Position numbers and translations under genes: made by a program | Source: Raphanus sativus | Lineage: Eukaryota > Streptophyta > Magnoliopsida > Brassicales > Brassicaceae | Assembly (NCBI RefSeq): GCF_000801105.2 | Contig: NC_079512.1 | Coordinates: 2,418,263 to 2,482,262 of the forward strand | Direction of reading: 5' to 3' | Length of the DNA: 64,000 nucleotides | Notes under the pieces: generated by a model | The model's input: the letters and a program-made list of their open reading frames with translations, nothing else | Databases searched by the model: none | Told to the model about the DNA's origin: nothing | Part shown: positions 1 through 64,000 of the stretch, one piece after another | Position numbering within the stretch: the first letter of the stretch is position 1 | Layout of the letters: each line of letters begins with the position of its first letter

Positions 1-2525
1 AACACTCTAGTTTCTTTTCTTTTTTTTGGACAAAGACTCTAGTTTCTTTTCTATCAAACATTAAAAACGAAGAAAACTGCACTTATAATTTACAAGAAAC
101 TATTTCATAAGAAAACTTAAATAACATAATGTTTGTTAAATGAAAATGCATAAATTTTGACATTAAAAATATTTTTAGTACAGACACACAAATTAACACA
201 GCAAAGGAAAATGTTAACCTGAAAATTAATTTATATTTGTTATTATATTATTTTTAACCATTATTATTTGTTATTATTGATCACATGCAAATTGTCTTTA
301 ATATTTTTGAAGCTATAACATTATGTCATGATAAGATAGACATAAATAGATATATTGGTTATTTCTATTTCTGTACATGGTCGGTGGTCGACATATCGAG
401 TGTTTATGAATATTTTACAAGCTGTTAATTAAGCAACAGTCGAGGTTGGGAAACCTTTAATTAACCATATTTTCAAGTTGCTAATTAAATATGTGATTGG
501 AATCTAATCAACATGCCTGACCGATAACTTAATTACACATGCCCTTGTTCATACTGTATTTTTTGACAGGCTAATGAAGAACTTGAAGATCTAATCAAGT
601 CAAGTTAATTGTGTTGAATTCTAAAGACTCGGAAGAAATGTCACATATTCTCCTGTCTACTGATTAATGCTTATGTACTATAATTGAAGAATTGAAACTT
701 GGTTAAAGATTTTAATTAGGGAAGTTTGGAAAAAAGAACAACTAAACTATGCTATTGTGCCTTTAGTACAAAATCAAATATTGTCACTTTTGAACTTTCG
801 CATTCTTTCTTGTAAATCAAAATTTCGTATCAATATATTTACAATGCAAAAAAAAATTAAGAAAAAATATAAAACATGAAGTAGTTAAGTATGTATATAT
901 ATGAAAAATATTATTGACTAATTATATTAGGTAATTACTAAGAAAATATAATATGTTGTCAACTTTAGGAATAAATTTTAAAATAATTTCTAAAATGCAT
1001 ATGACGCAAGTGTATACTTATACAACTTGACATATTTAATATAACTATCAAAATTATATTAAATTAAATTAATATTAAACACAAATAAGACTAAAAAACA
1101 CAAATATAAAATTTAAATTTCTTAAAAAAAATTAAAATAAAAAATATATTCGCACTGATCAAAATCTAGTAACTCCGATAAAACTCAACAGCGTTCGTTT
1201 TGTCGATAACATCCATAAACAGCACATTGTTGTTTTCTTTTCACTTCAATACTGTTGTTATTTTGTTAATAACTTAATAGGCTATTATGGGCCTTAAACA
1301 TATGTGGGTGATTACAATGGGCTGTTATGGGCTTTCCTGGCTAATTGTTATAGATAACTGAGGCCTTTAATCCGTCGAACCAATCCATTTCAAAGGCGAA
1401 CAGAGTATCCAACAAAACACGAATCGACTAATGATCTTGTATACTTTTGTGTATTTTACTGAGCTTGCTTTCTTGACTAATGTATTTTACAGAGCTCTCG
1501 ACTTCGATATGGGAAGCTTTAAGTACAGTTCTTTTGGCCCACTTTCTTTTTTTCCCAGAAGAAGAAACATAAATTCGACGAAAATCATTATATATACATA
1601 TATTAATAATTATCAGCAGTCTCACACACAAAGATGGTCGCAAAAGAAAATAGAAACTCGAAAAGTTTTATTTATAACCAATTATTACATATGGTAGCTT
1701 AGATACATAGGTCGTGACGACACAGAAAAGAAAAAGAGAAAAGATACATTGGTCGTGAGTTACACAATCCTGGCCTAATCTGTGCCTGAGAATATCTCTT
1801 TTGATTGTTTAATTCATTTTCTCATGTTTTTTTCGCTTTGGTACAAAGCTGGAAGGTGACAGATCTACAGTAGGCTCAAATCATATGGTTACAAATTTGG
1901 ACATATTTTTACATCGAACATATAAAAATAGCTCAGCTTTGATCATAACGCTGGCGTATGCATATATTTATCATGTATCTAAAGACCAAAAATTAAAATC
2001 ATGAGATAAAATATGAAATATTCATATATGTATATACACATATTTTATATATAATTAACCTGGTAAAAATGTTGTGTTTACGACTTGATTTATGATGCTT
2101 AAGATTATTTATACTCGAACTAAGAGACAATTTAGAATTCTTGCATATGAAGCTTAGCTTTTTTTTTTTTGTGCACCAAGCTTAGCTATTGCAAATTATG
2201 TTTCTTTGTAAGATTATAATAAGACAGATGCATGCAAAGCTTAAGCTTAAACGTAAAAAAAAAGAAAGACAGAAGCATAAACTACCAAGTAAAAGAAGCT
2301 GATTACAAGTACGATCTGGGTAAAAGACAAAAACACAGAAAAATAATAAAAAGTAAACCAAATTAAAAAAACATTAACTACGCAATCAAAACATCCATTG
2401 ATTGATCCAAAGATCGTACTAGCTAGCTACAAAAACCTAGATAACATTAAAAAAAACAACAACAGTAGATTAAAAGAAAAAAACTCTGACATAATCGCTT
2501 GATTAAGTACTTAATCATTACATCA
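1..2525. other. AT-rich intergenic region
   Basis: No reading frame here looks like a gene; the frames near 1430-1700 are short and low in complexity. The last ~100 bases before 2526 are AT-rich and fit the 3' untranslated region of the minus-strand ZHD5 gene. A short direct repeat around 1705-1760 (GATACAT-GGTCGTGA type) is visible. No tRNA and no clear transposon ends were found. Confidence 0.6.
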
Positions 2526-3419
2526 TTAGAGAGTTCCTGGAGTTGATGGTTTCTTGGCATTGTTCTTGTTGTTATGCATCCACACTTTGAACACTTGTCT
2601 CTTAACTCCGATCTCATTACAGAACCTCTTAAGCTCCTCTTCGTCTTGCTTGTTCATCCTCCACCCTAGCTTCTCCGCAAACTCCATCATCCTCTCCTTC
2701 TGCTCCGTCGTGAACTTTGTCCTAAACCGTTTCTTCGAAAACCCCACCTGCCCCGCCGAAGCACCTCCGCTCGATTGTCCGTACATATTCAGATCTTCAC
2801 TAGACGACTCAGCTCCTCCTCCTCCTCCGCCGTAAGCGACGCTCATCGGCGTCACCATCCCTCCTCCCCCGGTAGGACTCATTCCGTACTTGTGGTGGTG
2901 CATCGGTGTGTAATTCGGCGGCGGAGGAAGCATGAGCGGGTTAAGCATCATGTTCGACGGCGGCGGTCTTCTCCCTCCTCCTCCTCCTCCTCCTCCGCCG
3001 TACTGGTGATGGTGGTGACGGTGGTGATGAGCAGAGCTTCCAACACCGTCGACTTCTTTCCGGTGAAAATTACGGTGGCAGTCGCAGGCGGCGCATCTGA
3101 GAGCTTCTATCGTTCCTTCTTCACCGCTCGGCATGAACTCGCCGCATCCGTCGTGTACGCTTCCGCCGACGCTCGCCGCGTGATTCTTGAGACACTCCCG
3201 GTACCGCACGTTGGTTTTAGCGGCGGCGGCGGAGTTGGAGGAAGACTTGGACTGGTGGTGATCTAGGGTTTGAGAGTTGCAAGAGACACGAGTGTTGTTG
3301 TTATTATTATTACCGTTACAATTATCTTCATTAGTAATAATGCTACTAATGTTACCAGCACCGTTGTTGCCATTGTCATCACTTCTTCTCTCTATCATTT
3401 CATGGCTTCTCATATCCAT
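2526..3419 (-). CDS. ZHD5: Zinc-finger homeodomain transcription factor ZHD5 (ATHB33)
   Basis: Single coding exon of 297 residues, a nuclear transcription factor of the plant-specific ZF-HD family. Seen: the Cys/His-rich dimerisation domain at about residues 71-123, starting [10 protein letters not shown] and containing HDGCGEFMP and [11 protein letters not shown]; then His-, Gly- and Pro-rich low-complexity linkers (130-205); then a homeodomain at about 229-290 (KKRFRTKFT to VWMHNNKNN) with recognition helix VFKVWMHNN. The start [12 protein letters not shown] and the overall layout match recalled Arabidopsis ZHD5 (At1g75240, about 309 aa); length differences lie in the Asn, His and Gly runs. 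A 5'-UTR intron is likely at 3453-3610 on the minus strand (GT donor at 3610, pyrimidine-rich CAG acceptor at 3455-3453). Family role: ZHDs homo- and heterodimerise through the zinc finger and bind ATTA-core DNA; ZHD5 is linked to growth control and is inhibited by MIF mini zinc fingers. Confidence 0.95.
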
Positions 3420-3619
3420 TTTTCTTCTTGGGGTTTAGTAGAGATTAAAGCCCTGAAAAGGATTTAAATTGTTGAAAAGATGGATTTAATTTTAATTAAG
3501 CTTATATACTGAATTTTGTTTAAATTTTATGTCTGAAAAATAACATATTAATGAGATTACTAATAAGGAAAAAAAAGAAATAGATTCAAGACAGATTCAG
3601 TGAGACTTACAGATTAGAG

Positions 3620-4230
3620 AAAGTACACGAGGTAAGACCCAGTTCTTGCAGGAGGAACCGAAGAAGATCTTAAACTCATTTAAGAGCTCAGATCTTTTTG
3701 CTTGTGAAGTGCTTTAATGGAGATAGAGAGATGAGAGAGGAACTTTTGGGATTAATACTGAAAAAAATGATTTTTAGGGTTAATTGATTTTAAGAGTGAA
3801 AGAGAGTAACCATGTTTGATGTCTCAGTGCTGCCAACAAGCCAACCTTTGAGATCTGATTATAAGAGACAGTTTGGTTGCTTGTGGTGAGGCCATGGGAA
3901 AGAGATAAGAGACGATCTACTTTGCTTGTGAGAGATGAGACTAATGCCATACTCATACCCTACTATATATTATTATACTATTTATTATATTTATCATAGC
4001 ATATTTATTAAAATACTTATGGTTTTAAAGAAAAACAATAAAGACACATACAAAAATTGAAATATGAACAAATAATAAAGTTTATTATTTGGTAAAATTG
4101 CCAAAAATGACCCAAAAATTGTTTTTAATACAAAAATGTACTTCAAATTAATCAAATGCAAAAAACCTAAAAAGAACTAGTGAAATTACAACAACATCCT
4201 TACGACCAAACAAAAAACATGTATTGAGTT
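3620..4230. other. ZHD5 upstream region
   Basis: Intergenic sequence upstream of the minus-strand ZHD5 gene. 3620-3760 has GA/CT-rich runs typical of a plant 5' leader, and 3960-4200 is very AT-rich. No TATA box stands out enough to call. Confidence 0.4.
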
Positions 4231-6350
4231 ACCATTATAATCTCCCGTGTGAGAAGACTTACAAAGAAGTATTATCATAGAAGACTTCTTTGTAAGTCTT
4301 CTTGTTTGGTAGATCTTTAAAATAATTTAATTTTTTTATAAAAAATATTTTGATGTGGGAAAAGTTGAAATCTTATAATAATAAACATTTCTAAATGATG
4401 TAAATTTAGTTTTACTAAAATTAAATTATTTTCAACATATATGAATGAATAATAATTGAGTCATGATAATCACTGGTTTAGGGTTCGGTAATATATGTTA
4501 TAGTATTGTTGGTATTTTAGGGTTAGATTTTGAAATCTTATCTTCTTTTTATTCTTTTATTTGACTTATATGTTTTTAGTGAATATCTAATAGTTTGATA
4601 TAAACATTTCTAAGTATCTTTTAAGTTTACGGGAGTGTTTTTTCCTAGTTATTTGATTATAGGGTGTGAAAGACCCACAAAAGAATTTCCTAAAAGTCTT
4701 CTCACATATCCCACTTAAACTTTACAAGAATTTAGGTTTACCGTTTAAATCGAAGTCTTCTAGAAGTCTTTTCAAAATTTACCATGAGAAAATTTTCTCA
4801 TGTATTAGATCTTATAATTAATTAATAAATTTAATAAAAAAAATTTGAAAGGGAAAAAATAGAAATCATGTATTATAAACATTTCTAAATTATGAAAATT
4901 TAGCTTTACTAAAATTGAATTATTTTTAACATAGATGAATGAATGTAGATTGAGTCATAATAGTTTTTTTAGTGTTTGGTAACATATGTTATAGTATTTG
5001 TGGTATTTTAGGATTAGATTTTGTAATCTTATATTTTTCATTTTTTTAATATGACCTATGTGTTTAGTGACTATCTAATAACTTGATTTAAACACTTTCT
5101 AAGTTTCTTTTAAGTTTAAGGAAGTGTTTTTTTGTTATTTAGTTAGTTATTTGATTTTAGGGTCAGTACAAGACTTCTTCGGAAGTCTTATGTATCGAAA
5201 ATATTTAACATAATTGAAATTTTTGTCTCCATATATAAAGAAAAATTATACATTATATTTCTTCCTCTCAAATGGCTGCAACAAAAATGTAATGTTTCTC
5301 ACTCTAAAACTTTTTAACCTCTCTCTAATCTCTTTGAACATCAAAACACCAAATTTATATTCATTTCTCAATTTTTCTTATGTCTTCTCACTAATTTATC
5401 TTCTTTTTGCAAGTTATTCATTACATGATTCTCATTTTTTACTATTTCAAAGGTAGATTTATAAATATTGGATATGTATTTTTGTGTGTTTTATATGTTA
5501 GATTCTACGTTCTATTTAGGTTATTTTTGCAATTGCAAATTTACAAAAGAATACTTTTTAAGAAGTCTACTCTACAGAAGACATTTTGAGAAGTCTTCCT
5601 TTATAAATCTTAGCTTACTTTTGAATTTGAAAATTTCTCGAAAATGCCAGAGAAGACTTCTCGAGAAGACTTCTCGGATAAACATGTTAGTTTTGCAATT
5701 GACCAAAGTTTGTTAAAAATTTGAATTTTAAAGAAAATTTCTAGGGGAAGACTTCTAAAGTCTTCTGAAAGTTTTTCCGAAGTCTTCCTTGCAGTTGACT
5801 ATATATGACTTTTTCAGAGAAGACTTCTCTAAATGTTTTCCGTAGGAAAATTTCTAAAGAATTCTTCTCTTGTAATCGAATGTTTGACCAAAACCCGGAA
5901 TAAAATTTGAGAAGGCTTCTAAAGAAGTCTTATAAGAAGATCTAAAGAATTCTCATAAGAAGACTTCTAAAGAAATCTTATAAGAAGACTTCTTAAGAAG
6001 TCTTTTCAATTGCAAAAGTAACCCTACACAGACTTTTTTGACAGTGAGAAGACTTCGGAAGACCTATAGAAGTCTTTTCCAAGAAGACTTCGGGAAGACT
6101 TCTATAGAAGTTATAGAAGTCTTTCCCGAGAAGACTTCCCGAAAAGTCTTTTGTTAAAATTTAAATTTCTGAAAACTTCGATCAATTACAAAACTAACTT
6201 GTTTATCCGAAAAGAAGTCTTTTCCGGGATTTTCGGTTTTTTTGTTAACAAAAGAACGTTAGAAGATTTTTAGGGAAGTTTTCTCGATGAAGAACACATC
6301 TAGCGAAGTCTTCCCAAAATCTTCTGAAAATCTTCGCGAACAGATTTGGA
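4231..6350. repeat. Repeat field dominated by the palindromic core AAGACTTC/GAAGTCTT
   Basis: The 8-mers AAGACTTC or GAAGTCTT and one-base variants recur more than twenty times, often in back-to-back inverted pairs, as at 4275-4300, 5645-5675, 5745-5790, 5955-6005 and 6045-6150. GAAGACTTC reads nearly the same on both strands, so a transcript would form many short hairpins. Spacing is irregular, so it is not a satellite with fixed period. No long reading frame runs through. I do not recognise the family; it could be the subterminal region of a decayed DNA transposon or a cluster of regulatory sites. Confidence 0.7.
4320..5165. repeat. Diverged direct duplication, two ~350-bp copies ~490 bp apart
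   Basis: Copy 1 at about 4320-4665 and copy 2 at about 4810-5165 share the same succession of words: ATAAACATTTCTAAAT, TTTACTAAAATT, ATGAATGAAT, TTGAGTCAT, ATATGTTATAGTATT, GGTATTTTAGG, CTATCTAATA and TTTTAAGTTTA. Both copies lie inside the GAAGACTTC field and each is followed by AAGTCTTC-type boxes, so the duplication probably helped expand that field. Confidence 0.75.
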
Positions 6351-6872
6351 AAAAAAAAACAATTTCATACCTTAAATATGTGAGATGATTTCCTTAGTTT
6401 TTCCAAGCACCCATAACTTTACTACAAAGCTACCAACTTATTAATGACCAAGAATCATGAGCTTCAATGTCTATGTGAACCTTATAAAGCTTGGAATCAA
6501 AATATTGTTTTTTGGATAAATTTGAAGACAAAGTGAAGGAGATGTGTTTTGTGTGCATAAATAATGAGATACAAAAAGTAAAAATCGAAATTTTTGTGCA
6601 TTAAGAGCTTTAAATTGGTTGTTCATGGTGGTAGGTGTGTTAATGACAATAACAATATTGTAAATACTTGGTGAAGATGAATATGATAAGGTAAAAGATC
6701 ATTTTGGATAAAAAAAAAAGTAATTGTATTTTTGTAAATAACTCGAACTTTTTGGATATATAGGGAAAAAGAAAGTTTCAAAAGAAATACATATATTATT
6801 TTTGTGGTTGACTTAAAATTTTATGTCATATTTGAAAAAGGTCCTTATTATTTTGGGTATTTGACTAATTAA

Positions 6873-7679
6873 GAGCATTTCTAAAAGACACTTTATAACT
6901 TCAAATATAGAGTTTTTTGCTCTCCGAAAAGAAAGAGTGAAATTTCTTATTTGAAGTTTCACCACTCAAAACTTCAAATTTGAAGTTTCATTTTTTTATT
7001 TGCATTTTGGTTCTAAAATTACACATTATATTTATGATTCTTAAATATTTTCTTATTTCTCATTTTAATCTTTAAAAAAAATTATATCTCATAAGTCTCA
7101 GATTAATTTCTATAAATTTAAGTTTTACACATAAAATTAAACAAAAATATTAAAACAAGCTTTATATTATTTTAAAAATAAAATTAGACAACAAAAATAT
7201 TACAAAAAAATAATAAAAAACCTTTAAAAAGGTACATAAAGACATACAAATTTAAATATTACAACAACACTAATAATCAACAATTTTAGCTCATAATCCA
7301 CAAATTAAAAATAAAGAGAGTCATTTTCTACTTTGAAATGCACTAGTTGATCACATATGAGAGCATTATGAAATAATTTTGTGGAATAATGTGGTATTTT
7401 GCTTTTAATTTAATATTTAATTATGTATTTATATTTCTAGTTTTATATTTTAATGTAAGTTTTTATTAATTAATATTTCTGTAATATTTTTATATATGTG
7501 TTAGTTATTTATAATTCTTTATGAATTTATATTAGTTATGACAAATAAAAAGACCATAGTGTAAAATACAAATAGTTTTAAAGTTAGTTTTGAAATCTTA
7601 TTTTTAGAGAAAAACATTTTAAAATTTCAAATATAGAATTTGAGAAACTTCAAAATAGAAAATGCTTTTGGAGATACCA
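6873..7679. mobile_element. Probable AT-rich MITE with imperfect inverted ends
   Basis: The left part (AAGAGCATTTCTAAAAG, then CTTCAAATATAGAG) and the reverse complement of the right part (GGTATCTCCAAAAGCATTTT, then TTCTATATTTGAAA) are related, giving an imperfect terminal inverted repeat around a very AT-rich core. No convincing target-site duplication was found. The ends resemble the common crucifer MITEs that begin GAGCATCTCCAA. Confidence 0.45.
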
Positions 7680-8822
7680 ATTGTTATTTTATCCGATGCA
7701 AACAGCAAATTGGACAATCTTTTGTCACTAGGTAATCAATCCAAAACGACAAGGTTAAGTGATAAATATGTTTTACTTATATATATATATACACACACAC
7801 ATATAACAAAATATTTGATCTACATTTTAAAACCATATCATTTTAACTAATACTATTATGGAGTTACAGTTTTCTACGAATTTTGCTAAAACTTTCCAGA
7901 TTTGATTACATTTGTAATTGGTTAATTTTTAATATTGGATTGGGATGATTATATTAGCAACATAATTACTTAATGTGCCACCATATCTGGATCTCATCTG
8001 AAAGCATTGCTCTACATATTAAATTTGGACGATTGAAATATTTTCTTAATTCAGCCTGAACTTTTGTGCGAAAGTTTTCATTTTCTTGTAAATGTGTGAA
8101 ATCTTATACATGGTGGAGAGTTGAAAGCATGTCCTAACATTTTTTATAGACTTAATATATGATTCATCTGTTTTATAAAAAATGTTATTTTAAATTTATT
8201 ATTTTAATTTGTTTCAAAAGTGTTATTCTACAATTTTAATATGATTTTATATATTAATTTTTTTATCTTTTTGAATAATTAATATTTTTATTTAAATTAT
8301 TTTCATATACATTAAAAAGATTTATTAATTTTCTCCATATAATATATTAAAATGATTTTTTTTTTTGAAAAAACGAAATGAATATTGCATAACTCTGCAT
8401 GTTGGTATAGTTCAAAAAAAAAAACTAAGAAAACTCTGCATATTGGTAAGCCAACTTTCAGAAAAAACCCTCTGCATATTGGTTACACCAATCGTGTTTC
8501 ACAGTTTGTTTGAAACTGGCTGATCTTTCAATTAACTCTAGACACATCATGATTCAATAGTAACTTAAATTTATTGACATTATGTCTTTTAACGATATTC
8601 TTACAGTTTGTCATTCTTGATGTTTCAAAAAAAGTCATTCGTGCTTAATATGTATAAAATACAATTAGAAATAGTGAAAATGGAAAATTTAAATTTCTAA
8701 GATATTGTGATTCTATTACTATTAGTACACACTACGCACGGCAGTTGTTTATCAGTTATCCTACGTATTATCAGTCGGACTCAGGAATGGCCGTAAGACT
8801 GTTTGTGCCAGTGGATCATATA
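7680..8822. other. AT-rich intergenic region
   Basis: No gene seen. Around 8388-8490 the phrase CTCTGCATATTGGT recurs three times at irregular spacing. A short TA/CA dinucleotide run lies near 7779-7804. Confidence 0.5.
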
Positions 8823-8830
8823 TACATAGG

Positions 8831-9467
8831 TAGGTCTGGGCATTCGGGTCGTCGGGTCGGGTTCGGACCGGGTATTTTCGGATCCGGGTCTTTCGGGTCT
8901 ACGAGTTTAGAATCTGATAGGGTAATTTCAAATTTTCGGTTCCGGATCGGTTCGGGTCGTACCGGGTCGGGTCGGGTCTTATATAGTTGGACCCATTCGG
9001 GTAACTAGAATTTATCGGTTCGGTTCTGGGTCGGGTTTGGATCGGGTTCGGTTCGGGTTCAACCTAAAAAATACCTAAAAATACAAAAAAAAATCTGAAA
9101 ATATTAATATATCCGAAAATATTTGACATCTTATTTAAAATTTGTGTTTTTATTATATTAAAATGTGTATATATACTAAACTATGCGAGATAGAACAATA
9201 GTTGGTTGTCTCCTAGTGGCTGACCCCTTTGCTATATAGACAAATAACCCGTCTTCGACTCCCAATTAATTCATTTTATTTAATTTATATTATTAATTCG
9301 GGTACCCGCCGGATTTCGGATTCGGGTCTGGTCGGATCCAAAACCCGCGGGTCCTCTACAACAAGACCCGATAGGGTAATTTGATCGGATCGGTTCCTAC
9401 CCGAACCGGATTTTTTCGGGTCGGTTTCGGGTCGGATCTTCGGGTCCAGGTAAAATGCCCAGACCTA
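8831..9467. mobile_element. hAT-like MITE with GGGTC-rich arms
   Basis: Terminal inverted repeat TAGGTCTGGGCATT at 8831 and its complement ending at 9467, flanked by a perfect 8-bp target duplication TACATAGG (8823-8830 and 9468-9475). An 8-bp duplication points to a hAT transposase. Both arms are packed with TCGGGT/GGGTCGGG words in inverted orientation (8840-9060 and 9300-9450) around an AT-rich core. No transposase frame, so it is non-autonomous. A relative lies at 30496-31191. Confidence 0.85.
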
Positions 9468-9616
9468 TACATAGGTAATCGAATGATCGCAATACTTATT
9501 CTGTTTCAAAGAGATAACCAGTACATTTATCAAATAACTACATTTTATATTTTCAATACATTAATTAATAATAATCTATAAATTTTAATAGAAATAATTA
9601 TTTTTATTAAAATTTA

Positions 9617-9877
9617 CTCCCTTCGTTTCTTAAAGAGAGTCGTTGTGACATTTTTCACACAGATTAAGAAAGTTGTTGATATATATGTAAATTGTAATTA
9701 ATTATACTTCTTTAACCAATAGTATTCTAGATAAATAAAATTATTTATAAAATCAATGCAGTTTGCAATTAATTTTCAGCTGAAAGTTAGTACAATTTAC
9801 ATTGGAATTGTAAAGTGACACTCTTTGTGTAACAAGAAAATGAGTTTAGAGTGACACTTATTATGAAACAGAGGGAG
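9617..9877 (+). mobile_element. Stowaway-type MITE, copy 1
   Basis: 261-bp element beginning CTCCCTTCGTTTCT and ending GAAACAGAGGGAG, flanked by TA on both sides (9615-9616, 9878-9879). The CTCCCTCCGTTTC terminus and TA duplication define the Stowaway (Tc1/mariner-mobilised) class. It is non-coding and is the inverted counterpart of the copy at 13616-13875. Confidence 0.9.
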
Positions 9878-9879
9878 TA

Positions 9880-10476
9880 GTTGTTAAAAATTATAAAACA
9901 GATAACTATAAAAATATACATTATTAGTCAAAATATGATATATATTTTTAGTATTTATAAATTCTAAAACGTACTCCTATATCATTTTGAAAAAGATTAA
10001 GTGTTTGTTTCTTTTTTTTCGACATATATCATTAATAATTGTATTTGAAAACAGAAATTATTTATAGTTTATTTTTGTCTCCATATATTGTTTTTATTTG
10101 AAGCAGTTAAAACATTAATATCACTACAAATTGCAATTTTTTGAAGGTATAGACCCTCGGTCCCTCGATATACTCATCGGGTGGAGGACCTGGACGTTAT
10201 GCATTAAACTATGTTTTTTCTTTGCATTATGTGACTCACGTAGCTATGTCACCATTTATTAGTAATTATAGTTAGGAGCTCTTAAGGTGGTTAACTATTC
10301 CAAACACTGATTACCAAAAAATAAATTAAAAATACACTATTCTTAACAAAAATAAAATAAAAAATGCACTATTCCAAAACACTTGACTAATCTATCTGAG
10401 AACTTTTATTCAGTCGGTGCAGAGGTCCTCTTTTCGGTGCTAAGACTAATCGGTTATATTCTCAAAAAAAGACTAA
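9880..10476. other. AT-rich intergenic region
   Basis: Nothing recognisable as a gene or a bounded element. A small GC-richer island lies at 10145-10200 with no coding signal. Confidence 0.5.
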
Positions 10477-11015
10477 TCGGTTATACAACTTATACTTGGT
10501 TAACTTTGGTATTGGTTCTATTTGATTGTTTCATACTCCAGTTTGAACATTTGTGATTTTGTTTTCCAACTGATTCTATAAGAAATCATATTTTAAAAAT
10601 TTCGGAAACAAAAAACCATATTTTCAAAAATAAATATAATCATATTTACCTTATTAAGATTGTTGTTATTTTAAAAAAAAAAATCAATATAAACTTTGTA
10701 AAAAAATTTGGACGCTGAAATTAATAAATAAATAAACAAAACATAGTTACTATATATACGGTTATACTCCTAGTAACTTTGGTCTTGGTTCTCTTTCTTT
10801 GTTTCATTTCATACTCCAGTTTGAACATTTGTAATTTTGTTTCCAATTGATTCTATAAAAAAATCATATTTTCATGAATATAATAATATTTTCAAAAATA
10901 AACATAATCATATTGATCTTATTTAGTTTGTTGTTTATTTTAAGAAATGTTTTCAATATAAACGTTGTAATTTTGTTTGGACACTGAAATTAATAAATAA
11001 TTAATCAAAACCTAA
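10477..11015. repeat. Tandem direct duplication, two ~270-bp copies
   Basis: Copy 1 at about 10477-10745 and copy 2 at about 10755-11015 share CATACTCCAGTTTGAACATT, TTTTCAAAAATAAA, CATAATCATATT and CTGAAATTAATAAATAA in the same order. They are diverged by small indels and have no coding capacity. Confidence 0.8.
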
Positions 11016-11200
11016 TTAATATGAAAAATGAAATGAAATTATTTTCAGAATGTACAAAAAGAGAAGAGTTAAATTACTATGAAATTAGGCTTTATAGTGT
11101 GTGGGTCGCAGAGAAGGGCAGTGCAGAGAACAACCGACAAAGTCAAGTTGGAAGCCCAGCCACATGCCCTGCCACATTATGGGCCCCTCCCATTCTCTCT

Positions 11201-11375
11201 CTCCTTCATTATTACTTCTCTCTCTTGATTTTCTAAACCCTATTTGTCCAAACACCATTTACCCTTTACCCACACGATCGCATCTCTCCTTCATTATTAC
11301 TTCTCTCTCTTGATTTTCCAAACCCTTTAAACCATATTTGTCCAAACACCATTTACCCTTCACCCACACGATCAC
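11201..11375. repeat. 85-bp tandem duplication, pyrimidine-rich
   Basis: CTCCTTCATTATTACTTCTC starts at 11201 and again at 11286 (period 85). Each copy is followed by TTGATTTTC, AAACC, TTTGTCCAAACACCATTTAC and CCCACACGATC. The composition (TC-rich with AAACCCT words and an upstream GGGCCC near 11181) resembles a plant promoter or 5' leader, but no gene follows, so it may be the orphaned promoter of a lost gene. Confidence 0.75.
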
Positions 11376-11570
11376 ATCTCTTCTTCCTTCCTCTTTCACT
11401 CTACCTTCAGTTTTTTAGTTAGATTTTAGGATCACTAAAAAAAACAATTAATTATTTTTCTAACATTACAGAATAACACACACAGTGTTTTTCACTATCT
11501 TTTACGGTTTATCCCTTTTCATATACTAGAGCTACAAACATTTTCGGAATTAAAAAGTGAGGGTTTAATG

Positions 11571-11643
11571 CAAACATCTGAGAGCAATTTCAATGCAAGT
11601 TCCTTTTTTTAACAATGGAGATTTTTCAATATAAAATTCTAAA

Positions 11644-11683
<40 letters not shown>

Positions 11684-11881
11684 CGATGTCAAATATTTAG
11701 TTACGAGTATCTAAATTTTATGGAAAATTTAACCAAAAATATCATTTTAGATGTTTTAGTTGGATTTCCCTTAAAATTTAGATACTCATAATTAAATATT
11801 AATATTATATATATATACAATATATATTTATTTTTAGAATTTAGGATGAGAAACTTCACTGAAGTTTGGGTTGCTCTTAGA
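11571..11881. mobile_element. Probable MITE with GAGCAA ends
   Basis: The left end GAGCAATTTCAATGCAAG and the right end (read in reverse) GAGCAACCCAAACTTCAGTG form imperfect inverted ends. The interior holds a second inverted pair (GAGTATCTAAATTTTA near 11705 against TAAAATTTAGATACTC near 11773) and a (TA)n run at about 11648-11680. It is non-coding. Confidence 0.6.
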
Positions 11882-12479
11882 GCACACTTCATTGTCAAAG
11901 TTTTATAGTGAATATCTAAGTTAAAAATACTGATTTTTCTAACAACTCAACTATTTTGTTAAACTTTAACACTTAAAAAAAACTAATCGTTAATTGATAA
12001 CTTTTATTTTTATGAGTTCCATTAACTGTATGTATTTATTTTCTATTAGTGAGATACTTATCAGGGTTCTATCAATAGAGCTTTTTCTAGTTCGAAATTT
12101 AGTAGACCATATCATCATGCACTGAGATATTTGTTCTATTTTCTGTTTTTTTTTTAACTTATACTTATCCTGTTCAAGCTGATTAATCTAATATAATGCA
12201 TTTATCAATCAATTTTCATTGTTTAAATACGAATATTAATCTTATTCATCTCCACGATGAGTTTGCATTTTTTTTCTTTATATCATAAAACAGATGTGTA
12301 ATTAAACAGATGTAAAATACAGCATCATCAGCATATTTATTTAATCGTCAATATAACAATCCATGCGTGTGATGAATAAATGTGATAAAGGTGAAAAGTA
12401 TGTTTAAAAGGTTGGAAAAATGTAAAAATGTCGTAATTTAATTAACTGAATTGATACAAACTTACAGAGATAAAATGAA

Positions 12480-13290
12480 GGGACGACCATCTATTTTCCT
12501 ACGATAACTATCATATAGCATTAAATCTCCATCAAACTATGACTCTATACTAGATCCACACAAAATGAAAGTTACAAACTTATTTTTCTCGTGTAACTGG
12601 TTTAATGGTTTTAATTGATTTATTCTTGACTAAATAATTTAAAATCAATTAAACCAAACAAAATTTTAATTTATAAATATATTTTAATTTATTTTTTCAC
12701 AACCTTTCTTCTACTTCTTTTTACCAAACCTCATGAAGTAACTTTTGATGAAGTCTCTATAGTGACGTCTTAAATTGCAATTAGTTTTTTCCCATGACTA
12801 ACAATAAAGTCGAAACATAACTCAAGTTGTCTTTTTTCATCACCATAGAATGAATAGCTGATAAAGATCAAATCTTTTCTAGAGTGAACTAATCAAGATC
12901 TGGCTATTTTCTCCAGCCGCTGAACTCATCTATTACATTAAACAACTTCTTAAGCTCAAAGAAAATGTTTGAGCGATAACCTTGATGAAAGCTGAAGGAG
13001 ATGATGATGATTTGGTAAAAGAAAAGAGGTGAAAATGTGTTTTCTTAAAAATAATTTAAGAATTAAAAATTTATTTCGTTTAATTGATTTTAAATTATTT
13101 GGTCAAGAGTAAACCGATTAAAACCAGTAAATCGGTTTAAATAATTGATTTATGGATAAATAAGTATTGAACTATCAGTTTGAAAAATAATAGATTTGAA
13201 ACTTTTATTTCGTGTGGATCTAACACGAAGTTATAATTTGGTGAAAACTTGGTGCTATATGATAGTTATCATGGAAAAACAGATCATCAT
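12480..13290. mobile_element. Long inverted-repeat (foldback or MULE-like) element
   Basis: The left arm (about 12480-12680) and right arm (about 13050-13290) are inverted copies. GATAACTATCATATAGCA near 12502 matches the complement of TGCTATATGATAGTTATC near 13252, and TAGATCCACACAAAATGAAA matches the complement of the right-arm segment near 13200-13222. Arms of ~200 bp around a non-coding ~370-bp core suit a non-autonomous Mutator-like or foldback element. Exact ends and target duplication were not resolved. Confidence 0.65.
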
Positions 13291-13615
13291 TCATAAAATG
13301 AAAGTAATCGTCATAGCTTCTGCAGAATTTTCCATGGACAGCCTGTCACACGATAATTACATCTCTACCGTAACATGTTTTGTCCCCTTTAGCATTATGA
13401 CCTCATTCACTTTCTAACAATTTATCTGGCTTTGATTTAAAAATGAATCGAACAACCAACCAAAAATGGCAGAGTTTAGAGCATTTTCAAACCTATTCTA
13501 TATTTTATTTCAAAATAGGGCAAGAAATAGAGTAATAAACAAAAAGTAAAAATATTACTTTATAAATGAAATATTTTTTTAGTTCTATTTCCACTTTATT
13601 TTAGAGTAAAATATA

Positions 13616-13875
13616 CTCCCTCTGTTTCATAATAAGTGTCACTCTGAGTTCATTTTCTTGTTACACAAAGAGTGTCACTTTACAATTCCAATGTAAATTA
13701 TACTAACTTTTAGCTGAAAATTAATTGCAAACTGCATGATTTTATAAATAATTTTATTTATCTACAATACTATTGGTCAAAGAGGTATAATTAATTACAA
13801 CTTACATATATTTCAACAACTTTCTTAATCTGTGTGAAAAATGTCACAATGACACTCTTTAAGAAACGGAGGGAG
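13616..13875 (-). mobile_element. Stowaway-type MITE, copy 2 (inverted relative to copy 1)
   Basis: 260-bp element bounded by CTCCCTCTGTTTCATAATAAG and CTTTAAGAAACGGAGGGAG with TA on both sides (13614-13615, 13876-13877). Its complement aligns along its whole length with the element at 9617-9877, including TTACACAAAGAGTGTCACTT and AATTAATTGCAAACTGCAT. Confidence 0.9.
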
Positions 13876-14175
13876 TAATAGGTTTGGAAATATCTTTACT
13901 AACTATTGTATCCTGGTTTTACTAATGTTCATGAAATTAATTAGGTTCTTGAATCATATCCTTCGGAAATACACAAGAAATTGTTAAGGAAATAATTGCA
14001 TTAATTTCTCAGGTTAGGATAGCTTGATGCTACCAAGAAGGCATCTTCTTAAAAATAGTATTTATAGTAGCATCAAGCTATTATCTACATTGCAGAACCA
14101 CTATAGTACTTGAATCTTGATTTGTTAATGTTCAAAAAATACAACAGAGTAATGTATTCTAAGAAAGATTACCAA

Positions 14176-14798
14176 GGGGCTGACTGGTTTTCCCGCTATC
14201 ACCCGCAAACGCAGCTTTTGCGGTTCATAGCGGTTGTTGGCGTTTCGAAACAATCACAGAAAACGCTACAAATCGCTTCAAACCGCTCCGAACCTCTTAA
14301 AATCAAAAGCTGGTTCCAGCTAGCGTTTGCGGTTGCGGGCGGTTGCGGGAGGGTAATTTTTTTTTCTTTAAAAATAGAATAAATAAAAATAATACTAAAA
14401 ATATCCAATAAAAATTTTCAATTGAAATAATAGAAATTGTAAAATGTATTCATATTATATTTCAATTTATATTATTAAAATTCAAAACTAAAATATTTTC
14501 TATAAATTTTTAAAATTGAATAATATGATTTTATAAATATAAATTTTATATTTATCATATTATTATGATTTTTAATATTTTTATAATTACATAAAATGTA
14601 AATATTGTTAAATTATTATTTAGCAGATGTTGCGTTTGGTAGTTTACCAGTCATAAGAGTCCCGCAAACGCAACAATTTCTAACAGCTGTATCAGTCGTA
14701 CAAATCTCTAGAAAACGCTTAAAACCGCAACCACCCGCACCTGCAAACTCCCGCAACCGCAACCGCAACCGCAACTGCTGCGGTTACACCAGTCAGAC
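14176..14798 (+). mobile_element. GC-box MITE (TGACTGG ends), copy 1
   Basis: Starts GGGGCTGACTGGTTTTCCCG and ends with the complement of GTCTGACTGGTGTAACCGC. Both flanks are packed with CCGCAAACGC/GCGGTTGCGGG words, and the ~300-bp centre is pure AT-rich sequence. A near full-length inverted copy sits at 29149-29754. The TIR/AT-core design suggests a hAT-like MITE, but I could not find matching target duplications. Confidence 0.75.
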
Positions 14799-14980
14799 AA
14801 GAGGGATACTGACATACTGTTGAGAATTGTTAAGATATGAAATGTATACATTCACACATAAATCAAACCAAAAAGGCAGTTTGATGTAATAACTGTAGAA
14901 GAACTCCCAACAATGTCTGAATCTCATATCTCTCTCTACTCTTTGCCACCCTCCACGCTTTCTCCCCAAGCAACCCTTTT

Positions 14981-15781
14981 TTTTTTTTAGAATAATAAGA
15001 TTTTAAAATACAATTTTTAAATTACATGGCATAGACAGGAAACTAGTTATAAACCGATCCTAGACCGGCAAGTTACTAAACCGACACGGAACTGTAGTTA
15101 CCGCTCGCCAGAAAAGAAACCCCATCCATCCATCACATCGCAAGAAGGCAGAGCCCACACGGAACAGAGGCCAGACATGCGCCTCCTCTGAGAACCAGAG
15201 AAAGGTTTCTTCCTCCGCCGAAGACTTGAGCCATCGCCGGTCTACGATAACCCTCGAGCTCCAGGGACGGACTCCTCCACCGTGGGAACCGGTTAACCAC
15301 GGACAAGAAAACAGAGCAGCCGGGAGCATGAGCAAGAACTACCTACACCACGAAGCACGAAAACAACAGATCCGAGGGAGATCTACTCCATATAGCCCCC
15401 CACGCGCCACCATCACGCATGCAAGAGAACCGGTGAGCGAAGAAAATTCCCGGGAATTGCATACGAGGTTCCAAAAGCCGACTCCGGATGACTCCGACTC
15501 TCCACGAGCCTCATCGTCCCTCCAAATACCCCGCCGCCGACAAATCTGAGAATCCGCCATGGTCAGACCCCATTTCCGGAAGCAAGCGAAAGGTTCAGAG
15601 CTTCAACATATCGACAAGAGAGAGGAAGAGACCAGCCGAAGCAAAGGAAAAAAAAGGAGAAAAGAGGATTCCGGCAGAGACGGCGAGCCGCCTGGCCGGA
15701 GAAGACGATCGAGAATTGCTTTTAGGTCTTAGAGAGAAGGAGGAGCGTTTAGAGAGAGAAGATTGTTATTGAAAATGAACC
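14981..15781 (-). mobile_element. Poly(A) retroposon with 17-bp target duplication (Sadhu-like or truncated LINE)
   Basis: A GC-rich ~800-bp block interrupts AT-rich DNA. It is bounded by the perfect 17-bp direct repeat CCCCAAGCAACCCTTTT (14964-14980 and 15782-15798). On the minus strand it ends in a short A run (14981-14988), the hallmark of target-primed reverse transcription by LINE machinery. The minus strand starts CAATAACAATCTTCTCTCTC and contains two modest frames (about 73 codons at 15560-15339 and 91 at 15335-15060) matching nothing I know. Arabidopsis Sadhu retroposons (~900 bp, poly(A), no clear protein) are the closest described class; a 5'-truncated LINE or processed retrocopy is also possible. 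Confidence 0.75.
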
Positions 15782-15799
15782 CCCCAAGCAACCCTTTTC

Positions 15800-18700
15800 C
15801 TTTCTTGCTATGCTTTTTACACCAATTTGGTTTAACTAAAGTATTCAACTTTATGCCTGGTCCACCTAAACCGATCTCTGGTCAATTAAAGGATTTATTT
15901 GTGTAAAGAACAAAAAAAATTAGTTCTGTATAAAGAGCGTGACTTTGAGTATTTAGAGGGGATTGTTAACAAGTGAATTCGCAATCTATCTAATTTTTAA
16001 AATCTATCAATTTTTAAAACCCACCCACTTTAAACAAAATCATTTCCCAATAACCCTTCCTTAGTGAATTTGTGTTTTTTGTGGTCATGGCTTAATTTCC
16101 CTTAATTAAATGCATTTAAAGTTGCATCAACCTGGCGATTGGATTAAAGCCAATGAAATATTTGTAGATAGCCACCGTTTATATATGGGACCGTTTATAT
16201 ATACATAAGAATTCTTAGCTGAATGAAAATGAAAACAGTGATTTGTCCCTATCAGCTCTCTTTCTTTCTGAAAAACAAAACTTAAGGGTTATGTGTATCC
16301 AATTTGTTTTGTAGCCAAAACCAAAACGACTCCTACTACTTCACCGTTTCGGCGGATGCACATAGAGACTTACGGGGACACGTGACCCCATCTCTTTTCT
16401 AATTTTCCTTCACTAATTTACATCGACTTTGTGTAATGCCTTCAATGTCGAAATTAAACATGATGAAAATGTACTATGTGCCCCGTCTCAATATTGTTTT
16501 ATATCACGGGGAACACTTGCTTTGTTGTTTTCTACAAAAACAAAACTAATCAGCTTGGTTTGTCTCTCAAGTCTCCCCCACTATTTCATGCTTCACTTTC
16601 TTACACTGATCTACCCGCTTACTTAAAACACAGTTTTTAGTTTGCGTGGAGGACAGTGAAGAATCTGTTGTCTTACTGTTATAGTGACAGAGGCAAGAAA
16701 CCAAACAGTTGTTTTCATCTACAATATTGTCTTCAAACTGATAATAGAAGATACCAAGGCTAATGCATCATCAAAAGTATTCTTCTTTTTTCTTCCATGT
16801 GAGTAAGATTTGTTAGTGTGTTTTGACAACTCAACACAACAATGACATAACATCCTCTGTTCATTGACTTTCCCTCATAAGAAGACTAACGTAGTAACAA
16901 CTTTCGTTAATATAGTAACTAGTCCTTAATTCACAAAGCAAGTATTCAGGATTACCAAAAAAATAGTGACTTGGATGAGAAAAGCACCACTTATCATGTT
17001 GCGTCTTGGGCTTCTTTACTACCGCGCTTTCAACGCAACTGGTTTTCACGCTCCATTGTCCTCTATTTTTTTTCGTCAGCAGCTCCATTGTCCTCTATGT
17101 GGGCTTTTTAGACCAAAATAGAATGGGTCTTCATTAATAAGCATAAACTATATTGATTGGGTCTTCAGGGCCCAATAAAAATAATTAAGTTCAAAAAGAT
17201 AGAAAGTCTTTGATCTGCCAGGGAAAAAGTGTTTGATTTAAAAACTTCGTTTATCAATTTTTTTTGATTCAGTAGTGTTTTGAATAATTCTTTTTTTGAT
17301 TAATGTTATGATATTTTCTAATAAGGATTAAAGATTAAAATATCTAATGACGAAGGGACTATTGTACCCGTGAGAAATGAAGAAACAGAAGACTTTATCA
17401 AATGTTAGCTAAGTGATGAATGCAGACAGTAATATCAGATCACACAGACGTGTTTGGTATGATATGATACTTTTTCTTTTTCTTTGAAGAAATGATATGC
17501 TCTGTATTTGTCTGTCATGATCTCCTCTAATCCTCTTATCTCGACTTTATCGCGTTTTGCCTTAATACAAATATATATATATATATATTCTTTTTTTTCT
17601 TTTTGGGGTAAAATTTTGCCTTGTATATTTCTTACCAAACAACAAAATTTTAAACGATTTTGGTTTAGTTAAAGATCTTAAACAACATATTATATTATGT
17701 CTCATGTATCTTGACGAATTAAAGATTCCAGACACAAATCATCATATAAACACATTTTTGACAAGTCAATAGCTAGTTACAAATATAAACAGTAAGTTAA
17801 TTGAATTTCAAGATGGCAAAAAAGAAGTTAACTGAATTTCAATAATATAAGTTGGAAATGGTATGAAATAATTGATGCATGATTAATTAAATATGTACCT
17901 GACTAGTATAGAATATTCACAGATTGACAAGTCATGTTGAATGTAATAAAAGTATTATGATTTTATTCATGATGTTGAGGAAAATGGTACATATTTTATT
18001 CTTCTTCAATATGATGCCATCATGCCGCACAGATTAAAATGAATAAAAATGATTTGTGGGGATTGGAAAATTCACACTGAAGACTTGTATATCGAACTTC
18101 TTAAAAATAAAAAGTTTCAGACTTTTGTTATATGAATTAATTTTAGTAGTTACAAATCATTTTCTTACAAGTATTATATTAATTGTAAAGATTTTTGTTT
18201 ATAAATAATTTTAATCAGACTATTAAATTTATACAAGATTTTTATTGCTAAGTAAAATTACGCTGGCAATAGATTTTTTTTTTAAATTTAAACAAGATTA
18301 TAAAAAGATTGTTATATCTATTGCCAACATATTTTTTAAAAAATATATTGCCAACATATTTAAACAAGTATTATATTATGTTGTCTGGATTCAAACAAGA
18401 CTTTTTATTGCTTTTGTATTTATTACTTTTTCCGTTTAATTTATTTTCTGATATACTTCTTTTTATTTCTGATATACATATCTATTAGTGATGTAAGTAG
18501 GATGTGGATGTCTTATCCAAAGAATACAAAACATTGAATTATTTTTAAAAACATTTCCTTTAGTAAATTATTGTAGTTATTTGTACTATCATTTTCCAAA
18601 TTAAAACTCGTGCAAATATTATTAGCTGGTCTTTAAAGATTGTATATGGTTTTTCCCTAAAGTTTCACAAAATAGTACTTATAGTGTTTTATATCAATAG

Positions 18701-19376
18701 ATTTTTAGCACTTCACACATATTAAAAAACAAATTAAAATCTGGTAAAAAATACATAAGTTTATGATTAATAATTTTTGATAAATTAAATCAATAATAAC
18801 TTGATAAACTCAATTATTTTAAAATACTTACAACATATTATTACTAAATAATAATTTTAAATATGTCTGATGTATTTAAAATTTTTATCACTTACAAATA
18901 GAAATAATAGTGTTTTTCTTTATATATAGAAGTCCTTATCTTATCTATTGCCAACATATTTTCTAAAATTTTGCATTGGTAACATATATTTTTAGTTTTA
19001 GAAAAAAAGAAAAGAAAATCTAACACAGATAAATTATCCATTAAGCCAAACAAGAAACCTTGGTTTTGTCTAAATTTGATTTAAGACGACCTTATTAACT
19101 TTGATCTTTAAAAAAAAAAAAAAAAAACTCTCTGAAGCAGTCTCTCCTCTCCAGCGTATAATCACGACATTACAGCCATACATAACCCCACAATTCCATT
19201 TTTCTCATTTTCTAAATAATCCCTTCTTCCTCGCCAAAACACCAATCTTGTAGATCCTCTAAACCGACAAGAAAGTCCAACACCTTTCTTTTCTCCGGTT
19301 TAGAATCTGCATTTTAAAGCTTTTCTCTTTTTTTGCTTGTTCTTGAAGCTTTTTAGATAAGAATCAAAAGAAAAAG
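15800..19376. other. Intergenic region upstream of ERDL6
   Basis: No protein-coding gene seen; frames at 16429-17088 and 17435-18439 are short and AT-driven. A (TA)n run lies near 17570-17588, and TATATTGCCAACATATTT-like words recur at 18325, 18345 and 18950. 19130-19376 is a typical TC-rich plant 5' leader for ERDL6. Confidence 0.55.
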
Positions 19377-19960
19377 ATGAGTTTCAGGGATGAAACAGAG
19401 GATGCGAGGAATGATCTGCGGCGGCCTTTTATCCACACGGGGAGTTGGTACAGGATGGGCTCGAGACAATCTAGTATGATGGGTTCCTCTCAGATTATTA
19501 AAGACAGCTCGATCTCTGTTCTTGCTTGTGTCTTGATCGTTGCTCTTGGTCCTATTCAATTCGGTTTCACTGTAAGAACAAAAATAAATATCCAAACTTT
19601 TCCTCTGTTTTTTCTTTTTTTTTTTTGAAGAAAAGGTTTGACCTTTTGATGGAAAAAACTCTGTTTTTGTTTTGTATCTTTTGGGTTCAGTGTGGTTATT
19701 CTTCTCCAACTCAAGCTGCAATCACCAAGGATCTTGGTTTAACTGTATCCGAGGTAATTAGAACCAATCTCTCTCTGTATATGGCTCTATGGTTTTTGAT
19801 AATGGGGTCTTGACTTTGTTCTGTTGGTCCATGTATTAGTACTCTGTGTTTGGTTCTCTGTCCAATGTGGGTGCTATGGTTGGTGCAATTGCTAGTGGTC
19901 AGATTGCAGAATACATTGGAAGAAAAGGGGTATGAGCTTTTGCTGATTCTGTTTTGATCC

Positions 19961-20054
<94 letters not shown>

Positions 20055-22098
20055 CTCTTCTTACTTTGTCTGGGACAGTCTCTGATGATTGCTGCAATTC
20101 CAAATATCATTGGATGGCTCTGCATATCATTTGCAAAAGTGAGTTATCTTGTTGTCATCCAATTTTCCTTCAATTCAGTTTCTGAACATGTTGGTTTTTG
20201 TGTTAGGATACTTCTTTTCTTTACATGGGAAGGCTTTTAGAAGGCTTTGGTGTTGGTATCATCTCTTACACGGTAACCACTCAAACTCACCTAGTCTTGT
20301 TCTTCCTTATGAAAATAATTCATTTGGTGTATTTATGCAACTCTTCTCTTCAGGTGCCTGTATATATCGCTGAGATTGCTCCACAAAACATGAGAGGAGG
20401 ATTGGGTTCGGTTAACCAGGTTTTTGAAAAATGTCTTAAACCAATTTTGATGAACATGCAACTACTTTTCTCTGCTAACTATTTAATATTTTTTTTTCTG
20501 TAGCTTTCGGTAACAATTGGAATAATGCTGGCTTACTTACTTGGCCTCTTTGTTCCATGGAGAATTCTAGCAGTTCTTGGTAAAACCTTGAGACCATTTT
20601 TTTTTTATCTGTAAAGCTCTAAAGCACTTTCTTGATTTGTATTCCTTTAACCTTAATAGGGACATTGCCTTGCATAGTACTCATACCAGGCCTCTTTTTC
20701 ATCCCTGAATCCCCTCGCTGGCTGGTACATTTTTCTTTTTTTAGCTCAGTGCATGTTGTGGTTAATCCACACTCTAATGAGACGCTTTCTTTTTTTTTGT
20801 TTAAAATGTTAGGCAAAAATGGGTATGACTGATGATTTTGAGACTTCGTTACAAGTCCTTAGGGGATTTGAGACGGATATTACCGTTGAGGTTAATGAGA
20901 TCAAGGTATATTAATTACATCTAACTAAGTTGTTGGTTTCAAAAAGGTACCATGAAGACAGATGTTTAAAACACTTACTTTTTTTTTGTAATAAATGTGC
21001 AGAGATCTGTAGCATCATCTACAAAGAGATCATCTACAGTTCGGTTTGTAGATCTCAAGCGCAGGAGATACTACTTCCCTCTCATGGTTGGTATTGGGTT
21101 GCTTGTACTTCAACAACTCGGTGGAATCAATGGCGTCCTGTTTTATTCTAGTACAATCTTTGAATCTGCAGGTAGGGCCTTGCCTTAAGAACACCTGATG
21201 CTTCTTGTTTCATAGTGTCTTATATTCTCTTCTTTTTTTTCATAATTATAGGAGTTACCTCGAGTAACGCAGCAACATTTGGAGTCGGTGCTATTCAGGT
21301 AGTGGCCACTGCAATCTCAACATGGTTGGTGGACAAAGCAGGTCGTAGGCTTCTACTTACAGTGAGTATCAATCAGTTCATTAGTTTCATATCTTTAAGA
21401 CAAAACTATTAAGGCAAATGGAAATGTTTTTGTAGATCTCTTCTATTGGGATGACTATTAGCCTTGTGATTGTCGCAGCTGCTTTCTACCTTAAGGTAAT
21501 TTTTATTAACTTCTCTCAACACCATTGTTTTTATCTTCTCCACCAATCTGCGGTTTAATCTTTTTGAGTTTTTGCATGTAGGGATTTGTGTCTCCTGATT
21601 CAGACATGTACAATATGTTGAGCATCTTGTCAGTGGTTGGAGTAGTGGTAAGTTTGTTTGTCTTTTGTTATATATTGAAACTTATTATCTTTGCTTTTAA
21701 CACTGTTGGATCATTCATTACACAGGCAATGGTTGTTACTTTCTCACTGGGAATGGGACCGATTCCATGGCTCATTATGTCTGAGGTATAATTTAGAAAG
21801 TTAGAACTTAAAAAAAAGCGTTAATGAAACTACCTTCTGATTGATTATTGTTGTCGTTTTGATGAAACAGATCCTTCCTGTGAACATAAAGGGTTTAGCT
21901 GGGAGTATAGCAACTTTAGCGAATTGGTTCTTCTCATGGTTGATCACCATGACTGCAAACCTGCTCTTAGCCTGGAGCAGTGGAGGAACTTTCACCCTGT
22001 ACGGTGTGGTTTGTGCGTTCACGGTGGTGTTTGTGACTCTGTGGGTTCCTGAGACCAAAGGGAAAACGCTTGAAGAACTTCAAGCCTTGTTCAGATGA
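19377..22098 (+). CDS. ERDL6: Vacuolar sugar transporter ERD6-like 6 (ERDL6)
   Basis: MFS sugar-porter protein of 488 residues from 15 exons: 19377-19571, 19691-19753, 19840-19929, 20079-20138, 20207-20272, 20354-20419, 20504-20579, 20660-20724, 20813-20905, 21003-21171, 21252-21361, 21436-21495, 21582-21647, 21726-21785, 21871-22098. All introns are GT-AG and the joined frame stays open. Family marks: EYIGRKG after TM2-3, PESPRWL at the end of TM6, [14 protein letters not shown] in TM7, DKAGRR in the second-half loop, [11 protein letters not shown] at the C-terminus; about 12 membrane segments. The sequence follows recalled Arabidopsis At1g75220 (487 aa), a tonoplast proton-coupled exporter of glucose from the vacuole. 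A close paralogue (At1g19450) exists, so the symbol rests partly on neighbourhood. Intron 3 carries a ~90-bp ATA microsatellite. Confidence 0.95.
19963..20053. repeat. (ATA)n microsatellite in ERDL6 intron 3
   Basis: About 30 uninterrupted ATA units inside the 149-bp third intron, ending about 25 bases before the acceptor at 20078. It creates spurious Leu- or Tyr-run reading frames on the minus strand. Length is likely polymorphic. Confidence 0.97.
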
Positions 22099-22560
22099 GA
22101 AAATTCTAAACAGTTTCATTCTTTTGTATTTATCTCTCTACATCTCTGTTTTGGCCAAAGAACAAGAAGAAACAAAGATATATGGTGAGAAATTGCTAAG
22201 ATTTGTTTGTTTGTTATGTCAATAATCTTCTGTCACAATGTTGTATATGACCACACTTTCATGTGTCTTTTTTTTTTTTAAATTTGATTAAGTTATTCCC
22301 ATAGACTATAACTATGACAGACTATTTGATCAAATTCAAATTCACTATTGCCACAATTATGAACAAAGAAAAGTTTGAAATCTGGTTTATAAGGATTGAA
22401 TTTCAATTTTTTTTTTTTGATAAAAAGTTTCTTGACAACTTATGTCACAAAAGAAAGGAATATATTCGTCGGTGAAAATCAGAATAAAGAATAAGATGGA
22501 CCTCATTGGGACAAGCTCAAAAAAAAGAATAAGATGGGCCTCATTGGGCCTAATTTAAAA
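22099..22560. other. ERDL6 3' flank
   Basis: 3' untranslated region and AT-rich spacer. AAGAATAAGATGG and CCTCATTGGG each occur twice in direct orientation at 22485-22550. Confidence 0.5.
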
Positions 22561-22639
22561 CTATTAAACCTATATGTGAAACTCATTTATCTGCAGGATA
22601 GACAAAAACTTGAGGTGAAGATACATCGTACGTATTATA

Positions 22640-23283
22640 ACATGACACGTGGAGATCGAAGCGCCGTCCATTTGAAAATTGTATCTGTTGCTCCGTTTAA
22701 AGATGCTCTGATGAATATTATATATCAGAGGGAATGTTAATTTCATCGGTTCATCACTTTTTAGGGTTCTCTCCCAATTTTTTCCTCTCGAAATTTCTAG
22801 AGACAAACAACTCTTTCGCCGAAGATTCTTACAGGCGGAAGTTCACGAGGCTCTTAAATTAGTAATTTTTATCTCGATTGATCCTGAATTTGTTTTTCTT
22901 GGTTCCGTTTATAGGGCTTGATTGGGTTTTTATGATTTTGATTTAGGGTTTCAAGTTTCCTCAATCGTTCCTTTGATTATTATTGTTGTAGCGATCCTGG
23001 AAAGCGTTTGAATGGGAGTGGAATCATCGTTTGAGGTAACATCTCGTCTGATTGTTTTTGTACGGACGATTAGTTTTCTTTGAGATGATTTGTATGTATT
23101 TTGAGCAATTGACATGAGAACCATGATATATTTGATTTACAGTATAACTTGGAACCTGATCGTGCTCTAGATTATGAATGTTATCCATATCTTGACTTCA
23201 AATTGGTTATATACCTACGTAACTTTCTGGGTTCAAAGATTGTTTCTTTTACTTGTTTTCACCGTACAAGTCACTCACTTTAG

Positions 23284-23320
<37 letters not shown>

Positions 23321-23340
23321 ACAGTTACAGGGGGTGTGGA
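22640..23340 (+). promoter_or_regulatory. Promoter-like start and 5' exon-like segments of an unrecognised locus
   Basis: Seen in order: a CACGTG G-box (22646-22651), a TATA-like TATTATATAT (22716-22725), then a TC-rich leader containing TTAGGGTTCTC. Splice-like junctions follow: a possible exon end GTTTGAG followed by GTAACATC at about 23035, an acceptor TTTACAG near 23142, and CAGTTACAG before GGGGTGTGG at about 23330. A short potential frame begins ATGGGAGTGGAATC near 23010 but does not extend into a recognisable protein. This looks like the 5' end of a spliced transcription unit reading into the array at 23.7-26.3 kb. Expression is inferred from sequence only. Confidence 0.45.
23285..23317. 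repeat. (CT)n microsatellite
   Basis: An uninterrupted CT run of about 33 bases, just upstream of the splice-like acceptor near 23330. Confidence 0.95.
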
Positions 23341-23699
23341 GAAACCATCATTGACAGATTGAAGTTCAGTGCGAATCTTTGACTTGAACGGCTAAAGAAG
23401 TAACAACAACAACAAAAACAGATAAGTTCTTTTACTTCTTTACTCTTTTATGTTTTGTAGACACTCTTCTACTGAAGATTCTTACTTTTAGTTATCGTTT
23501 TATCAACCCCTCAAAAGATCATGGGCAGACACTAATCTAATAGTGTTTCTGCCAGATTCTTGTTTTGGGGGACATTGTCCCGAGTCCCTTGTTGCGTGAA
23601 AAGCTTTAGACCCAGAGGAAATTTAAACCCATCTCCCTAGAAACTGTTGGTAATTGGTAGTGCATGTCTAAGAAAAGAGATGTTTGGGGGATGGAAAGT

Positions 23700-26320
23700 A
23701 AAACATACTTTAGTACCCACGGCTTTTCAGAAACAACCATCGGCTTAAAAATAATCTTTAGACAGAAAAATAGCTATGTCTTTAGACAAAAAGGCTATGA
23801 ATTGGTTTGAGCTTGTTGGATGGAAAATAACGACCACAAGTCATGAAAACTAATTGTCCCGAGTCTCGTTGCGTTATGAAAAGTAGTTGGAAAATCTAGT
23901 TACCCACGGCTTTTGTTAATGAGTGGTTTTAAACCATGTTGGTATGTACGGTTGGAGAGAGATGTCTTCAGACAAAGACTCTCGATCCAAACCACATCCA
24001 TTTCTTACCCACAGCTTTATGAAGCAAGTGATGTTTGAGGATGCAAAGTGTGATAAAAAAATTAGTACCCACGGCTTAAAAACAACAACTTTTTTGGCAG
24101 AGATTGTGATTGAAAACGTATGCATACGTCAGTACCCACGGCTTTAAAACCAGTCTTTAGACAGAGACTGAGATTGAAAACGTATGCATTACGTCAGTAC
24201 CACACGGCTTTGCAAAACAGTCTTTAGACAGAGACTGTGATTAAGATATCGTCATCACATAAGTACTAAGGCTTGCAAAAAAAAAGGCTTTTAGACAGAC
24301 TCTGAATGATAACGTCTTTGTCACATTTGTACCCACGGCTCTAGACAAAGACAATGAGTGAACACTTCTTTATTAGACAAAAAGGCTATGAATTGGTTTG
24401 AGCTTGTTGGATGGAAAATAACGACCACAAGTGATGAAAACCAATTGTCCCAAGTCCAGTTGCGTGAAATAACGATCACAAGTTATGAAAAGTAGTTGGA
24501 AATCTTGTTACCCACGGCTTTTGTTAATGGGTGGTTTTAGACAATATTGGTATGTAAGAAGTCTTCAGACAAAGACTCTAGATCTAAACCACATCCATTG
24601 CTTATCCACAGCTCTATGAAGCAAAGGATGTTTGAGGATGCAAAGTGTGATACAATTAGTACCCACGGCTTAAAAAACAAGTCTTTAGACAGAGACTTGA
24701 TTGAATAAACGTATTCATTACGTTAGTACCACGGCTTGCAAAAAAAAAAGAATTCTTGAGACAAAGAGTGTGAATAATAAAATTAGTACCAACGGCTTGC
24801 AAAAAAGGTCTGTAGACAAAGATTGTGTGCTGTGATTAAAAACTTTTTCAGTACATTTGTACCCACGGCTTTGCAAAACAGTCTTTAGACAGAGACTGTG
24901 ATTAAGATATCTTCATCACATAAGTACTAAGGCTTGCAAAAAGGTCTTTATTAGACAAAGACTGAGTTTTCATCACACTTGTGTACCCACGGCTTATATA
25001 AAGTATCAAGACAGGCTGGTAACTGAAAAAAAGATTGTACCCACGGCTTATGAAAAGTATTAAGACAAAGGTTTTAACTGAAAAAAGATGGCATTAAGAC
25101 AAACGCTTACCAAAAAAGGGTCTTTAGACACAGGCTGTGAATGAAAAGTTCTTTATCACACTTGTACCCTCGGCTTTGCAAGAAAGTCTACAGACAAAGA
25201 CAGTGAGTGAACACCTCTTCAATATGTTAACTGTGATTGAAAATGTCATCACATTGTACCCACGGCTAGACAGACTGGGTTGAAAACGTGTTCTACTATA
25301 CATTAGTTACTTACGGCTTAGAAAAGACCAACGGCTTACAAAAAAAAAATTGTAGACAAAGGCTATTCTAAGGCTAATGAGATAGTTGGAAGGATTCATT
25401 AAGACAAACTATGAGCTGGTTTGGGAGATAAAAGATCCCAGGTTATGAAAAATAATTGGAAAATCTTGCTACCCACGGCTTTATTAAGAGGTGATATATA
25501 CGGTTTGAGATAAGTCTTCAGACAAAGACTCTAAATCTAAACCACATCCATTGCTTACCCACAGCTCTAAGAAGCAAAAGATGTTTAAGGATGCGAATTT
25601 AGTACTAACGGCTTATAAACAAATCTTTAGACAGAGACACTGATGTATTTGTTACATTAGTAAATAGTACCCACGGCTTAACAAAGAGTCATCAGACAAA
25701 GACTGAATCTAAAAAGATTCATTGCTTACTACCCACGACTTAGAAAAAAATTTCAGACATCGGCTATGTTACTTTTTCAGTACCCACGGCTTGGAAACTT
25801 TACTGCTCAGTACCCACAGCTCTAAGAAGCAAAATATGTTAAAGGATGCAAAGTGTGACAAAAATTTAGTACTAACGGCTTATAAACAAGTCTTTAGACA
25901 GAGACACTGATTGTAAACGTATCTAGTACCCACGGCTTGCAAAAATGAAGTCTTTACACTGATTTAAAATGTATTCGTTACATTAGCATATAGTACCCAC
26001 GGCTTAACAAAGAGTCATCAGACAAAGACTGAATCTAGAAAAAAATTCAGACATCGGCTAAGTTGCTTTTCCAGTACCCACGGCTTGGAAACAACGTTAC
26101 TGCTCAATAAACGTCTTAAGGCAAAAGACTATGAGCTGAAAAAACATTTTCAGTAACCACGGCTTATAAAGAAGTTTAGACAAAGACTGCACATCAGTTT
26201 TTGGCTTTGTTGGATGGGAAACATAACCAATGGTTTAAACCAAGTCTTTAAGATAGAGACTATAAACAAAATTGGGTTTTAGCTTGCTTGTTGGATGGTT
26301 AGAACGACCAACAGCTTACA
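23700..26320 (+). repeat. Array of ~30 CCCACGGCT boxes with paired small palindromes
   Basis: The phrase ACCCACGGCT occurs about 17 times exactly (for example near 23716, 23902, 24067, 24134, 24331, 24510, 24660, 24985, 25470, 25780, 25993, 26077), with about a dozen one- or two-base variants (ACCACGGCT, ACTAACGGCT, ACCCACAGCT, ACTAAGGCT). It is usually preceded by TTAGT or TTGT. After 8-20 A-rich bases most copies are followed by AGTCTTTAGACAAAGACT or variants, an imperfect palindrome able to form a stem-loop. Basic spacing is about 60-90 bp but irregular. A higher-order unit of ~590 bp is also seen: 23790-24095 and 24380-24690 align throughout, with weaker copies near 25400-25640 and 25800-25915. 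All frames are full of stops, so it is non-coding. I know no described family with this module. Confidence 0.9.
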
Positions 26321-26379
26321 CCATGAACCAAAACTAACACTATTCCTTTATTTTATCATTTGCGGCTAAACTCAGAAGC

Positions 26380-27125
26380 TAGAAAGCTACTAATCGAGTC
26401 TTACGTTGCTCTATGCAGAGGTGATACACAGCTGGAGGCACTGATCAGGCTCTCGGAAGCAATTGCTAGGAGGTGACAAGTTATCAATTTTCTTTATCTC
26501 TGAACTTTGTTTTTTTTTTCAGGTGAAACCGAGTCATGTTCTTCTATAGCTGTCAGACTTCTTCAGTTATCAAAGGTAACTTTCAAACCTCTTTTTCTTT
26601 ACTTATCTCCTGATATCTCCCAAAATCTCAGTCACATATTCATTTCTCTTATCCAGTGTTAAGTTAGGTGATATTGATCCAGAGTATCAAGATGCTAGGG
26701 GCACAGATGGATTTGAAAATCCTGGTAATGGGGATGAAGATCAACAGAAGGGTGCAGCCGAGCCAGCTCCTCTGCTACTGCAAATACTTAAGCACCTCTT
26801 CCTTTTGATCTGAGTCACTTAAGAACCATAACAAACATCATTGTGTATTCTCAACAGATAATGGAGAAGCAGCTCCAATGAAAGAATCACACAGGCCTTA
26901 AGTCATTCGCTTTTAGACAACACAAAGACACTGTAAGCAAAGACAGTAAGCAACTAAGCACTCTTCAGTTCTCGCGAGACCATTACTTTCTCTCTTCAAC
27001 TCGTGATACAACTTAACTCTTATTCTTCTTTAGGTTCTGATGGAATCAGCAGAACGAGAAAAAAGAAATACAGTTCGCAAGAGCAAGTCAAACTTGATAT
27101 CAAGGAACTCAGAGCCATTACTGAG
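26380..27125 (+). other. Exon-like segments downstream of the CCCACGGCT array
   Basis: Several stretches flanked by good splice signals follow the array: one after TATGCAG at ~26418 (readable as [16 protein letters not shown]), one after TTTTTTCAG at ~26521 ending CAAAG before GTAAC at 26575, one after TATCCAG at ~26656 (acidic, GDIDPEYQDARGTDGFENPG), one after CAACAG at ~26860, and one after TTCTTTAG at ~27035 ending ACTGAG before GTAAATCC at 27126 (basic, SRTRKKKYSSQEQVK). Composition is gene-like compared with the flanks, but I could not join them in one open frame. This is either a decayed protein gene, a lncRNA with exonised remnants, or a gene I failed to splice. I do not recognise the peptides. 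Confidence 0.4.
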
Positions 27126-27249
27126 GTAAATCCAATCCAAAACATTAACTGTAGGGATATATTCCTCTTATTTTACCACTTCAAGGGTAAAAACTCACGA
27201 GGTAACTATGAAGTATTTTTCGTCAACTAAAAAGTAAAAACTAAACATT

Positions 27250-28520
27250 TTGAATGTTTTTGATTTTGTGTCATGCGTTTAACCCTCTGTAGTCATTCTA
27301 AACGAGTTAGCATCTCTTTATTTTGGTGTTTGTATGTATTGTAGGGTCTCTCATTTCATTGAAATCTATGTATCTTGGATTCTCTGGTAGATAAACATAA
27401 GTGAGAGATTCCTTCAGTTGTAGTAGTATTTTTGAATCTTGATGAATGTTTTTTATTTTGCGTTACCTTCAGTGACAATTCTAAACAGTGTTAGTATCTC
27501 TTTAGTTTGGTGCTTTTATGTATTTTAAGGTTTCTCTTTCATGAACTAGACTATATTTTAGGGTCTTTTGTAGATTAACAGGCGAAGAAACTCATACAGA
27601 TTTTGTGAGTAGTTTCCTTGAATTTTGAATGTATTTGTTTTGTGTTATGCTCCTCCTACGCTCAGTGATCAATCTAAACCGCATTAGTAATCTGTATGTT
27701 GATTAGAAAAAGTTATTATTCTAAATTAGTTTGGTACTTGTATGTACCTATTATAATGTATTATTTTTATGAAGTCACTTCTAGATCAATGTAGGTGATA
27801 AACTCTTGCCGTATGTGGTCGTAGTTTCCTTAAAATCTTGAAATGTAACTGTTTTGTGTTGTACTCCTAACCCTCGGTGATCATTGTAAACATGTGAAAT
27901 GGCATCTTCACAAATCTGCATATTGATTATACTGTGTTAGATTCTATAAATTGTATATGTTGACTTGAGTTTTTCAGTGATTGAAATTTTCTCTGTTATC
28001 AAGTCTATCTCTTGATCTCTGAGTCTTGGCAACATTTATCATCGGTTTAGTATATGTGAGATTGTATTAGTATATGTGAGATTTAGAAACTTATTGCTTG
28101 TTAATCCTTGAAAACTTTAAGTGATATATACTTATAAGAAAATACCATTTAAGCATCAGAAATGTTTCTTAAAGAACTATTTTCATATCATTACTAACTA
28201 CAACCCTATAAGTGATTTAGCATTTGTAGGATTCTAGAAACTGATCGATAATATATATATCCATTCATGAGAAGGTTATTTTATTTTGTGTTTATATTGT
28301 TGCTTTGTTTGGTGCTTGTATGTATCTTGCCGCTTGTGAGAATAGGTTTATTGAATTTTGAATGTTTAGGTTTTGTTTTATTACTCTAAATACTCTGTGA
28401 TCATTTCTAAACATGTGAAATGATAAGTCCACAATCCTCATATGCTGATGATCACTGTGTTACATTCTATAATTGTACATTACAGCCTATCCCTTGATCA
28501 CTGAGTTTCTAAGAAACGGC
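27250..28520. repeat. Diverged tandem array with ~190-500 bp units
   Basis: A recurring motif, GAATGT-x-TTTTGTGTTATGC, then CTCTGTGATCATTCTAAAC and GTTAGCATCT, begins at about 27250, 27440, 27625, 27839 and 28357. Units 1-3 also share TTTGGTGCTTGTATGTAT and a stretch ending AGTTTCCTTGAATTTTGAA. Units 4 and 5 share CATGTGAAATG and ACTGTGTTAGATTCTATAA. Spacing is uneven and divergence high. No reading frame. It may be intronic or 3' sequence of the same locus as the array at 23.7-26.3 kb. Confidence 0.7.
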
Positions 28521-29148
28521 ATTTGGGGTTGCTTAACTAAAGAGTCTTGTTGTGACTTGTGAATCCATGTTATCGATTATGACTATATTGCAATAGATTC
28601 AACTTTAATGTTTAGAGAGAAAAATCATTACTTTTTTACAAAGACAATTTGAATTTCATATGTACATAAACAATCATGTTCTTTGTATATTTTAATATCT
28701 TTGTGGTAGATTATAAGATCTGTTTCTTGCATTATGTTTGGTCATCATATCGTCTATTGCTTGTTCTTGGCTTCAGTTGATATAACATCATTGACGTTTG
28801 CTTCTCTCTTGATTCTTGGAATATAGTTAGTATGGTAAACTGATATCTCCGCTTTATTTTCTTTTGGATGTTAGATCACATAGCTTTTTCTTCTTCTATA
28901 GTCTACATTCTTTTTTTTTTGTCACGAAACTATAGTCTACATTCTTTACTCTGATTAATTAGTTGATAAGTACAGCAAGTTTCATATTAAATAACGTTTT
29001 ACCTACTAATAATAGACAAAGTTGTTTCACTAGCAATATCCATTAGTTTATTAAGTTATCCGTTCACCATGAGCGATGAATCTTTTCGGTATCATTCAAA
29101 TATCCGGAAGTGACGTTACCATCATCAGTTACCCAAACAAAACATTAA
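28520..29148. other. AT-rich intergenic region
   Basis: Nothing recognisable as a gene. A small direct repeat of TATAGTCTACATTC at about 28899-28945 flanks a T-rich, transposon-like scrap. Confidence 0.45.
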
Positions 29149-29754
29149 GGGCCTGACTGGTGTAACTGCAGCGGTTGCGGGAGTTTGCGGGTGCGGGTGG
29201 TTGCGGTTTTAAGCGTTTTTTAGAGATTTGTATGACTGGTATAGCTGTTAGAAATTGTTGCGTTTGCGGGACTCTTATGACTGGTAAACTACAAAACGCA
29301 ACATCTGTTAAATAATAATTTAACAATATTTACATTTTATGTAATTATAAAAATATTAAAAATCATAAAAATATGATAAATATAAAATTTATATTTATAA
29401 AATCATATTATTCAATTTTAAAAATTTATAGAAAATATTTTAGTTTTGAATTTTATAATATAAATTGAAATATAATATAAATACATTTTACAATTTCTAT
29501 TATTTCAATTGAAAATTTTTATTGGATATTTTTAGTATTATTTTTATTTATTCTGTTTTTAAAGAAAAAAAATTTACCCTCCCGCAACTGCCCGCAACCG
29601 CAAACGCTAGCTGGAACCAGCTTTTGATTTTAAGAGGTTCAGAGCGGTTTGAAGCGTTTTGTAGTGTTTTCTGTGATTGTTTCGAAACGCCAACAACCGC
29701 TATAAACCGCAAAAGCTGCGTTTGCGGGTGGTAGCGGAAAGACCAGTCGGCACC
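29149..29754 (-). mobile_element. GC-box MITE (TGACTGG ends), copy 2
   Basis: Inverted, near full-length copy of the element at 14176-14798. It starts GGGCCTGACTGGTGTAACTG and ends with the complement of GGTGCCGACTGGTCTTTCCG. The AT-rich core matches the complement of copy 1 closely (for instance TTTTATTGGATATTTTTAG). Confidence 0.8.
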
Positions 29755-29759
29755 TAAAC

Positions 29760-30487
29760 AAACCTACTACAGCTAAATCCCTGTCAAGCATTATTATGAA
29801 ACTAATAATTTTAATTAACTCTCTAAAACTAATTAAACATTGTTTGGCAAAATTTGTTTCTATCTGATCCAATAATTACTAATCAAAAGGTATTTCTTTT
29901 CCCATGCCTGTTTTTAACTAATTTATAACCAAAAACAATAGTTTAACGATGAACACGCACAGTATTTAAGCCTATTGATACCAACTCTTGACCGGTGTGT
30001 TCTTTCCGCTTGTATTGTATCTGAACAAGTTTGAATGAATGAAATTAAGTGATGTTACAGAAAAAAAAGGTAAATATTGTGAAGAATATTGCCACCCTGT
30101 AACCACCGGTTGGTAGATGCAATTTGTATGTTAGGTTTGAGCTCTATTAAGAGCTTCCAACTCTATATTAAATCCACAAAATACATTTCTTACACTTCTA
30201 TATAACTCCATTTCTTGCTATATTATTGCTTTCTTCTTTAATTATATATGGTTGCGTATGATGCAAGTACTTTCTTAGTTTATTTCATTTTTAAACATCG
30301 TCCTCTTCTTTTAATGAGCAGCTTTATTTTAATATTCAAACCGTGAAATGGTTTTTAAAGAGTACTACGAATCATACAGTCAACGTACTAGCTAAAAATA
30401 AAAGATTATGAAACTCATACAACAAAACTTATGAGCCATCACAAGCAAAAACGGCACGACGTTCACTTTTTTCATCAAGAAGGCTAT
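29760..30487. other. Intergenic region
   Basis: No gene or bounded element seen; AT-rich with scattered short frames. Confidence 0.5.
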
Positions 30488-30495
30488 AACCGGGA

Positions 30496-31191
30496 ATTAG
30501 GGATGGGCACTTTACCCAATATCCAAAGCCGCATCCGAAATTCTACCCGAAAAGCCCGAACCGAAATCCGAACCGAATTAGCAAAATACCCAAATGGATA
30601 TTAAGTTAAGAGAAATTGGATATCCAAACCTGAACGGATAATACCCGAACCCGAATGGATATCCGAAGATAACCGAACATATATATACTTACCCTTATAT
30701 TTCTAGTTTATATCTCTCATTTTATTTAAAATATTTATATTGATACTACAAACTTCAAGGTCATATAATATACATATGATTACGGAGAAAATGATTTGAC
30801 ATTCACTTAAAATGCATGTTAAGCTTTTTGTTCATGTATTAACAAAATTTATATCCAAAATTTAAAAGTAATAATAAAACTAATGTTTATTTATTTTTGA
30901 AACGTTATCTCTAAATCTAATTATCATATAATCTATTAAAAATTAAAAAATAAGTTAAGTAAAATCTATATTTTTAGATATAATAAACTTTAAAAAATTA
31001 AAAATTAAATTTTTTCTTTCAAAATCTAAATATTCGAACCCGATCTGAAATAACCGAACCCGAACTAAAAATACCCGAATCCGACCCGAAATACAGAAAT
31101 ACCCGAACAGGTATTATAGCCCTATACCGAAATACCCGAAAATCCGAAATACCCGATCTGAACCCGAACGGGTACCCGAACGCCCACCTCT
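30496..31191. mobile_element. hAT-like MITE with CCGAACCC-rich arms
   Basis: The left end TAGGGATGGGCACTTTACCC and the right end read in reverse TAGAGGTGGGCGTTCGGGTA form imperfect inverted ends, flanked by the 8-bp repeat AACCGGGA (30488-30495 and 31192-31199). Arms are rich in CCGAA/ACCCGAA words in opposite orientation around an AT-rich core. It is a cousin of the element at 8831-9467 and has no transposase frame. Confidence 0.8.
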
Positions 31192-31806
31192 AACCGGGAT
31201 AATAAACCGACAAGAGAATGCACGCCGTTTATAATGAAAGTGACCGTGTCTCGGAAACAGCGAATAGGTTTCTGGTCCAAAGAGGATAACATGATCACAA
31301 CATGATCGTAACAATAAGACAAACTCAAATCCTCCCATTACTCTTTCTTGATTTCTAACAATTCTCTCCTGATTTATATTTATTTTTTCGTGTTATCACC
31401 AAATACAAATATTTTCGATAAAGACAAAATCCTTTTTTATTTTCAAAGATAGTTCCTTTGTGATAGAAACTTAGTTCTAAAATGTTTAAAATGTGTTCTT
31501 TTCCAGACATAACCTATTTGTATATATCTCTCTCACTGGTAGTCTGTTACTTTTTCTCACCGGAGATTTGATTCTGCTTCATCTGTAATTCTTCTTCTCA
31601 TCTCTCTGTTTCTGAAAAGTAAGTAAAGTTTGAATCTTTACATTCTTTTTGTAACGATTCCTTGTAAAAAGTTTCTATTTTGGGAATGAATGAATGTTTC
31701 TCTGATGCTAATGTTTCAATCCATTATGAAATAGAAAATCTGTTTAGGTTCTTTCTTAAACATTGTCGAGACTTGCGAGACACGTAACAACGGTGAAGCA
31801 TATCAG

Positions 31807-32702
31807 ATGGTCAGATATAACCATCACAATTCCAGAATACCATCATCATCATCAACGTTATTATCATCACCATTGCTAGATTTGAGAGTGTTCTACGTCA
31901 GAATCTTCAACTTCAAGGTGGATGATGAATCCACACCTGAGGTCCTCACAATCACTCACATCCCTCTTCATCCAGATTCACTTCTAGAGATCAACGGCGT
32001 CCGAACGAGCTTCGTTTCCTCTCAGCTAAGGCGAGACCGTGTTGATAAGATATCAGAAGCGGCTACCTATATCAGCACAGACAACATAAGGTTATCCGGT
32101 AGTGTGAAGTTCGAGGTGCACGACAGAGATGAGCTTGTTTTGTCTGGAACGTTAGAGATGTCTAGTAGTAAGCGGTGTAACATGAACTGTGAAGCAGGGT
32201 GCGGTTTCTTGAAGGAGAAGCATGTTGTTTGTTCAGAGTTGCCAAGTGTTGAAGTACATGTCACTGGTTGCGTGTCAGAAACACCCATCATTTTGACCAA
32301 GACACTTCATCTTGGTTTCAGAAAGAAGCATCAGAGTAGAGCGTCTGCGTTAGATTCTATTCCAGAGTATGAAGCTGGTGAGCCTCAGAAAGAAGGCAGC
32401 TCATCTGAGGTATGTTCAAAGTCGCTGCTGTCTCGGTTCTTTGTAAAGTTTTGGCCTAACTGTTGGATTGTGTTTAGGTAACAGAATACGGAAGATATAA
32501 AGAAGATTATGATGACGACAGCATGTATATGAGAAGAGAGTACGGAGATGGCGAAGATGGAGAGATGTCATGGTTCAATGCAGGTGTGAGGGTTGGTGTG
32601 GGAATAGGGCTTGGTGTGTGTGTAGGACTCGGCATTGGAGTTGGACTTCTGGTGCGTACATATCAATCAACATCCAGAAACTTCAGAAGAAGGCTTATCT
32701 AG
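31807..32702 (+). CDS. At1g75180-type protein (annotated erythronate-4-phosphate dehydrogenase family), C-terminal membrane anchor
   Basis: Two exons, 31807-32409 and 32478-32702, encode 275 residues with one GT-AG intron. A 5'-UTR intron is likely at 31619-31747. Residues 1-200 are a soluble domain with LRVFYVRIF and a Cys-rich stretch (RCNMNCEAGCGF). The second exon encodes an acidic patch (YKEDYDDDSMYM), then a Gly/Val membrane helix (VGVGIGLGVCVGLGIGVG) and a short basic tail RNFRRRLI. This layout and its position next to ERDL6 and DUF620 fit the Arabidopsis pair At1g19400/At1g75180. The dehydrogenase name there is automatic; I see no nucleotide-binding GxGxxG fold in an enzyme context, since the glycines form the membrane helix. 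Function unknown, probably membrane-anchored with a cytosolic N-terminus. Confidence 0.8.
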
Positions 32703-33650
32703 TTTCAGACTCAAATTGTCTCAAGCTTCTTAATTAGCATTCTCTAACTTTCTCACATTGCACTTCAAATCTACTAAGCTACTATATAGTCTAATAGCTA
32801 ATACTGGTGTGTAGTTATTATAATCTTTATTCATGTGTCATGTGTGTGTTTTCCATTTGTGTCTTTAGATTTTTGAAAGTAATCATTCTATTCTTCCTCT
32901 GTTTGTTGAGTTTCAGACAGAAAGAACCAAAGCTTGTTGTTGCGTACATTGAATGTAAATAAATGCTTTGAATACAAGAGTTGTTGGATTCACTTGCAAA
33001 CTTGGGTATGGTGTTCATTGAGATCATTATACAAACAAATCAAAAATAGCAAACATGGTTTTGGTTCCTGCAATCAAGAACAACTAACATTGTTATCGTC
33101 CTCAAATGCTCACTAGTCCTCCTCGCAAACTCTTTCAAACAACTCACTTAATGGCACAATTGTACAAGAAGATGCACCACAATCACCAATCATATCTTTC
33201 TTCATCTCAGGGTTTTGCTATTCTATGCTTTCCTAGATCTTCGGAAACAGATCAAAGCCACCATTCTCGCCTTCTCAGTATCTTGCATTTTGAGAAACTA
33301 TATAGCTCGACGACATCACTAGTGCCTATACAAAAAAAATAATTCATCCCCTGTAAAACTGAGTAACAGAAATAACATTCCGACATCACCTGTGTCTATG
33401 CAAAAACATCCATTCGGTTATAATTGGTTTGATTAAAAGGTTAACAAAATTGCAATCATTGAAACAAAAAAAAAATTAAGTTTAGCCGAAACAAAGCTCA
33501 GAAAATTTGCACCAGTCATATCAGTGATTGAATAATCTCATATGTCCAGACATAAATTAGAAGCAAATTCATCATCGCTCGTAACACTAGAAAACGAAAA
33601 CAAAAAACAAAGAATAAAAAAAACTCAGAGAATGCTACTAAAGTTGTAGC
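32703..33650. other. Intergenic region between converging genes
   Basis: Holds the 3' end of the preceding plus-strand gene and, from the other side, the tail of the minus-strand snoRNA transcript. Nothing else recognised; frames at 32934-33342 are short and without family resemblance. Confidence 0.5.
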
Positions 33651-33718
33651 GGTGGCAGACAATCTACACGGCATCAATTCAGACCGCCCGTCTGCTAGTA
33701 TCTCATCACTGTTTCACC
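33651..33718 (-). ncRNA. U43: C/D box snoRNA, U43/snR70-like, guiding 18S rRNA methylation
   Basis: On the minus strand: terminal stem GGTG (33718-33715) with CACC (33654-33651); box C GTGATGA (33709-33703); guide GACGGGCGGT (33692-33683) directly followed by box D' CTGA (33682-33679); a C'-like TTGATG; and a final box CTGC (33658-33655) in place of the usual CTGA. The guide is complementary to the universal 18S segment ACCGCCCGTC near the decoding site. The fifth base upstream of D' pairs with the C that human SNORD43 and yeast snR70 methylate, and spacing from box C to guide matches human U43. The non-canonical D box is the only weak point. It is probably co-transcribed with the next snoRNA. 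Confidence 0.85.
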
Positions 33719-33778
33719 CCCATTAATAAAACAAAACACAAACAACAAAACCAAAACTTAATTCAAATTAAGACATAT

Positions 33779-33861
33779 GGCATCAGATAATAAGCGGAGA
33801 TTGTTTGTCAAACACTATTTATTCTGCGTTTTTAAGCATAATAATCAATTCATCACTTGCC
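33779..33861 (-). ncRNA. C/D box snoRNA, predicted 25S rRNA guide
   Basis: On the minus strand: terminal stem GGCA/TGCC closes the RNA, box C GTGATGA lies at 33856-33850, and box D CTGA at 33786-33783 with TGCC following. The sequence upstream of box D, CTCCGCTTATT, is complementary to the conserved AATAAGCGGAG near the 5' end of 25S rRNA (the ITS4 primer site). Two bases next to box D do not pair. By the +5 rule the target would be the U in that segment. Length about 83 nt, 60 nt upstream of the U43-like snoRNA on the same strand. Arabidopsis has snoRNA loci I recall as At1g75163/At1g75166 in the corresponding position. Confidence 0.75.
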
Positions 33862-34245
33862 ATCTACAATTACACTAGTAGTTAGAAAAAAAACTAAAAT
33901 AGATAATTAACAAAGAAGAAGGAAGTTTCGGTCGATTCATTTGACGCCAAAGCAAGAGGAAATAATGCAATGGGTTGGTAAGATAACCGTTTCGATCTCT
34001 GCACCCGTTCTTAACCTCTCTACCATTCTTCGTTAGTGATTTTACTCACTTTTTTGGTTAGAAAAGTGGGTAAACAGATGCATTCACAAATCCACTTAAT
34101 TCAAAAACATTTTCAAACAACAATCAAGAACACACCTAACAAAATAAGTATAACAAACAAAGAATTTAAGCGAGGATAAAAAGCTGCAGACGATGATGAT
34201 GATGAAGGTGTTGGATAGGTTGTACTTCAAAATTGGAGTTTATCG

Positions 34246-34327
34246 TTATTTATATATAGCGGAGATCCTTCTAGCCATCCTAGGGTTTTGCTTTTTAATG
34301 GACTTGACGGAGTCATTCTAATGGGCC
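34246..34327 (-). promoter_or_regulatory. Promoter of the snoRNA pair: site II, telo-box, TATA
   Basis: Reading on the minus strand: a site II element GGCCCA (34327-34322), a telo-box AAACCCTAG (about 34288-34280), then a TATA box CTATATATAAATA (about 34258-34246). This trio in this order is the known promoter layout of plant snoRNA and ribosomal protein genes. Transcription would start near 34220, giving a precursor of ~550 nt that includes both snoRNAs. Confidence 0.8.
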
Positions 34328-34445
34328 GGATGATAAACAGCTCTGGTCCGTTTTAGTTTGGTCCATTATGGTGCTTAACGAACCTAGTAGCACTTTTGTT
34401 CATTTGATTTTCATGTGTTTAGCAAAGTATACATCTCTCTACTAG

Positions 34446-35379
34446 GGGGAAAAGTGCCTATTCCAACCTGAACAATTTGGATCGTGCTAAATACAACCCG
34501 AACTAATTATTAGTGCCAAATACGACCTAAACTCAATTAAAATTTTAAAAATCTACTTGAACTTTTTAAAACGTACATAAATCTACATTGAAATATTATT
34601 AAAAAGTTGACATTATATAAACTACTATTTTTTTCATCATATTAAATTTTAAAACTTTGGTGATAATTTTTCTGATTTACATAAATACATAACATGTTTT
34701 TACTTATTATATCTTCAATAAAATTATATCTTACTAAAATATAAATAATAAAATATTTATAATTACATGATCTTAAATATACTTAAAATTTTGAAGTTTT
34801 TTTATAAAAATTTCTTGTATAGATTATTTTTATTTTTAAAACTTAAGTGATTTTTTTCAAAAGTTATTATTATATATTTTAATATTTTGTTCAATTTTGA
34901 AAGGTAAAAGGTTCAAAATATAAAAAATTTCAAAATTTTGAACAAAATATCAAAATATGTAATAATAACTTTGAAAAAAATCACTTAAGTTTTAAAAATA
35001 AAAATAATCTATACATTTTTTTATAAATAACTTTAAATTTTTAAGTATATCTAAGATAATTTAATTATAAATATTTTATTATTTATATTTTAGTAATATA
35101 TAAGTTTATTGAAGATATAATAAGTAAAAACATGTTATGTATTTATATAAATCAGAAAAAATTATCACCAAAGTTTTAAAATTTAATACGATGAAAAATA
35201 GTAGTTTATGTAATTTCAATTTTTAATAATATTTCAATATAGATTTATGCACGTTTTAAAAAGTTCGGGTATGTTTTTAAAAATTTAATTGAGTTCAGAT
35301 CGTATTTGGCACTAACCGTTAGTTCGAGTTGTATTTGGCACGATCCAAATTGTTCAGATTGGAATAGGCACTTTTCCCC
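34446..35379. mobile_element. Foldback element, nearly all inverted repeat
   Basis: 934-bp element starting GGGGAAAAGTGCCTATTCCA and ending with its complement, flanked by the 8-bp direct repeat TCTACTAG (34438-34445 and 35380-35387). The arms stay complementary almost to the centre near 34910, so the transcript would be a ~450-bp hairpin. No coding frame. Long arms suit a non-autonomous Mutator-like foldback; the target duplication reads as 8 or possibly 9 bp. Confidence 0.85.
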
Positions 35380-35389
35380 TCTACTAGGA

Positions 35390-36167
35390 TACTGGGTTAC
35401 ACATCCAGATCATTTAAGGACGATCAGTCTTTTTTTGTTTTTGCCGTCTTTGAAGTTTGAGTTATAAAAACTGCAATTTATCATCATTTATATATGCAGA
35501 TTATTAGATAAAAAAACTTGCATACGAATTTCAGCATGGTGCAAATGCAACATTCCAACATAAATTTTTATAAGCAATTCATTATAATGCAAATAGGATC
35601 ACTAAACGTGAATTTTTCATAAGAAATATATATTTGTATGTTACAAAACTGTTCTCGAAATTTGTAATAGATAAACCAATGTTAAAACATGTATTATTAA
35701 TTTTGGAGTAGATATTGAAGTTTATATATCATAAAACATACAAGTAACTAACTAATACAATATGTTAAAGAAAGACATGCAATATAACCAGACAACACTT
35801 AAAAAAAAAAAAAAAACAGACAACACTGTTTTTGTTTATTCAAGCCATTAATTAGTTTAACTGTGGTTACTAAGTTGATTAGTCGTTCGTTTGGTGTAAT
35901 AAACAAAACAAGACGCGACGATTAGAAAAGTATATTTTACAATTACGTTTCATTTACATCCTCTCCAATGCCCACATTTGAAATTACATATATCTATCTC
36001 TGTAGACAAAAAAAATCAAAACCACTCCCTCCCACGTATACCACCAAATCTCACGTGCATCTCCATTTTTCTTTTCTTCAAGAAACCTAATTTTCAAAAA
36101 CAAACCAATATTCTAACAAGGAAATATTAGAGACAAGAGAGGGGCAACGATCTCGACCGTAGCTAAA
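35390..36167. other. Intergenic region
   Basis: AT-rich, no gene seen. 35,950-36,167 contains the 3' untranslated region of the minus-strand DUF620 gene. Confidence 0.5.
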
Positions 36168-38399
36168 TTAATGATCATTGTTGATATCCGACGGCGGCAA
36201 GAAGCTCTCCAAACACAACCCACAAATATTAAAATCCACTTCCTCGATTGTCCACTTCTCCTCTATTCGTCTCCTGTGGTTAACAGCTCCTCCGTAACGA
36301 TAAAGCGTAGTCAACGTTCGTCCACCGTGTGCTATGTTCACCGAGTCAACGTACTTGTAGTCGTCAATGATTGACTCCATGCTCGTCTCCCAAAACACAC
36401 CGTCGCTTTTGCCCCTAGCGGATTTGACTCTCACGAGCTTTGTGTCACCGAACTTCACGAGAAGTCCCGTCCGTTGACTGAAGTAACCCCACACTGTGTG
36501 GTGGATCACCTCCGTGTTAGGCGAACACTGAGCCTTGAGAATATCTGCTGGTGTTTCTACCTTTAAGACGAAACAGTCTTCGTTGTTAACGGTTTGTTCG
36601 CCGATACAAACGGCGTCTAGAAACAGACTAGCCGTGCATCTCGGGTCTAGTCCCTGCCACATTGTTTCATAGGTCATTAATGTACATGCAAACTTTCTAA
36701 CAAGTTTGATAAGTAGCAGTAGACTGTGTAGCTAGTTGATATCACAATATATTATTAATTAATGATTAGTAGCTAAAATGATCAATATGATCTTCTTATA
36801 AAGCTATTAAGTTTGGATCATTGGCTAAATATAAATTATATGCAACAACGGCTCTTAATTTACATGAAAAGACTCGATGGGATTACATGTTTTAATGTGT
36901 GACTTGGCTGGTATAGTTTTAGATATTTCCCCATTGTTTACAAATCGTATATACTATGCATCAAAACATATGGTACCATGTTCGAACATGGCAACATTAA
37001 TACACTCCAATAGATTATAATTTTTTTGTCGTTCTAATTTCTATTAGTTAATCGTATAAAATTCGATTTTGTGTAACAAAGACTAAATACAACATGCAAT
37101 GGTTAATATTGTGAGATGTACACACCTGGAAAAAACGGCGGAGAGGGCGAGGAGGGCCACGGTGAGCCTGGGAAGGTTGGGTAGATGATTGGTTCCAAGC
37201 CACTTTGCCATCACTACCAGCGCTAATCTTGAAACCGGAAACCACCAGCTCCAAGAACCAAAGGTTTGGATTCTTCTGCCATAAAACGAACCCTCCCACT
37301 TCAAAATTGCCTTTCCCCAGCCGCACCGGTGTAGTCGTTATCCCTTCATCCTCTCCAGCAACCATCTCAGAGCCTTGCATCTTCACCTGCCCAACTGCGT
37401 ACATGCTCTTCACCGCGCTTAAAGCGGCTGGACCTCCACACGCAGCCACGTACTGTTGGACTATGTACTTAGCCGTCGACGCTTCCTTCGAATATAGAAA
37501 CACACCAATACTATCAACATTACACGAAATAGTCTTTTCATATTTAAGTAATTGACAAAACGTGCCTTATGCAAAATGCAAGTTTGACCAGTTTTTTTTT
37601 TTCATAAAAAGAGTGGACAAAACTCTATATACTTTAAGTAACACATTTCATCTCTATAAATGTTCTCTCTAACAATCATGCATGTTGTTTCTAGCCTAAG
37701 CCCATGGATCATATAAAAGTAAAGTTTCTTGACTATTGAAATTGTACTAGCTAACCATAGCTAAAATAGTAATTATAGGAAAATTTGTACCTAACCCCAC
37801 ATGATTTTTTTTTAACAGCATTACTTGAACCCTGTGGTATGGCTTGCATCAATATATATACATGTGCATATCTTTGGTTAATAAATTGTATTGTCACACG
37901 ATTTTTTATCGATGATTCAAACGAAACCTGAACACAAAATCCTCAAATAATCTATATATCTAGACCTTAAAAAAAGTAGCAGGACGCAACATTAGATAAG
38001 GTAACAGCACCAAAAAAATATATATATCAGTAACATGATATGATAGATACGTACAATGGAAGTGTCATTGATGGGTCGGGAGAGACAGAACTCAAGAGGG
38101 ACATGAAAAGGAATAAGAGGACTTCCCACGATCTTCAACAGCGCCACAAACTCGTTGTCTGATTTTGACTGCAAATGCATATTAACATTACTCATCGACG
38201 ATGAGGACGCTGGCGTTCTCATGTCAGCCGCAACTGCGGTCACGACGGCGTGCGCCTTCATAAGAGCGTGCATATTCCTCCACCGTCCCGTAGCGTTGCT
38301 TCCCATCTTCGCAAACATTTCTTCAGGCACCGGGACCTCTAACACCGTCTCTAACCCGTCTTCATTGTCTAAATTCGGACAAAGCTTCCTCATTTTCAT
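36168..38399 (-). CDS. DUF620 protein (At1g75160 type)
   Basis: Three minus-strand exons, 38399-38055, 37485-37126 and 36653-36168, encode 396 residues; both introns are GT-AG and keep frame. The N-terminus MKMRKLCPNLDNEDGLETVL leads into EVPVPEEMF. The core holds EASTAKYIVQQYVAACGG, EVGGFVLWQKNPNLWFLELV, KISAGSDGKVAWNQSS and RRFFQGLDPRCTASLF. The last exon ends WTIEEVDFNICGLCLESFLP. These are family hallmarks of plant DUF620, and the order and near identity match recalled At1g75160. Function is unknown. The domain resembles lipoprotein-carrier or lolA-like folds in some annotations, which I cannot verify. There is no signal peptide or membrane span. A GA-rich leader lies at 38440-38510. Confidence 0.93.
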
Positions 38400-38529
38400 C
38401 TATTTAATATTTTTTAATTTTTTTTTCTGAACGATCATAGAGAAAGAGAGGATTAGGGTTTTCCTCTTTCTCCGATGTTTTATTACGGGAGAGAGAGAGA
38501 GATAGATTTTAGAGGATCATGAGGATTAA

Positions 38530-39360
38530 CTATGAATAAAAACTGTTTTTTTTTTTTCTCTCCTTTTCTGTTGGCCGGCTTTTAAGGTGCTCCTTGCTCG
38601 TAGCTATCGTGAGACCACGATTTCAGGAGGATCCATCCAACTATCTATGTGTATTTATATACCTACATATAATACACGGATTTTTACAATCTTATACTGA
38701 TGTGACACATACACGGATTTTTACGCTTTTGTCTATAAATGGACCTTGACAATTAGCAATCTATGTATATACACTTAACATTCACACCCACAAAGTAAAA
38801 TAGAATAAAAATATGTATATACAGAACACACATTATGGACGTGTGATTCGTATATATACGTGGAAGGATAAAACTAGTTGAGGAATAAGATCTATTGTAT
38901 ACAATCGTAGTGGTTAGGCAGGAGACCAATGTTTATCGAATCTCTTTCTTTTTTACACAATTAAATATAGTTATTAATTTAGTATTCTACATTATTACTT
39001 TTTTTGGTTCTATTATTCATTTATTCATCTAAGGGAGGGAGACTATTCTAGAAAAAAAACAGAGATATGACTCCAAAGAACTTGCTATCCAGTAAAAGCT
39101 ATAAGCAATTCAGTAAAAGTATAATACATTACTTCTTTTTACAAATTTGAGATTTTTTCCATGTAAATATTTTAAAAATATTTGGGGATTTTATACCAAA
39201 ATTTCACTTTGCTATGCTTATGACCGCTCCTAATATTACCTTTAAGTAGTATTGTCCAAATTACAAAATTAGAAACTAAATGAACTTTAATCATTCTTTA
39301 AATCCGTGTGAATGATAAAAAAGTATGGATAAGCTACTTTTGTATCCCATTATGATATAT
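38530..39360. other. DUF620 upstream region
   Basis: Promoter-side spacer, AT-rich, with a duplicated ACACGGATTTTTAC motif at 38675 and 38712. No gene seen. Confidence 0.5.
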
Positions 39361-39363
39361 GTA

Positions 39364-39985
39364 CACTACAAGAAAATACGCTGATACTGAGGGATTTTTT
39401 CTTCGGTATGTCGTCGGAATAACCGTATTCCGACGACATACCGAGGAAAAAGTTCTTCGAAAAATTCTCTTCGAAATTTTATTTTTCCTCGAAATTTCCT
39501 CGAAATTTTGTGACGGAATTTCGAGGAATAACAATTCTGAGGAGATTTAGAGGACAGGCGTTCGTCGAAGAGGTCCTCGATATATATTGAGGAACCATTC
39601 CCTCGGTATATACCGAGGATTATACCGAAGGAATAGCCCTCCGAAAATTTTCGAGGAACTCAGTTCCTCGGAATATTCCGAGGGACAGCTGTTCCTCGGA
39701 ATATATTGAAAATTATATTTTTTTTTTTTAAAATATATTTTTTTAAAAAAATATATTTTTAAAATTTAAATTCAAAAATATAAAATTAAAATTTAAATTA
39801 AAAACATATTATCTAAATTTCAAAGTCATACAAATCAAAATAAAACATTTCGAGTTTTTGAGGAAATTTCGAGGAAACCACATTTCTTGGTTTCCTCGGT
39901 ATTTCCTCGATTTTTGGTCAGAAATTTCCGAGGAACTCATTTTCCCTCGGTATTTCCTTCAGAATACCGATGTTTTCTTGTAGTG
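39364..39985. mobile_element. CACTA (En/Spm) MITE
   Basis: Begins CACTACAAGAAAATACG and ends CGATGTTTTCTTGTAGTG, the canonical CACTA terminus. The expected 3-bp target duplication is imperfect (GTA against GTT). Subterminal regions hold many inverted copies of TTCCTCGGAATTTCGAGG-type words, and the core is an AT-rich tract. At 622 bp with no transposase frame it is non-autonomous. Confidence 0.9.
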
Positions 39986-40045
39986 GTTGCATTTGTAGCT
40001 AGTTGTGTTCATTGGTTGTCCTTTCTTCTAACTATATATTTGATG

Positions 40046-40143
40046 ATACGAGTTAGTTTTTTTAGTACAAGATATATCGGATTGCAAGGAAATAATACGA
40101 GTTAGTTTTTTGAGTACAAGATATATCGGATTGCAAGGAAATA
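40046..40143. repeat. 49-bp tandem duplication
   Basis: ATACGAGTTAGTTTTTT then AGTACAAGATATATCGG then ATTGCAAGGAAATA occurs twice in tandem with one substitution (T/G), so it is recent. Confidence 0.9.
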
Positions 40144-40417
40144 ATAACGAATCTAACATTCTGTTAGAAAAAAAAAAAATATGTTCTACAAATTTTAGAC
40201 ATGATACATTACCAATCAATTTGACAAGGCAAGACACAAAACGGCTTCATGTCACTAGTTAATTGAAAACATTTGTAAGGGCACAGAATAATCATATATC
40301 TTACACATTTCTTTAATGCTTCCATGGAGAAGACTTTGTGGCGCATATTTGGCTAGTAAGTGAAGAACATATAAGAATGCATAAAGTTCTAGATACCCGG
40401 AAGAAGAATAGCTTATC

Positions 40418-40710
40418 TCACATAGACCCAGAGAATGGCTGCTGTTGTTGTGCAAACTTGTGAAAACTTATCAAATGACAAGAGTCAACAGTGGAAGAGT
40501 CAGACTTATCACACTCAGGTATAGTAGCCGGGGTATGAAACTGGCGATGTGTGGGACTAGCAAGTGCAGAAACCGCATAGAAAGGATAGTTAAAAGACGT
40601 CATTGATTGTTTAGCGTTGGCCATCGACTGCTTAGCAATAGATTCCCAGTTAGGCAACGGTTTAGAGGGTTCTTGGAAGTTGAAGATGAGAGCGTGTTGC
40701 ATATTAGTCA
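40418..40710 (-). pseudogene. BZR1: BZR1 remnant (central Ser/Thr- and PEST-containing region only)
   Basis: A minus-strand stretch reads [20 protein letters not shown], then [20 protein letters not shown], then [19 protein letters not shown], then [15 protein letters not shown] and a stop. This is an almost unbroken match to the middle of Arabidopsis BZR1 (At1g75080), including the PEST region and SPTH-type GSK3 sites. Just upstream, the BZR1-like SSSTSKNP is in another frame, so a small insertion near 40670 breaks the frame. The bHLH-like DNA-binding N-terminus and the EAR-bearing C-terminus are absent nearby. Its position between the DUF620 and AFR1 genes is where BZR1 sits in Arabidopsis, so this is a syntenic relic of gene loss. 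In the intact family BZR1 is the brassinosteroid-response transcription factor. Confidence 0.85.
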
Positions 40711-40799
40711 ACAGAGTGGGTCCAACTTCTCTTTGTGGGTCCCTTCTCGTGTGTCCAAAATTTGATTGGTTCTTTTCCATCCGGACCAATGAGATAATA

Positions 40800-41350
40800 A
40801 GTTTGTTATGAAGACCATCAAATGATTAAAGCTGTGTTTTAACATTCGTTAATGATATTTAAACCAGTCTAATGTTTTCTGGCATGGAATCTCACTCTCA
40901 GAATAAACAACAAAATTGGTCACTTGTCCTGTTTGGTTTGTATTGTAAATTATTCCATTGCTTTTGACCTTTATAACAAGAGTTAGAATGTGTGGCTGTA
41001 ATCTTAGTACGTATATTTACTTTTGTATGGTGGACAGTTACTTTCCAAATATAATTGTATGCCGAATGAAGGTGGACGTCTATTTTTCCCTCGTTATAGA
41101 ATGTGCAGCTCTGACTTCTGAGACATGATAGACGTCAGAATTCATTTCTTTGTAATTTATAAGAATGCCACGAAAAAAAGAAAGAATACTACGACGCTAT
41201 CTTTTTGTATAAAAAGGTGGAGCTTTGCGTGTGACATGCCTTAAAAGTATTAAAAACTCTGGCCAGCAGATAACTTCACTGGATCAGAGGGTTCAATAAG
41301 CGAGCACGTTACCTGCAGCTGGATCCGAGTTCAGGTAGATTAGGCAAAAA
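40800..41350. other. Intergenic region between the BZR1 remnant and tRNA-Asp
   Basis: No gene seen; no further BZR1-like coding sequence could be found here. Confidence 0.5.
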
Positions 41351-41357
41351 AATAAAG

Positions 41358-41429
41358 CGCCGTTGCCGGGGATCGAACCCGGGTCACCCGCGTGACAGGC
41401 GGGAATACTTACCACTATACTACAACGAC
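41358..41429 (-). tRNA. tRNA-Asp (GTC)
   Basis: 72-nt cloverleaf on the minus strand: acceptor GTCGTTG pairs with CAACGGC plus discriminator G; D-arm GTATAGTGGTAAGTATTC; anticodon stem and loop CCGCCTGTCACGCGG with anticodon GTC; T-arm CCGGGTTCGATCCCCGG with the TTCGA B box. A run of T after the gene, the usual Pol III stop, is visible on the minus strand just downstream (41345-41350 is A-rich on the plus strand). It is identical in style to plant nuclear tRNA-Asp. Confidence 0.97.
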
Positions 41430-41688
41430 TTTGTTGAACAGATTCATAAATAATTTATCTAACATCAAGTTCACCTTCATCTTAACGACCAAAACCAGCT
41501 TTCTTTTGTTGAGTTTGGAGATTCAGGGTGTTTTAAATTTGTTCCATTTAATTAAATTGGAGAAAGATACAGTATTATAGATATCAAAAATGTAGCAGTT
41601 ACATAATATTTCTGCTTACGTTTAGATTATATCAGTTTTATATTATTTCCTATTTTTTTACTCCCCCAGTAAATATTATATCCTATTA

Positions 41689-41951
41689 AGACCATCTTCA
41701 ATGTATTTTGCTATTTTCACCTATAAAATAGAGGAACTCTATAATAGAGGTGAGATATGCTCCAGTGTATTTCTCTATAATAGCAATCTCTATTTTATAG
41801 AATAAAAAATAGAGGAATGCTATTTCTTTCTCTATAAATAGAGGAAAAACTAGAGATCTCTATTATAGAGGAAGAAATAGAGGTGGGTTGGAACAATTTC
41901 ACCTCTAAATGATATTATAGAGGTGAAAATAGCAATGAGTTGGAGATGCTC
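41689..41951. mobile_element. Tourist-like MITE with CTATTTTCACCTCTATAATA ends
   Basis: The left end AGACCATCTTCAATGTATTT then GCTATTTTCACCTATAAAAT, and the right end read in reverse GAGCATCTCCAACTCATTGC then TATTTTCACCTCTATAATA, give ~40-bp inverted ends. TTA on both sides (41686-41688, 41952-41954) fits the 3-bp duplication of PIF/Harbinger elements. The interior is a mosaic of CTATTATAGAGG words. 263 bp, non-coding. Confidence 0.8.
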
Positions 41952-41959
41952 TTAGTGTA

Positions 41960-43023
41960 TTGAACACCAATTGCTTTGCTGATTATAGCATTTTTGGCCT
42001 TTAGGCCAAAGTATTGACTTATTTCAAAAATATGTTTTGCTTTTCTGATTATTTCCATGTTACTTGCCAACTTCTGATTTTTTTTTAAAAAAAATTACCA
42101 CACTATTAACTCACAAAAAAATGCTTTCAGTTTTACCCTAAAACTTACGGAAGTGTTATGACTTTTATGACTTAAGAATCACTCCATAGAACTTGGTTCT
42201 AGTTAATTGTGTTAATTGACATTCATTATCCGACGTATTTAAAACACTCCGAGGGTGATTCAAAAATTCAAAATCATGGAGAGACCAAGGAGAAATAAAC
42301 AAACAAATAAAGGGGTATTCTCGTAATTGTACGAATGCATGGGCCCATGAAGCTGTCCTTTTACACAAATATATATCAGTCTACCATTCAGATTCACGTC
42401 GATGGCGTGTATACATTGCACAAAAGTTACGTAGTGTGGCCCTCGTTTCCTTCCTCTTTTAAACTATTTAAACCCTTCGCAGAAGCATAAAATTCGGATT
42501 CCAATACAAACTATTACCTTAAATGTTCATAAGCATTTAACCAAAAGCATTCAATCCACCTTTAAAAAAAACTAAATCTTGAATCAACAAAACATAAGCA
42601 TGTTCTTAACAAATAAAATACCTACAAAATTAAATACTACGCTTAGCTAGTTAGCTACTTAGTTTGTTCAATTTAAGTGATGTTTTCAGTAAACATACCA
42701 TTCACTTACAATATAAGCAAAACAAAAATTCATTTAAACTGGATTAAACAGTCCTTAGGTGTAATAACCATTAAAGACAAAAAAAAGAAAAGAAAACCGC
42801 TCAGTTTCCATTGTGCAAATAGGTTGCAGTAGTACAGCACCCACGTGTCGATATATCATTGGTAATCGTGCTAGGAAGGCAGTCGCTATCGTCTCTCTCT
42901 CTCTCTCTCTTACTATGCTCTGTTTTGGCCCTCACTCATTACTCTGTCTTTCTTCCTCAGACACCAATTAAAAAAAAACAAAATTTCTCTGCTCGATTTC
43001 TCTCTGATCGTTAAAAAAAACAA
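41960..43023. other. AFR1 upstream region
   Basis: AT-rich spacer. A (CT)n run at about 42894-42911 and TC-rich sequence to 43015 form the likely AFR1 5' leader. No gene seen. Confidence 0.5.
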
Positions 43024-44873
43024 ATGCTGGAAGCTGCTGATAACTCGAATGTCCTCGGCAGAGGATACTCTCATCAGCTTCAGAATTGCTTCGGAGATTG
43101 CAGCAGCGAAGAAGAGTTAACGGTGCTGCCACGTCATACCAAAGTGGTCGTCACCGGAAACAACCGTACCAAATCTGTCCTCGTCGGTCTTCAAGGCGTC
43201 GTTCAGAAAGCTGTCGGACTCGGTGGTTGGCATTGGCTGGTGAGATCAATAAATCAATCCAAGCTTCTTCCTTTTTTAACTGGGGTTTTCTTGTCTTGTC
43301 TGAAATTATTACAAGTTTAAGCTCAGTAATAATGCAAGCTGAAATTAAATGGATCAACACAAAAAAAAAAAGAGCAAAAGATCATATACAGATAGGACTG
43401 ACTGTCCATAAAAATTCTAACTTTATTCTAAATTGAATCATTACGATCTTTCACTTTTTGTATTTATTTGAACTCTCTTTTTTTTTTCTTCTCGAGTTTC
43501 TTGTGAATCCTTATCCCGTTTTTTTTCAATCTTTTGTGGGTTCAAGCTGGCTTTTACTTTGTCACTAATTTTAATATTAATAATTAGGTTTTGTTCTTCC
43601 TACTTTTTTCAGATGTGTCATTTTCACTCACTACCTGATTTCATTAGGCTGCTTAATTAGTTTTTAATTATTACTTTATTTGTTCATTGCTCACTGCACT
43701 CCACCATTCCCTTGCGTTACTGTTTGATTAGTACTCATTTTCATAATACAAATTGTTTTAGGATTTTTTTCTCAAAATATAATTTTTTCACATTTTATGC
43801 AGTTTATTTGAATCTTATTGTGTAACCAATTTTGCAGATTTTTATAATTTGTTGAGTTATGTATATATATATATATCCATCCTAATATGATTTCTTCATG
43901 ACTCAGTGCATATTTATTATACAAGTATCAATTTTCTTGAGTTGCAAAAAAAAAAAAAATTAATTTTCTTGTCTCCTAGCATTCACATTTCTCAAGAAAA
44001 TCTCAAACTTTTGCTGATATCAAACTTCTTTATTCCAATCCTCAATGGTTTGAATTTATCAGGTTTTGACGAATGGAATCGAAGTGAAGTTGCAGAGGAA
44101 TGCGCTTAGTGTCATTGAAGCTCCTACTGGGAATGAAGAAGATGATGATGATGTTGAAGTTGAGCATACGCAATGGAATCCCTCTGATATGAGTAAGCTT
44201 TGGTTCCTTTGTCTGAAAAATCTTTTAAGATATCTCTCACTAACTCTCCCATGTTGAATATTCTTTGATTGTCTTTTGCAGCATGTGAAGACACTTTGAA
44301 GCCTCACAAGTCGAAGCAAAGAGGATACAGATCCGCGCGGTTGTCACACAAGGCAATGTGCAGGGCCTTGTCTTGTGACTCACACTCAAAAAGCTCGAGC
44401 GTTACTCCTCGTGGGAACATGGTAATAATAATTCCTTTGGATATGCATTTTCAAAGTTTTTGGTGTTACAATATATGGTTTTATTGCAGAAGGTTGATCT
44501 TAGCAAATTGGATACGCCTGCGTTACAGAGATACATACGGCATTTTAACCTCGTGAGTCAAAGAGGAACAATCTCTTTTTTTTAACCGTCTTAGTTTCTG
44601 TTTCTGACAAGATTTGTGGTCTGTTTTTTGGAAGGTTGATGTACTTCCTAACCCATCAAAGGAGCAGCTACTTGAGATTGTTCAGAGACACTTCATGTCT
44701 CAGGTAATTAACATTCCTATTCTTGAACAGTTAGAAATCAAAAGGGCCAAGAAGCTAATGCATCTTCTCTGTCTGGTTTATAGGAGATGGATGAGCTTCA
44801 GGTTATTATGGGTTTCGTTCAAGCGGCCAAAGGAATGAAGAAAGCTTGCAGGTGGAAATCAAGAGAGCACTGA
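43024..44873 (+). CDS. AFR1: SAP30-type histone deacetylase complex subunit AFR1
   Basis: Six exons, 43024-43239, 44063-44192, 44282-44421, 44490-44552, 44635-44703 and 44784-44873, encode 235 residues; all introns are GT-AG with an open joined frame. The N-terminus MLEAADNSNVLGRGYSHQLQ is followed by a conserved basic region (VVVTGNNRTKSVLVGLQGVV), an acidic patch EEDDDDVEVE and the C-terminal SAP30 Sin3-binding domain in exons 4-6 (KLDTPALQRYIRHFNLVDVL to MDELQVIMGFVQAAKGM). This matches recalled At1g75060 (SAP30 FUNCTION-RELATED 1); the paralogue AFR2 (At1g19330) is excluded mainly by neighbourhood. AFR proteins act in Sin3-HDAC complexes in the nucleus and repress FT expression in the photoperiod pathway. 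Intron 1 (823 bp) is long. Confidence 0.93.
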
Positions 44874-45535
44874 TCTTAAGTTCTTAACTGCAACAGCTAA
44901 AGCTCTTAAATGGACTAACAGACGGTCACATATTTTTAAAACCGTGGCTTAAAAAAGGTTGATTAGTAGTTAAGCCTCTGTCTCTTTTGGGTTAACAGTA
45001 GATGTTGTTATTGCTCACTCATGTAAGTACAATCAAGAAGCAATGACCTAAAAACAAAGAAACCTTCTAATCTCTAATTAAGCACTCTTCTTTATTTATC
45101 TAATATTTGGATATCTTTATTAATCCATCCATCTTTAAATACTTCATGCAAAGAATCTGATTTATAAGTTTCTTTTTCCTATCTTTTTCTTAAAGATAAT
45201 GGCTTTCTATGCTTCTTCCATCACCGACAAAGTTTTTGTTCAGATATAAATTTTCTCAACAAGTTAGAACACCCTCTTGACAACAACAATAGTAAATGAC
45301 ATCCTGTTGTTTCTAACTCAGTGAACACAATTACTAGTTAATTATATAGTTTAAAGGGCTAACTAACAACGAAAAAACTCAGCACATAAAATCTTTTATT
45401 TCTGTAAGTTCCAATTATATTATTTCATTGTATGGAACAAATGCAAATGTGATTAGTGTAAGAAGTGAATACTTAAAAGGGATAGAAGATAATTATCTTT
45501 CCGTGCGTAACAATTAAAAGAAACCCGACCCGACT
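44874..45535. other. Convergent 3' region of AFR1 and the thaumatin-like gene
   Basis: 3' untranslated sequence of both genes. The stretch 45190-45310 is related to 47190-47290 on the far side of the thaumatin-like gene (see findings). Confidence 0.5.
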
Positions 45536-46374
45536 CTAAGAACGGGCCGGGCAGAAAGTGATCACATAGTTAGCTCCATTACAAGTGAATGTACTCGTGG
45601 CGTCGTCATAGGCATAACTATAAGCGCTAGGACAAGCGTTCTTGAACATCGTCGAGTACTGCGTCGGAGAACAAGTCTGCGGCGTCGCGTGAGCTCCGGT
45701 ACAACAAAACTCCGGCGAGTTAAACGCCGCGCACGCGCTCTTACACGCGGCAACGTTTCCGCCGTTCCGCGGATCCATGATCCGAAGCTCGCTAGGACAG
45801 ATCTCGTTGATGTCGGAGACGCAGCCCGCGTAGCGGCAGTCCCCTGTTCCTCCCTGCGGCCTTATCCCCATCTTGACGTTGTAGCCGTCGACGAGGCTCA
45901 CGTCGTAGAAGTCCATCCCGGAGTTGCTCGATCCGACGGTGAACTCGGCGAGAGTGGCCGGAGGAAGTCCGTTGCCGGTGCATTTCAAAGCGCCTCCGCA
46001 GTCTCCGGTGACGCAGGTGCCGTGGCCCGAGGCGTCGAAGGTGCAGCCGGTGCGAGCCCAGAAGCGTCCGGACCATCCCGGAGGAGCGTTGAGGTGGAGG
46101 GAAGCGCCTGGAGTCAAGGGGAAGCCGCCGTCGCCGAGGGTGTTGCTGTTACCGGAGAGGATTACCGGCCACACGGTGTAAGGGCAGCTGTTTTCCAAAG
46201 TGAAGACGGTGGCGGAAACAGCAACGCCGCCTGCAATGTCATTACACAAAACAACTCTTATAAAGACATAAGTGAAGTGAAACGCAAGAAACGAGAGAAA
46301 AACAGAGTGTTGTTGTTTTTGTTACTTGTGATGAACGCAAGGAAGAGAATGTGAATACTGGAGACTTTCGCCAT
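45536..46374 (-). CDS. Thaumatin-like (PR5-family) protein, ATLP-3-like
   Basis: Two exons, 46374-46326 and 46230-45536, encode 247 residues. Exon 1 (MAKVSSIHILFLAFIT) is a signal peptide and the intron splits the next codon, the usual place for this family. The mature part has 16 cysteines as in classic thaumatin-like proteins (ENSCPYTVWP, GRFWARTGC, GTCVTGDCGG, GDCRYAGC, PEFCCTGA, TFCPARS) and the acidic-cleft residues of the REDDD pattern (R in WARTG, E in LAEF, D in GMDFYDVSLVDGYN). It most resembles Arabidopsis At1g75030 (ATLP-3); the neighbouring paralogues At1g75040 (PR5) and At1g75050 are possible. Likely secreted to the apoplast and antifungal by family; expression unknown. It is markedly GC-richer than its surroundings, and antisense frames here are shadows. 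Confidence 0.95.
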
Positions 46375-46433
46375 CTTTTTTATTAGGGTTTAGTTTTGTG
46401 TGTGTTTTATCATGTGATGTGGATCATGATCAT

Positions 46434-46446
46434 CTATTTATATAAG
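46434..46446 (-). promoter_or_regulatory. TATA box of the thaumatin-like gene
   Basis: CTTATATAAATAG on the minus strand, 60-70 bases upstream of the start codon, the only good TATA match in the right place. Confidence 0.7.
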
Positions 46447-46569
46447 TGGTGGTCATTAGAAAATAGTATTACTCTTCTTGGTACAATGGTTAGCCCATAT
46501 TCTTTGGGACTATGAATTTTATTTTAATATAAACGTTTATAATAATATAAACACTAACATCTTACAAGA

Positions 46570-46642
46570 TCCGCTGTAGCGCACTGGCTAAGTCTTCTCG
46601 TACATGAGGTGAATATTCCGGGTTCGAAGCCCGGCAGCGGAA
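46570..46642 (+). other. tRNA-like sequence, anticodon arm degenerate
   Basis: A 72-nt stretch folds at both ends like a tRNA: acceptor TCCGCTG pairs perfectly with CAGCGGA, and the T-arm CCGGGTTCGAAGCCCGG is intact with its B box. The A-box region TAGCGCACTGGCTAAG is tRNA-like. The anticodon arm does not form a 5-bp stem with T33, and the D stem is weak. CAT falls about where the anticodon would be, and GCGCACTGGCTA recalls elongator tRNA-Met, so it may be a decayed tRNA-Met. A tRNA-derived SINE head is less likely because SINE heads rarely keep the paired 3' acceptor half. Confidence 0.55.
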
Positions 46643-46644
46643 AA

Positions 46645-47491
46645 TTGTTTTTGTAATTAATTCTGTTTTTGTTTTAAGTTTTAAGTTTTAACTATCACGT
46701 CACTAGATAAGGCTGAAATTTGTTTCTTTGTTTTAGTTTCAAAAAAAAAAAACTATATATTATGAGCTTTTAAAAAACTTAGTGACAAGGTATCATTTAC
46801 GTTTATTCATTTGTGCTACATTTTCTTTTTCTCATTCAAAGATATGAGGTTGTATTTGTATGTCTTGAATCTTTTAACTTGCACACATTTATACATGTTT
46901 CTTGTCTAATCTACCTTGCAAGAAACAAGTTTCTCAACTTTTCCCAGCCAAAAAGGTAAAGAAGGTTTTGTAGTTGGTTTTATCAAAACTAACCTAATCT
47001 CACTTTCACCTACTTGGATAATTCAGATGACATGTGACCAAACAAAGGCATGTAAACAAAAAACAGGGGATGCTATACATGCTCTTCCTGAAAAGATGAT
47101 CTAATGGAGCAGTTAAAGAGCACAAGCACCGGTCTTCTCTCTTGCATCACCTTCAGAAAGAAGGTAACAACATCCTTTTGGCACAAAACTAAGTGGGTTC
47201 TTTGCTTCTGCCATTACTGACAAAGTCTGACAGAGTTGGAAGCTATATAGAACACCTTTTGACAACAATAAGAGTTGATGACCTATTGTTGTTTCACAGT
47301 TACCCACGGTGGCTACTGCAAGACTAAACAGCTTGACACAACCATAATGCAAATAAATATACAAGTCAAAATGAATTTCAAGAGAATACAATTAAATCGG
47401 TAAATCAATATAAACAACAATGAATGGTATCCAATAAATCTTTACTTCCCTGTAAATTCTTGTCTGAGAAAAAAATGTATGTACAACAGAG
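46645..47491. other. Intergenic region
   Basis: AT-rich with no convincing gene. A 92-codon minus-strand frame at 47391-47113 has no family resemblance and overlaps a segment related to 45190-45310, so it was not called. Confidence 0.5.
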
Positions 47492-48686
47492 TTAGTGGCT
47501 TTTTGATTCTTTACAAGAACCAACAGATGGTGAAGGTCTGAACTTGTAGTAAGTAGCAAAAGACAAATATGTGAAGCTTAGACCAACATATACTTTCAAA
47601 AAGCTATGTGAATACAAGGTCAGATAAAGAAACAGTACCGTCAAAGATACTATCACAGCAAAAGTTGCAATGCACTTGAGAATAGATAGTTCCTCTTCTG
47701 GTCTTGGGTTTGGGAACTGACCCTGAGCATTGAAATCAGATAACAGTTTGTCCTTGGACTCAAACGAATCCATTAACCAAGCAGAAGACTCTGCCTCGCT
47801 TGCCGGAATCTCCTTTGCTAGAACTCGCTTAACGTGGATGTGAACTTCCGAAGGATCGGTACCGAAGACATTGTCCATAAAAGATGGGCAGCGTGGCTTG
47901 TACGCTATAGTCAGATCATAAACCGCGTCCAAAGAGTTGTGCAGAGCTTCTAAGCAAACGGTGAAACCTCTCGTCTTTGGTAGAAGCACGTTTGATAGTG
48001 TCGGAAGACCAGCTTCAGCTGCAAACTTTTGGCTTCTCTTGCACTTCTCTTCACTGCATATATCCACAACAAAGGATTAAACACACGTCACATATGTAAA
48101 AGTTAAAGGATTAAACATACGTGAAGTCGGTTCCTTCTGGGAAGAGAGCTAGCCACAAGGGCTCACGAGGGTCTTTAAACGTCGAAAGCATTTGAAGCAT
48201 CACAGGCTCGTCGACCTCGCGCTTCCTCTCAACAGGGATAAACTCGAGAACGTGAAACCCCCATCCGAAGATAGGCAGCCTCATCAAGCTGCTCTTGAGC
48301 ACGTACTTGATGTAGCCGAGACAGCCTTTCCTCAACGCGATGTTCCACAGGTACATCCAGTCAACCTCCGTCCTGTGGTTAGCGATCAGCAGGACGCGTT
48401 TCTCCACGACGGGGAGGGTGTCTCCGGAGAAGACCACGGTGGTTCTGTTGATCGTTTCGAAGAGGTAAGGCCAGAGAGCTAGCCAGTAACCGAAGATGAA
48501 GGATATGGATTTTCTGGATTGGTGGACGCTGAGGAGGCGTAGCGCTAGAGCGAAAGGTGGTGCGAAGTAGATGAGGAACGTGAAGGCGGTGGAGAGGAAG
48601 ATGAGTAAGATGATGAGACCCCTCAGGATCCTAAGTGGAGTCAAGGGACGGTTCTTTAAGTTATCAGAGTCCCCGCTAACTTCCAT
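47492..48686 (-). CDS. LPAT4: Lysophosphatidic acid acyltransferase LPAT4
   Basis: Two coding exons, 48686-48121 and 48053-47492, encode 375 residues (GT-AG intron, codon split at Thr189). Acyl-CoA:1-acylglycerol-3-phosphate acyltransferases place the second fatty acid to make phosphatidic acid in the ER. Seen: an N-terminal membrane segment (about 20-55), the catalytic NHxxxxD motif as NHRTEVD at 103-109, the substrate-binding FPEGT motif at 182-186, [12 protein letters not shown] between them, and C-terminal hydrophobic segments ([19 protein letters not shown] and the following 20 residues). Length and order match Arabidopsis LPAT4 (At1g75020, ~378 aa), also expected next to thaumatin-like genes and ARC3. 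LPAT5 is the alternative paralogue. A 5'-UTR exon ending near 49258 (CTTCAG before GTACTC on the minus strand) is likely. Confidence 0.93.
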
Positions 48687-48689
48687 CTT

Positions 48690-50290
48690 TGTCCAGTTAT
48701 AAAACCAAAAGAGTCAAACGACAAAACATTACTCAATGCCAACATAAAGTTCAGACAAGAGACTAGCAAACCAATGCAAGAGCCAACAGAATGTTATTAC
48801 GGTAAAAAAAAACTTACTACGGTAAAAAGGTAAAATTATTCTAAATTCTAAAACAGATATTTGTTTCAATAGCTTTTTCTCTTTAGTTCTTATTGCTTTT
48901 TTTTTCTTTTTGGTGTTTATTTTAATTCACGGAATTTCTCAATAGTTACAATTACAAAACCCAGAGAATAATGAGTATTAACAAAAATTGAATCAAAAAC
49001 TGAGTATTTTAGAATCTAATTGCCAAAAAGCTGAGTAGAATTGAATCAAAAATTGAGTATTAACAATCACTATTCCAAACACAAGACACAAAAAAGACAT
49101 TCCCAAATTGGGAAAGACTTTTCAAAACCGCAAAAACCAATGAAAATTCAGATCCCACGTGACATAAGAAGACACCACAGAGACAGAACAAGAAGAGACA
49201 CACACACTTGTCTGGACGACAAAGCAATAACAAAACCACAACGAAGAGAATAAGAGTACCTGAAGAAGTTAGAGAGAAGGCAAGTTGGTGAGGAGGCCGA
49301 AAGGAAGGAAGAGAAGAGAGGATAAAACGTTATAATAATGGAACAGAGGAATGTGAATCTCAAAAGCCAAGAAGTTTCATAGAAGGATCCAAATCTGATT
49401 GGAGATCCGATCAGAGACGGTAGGGTGTACCGTAAATAAACCAATCTTATTGGCCGTATTGTATACGACAAGGTCTAAAGGGCCGCCGCGAAGACAAATC
49501 CTCCAAAGCTGACACTTATGCGACGACCACCCGATAATATTCTCCTGGCCTTGTTTGTTACACTTTGTAACGAAACTCAAACGTGAAGCAACCTCTTTAA
49601 TAAAAATAAAATAAATAAACAATTTCCTCACTTAATATTTTAGTTGTACCAAAAAGAAAAGAAATCACACTTTTTCTTCATTTAATTCATTTAAGGTAAA
49701 TTAACACGCTGGTTGTTTCTTTTAAAGCTGGATCTGAAAAGTTTTAGATCTAAATTTCTTTTGTATTTTATTTGGAGACCCACATGCTCTATTATTTTCA
49801 TCTTACTAGATGCAAATTAACAGGTTGCTTTGCTTGAACATGCTGATGAAGATAAAACATAATTGTCTTCTCTCTAATCTCTCTAGTGGTTGATTAAAGA
49901 ACGTTAAACATTTTTCTTCTCCTAAATATATTTGACTCGTTAAACTATTAGACAAAAGATACTTCTTATTTTTAATGGATAATAACAAATCTTCAGAAAA
50001 TATTAGATTTAGAAAGATATCATTGACCGAAAGTGAACTATATTAAAAAGATGAAAGTAGACCAAAATACGAGGACGTGATTGATCGGGAAGGTAATATT
50101 CCCTCCCTTGATTCGTCAACTTACACTAGGGGTACATATGCAAAATAAAACATAATATTGGGCTATAACCTAAAAAGTAATAAAATATGAGAGCTTATTC
50201 AGAATCACAATTAACCAATTTCATTGTCCCGCCTGATTATTTTTCCAATTCACTGTCTCCGTTCTTCTCCTTCTTCTTCTGAATCTATGT
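48690..50290. other. LPAT4 5' region and intergenic spacer
   Basis: 48700-49260 is mostly the probable 5'-UTR intron of LPAT4, with a TC-rich leader near 49260-49330 (minus strand). 49500-50290 is AT-rich spacer without a gene. Confidence 0.5.
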
Positions 50291-50297
50291 GAACTAG

Positions 50298-51539
50298 TAT
50301 TGATGAGAAACATCCCACATCGGAAATATAAGAATTATTCTACTATTATATAAAGGGTTAGGGCCAATCCACTAATTGCCAATTGGTTTTAAGTTGGAAG
50401 CCCATAATTAACCCGAATCTAACATGGTATCAGAGCGACAAGATCCTTTGACCTAATTTACTACAACTACTACTACACCGGTGTTGGGCCCTCTGTGGAT
50501 GTTATTCCCACAATTGTCCACGCTTCAGACCTAGATGTCTGAGCGTGAGGGAGGGTATTGATGAGAAACATCCCACATCGGAAATATAAGAATTATTCTA
50601 CTATTATATAAAGGGTTAGGGCCAATCCACTAATTGCCAATTGGTTTTAAGTTGGAAGCCCATAATTAACCCGAATCTAACATGGTATCAGAGCAATAAG
50701 ATCCTCTGACCTAATTTACTACAACTACTACTACACCGGTGTTGGACCCTCTGTGGATGTTATTCCCACAATTGTCCACGCTTCAGACCTAGATGTCTGA
50801 GCGTGAGGGAGGGTATTGATGAGAAACATCCCACATCGGAAATATAAGAATTATTCTACTACTATATAAAGGGTTAGGGCCAATCCACTAATCTGGTATT
50901 GATGAGAAACATCCCACATCGGAAATATAAGAATTATTCTACTACTATATAAAGGGTTAGGGCCAATCCACTAATCGCCAATTGGTTTTAAGTTGGAAGC
51001 CCATAATTAACTCGAATCTAACATGGTATCAGAGCGACAAGATCCTTTGACCTAATTTACTACAACTACTACTACACCGGTGTTGGGCCCTCTGTGGATG
51101 TTATTCCCACAATTGTCCACGCTTCAGACCTAGATGTCTAAGCGTGAGGGAGGGTATTGATGAGAAACATCCCACATCGGAAATATAAGAATTATTCTAC
51201 TATTATATAAAGGGTTAGGGCCAATCCACTAATTGCCAATTGGTTTTAAGTTGGAAGCCCATAATTAACCCGAATCTAACATGGTATCAGAGCAATAAGA
51301 TCCTCTGACCTAATTTACTACAACTACTACTACACCGGTGTTGGACCCTCTGTGGATGTTATTCCCACAATTGTCCACGCTTCAGACCTAGATGTCTGAG
51401 CGTGAGGGAGGGTATTGATGAGAAACATCCCACATCGGAAATATAAGAATTATTCTACTACTATATAAAGGGTTAGGGCCAATCCACTAATCGCCAATTG
51501 GTTTTAAGTTGGAATCCCATAATTAACCCGAATCTAACA
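50298..51539 (+). mobile_element. Concatenated TRIM retrotransposon (six LTRs, four internal domains)
   Basis: LTRs of 127 bp (TATTGATGAGAAACATCCCA to CGAATCTAACA) lie at 50298-50424, 50556-50682, 50814-50893 (truncated), 50897-51023, 51155-51281 and 51413-51539. Each full internal domain (~131 bp) begins right after an LTR with TGGTATCAGAGC, the primer-binding site complementary to initiator tRNA-Met, and ends in the purine tract GAGCGTGAGGGAGGG. No coding capacity. The whole block is flanked by the 5-bp repeat ACTAG (50293-50297 and 51540-51544), so it behaves as one insertion. Repeats differ by only a few bases. Tandem LTR-internal-LTR concatemers are known for TRIMs and probably arose by unequal recombination or template switching. 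Confidence 0.95.
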
Positions 51540-51544
51540 ACTAG

Positions 51545-52175
51545 CTTAAGATCAATGACGATGTATGAAGAGCTTCCTGCCTTCTCCCTGCTTTTAGCAT
51601 TCCATTTAGCGTCGTCTCCGTTCGTGCTACAGAGCGATTGAAACGCACCGCTCGTGAGGCGCGTTGCAGCTTTTCAAACTTTAAACTGCAAAGTTGTCTC
51701 CTTTACAGAGGAGGTTTAGTCTTGAAGCAGAGACTCTATCATCAGGAAGGTCCATACTTCTGACCAGGTTGAAGCTATTATATGCATTGTGGCCTACCTC
51801 TGTAGCTCTTCAGAGGAAGGATCGTGAAAACAATTATCCGTACTTTTCCTCAAGCAAGGGAGTAGTACTCTGGAGATATCATAGTATCTTCTGTTCATGA
51901 GCCTGATCTGGAGTCTAAAGTCCTCGTTACAACCCTTTTTTTTTAATCCTAAGGTGGAGTGTTTAGCTGGAACTCAACAGAAATCTAAAGACAACTTTTC
52001 CTTGCTGCTATGTGTTATTAGTCAAGATGCCTCGTTGCTTGTTATGAATAGGATGCCGAAACTGTGCTGACTGTTTTTAAAGTGAATGGAACATTGTTCT
52101 TTTTGTTGATTATGTTGCTATCCAGAGGGAGCCAATTGCTAACTGGAGTATGGATTCTATTTCTTCTTCGCTTAG
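51545..52175 (+). other. Sequence between the TRIM block and the ARC3 remnant
   Basis: Less AT-rich than the flanks, with exon-like scraps (for example LQRRFSLEAETLSSGRSI near 51700, and EPIANWSMDS near 52130 after a CAG-type acceptor). It may contain further decayed ARC3 exons; I cannot confirm homology to the FtsZ-like part. Confidence 0.35.
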
Positions 52176-52886
52176 GAAGCTGAAAGAGATTCATCAAAAA
52201 GATGGAATCGTATTCTAGAGATGCAATACAGAGGACTGTTCAAGGGAAGATGCCAAGGAAGGCTTCCTGAAGGAAAGGTAAACCGTCTTGTTGGCTTTAT
52301 TCATGTATGGATGGATCCTTATCTTATGCTTGAGACTTGCTTCTTAATTGATCACAAAGTGTCCTATCACAGGGTCGTTTGGTACTTGGAGATGGAAGCA
52401 TATATGATGGAGTGTGGCACAACGGTAAAATATCTGGTCTTGGAACATTCTACTTCAAAAGAATGGAGACGTGTTTCAAGGCACATGGAGAGAAGATTTA
52501 ATACACGGAAGGGTAACTATATAATCTTTGGTCTTCTGTATTTGGATTAGCTTATTGATACAAACTTGCTTAGTATCACCAAGTCCCTAAGACCTTTTGA
52601 AGCTAGTGCCATGTAAAACATGTTTGGTTCTTTCCTTGCAGGGGTGGTTTTATTTCTACAAAAGTGACCGGTGAGATATTCTTTGGACATTTCAAAGATG
52701 GATGGCGACACGGAGAGTTCCTCTGTGTAGATGTTGATGGAACAAGGTCAGTGACCCTTACAAACTCTTCTATTAAAATCAGATAAAAGAGCAATTATTG
52801 ATGCCTCTTATTTTTCCCTCAGATACTCTGAAACTTGGGACAATGGTGTTCTTATTGACCGGAAACAAGTGGACTCCGGAGATTGA
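52176..52886 (+). pseudogene. ARC3: ARC3 remnant (C-terminal MORN-repeat exons)
   Basis: Four exon-like pieces with GT-AG borders, 52176-52277, 52373-52512, 52642-52746 and 52823-52886, read EAERDSSKRWNRILEMQYRG, LFKGRCQGRLPEGK, then GRLVLGDGSIYDGVWHNGKI, then GEIFFGHFKDGWRHGEFL, and end YSETWDNGVLIDRKQVDSGD and a stop. These are MORN repeats (YxGxWxxGxxxG) of ARC3 (At1g75010), the plastid division-site placement protein. A two-base insertion near 52461 shifts the frame before NGDVFQGTWREDL, a MORN segment between pieces 2 and 3 seems missing, and the N-terminal FtsZ-like domain is absent upstream, where a TRIM block sits instead. Hence a truncated, non-functional copy, in the syntenic place beside LPAT4. 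Confidence 0.85.
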
Positions 52887-52889
52887 TGC

Positions 52890-53590
52890 TGTACGGCACC
52901 TTGAATGATGTTTAGGCACAACATAGAAGTCCTTATTTTTTATTTTGAGCGTGTCATCAGATGAATCATCAGCCATCTCTCAACACATGATTGGGTTTAG
53001 CCAGAAAATAAGTACTATTGTTGTTGATGGCTTTTGTACAAAGTGCTCTCAAAAAGAGTTGAACATGTATATCAACCAACAAGATACATTTACACAAGTC
53101 CTGTTTGTTTTTCCTGATAAATCGCTAAAATTTTCAGCGATATGAAACGACGATTTACGATTAGTTGTTGCAAATTTGCAATCAATCGTGTAATAAGCTG
53201 CACCATAGAAGCCCTTTTTCAAAAAAAAAAAAAAAAAAAAAAATAAGCTGTACCATAGGTAGTGGTTGCAGGTTGTAAAAACATGCGGGCGGACAGGCCC
53301 ACCGCCCACAGGGACAGAGGCACTATACATTTGCTTGTATCATATTATCATGCCCAGTTAAAGCTGTAACGGGCCGATGGAAGAGCTTAAGCAATCGTTA
53401 TCTTCTTCCTTGTGAGCTTCTCCATCGACAATAGCGTTATAAACATAAAAAGAAAGGTTTTTATTTTTGTTTTCATCTTAGTTTGTGTAAAAAAAAATCT
53501 TATTACGATTTAGAATTGGCCAATTTATTTTATTTTAGTATTTTAAATCTACCAATTTAAAAAAAAAACACAGAAGATTTGGCAGGTTTG
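52890..53590. other. Spacer between the ARC3 remnant and the KASII upstream region
   Basis: No gene seen. Contains the tiny poly(A) insertion described next and an AT-rich tract. Confidence 0.5.
53210..53241 (+). mobile_element. Minimal poly(A) retroposition scar with 17-bp target duplication
   Basis: AAGCCCTTTTTC followed by about 20 A is flanked by AATAAGCTGCACCATAG (53193-53209) and AATAAGCTGTACCATAG (53242-53258), which differ at one base. This is what an extremely 5'-truncated LINE or SINE insertion leaves. Confidence 0.65.
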
Positions 53591-53591
53591 G

Positions 53592-53639
53592 CAGTGCAGG
53601 GTTGGCAGGTTTCATGGCATGCCGGGCTCTTTCACAAAG
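53592..53639 (+). pseudogene. 48-bp copy of KASII exon 7 and its acceptor, upstream of the KASII gene
   Basis: Matches 55811-55858 in the KASII gene at 46 of 48 positions, including the acceptor CAGTGCAG and the codons for [13 protein letters not shown]. It is in the same orientation, about 500 bp upstream of the KASII start codon. The match starts inside the intron, so it arose from genomic DNA and not from spliced mRNA. Confidence 0.9.
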
Positions 53640-54137
53640 TTTTGACTACTTAAAATTAAATGACTTTTTGCTATATATTTTACTAGAAAAAATGAAAATT
53701 AAATGACTTTTGCTATATATTTTACTAGAAAACAAAATGAAGTATTAATAAGCATAAGTGACGTGAGTATGCGAATTTATATCAACTTTCAACAAAATAT
53801 TTTTCAAGTTCAGAATAAAAACAAATGAATAATGGGATTATTATGGTCATAGATATTTTTGAGATCCAAGTGTCGAACTGTCGATTGATATATGCAAGTG
53901 TGTATGTCTCTCTCTCTCTCTCTCGTTAGCATGAGGTTATGTGCACGATTTTGCGCATACAGGCGCTCCGCGCGCCTCCTAAAAGAGAGAGAGAAAGAGA
54001 TGAAAGATGGATTCCTCTTACGTCTCTCGTGAAACCGCTTGATTCTCTCTTCACTCTTTTCTCGCTTCTCTACGTTCTTGTCGTATTCGTCTTCTTCAAT
54101 TCTCCTTCTCTCTGGCCTCTTTCGCTTCAGTTTTGCC

Positions 54138-57056
54138 ATGGTGGCCGCGTCTTCCTGTTACGCCTATTTGGATTTTAGGCCTTGCCACCACTACAACAAC
54201 AACAATCACATTGCATTGTCTTCTCTCTTCGGATCAAATACTGTTTCTCTGAATCGAAACCAGAGTAGACTCAACCGAGCAACTAGCTCCGGTATAACAT
54301 TCTTCAACGAAAATCTCAAATCTTTGGTTTTTCTTCATTTTTTAATTATTTATGGGTATCGTTTGCAAGTTGACAAGCTTTGTTTTTTGTGTTTAATGTT
54401 TTTTTTTATGTTTCCTTATTACACAAGTCTTATATTAGTTCCATGTTGTTATGAGTTTCTGTTATTGGCCAGTTGATGAAACTTGGAGGTGAAGTTGGAA
54501 TTTATTATTATTATTATTATTATTCGATGTGATGAGGGTTAGACTCTAGATACAGAGTTTGGAGAAATGGACAGATGGCAGTGAGACTTATATAGCATAA
54601 ATTATGTAACTTAATTGTGGTATAATGCCATTGACATTTGGTTTCTTGATAGTCGCTAATCAAGTTAATCCATCATCAACTTTTTTTTTTGGACAACTTC
54701 CATCATCAACTTATAATGTTTTTTTGTGTGGTTCTTTTTAGGTGGAGCCATGGCTATTGTTGCGATGGATATGAAAAAAGAAGAGACAGGTAACAAGAAA
54801 CCTCCTGTGGAGAAGCGCCGGGTTGTGGTGACAGGCATGGGAGTTGAAACGTCATTAGGTCATGACCCAAACACCTTCTATGACAATTTGCTACAAGGCA
54901 ATAGTGGTATTAGCCACATTGATGATTTTGATTGTTCCGACTTTCCTACGGTAATAAACAAATATTATTATTATCATATCAGTGCTTTCTTGAAATCTTG
55001 CGGAGTTTTCTCCATTAATATCTTTTCCTTTGTTTTACTTTTGTCAAGAGAATTGCTGGAGAGATCAAATCTTTTTCCACTGAAGGATGGGTTGCTCCAA
55101 AACTGTCTAGGAGGATGGACAAGTTCATGCTCTATCTTCTCACAGCTGGCAAGAAAGCTTTGGCTGATGGTGGTGTTACTGAACAAGTCATGGCTGAGTT
55201 CGACAAAGCCAGATGTGGAGTTTTGATTGGCTCTGCAATGGGTGGCATGAAGGTACGTACATTCTTGATTCTCGTGTTTGAAAAGAATCAGTTGCTAATC
55301 ATTGGATGAACACAGGTCTTTCATGAGGCTATCCAAGCTCTGAAGATCTCTTACAAGAAGATGAATCCTTTTTGTGTTCCTCTTGCCACAACAAACATGG
55401 GTTCTGCTATGCTTGCTATTGATCTGGTCTGGTTAATTACGAATGTTACATAACAAAAATATTGAATGAACACCACTAACGTTTTTTTAAATATCATAAA
55501 TTAGGGGTGGATGGGGCCAAACTACTCTATTTCAAGTGCTTGTGCTACAAGCAACTTTTGCATTTTGAACTCAGCTAACCACATTATTAAGGGTGAAGCT
55601 GTAAGTATCCCCTAAAATCAGTTTGGTAGACTTCTTCTGGTTCTACTTTATTAGACTGTCTTGTCTTTCCCCTTATAATTTCAGGATGTAATGCTCTGTG
55701 GTGGCTCAGATGCAGCTATTATTCCAATAGGTGTAAACTCTCTCTCCTGCACTACAGTGCTCCCTCTGCTCTTTGAACTTTAAGATACATGAATCTTATT
55801 GTATGTGTACCAGTGCAGGATTAGCAGGTTTCATGGCATGCCGGGCTCTTTCACAAAGGAATAGTGATCCTGCAAAAGCTTCACGTCCTTGGGATAGTGT
55901 AATTTTTCTACAAGTTCCTCTTCTGTCTTCTTTTCCATTTTTATGCTTGCATCTTGTAATACCTTTCTATTGATTTGCTGAAAACCTGATTGCCAACGGT
56001 GGAAGTTTACTGTGTGTATTATCATTTTTTTTGCGTAACAGAATCGAGATGGTTTCGTGATAGGGGAGGGAGCTGGAGTTCTGCTTTTGGAAGAACTTGA
56101 GCATGCTAAGGTATGTAAGGTTTCTCACAAATGAAACTTATGTCCAAGATTTTCTTCATTTTCTGCTATGGAACTAAGTGGTGAGAACTTATGTATTTTG
56201 ATTTATTTTGGCTCAGAAAAGAGGAGCAACTATCTACGCAGAGTTCCTTGGTGGGAGTTTCACATGTGATGCCTACCACATGACAGAGCCTCACCCTGAT
56301 GGTAGTTTCATTTTTACCTGTTTCATATTAGTTTGCTAATCAATTGCTACTAAACATTATCCTAAATCCACAGGAGCTGGTGTAGTTATATGTATTGAGA
56401 GAGCGTTAGCTCATGCTGGGATTTCCAAGGAACAGATAAATTACGTAAATGCACATGCAACCTCTACACCAGCTGGAGACCTTAAGGAATACAAAGCTCT
56501 TGTTCACTGTTTTGGTCAAAATCCTGAGGTAGCTTCTTTTTTTCAGTCCTCCTTAAGTTTAGTATACTAGAGGTTGATACACAAAGCTCCAAGCTAGTTG
56601 TATGTGATTTTGTTATTTGCTCCTGTGGCAGCTAAAGGTAAACTCGACAAAATCTATGATCGGACACTTGCTGGGAGCTGCTGGAGCTGTAGAAGCTGTA
56701 GCAACCGTGCAGGTAACACAATATATATTAGAGACATGTATCCACAAGGCAATTTTCACATTTTTCATGCTAATTTTCTGTTGGTTTCTACAGGCAATAA
56801 GAACCGGTTGGGTTCATCCAAACATCAACCTGGACAATCCAGAGAACGGAGTGGTATGTTGGTATTTTTTTGGGCTTTTTGTTATTCTAAGATGATCATA
56901 GTTTGATAATACTATCTAATTTAATGAAATTTGGAGCAGGATATAAAATTGCTGGTGGGTCCTAAGAAGGAGAGACTGAACATTAAAGCAGCCTTGTCAA
57001 ATTCTTTTGGGTTTGGTGGTCATAACTCCAGCATCATTTTTGCTCCGTACAAGTGA
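54138..57056 (+). CDS. FAB1: Plastid 3-ketoacyl-ACP synthase II (KASII, FAB1)
   Basis: Thirteen exons: 54138-54291, 54742-54950, 55049-55252, 55316-55426, 55505-55600, 55685-55730, 55819-55898, 56042-56110, 56217-56301, 56374-56528, 56632-56712, 56794-56853, 56940-57056. They encode 488 residues; all introns are GT-AG and in frame. Reaction: condenses malonyl-ACP with palmitoyl-ACP, committing C16 to C18 in plastid fatty-acid synthesis. Catalytic triad: Cys in [10 protein letters not shown], His in [11 protein letters not shown], His in [11 protein letters not shown]; the Lys/Gly motif [18 protein letters not shown] is present. The N-terminus ([20 protein letters not shown]) is a transit peptide. 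Arabidopsis FAB1 (At1g74960) is recalled as 541 aa; here ~50 residues of the transit region between the first residues and the YNNNN run are missing. The mature domain looks intact. Confidence 0.94.
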
Positions 57057-57059
57057 AAG

Positions 57060-57400
57060 CAATCATTGCTGTAAGGTACACTAACACATCCATTGATAGG
57101 AATAACCTGGAAATGAAGTGTTGTGCTGTGATGAAGCTGAGTTTCAAAAACATGTATATACTCTTGTGTAGTGTTTACAAAGCTAATGATTTAGGATGGT
57201 GTTTAGATGTTATGCTATGTTGTAATGTGATGAAGATGAGTTTCAAAGCATGTATTTGTTATGTGCAGTGGTTACAAGAACTTTCCATGTTCATGTTGTT
57301 GCGGGAATCAACACGTTTTGTTAAACTACCAAGAGCTAAAGCTAAGTTTCTTAGGATCAAGATCTGCTGTGCCATAGAACTTGGATAGGAGCAAACGTAT
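57060..57400 (+). repeat. Tandem duplication in the KASII 3' UTR
   Basis: TGTGATGAAGCTGAGTTTCA to GTAGTGTTTACAAAG (57125-57182) and TGTGATGAAGATGAGTTTCA to GCAGTGGTTACAAGA (57226-57291) are diverged direct copies about 100 bp apart. Confidence 0.75.
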
Positions 57401-58838
57401 CAGAGTTTAGATTTGCCATGAAAAATTTGTTCCGTGTGATACCTTTTGATTAGAAACTTTGTAGTCTTTTTGGAGTATTTCATTTCACTATTGTTGTTAA
57501 TCATGCAATCAGTAATATGCCAAATCATTCCTCAGTTAAGTTTACTAACTCGTGACAGTTATACTCTTATTAAGCTAAATTAAAGTTTTTTTGGTCAACC
57601 CTTTTTCATTAATTTTTTTTAGAAAAACAGAGTAGAAGGTTTATTACAAAGCATTTCGCCATGTGATTACATAATTATTATTCCTTACTCTCGCTTCCTT
57701 TGCAAGGCTATCCACATAGGCGACAAGATAACCATAAATAGATAACGTTTCTACAGAAGAAAAATATGTAAAGATTACTGTCTTTTTTTTTAACATTTGT
57801 AAATACTATTTCTTAACATTATGTTCTGTTCTTCTTGTGACCCCTCTTGCATTTAGGTGGCCACTAGGTTCCCCACCTGCCTTTATTTAAGATATTCTCA
57901 TTTGGGATCATAATGTAGTTAGACAAATATATTGTCACATGTTATGCATCTTCCCTTTCCCAACCACCTTCTCACATGTTTACTGTTTTACAAATGAAAT
58001 TTGATTGATGTTTCTTTTAATTATACTTTACTCTTTTAGTCATGATGTTCCTTCTAATTTATTTTTTCTTTAGAAAAATGATTAGTTACACCTGAAGACC
58101 TTTACTTTCAACTTTTTCTTTTGTTAAGTTCCTTAAAGTAGCATAGCTGCATAGGCTATATCTACTCTAGGAAAATGATCAAAATCAATTGGTTTTAAAC
58201 CCAAGAGAGTGGCTAGATAGCCTTTGCGTCATGGCATGACTTACTTATTTGGAAGACTTGGTAAAAATATTTGCTAGGAGTTGAACTAGATTATGATGGA
58301 ACGAACCGAATAAAAAACCTTGGAACTCATTATTTATTTGCAAAGAACGTCCTAGTATTACTTTTTTTTCCTTGTGATAATAATTTTTGGTTAAATGCGG
58401 CTAAGAATGTATTTCATTTGATCAAATATTATGTGATAATAACACGAAATTGGTATTGTTATCTTGGTTCTCAATGAATATATTGCGGATATTTGCTTGT
58501 ACCTAACATACGCGTGGGAGATAATAACAAACAGAATATTTATATAATGCGATCACAGACACATTACCGTGCAAGTATTTTGCTTAAGATTGGATACGTA
58601 TAAGGCCAGTATTTGTAGTGGAGACGTGCGCTTCCCGCTTCAGTCAGTGTTGTATTACAGTGCAAGGTTTTTTATATATTGGTCGATTCGATGATTAACG
58701 TATTTAATGTTACCGAATAGAATGAATACTACACTGCTTAACCTAAGTTTAGAATATTTCTCAAAAGGAAAATCTAAGTTTAGAACACAAAGATAGTTAG
58801 ATCATTTGTCATTATATTATCATATAAACGGTACTAGA
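57400..58838. other. Intergenic region downstream of KASII
   Basis: AT-rich, no gene recognised; short frames only (for example 58271-58477). Confidence 0.5.
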
Positions 58839-58891
58839 TCATGACCCGCGCGCCTGCGCGGGTTTATCTTTTGATTCACATTTTTTATATA

Positions 58892-59075
58892 CAGTATAAC
58901 CTCTTTAAATTAATAATCTATAAATTAATATCTCTATAAATTAATATAATTTCATAGTCCCAAATTAAGTTTTTGGTTCAATTAATATTTCGATAAATTA
59001 ATAATCTCTATAAATTAATAAAAAATTATAGTTTTGGTGTAGTCCCAACATTATTAATTTATAGAGGTTTCACTG
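58892..59075. mobile_element. Emigrant-type MITE nested in the Helitron-like element
   Basis: CAGTATAACCTCTTTAAATT at the left and, in reverse, CAGTGAAACCTCTATAAATT at the right, flanked by TA on both sides (58890-58891, 59076-59077). The terminus matches the Emigrant (pogo/mariner-type) consensus. 184 bp, non-coding. Confidence 0.88.
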
Positions 59076-61844
59076 TACATGTTGTATATTATTTAAGATT
59101 TATTATATAAAAAGTTATAATGATCCGGAACCAAAAAAAATCGACCCGGACAAAAAAAATCAAATACCTACTTAGATCCAAATGTTAAGAACCCGAAAAA
59201 CTCATACCTGAAATGAACAGATTTATACCCGACCCAGTGAGCTAAATTTCAAACATAATATCTTTTGTTATATTTTTAATTCATTTTTTTTGGGTTGGTG
59301 AGATTTACTATTTATTCGGAAGATTTTTGGCTAACTTAATGGTATATATTCGTAGGTTTTTTTTTTCTGAACAGGAAAAAAAAGATTTGAGTCTTGATTA
59401 AATTTATCTTATATAACAAATTGCTACTATAAATAATTTTTATAAAAACTAATTTGTAACAGTAATATCATTTTTTGTTATAAATTAGTATATCATAGTT
59501 TATAGGTTCAAAGTATAGAGTTAGTCGTCTTCATAGTATTGCTAATATTGATAGATGCAAGTTAATGAATACATATAATATATTGTATTATTAGTAATCT
59601 GTCGTATAGTATTATATGTTAGTAGATGTATTATTAATAATTTATCTTATAGTATAATATGCTAGTGGATGTACCTAGATTATAGTAAAATATATGCAAT
59701 ATAAGGAAACATGCGTAGTGGATATAATAATAAGGTAATAAGTGAAAAACTATGGTAATGGTTGATATTAATTATTTATAAAAATGTATGTCTAATAATA
59801 AGTAGATTAATATAGCATTAATTACATAAGGTCCAACTTTAAAATCCACCTAGAAGAAGTTGTAATGTTTCTGTTTTAATAAGATAGATGTATTGAAACT
59901 TAAACTCAAATTAACCAAATAACACTTATATTCTAATAGAAATAGAATTCAGAAAAACGGGTATGTTGTAGTCCAAATTGGCTCTTACCAAACTAAGTTA
60001 CCACTACTTATTTCATTGTGCATGTTTTACAAGATGGTAATTACAAAACGTGATTTATGGATGAGTGGGCCGTAGTTTATACAGCAAGGCCACTTGCCTA
60101 TTTGTATAATTGACGTTTCTTCACACACGAGAATTATTTAAACTGATATTTGTTTTAAAGTAGCTCAAATTTTCAGGTTTTTAATCATGCATGTTGGATG
60201 TGCCTTTTTATTTATTAGATATTTTAATCCTCCTATATATTAATCATATATATTAAATGACATTTGTTTATGTGTTGATCACTAGTTAATTCTTTAAAAT
60301 TATTATATATACTGGTCGATTATTTTCAATTTTATTTATTTAAATTAAATCTTATTTAGCGTTACTTGCCAAATAATCTAAAGAATATTACAAATAACAA
60401 TTTATGGTAATTAATTCTTAAAATTATAGAATGACTAATAATGTTTGATTTATAATATTTAATTTTTATAAACTATAAAATAATATGAATGAATTTTTAT
60501 ATAAAAATAATTATAATAGTTCTATATTTTACTTAATGAATTATATTTGAATATAATTTACAATAACTATTAAATCTTATAAAATCTAAACATGTTTTAT
60601 TAATCATTATTATTTTAAATTAATTATTATTTTTTTACAAAATAAATGTATCAGAATTTTGATATTATTTATAGAAAGATATGAATTATTTATAAAATAT
60701 AAATCTTACTATATATTAATTGAGAAGTCATTTAAATGATTTGTTTATGTATCGCTCATAGATAATGTTTCAAATATTTTTTATAATTTGATTGTTTGAT
60801 GAAACTTATTAATTATATTTTTTTAATCAAATCTGAACATATAAGGTAACTCTAGAATCAATTAATACAAGTTAGCAAAACACACAAGTAAATTTAAAAT
60901 AATTATATATGGTAACCAATTGTACAATTATACAAATAATATAGAAGATTTCATCAATTTGTTTATTTTATCAATGATTTTACTTAATTAAATAAAAAAT
61001 TAAGATATTTTTATATAAATAAATATTATGATTTATATTATTATATAAATAATTAGATCTTTATGTAAGGTATTATTAGAGCTTTTTATGTTTTTGAAGC
61101 CCACATGTGATTTATAAATCACTTATGAAGATTTTGAAATTATTTATAAAAAATTGAAAAAATATTTTTAGTCTGGCTTACAAAATCATTTTATTGGAGT
61201 TTCTAAATTATTTATAAAATATTTATTAAAAATTTATAAGGGTTTCGTTTATATGACTTATAAAGTTTCATGAAATCGTTTGTTAATACTTCTAAATCTA
61301 TTTAAAATTACATGAATGTTTATTTATAATTTATAATTATATAAAATTATTTCAAACTTTTTAATATTAAAATAGAAATCATTTAAGTGATTTTTGGCTG
61401 CTAAACTTATGTGAAATCTTATAAATTGTTATAATTTTGATGAGATTTTAAATTTATTTATTTTGTCAACTCAAAATCGAAAATAATTCTAAAATAAGTT
61501 ATCTTCAACTTTTCAATTGAGTACTTTTATAATTGAACAATGTGTATGTATAATAAGGGTTAATGAATCATATTAACTTATATCACACTTTTATCTAATC
61601 TATTAAAAGTAAAGTACAAATTAGAACTAACCCTTATTTTACCTAAAATATTACAAGACTATGCCACTACCTTATCTTCATTAAACAACATTAAATAAGT
61701 AGCCTAAATCAATTGAAACACTCAAACAAAAATCTCGAGTCTCCTTAACTAACCATTTCTCGGTTGTATTTCCTACTGCCGATAGAAACTCCAATCTATC
61801 AATTATTCCTTTTTTTGGCAGCTATCAATTATTCAGATTACATC

Positions 61845-61943
<99 letters not shown>
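61845..61943. repeat. (AAT)n microsatellite
   Basis: About 33 uninterrupted AAT units inside the Helitron-like element. The Asn-run and Ile-run frames here are artefacts of the repeat. Confidence 0.97.
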
Positions 61944-62766
61944 CCAATTCTGTAAAACCGAGAACATAAAAGTGATGTAAATTATCCATGTTAGAAAGTT
62001 AAGAACATCACTACTAACTAAAACGAGCACATAACCTTAATATTTTTTTTTGGCTTAAAACATAAGCGTAATATTATCCATGTATAAAACATTAAGATCA
62101 TACTTTCATGTAAATATTGTTTTCATGTGTATATTTTTCCTTCCCATCGTTTGTTATACTAAGCATATACTTTCGAAACACACACTAAATTAGCTCCACA
62201 AAATAATATTAAAATCATTGTCGTTCCATAACAGCTTCTATTTTTAAGTTATCACATTGACCAAAACAATATCAATTTTTCGAACACAATCTTTATTTAA
62301 ATAAACATGAAATATTCATTTCCTATATATTAACATGAAATATTCTATTCCATATGCCGATTTATACGAAACTAATCAATTATAGAATACTAAATATAAA
62401 AAATTCCAAAAGGTAAACCATATAATATTATTGTGCCATTTTATTGTTATCAATTTATATCTCTAATATTAACAAACTAAATATGATAAACTATTACTTG
62501 AAGATTCTTATATTCCTTTTCATTAAAACAGTTAATAAAATTCTGCATATAACTATATTATATATATATATATATCACTAAAACAATTACTATTTTTTAA
62601 AAAGTTAATAGAATGCTGCATATAACTATAAATATATAAAATCATATTAAACATTAAAAAATATTGGTAAGAATAAAAAATATATACCAATATTATGTAT
62701 GAAATGTTTTTAACAGTATTAAATTTTAAATTCGACACCCGTGCGGACGCACGGGTCAGTATCTAG

Positions 62767-64000
62767 TTACATATTAAAAGAGAAGTTATTTAAGTGATTT
62801 TAGTTTACCTGAAATCTCAAAAATTGTTACAGTTTTAACAATCAATTATCTGCAATTTTATATTTGAATACCTTATTTATATCTAAAATTAAAATGTTGT
62901 TATTTTTAATCATATCCAAAACTTTTATTTTTACCAAACCTTTTGAAAGAACCATATAAAAGAACAACTATTTTTTAAATTTAAAATAAATTGAAAACAC
63001 TTATATAAATGAAAAACATAAGTAAAACAAATCAGCAAAGACGGTGTCAGAACTACAAAACCTCTAACAATCGTTTTGGAGCTACAAATTTTTTTTTCTC
63101 TTAATAATTAAATTGTTTCTGTTTTACGTATTAAAATAAGATAAAAATTAATTTCGCAATCAATTACTTCATTAATAATATTGATACTAGGTAAGAGAAA
63201 TCTTTTTTTAGTGACTTAGATTTATGTTAATGAATTATCTTAACTTTCAAAACTATTTTAAAATGTATATTGAAACTTTTGTTTATCAAACTACCTACAA
63301 AATTGGGGACAAACAGACTATGTACAATAGGGGTGTTGAATAAAAGATTCAACAGTTGAATCACTATGAGAGTGTTGAAAAATGAAATTTGATGATGTAG
63401 ATTAAACTGTGTTGAAAAAATTCAACTAATTGAATAAGAAGGAAGTGGGGATCACTAACGACACATGTCACTTTTCTAAGGTTTTTTTGACATTTTCATA
63501 TCTTCTTTGTTTTTTAAAACCAATTATTTTATTATAAATTAAATAATTTATTTTTATTTTTGATATGGAAATCTATCATTTTAAATTCTCTATCAATAGA
63601 GATTAAGTTTATTTAATTTTGATATTTAAAAATAATCATTAATTTGTAAAATATGGTATTGAATTTTATTAAACAAAACCGTTGTAGTGGTAAAAGTTAA
63701 ATATGGGTTGAATGATGAAATGAAAAAAAAAAGAAAATGATGTAAAATGTAAAAAGATGAAGTGGACTGTGTTGAACCATGAAACAATTGTATATCTATA
63801 CTATTTTTTATGAAGTGATTTTGCTTATGTGTCATGCTCTCCATGATTTTAGATAATATTGAGTATTAGTCATATTCTCCGTAAGAAATTTTAGTAATTT
63901 AGTTGATGATTTATCATTATCATCTTTAAATAATTTTAGTGATTTATCTGATAATTTATTATTATATCAAATAATTAAAAAAATTTAACGATAATATGAT
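62767..64000. other. AT-rich intergenic region at the window end
   Basis: No gene seen. The stretch 63330-63780 has recurring GTGTTGAA words in both orientations (near 63332, 63378, 63412, 63770) and may be a MITE whose ends I could not fix. Confidence 0.45.

Follow-up and report, generated by a model that had tools for sequence, protein, structure and literature searches.

The window (the whole stretch of DNA that we analyzed, 64,000 nucleotides from Raphanus sativus) contains a repeat array that is one of about 40 related gene-like loci, which are scattered through the genome, are apparently non-coding, and look like a poorly known RNA gene family. We consider it fairly secure that this multi-locus family of structured noncoding loci is real. 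At the level of sequence, the core of the family has a fixed order and lies on a single strand: a donor-like site, a structured element that we will call the head, an array of moderately conserved boxes, and an acceptor with a short exon.

In the window, the array runs from 23,714 to 26,164 on the + strand and consists of TACCCACGGCTT-type boxes with irregular spacers, which partly form hairpins. Allowing 1 mismatch, ACCCACGGCT is found 25 times, always on the + strand (23,715-26,164). By chance, 0.71 copies would be expected, and the maximum among 100 shuffles was 5. At the same threshold, the - strand of the window contains no boxes. A preliminary description of this DNA reported about 30 boxes, which is fair, since 17 boxes are exact and 33 are within 2 mismatches (in 23,601-26,400). 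It also reported higher-order copies of about 590 bp, and self-alignment confirms these: 23,782-24,239 and 24,373-24,827 (both +) are 79% identical over 487 bp, at an offset of about 591 bp. Similarly, the reading frames in the array are closed, as it stated: the longest of the listed open reading frames (60 amino acids or more) has just 74 amino acids. As a test for a protein-coding gene, we found no open frame through the array or through the conserved exon. The monomers of 60-90 bp are not regular, however; as measured, the boxes are spaced irregularly, by 30-197 bp, with a median of 89 bp.

The array is not unique: the box is present in dozens of loci. The exact 12-mer TACCCACGGCTT occurs 591 times in the genome (433 Mb in 6,413 contigs), as compared to 10 times for the reversed control. 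Allowing 2 mismatches, a pattern search of the genome for the head core gave 73 matches, versus 15 for its control, and most of the large contigs were represented. We examined 50 stretches, picked by box or head match rather than at random: the window, 10 stretches from the box matches listed (all on contig 1), and 39 from head matches. (Another 20 of the 73 head matches lie outside these stretches.) The 50 stretches include 406 of the 591 exact 12-mers, with 406 in the sense orientation and 0 antisense. Counting all boxes in the 50 stretches, 653 are sense and 0 are antisense, and none lies 5' of the first head. The ~75-bp head is followed by one or more boxes on the same strand in 41 of the 50 stretches, and by at least 3 boxes in 37. 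Two or more same-strand boxes lie 3' of the head for 23/23 heads with no mismatches, 15/16 with 1 mismatch, and 7/13 with 2 mismatches, so this holds for 38 of the 39 examined heads at 0-1 mismatch. Boxes are absent from L034 (1 head mismatch) and from L048, L050, L051, L053, and L056 (2 mismatches), while L052 contains a single box; we excluded all seven from the alignment and from the tallies of conservation, stems, and folding. At 99.7% identity, L057 is perhaps the same locus as L028; we kept it among the 41 and in the alignment of heads. The family has subfamilies, and the window is closest to L045 (85-89% identity), followed by L014, L033, L037, L039, L046, L042, and L028. (The copy in L016 has a long stretch of Ns in its left flank.)

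The head is an element of about 75-95 bp, just 5' of the array, that is common to the loci listed by box match. In the window, it spans 23,507-23,582 (+), as judged from alignment, covariation, and folding, with an outer stem at 23,507-23,570 and an inner hairpin at 23,524-23,553. RNAalifold, run on 11 copies, predicted this nested hairpin. Across 46 copies (40 of them distinct), 93.2% of the cells are paired, as compared to 39-53% if the structure is slid along the alignment. Changes on both sides of a pair are seen for 6 of the 20 pairs, in 17 cells. The covariation score is 0.150, versus 0.120 +/- 0.007 for shuffled alignments, and none of 500 shuffles, which leave the relatedness of the loci uncontrolled, scored as high. 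Sliding the structure by +1 raises the two-sided changes to 7 pairs (19 cells), yet just 40% of cells are then paired and the score falls to 0.065. As an example of a compensatory change, one pair is GC in the group that includes the window, AU in the groups of L010 and L012, and GU elsewhere; at another pair, CG replaces GC in L017 and L029. These stem changes represent few events, which became fixed in subfamilies. The head also folds better in the sense direction: across 34 loci, the mean fold z is -3.03 for the sense strand and -2.26 for the antisense strand (p = 0.0014). We searched positions 20,000-30,000 of the window against Rfam 15 and obtained 3 matches, with E values of up to 1 and far below the gathering score; none of these was on the head or the array. 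The head hairpin, which the preliminary description did not notice, is the best evidence for the RNA-level module that it proposed; the small palindrome that it emphasized lacks clear covariation. In one subfamily (L012, L013, L021, L024, and L025), the head is tandemly duplicated.

The box itself is conserved to a lesser degree than was first suggested. We compared the units of each locus to one another (559 self-alignments): 8.3% of box sites differ, versus 14.2% of the remaining sites. Under the same choice of sites, the neutral expectation for the box is 13.3%, and other frequent words diverge by 8.0-13.6%; therefore, the box is conserved moderately and not uniquely. In particular, one arm word of the long stem (described below) has 8.0% divergence, so the box is no better kept. 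Thus, the box is indeed kept above its background, but it is not exceptional in this. Within the box, sites 5 and 6 diverge the most, with CpG decay. We also compared boxes between pairs of paralogs (3.8% versus 9.2% divergence), and we discounted this as evidence of conservation because the boxes were chosen to be exact in one partner, which alone roughly halves the expected value.

As for the small palindrome, an example is AGTCTTTAGACAGAGACT at 24,152-24,169 (+), which is predicted to form an 8-bp hairpin within its unit. It was said to follow most boxes, but a AGTCTTTAGACAAAGACT-like palindrome (up to 4 mismatches) within 60 nt 3' of the box was found for 11 of the 25 boxes in the window. 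The sequence of the small hairpin is conserved, and its pairing (0.772 versus 0.738 if shuffled, across 202 hairpins) is marginal, with the inner pair inside the shuffled range. So, we do not view it as a covarying RNA module. Separately, some units in the window contain a perfect palindrome, ACGTATGCATACGT (at 24,100-24,135), immediately 5' of the box.

In predicted folds, the box is mostly unpaired and lies beside stems. The repeat unit in subfamilies A-D has a long stem with three adjacent pairs that covary: they are paired in 0.83, 0.85, and 0.81 of 131 units, as compared to 0.64, 0.68, and 0.65 if shuffled. The arms are TGATT/AATCA in 11 loci, CAGTT/AACTG in 7, and CGATT/AATCG in 3. In L012 and its relatives, the repeated units have 18-bp arms (GAATCTGTTTTCAGTTAT / ATAACTGAAAACAGATTC). 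The window's own units lack the long stem, and only one of the 6 array windows within the window's own array has a fold z below -2. Across loci, array windows have a fold z of -1.30, versus +0.13 for upstream controls. Because the two strands are similar (-1.30 versus -1.20, p = 0.32), the folding of the array has no strand preference and hairpins at the DNA level are possible there.

Several features around the head and the array are gene-like. A promoter-like stretch and a 5' leader with putative exon-like pieces (22,600-23,480, +) recur in the window's subfamily at 64-76% identity (for instance, in L045, L042, L014, L033, L039, and L046), and 22,741-23,876 aligns with L014 at 68%. Therefore, the leader is part of the unit, and this bears out the earlier view of a gene-like locus with a promoter-like start. 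A donor-like site lies 5' of the head in 23 of the 41 loci with a head, as compared to an expectation of 0.06 from the antisense strand, scaled to equal length; by the same rule, none was found in the window's own subfamily. Downstream of the array, 18 of the 50 stretches have a conserved acceptor and a short block that resembles an exon, with AG/GT borders (GTTTGTGCTTCAGAAGG...GACAG|GT). Many of the stretches end upstream of this block, and it was never found on the antisense strand. The length of this conserved 3' exon shifts by amounts other than multiples of three, which marks it as non-coding. (A second repeat, around TCATGTCTTTACACTTCTGCATT, lies 3' of the conserved exon at 6800-7265 of L012 and at 8590-8800 of L010.)

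In the window's subfamily, a fragment of an MCM6 gene takes the place of the short 3' exon. This fragment (26,360-27,135, +) corresponds to the C-terminal part of MCM6, with introns, and is 69-95% identical at the DNA level to L063, which is a spliced gene on C4 and is MCM6 by comparison to PDB (E = 1.5e-15) and Pfam. Positions 26,381-26,473 of the window hit MCM_lid in Pfam with E = 0.0011, which is below the curated cut-off. Thus, the segments at 26.4-27.1 kb, which had been taken for exons of a long noncoding RNA, are a gene fragment. The region has 26 matches in the genome, including L063 as well as L014, L033, L037, L039, L042, L045, and L046. Given the recurring leader and the subfamily's MCM6 fragment, the window's locus is a complete member with subfamily-specific ends. 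Further 3', a region of diverged repeats (27,247-28,460, +) is common to L014, L018, L059, and L060 by sequence comparison.

We tentatively propose that these are dispersed noncoding genes, at about 40 loci at least, whose transcribed intron serves as a multivalent platform; together with the claim for the family, we give this slightly less than an even chance. Each locus would be transcribed from the head towards the array. The head would fold near the 5' side of a probable intron of 2-3.5 kb, as suggested by the donor-like site upstream and the conserved acceptor and exon downstream. The array would then present 3-31 single-stranded boxes (UACCCACGGCUU), separated by local stems. Most likely, one RNA-binding protein would bind to every box (or one RNA would pair with every box), so that the transcript would act as a multivalent platform or decoy. 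The head might stabilize the RNA, anchor it, or recruit other factors. We infer the transcription, the intron, the binding, and the function. The fixed strand and order are also expected from common descent plus tandem duplication. We also count against the RNA platform that the array's folding is strand-neutral, that the covariation of the palindrome is unclear, that the box is kept about as well as one stem arm, that the donor rule finds nothing in the window's own subfamily, and that copies with 93-95% identity and unrelated flanks on different chromosomes look like mobility. A more specific version seems doubtful to us: in Brassicaceae, the noncoding genes would be a class peculiar to the lineage, and their large intron would be a structured, multivalent RNA that combines a covarying head with tens of identical single-stranded boxes for one dedicated partner.

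The chief rival, which we think is somewhat unlikely, is a non-autonomous mobile element that captures genes, either Helitron-like or another type that lacks terminal inverted repeats. The boxes and palindromes would then be internal repeats that bind protein at the DNA level, and the head would be a by-product or a signal for replication or transcription. The dispersal is indeed transposition-like or segmental. L059 and L060 (on C9 and C4) have about 6.6 kb in common, with 95.3% identity over the main 5.3 kb, and L061 and L062 (on C4 and C3) have about 6.5 kb in common in L061, with 93.4% identity over 4.3 kb. The members of each pair lie on different chromosomes, and beyond the common stretches of about 6.4-6.6 kb the flanks are unrelated. 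Also, gene fragments are carried along, such as MCM6 in the window's subfamily. On the other hand, comparing the ends of L059-L062 gave no terminal inverted repeats, just AT-rich matches of chance length and one 10-mer. Helitrons have a 5' TC and a 3' hairpin with CTRR, and they insert between A and T; by eye, none of these marks was seen at the ends of the two pairs, where the positions of the true ends are uncertain. The ends of the common sequence differ between subfamilies, one pair shares a neighboring stretch, no ORF for a transposase or replicase was recognized among the few ORFs that we compared to Pfam, and the head's folding is biased towards the RNA sense strand. The preliminary description had held that many copies with transposon ends would indicate a repeat family: the many copies exist, but no such ends are seen in L059-L062. 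Gene-capturing Helitrons and Pack-type elements are likewise dispersed and carry gene fragments, while this family has no recognized element ends and has an ordered, structured core across subfamilies. If it is a mobile element nevertheless, then an internal RNA-like structure is maintained while gene fragments are carried.

The remaining explanations are less probable. The array's stem-loops could be cut by Dicer-like enzymes to yield siRNAs, and some stems do reach 18-24 bp (as in L012 and its relatives), but the window's own units have no long stem and we consider a source of small RNAs improbable. In this regard, the family resembles the CLSY3/CLSY4 siren loci of Arabidopsis, which are also dispersed and noncoding with a repeated short DNA motif (PMC12270911, PMC8752594); the motifs there are TTTTGCTTAT and AAGCGGAT, each in spaced pairs. 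Allowing 1 mismatch per repeat, we found no such pairs on either strand of 232,649 bases. The absence of these published motifs (PMC12270911) from all 50 stretches, at this mismatch limit, counts against siren loci. A cluster of transcription factor binding sites, with the box as a DNA site and the palindrome as a dimer site, would account for the many identical short sites per locus, the palindromic partner, and the strand-neutral folding of the array. The strict orientation of the boxes (653 versus 0 in 50 stretches) and the RNA-like head make this quite improbable. Least probable of all is a satellite that is carried by duplicated segments and decays there, neither its box nor its head being under selection. 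The irregular nested copies and the CpG decay inside the box fit with decay, but within loci the box diverges less than the neutral expectation (8.3% versus 13.3%), the box and the head are common to subfamilies whose spacers cannot be aligned, and there are compensatory changes.

To return to the RNA platform, the comparison to the A-repeats of Xist and to roX is based on a short conserved box beside stem-loops, repeated in one transcript. Unlike these, the radish family comprises dozens of dispersed, possibly intronic loci with putative transcription and function. If the proposal is true, then a crop plant has a multi-locus family of noncoding RNAs with a covarying fold and, in tens of copies at each locus, a nearly fixed box; such features are rare in the lncRNAs of plants. 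This box would also be a direct handle for pulling down the partner.

The head might overlap with the Brassica-trans motif, which is a structured RNA with significant covariation that is found in Brassicaceae only, in many copies per species, and with no consistent gene context (PMC12218528, RNA Biol. 2025). We likened the two by description only: the head is similar in its clade, in its copy number, and in the absence of gene context (73 head matches, versus 15 for the control, and differing flanks). In so far as the text of PMC12218528 is available, it does not mention a box array, a gene unit, or an exon. The motif may instead correspond to the unit; even if the head is the Brassica-trans motif, the ordered unit of leader, head, box array, and exon would be new. 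If the lineage-specific class of genes is real, this orphan motif would gain the gene context that it lacks. Our literature searches gave no use of ACCCACGGCT in a plant element among the matches listed, and no match at all for the head core CACTAATCTAATAGTG; wider searches led only to the Brassica-trans motif. A 22-mer from the head was absent from non-plant genome and viral contigs, which says little about other plants, and paired boxes were absent from viral contigs (plants were outside the scope of this search).

Upstream of the leader, a sugar transporter gene (Sugar_tr in Pfam, two exons) ends near 22.1 kb. The window has perfect (ATA)n microsatellites of about 30 units at 19,963-20,053, inside the sugar transporter gene, and at 61,846-61,943. 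An insert at 3020-4240 of L010 resembles fragments of protein kinase genes, with a likeness to MUT9-like kinases; one 30-amino-acid piece of it has no match in Pfam. Finally, positions 50,297-51,539 of the window contain a tandem array with units of 258/341 bp that are 97-100% alike, with nested copies of 83 bp, which reflects a very recent expansion.
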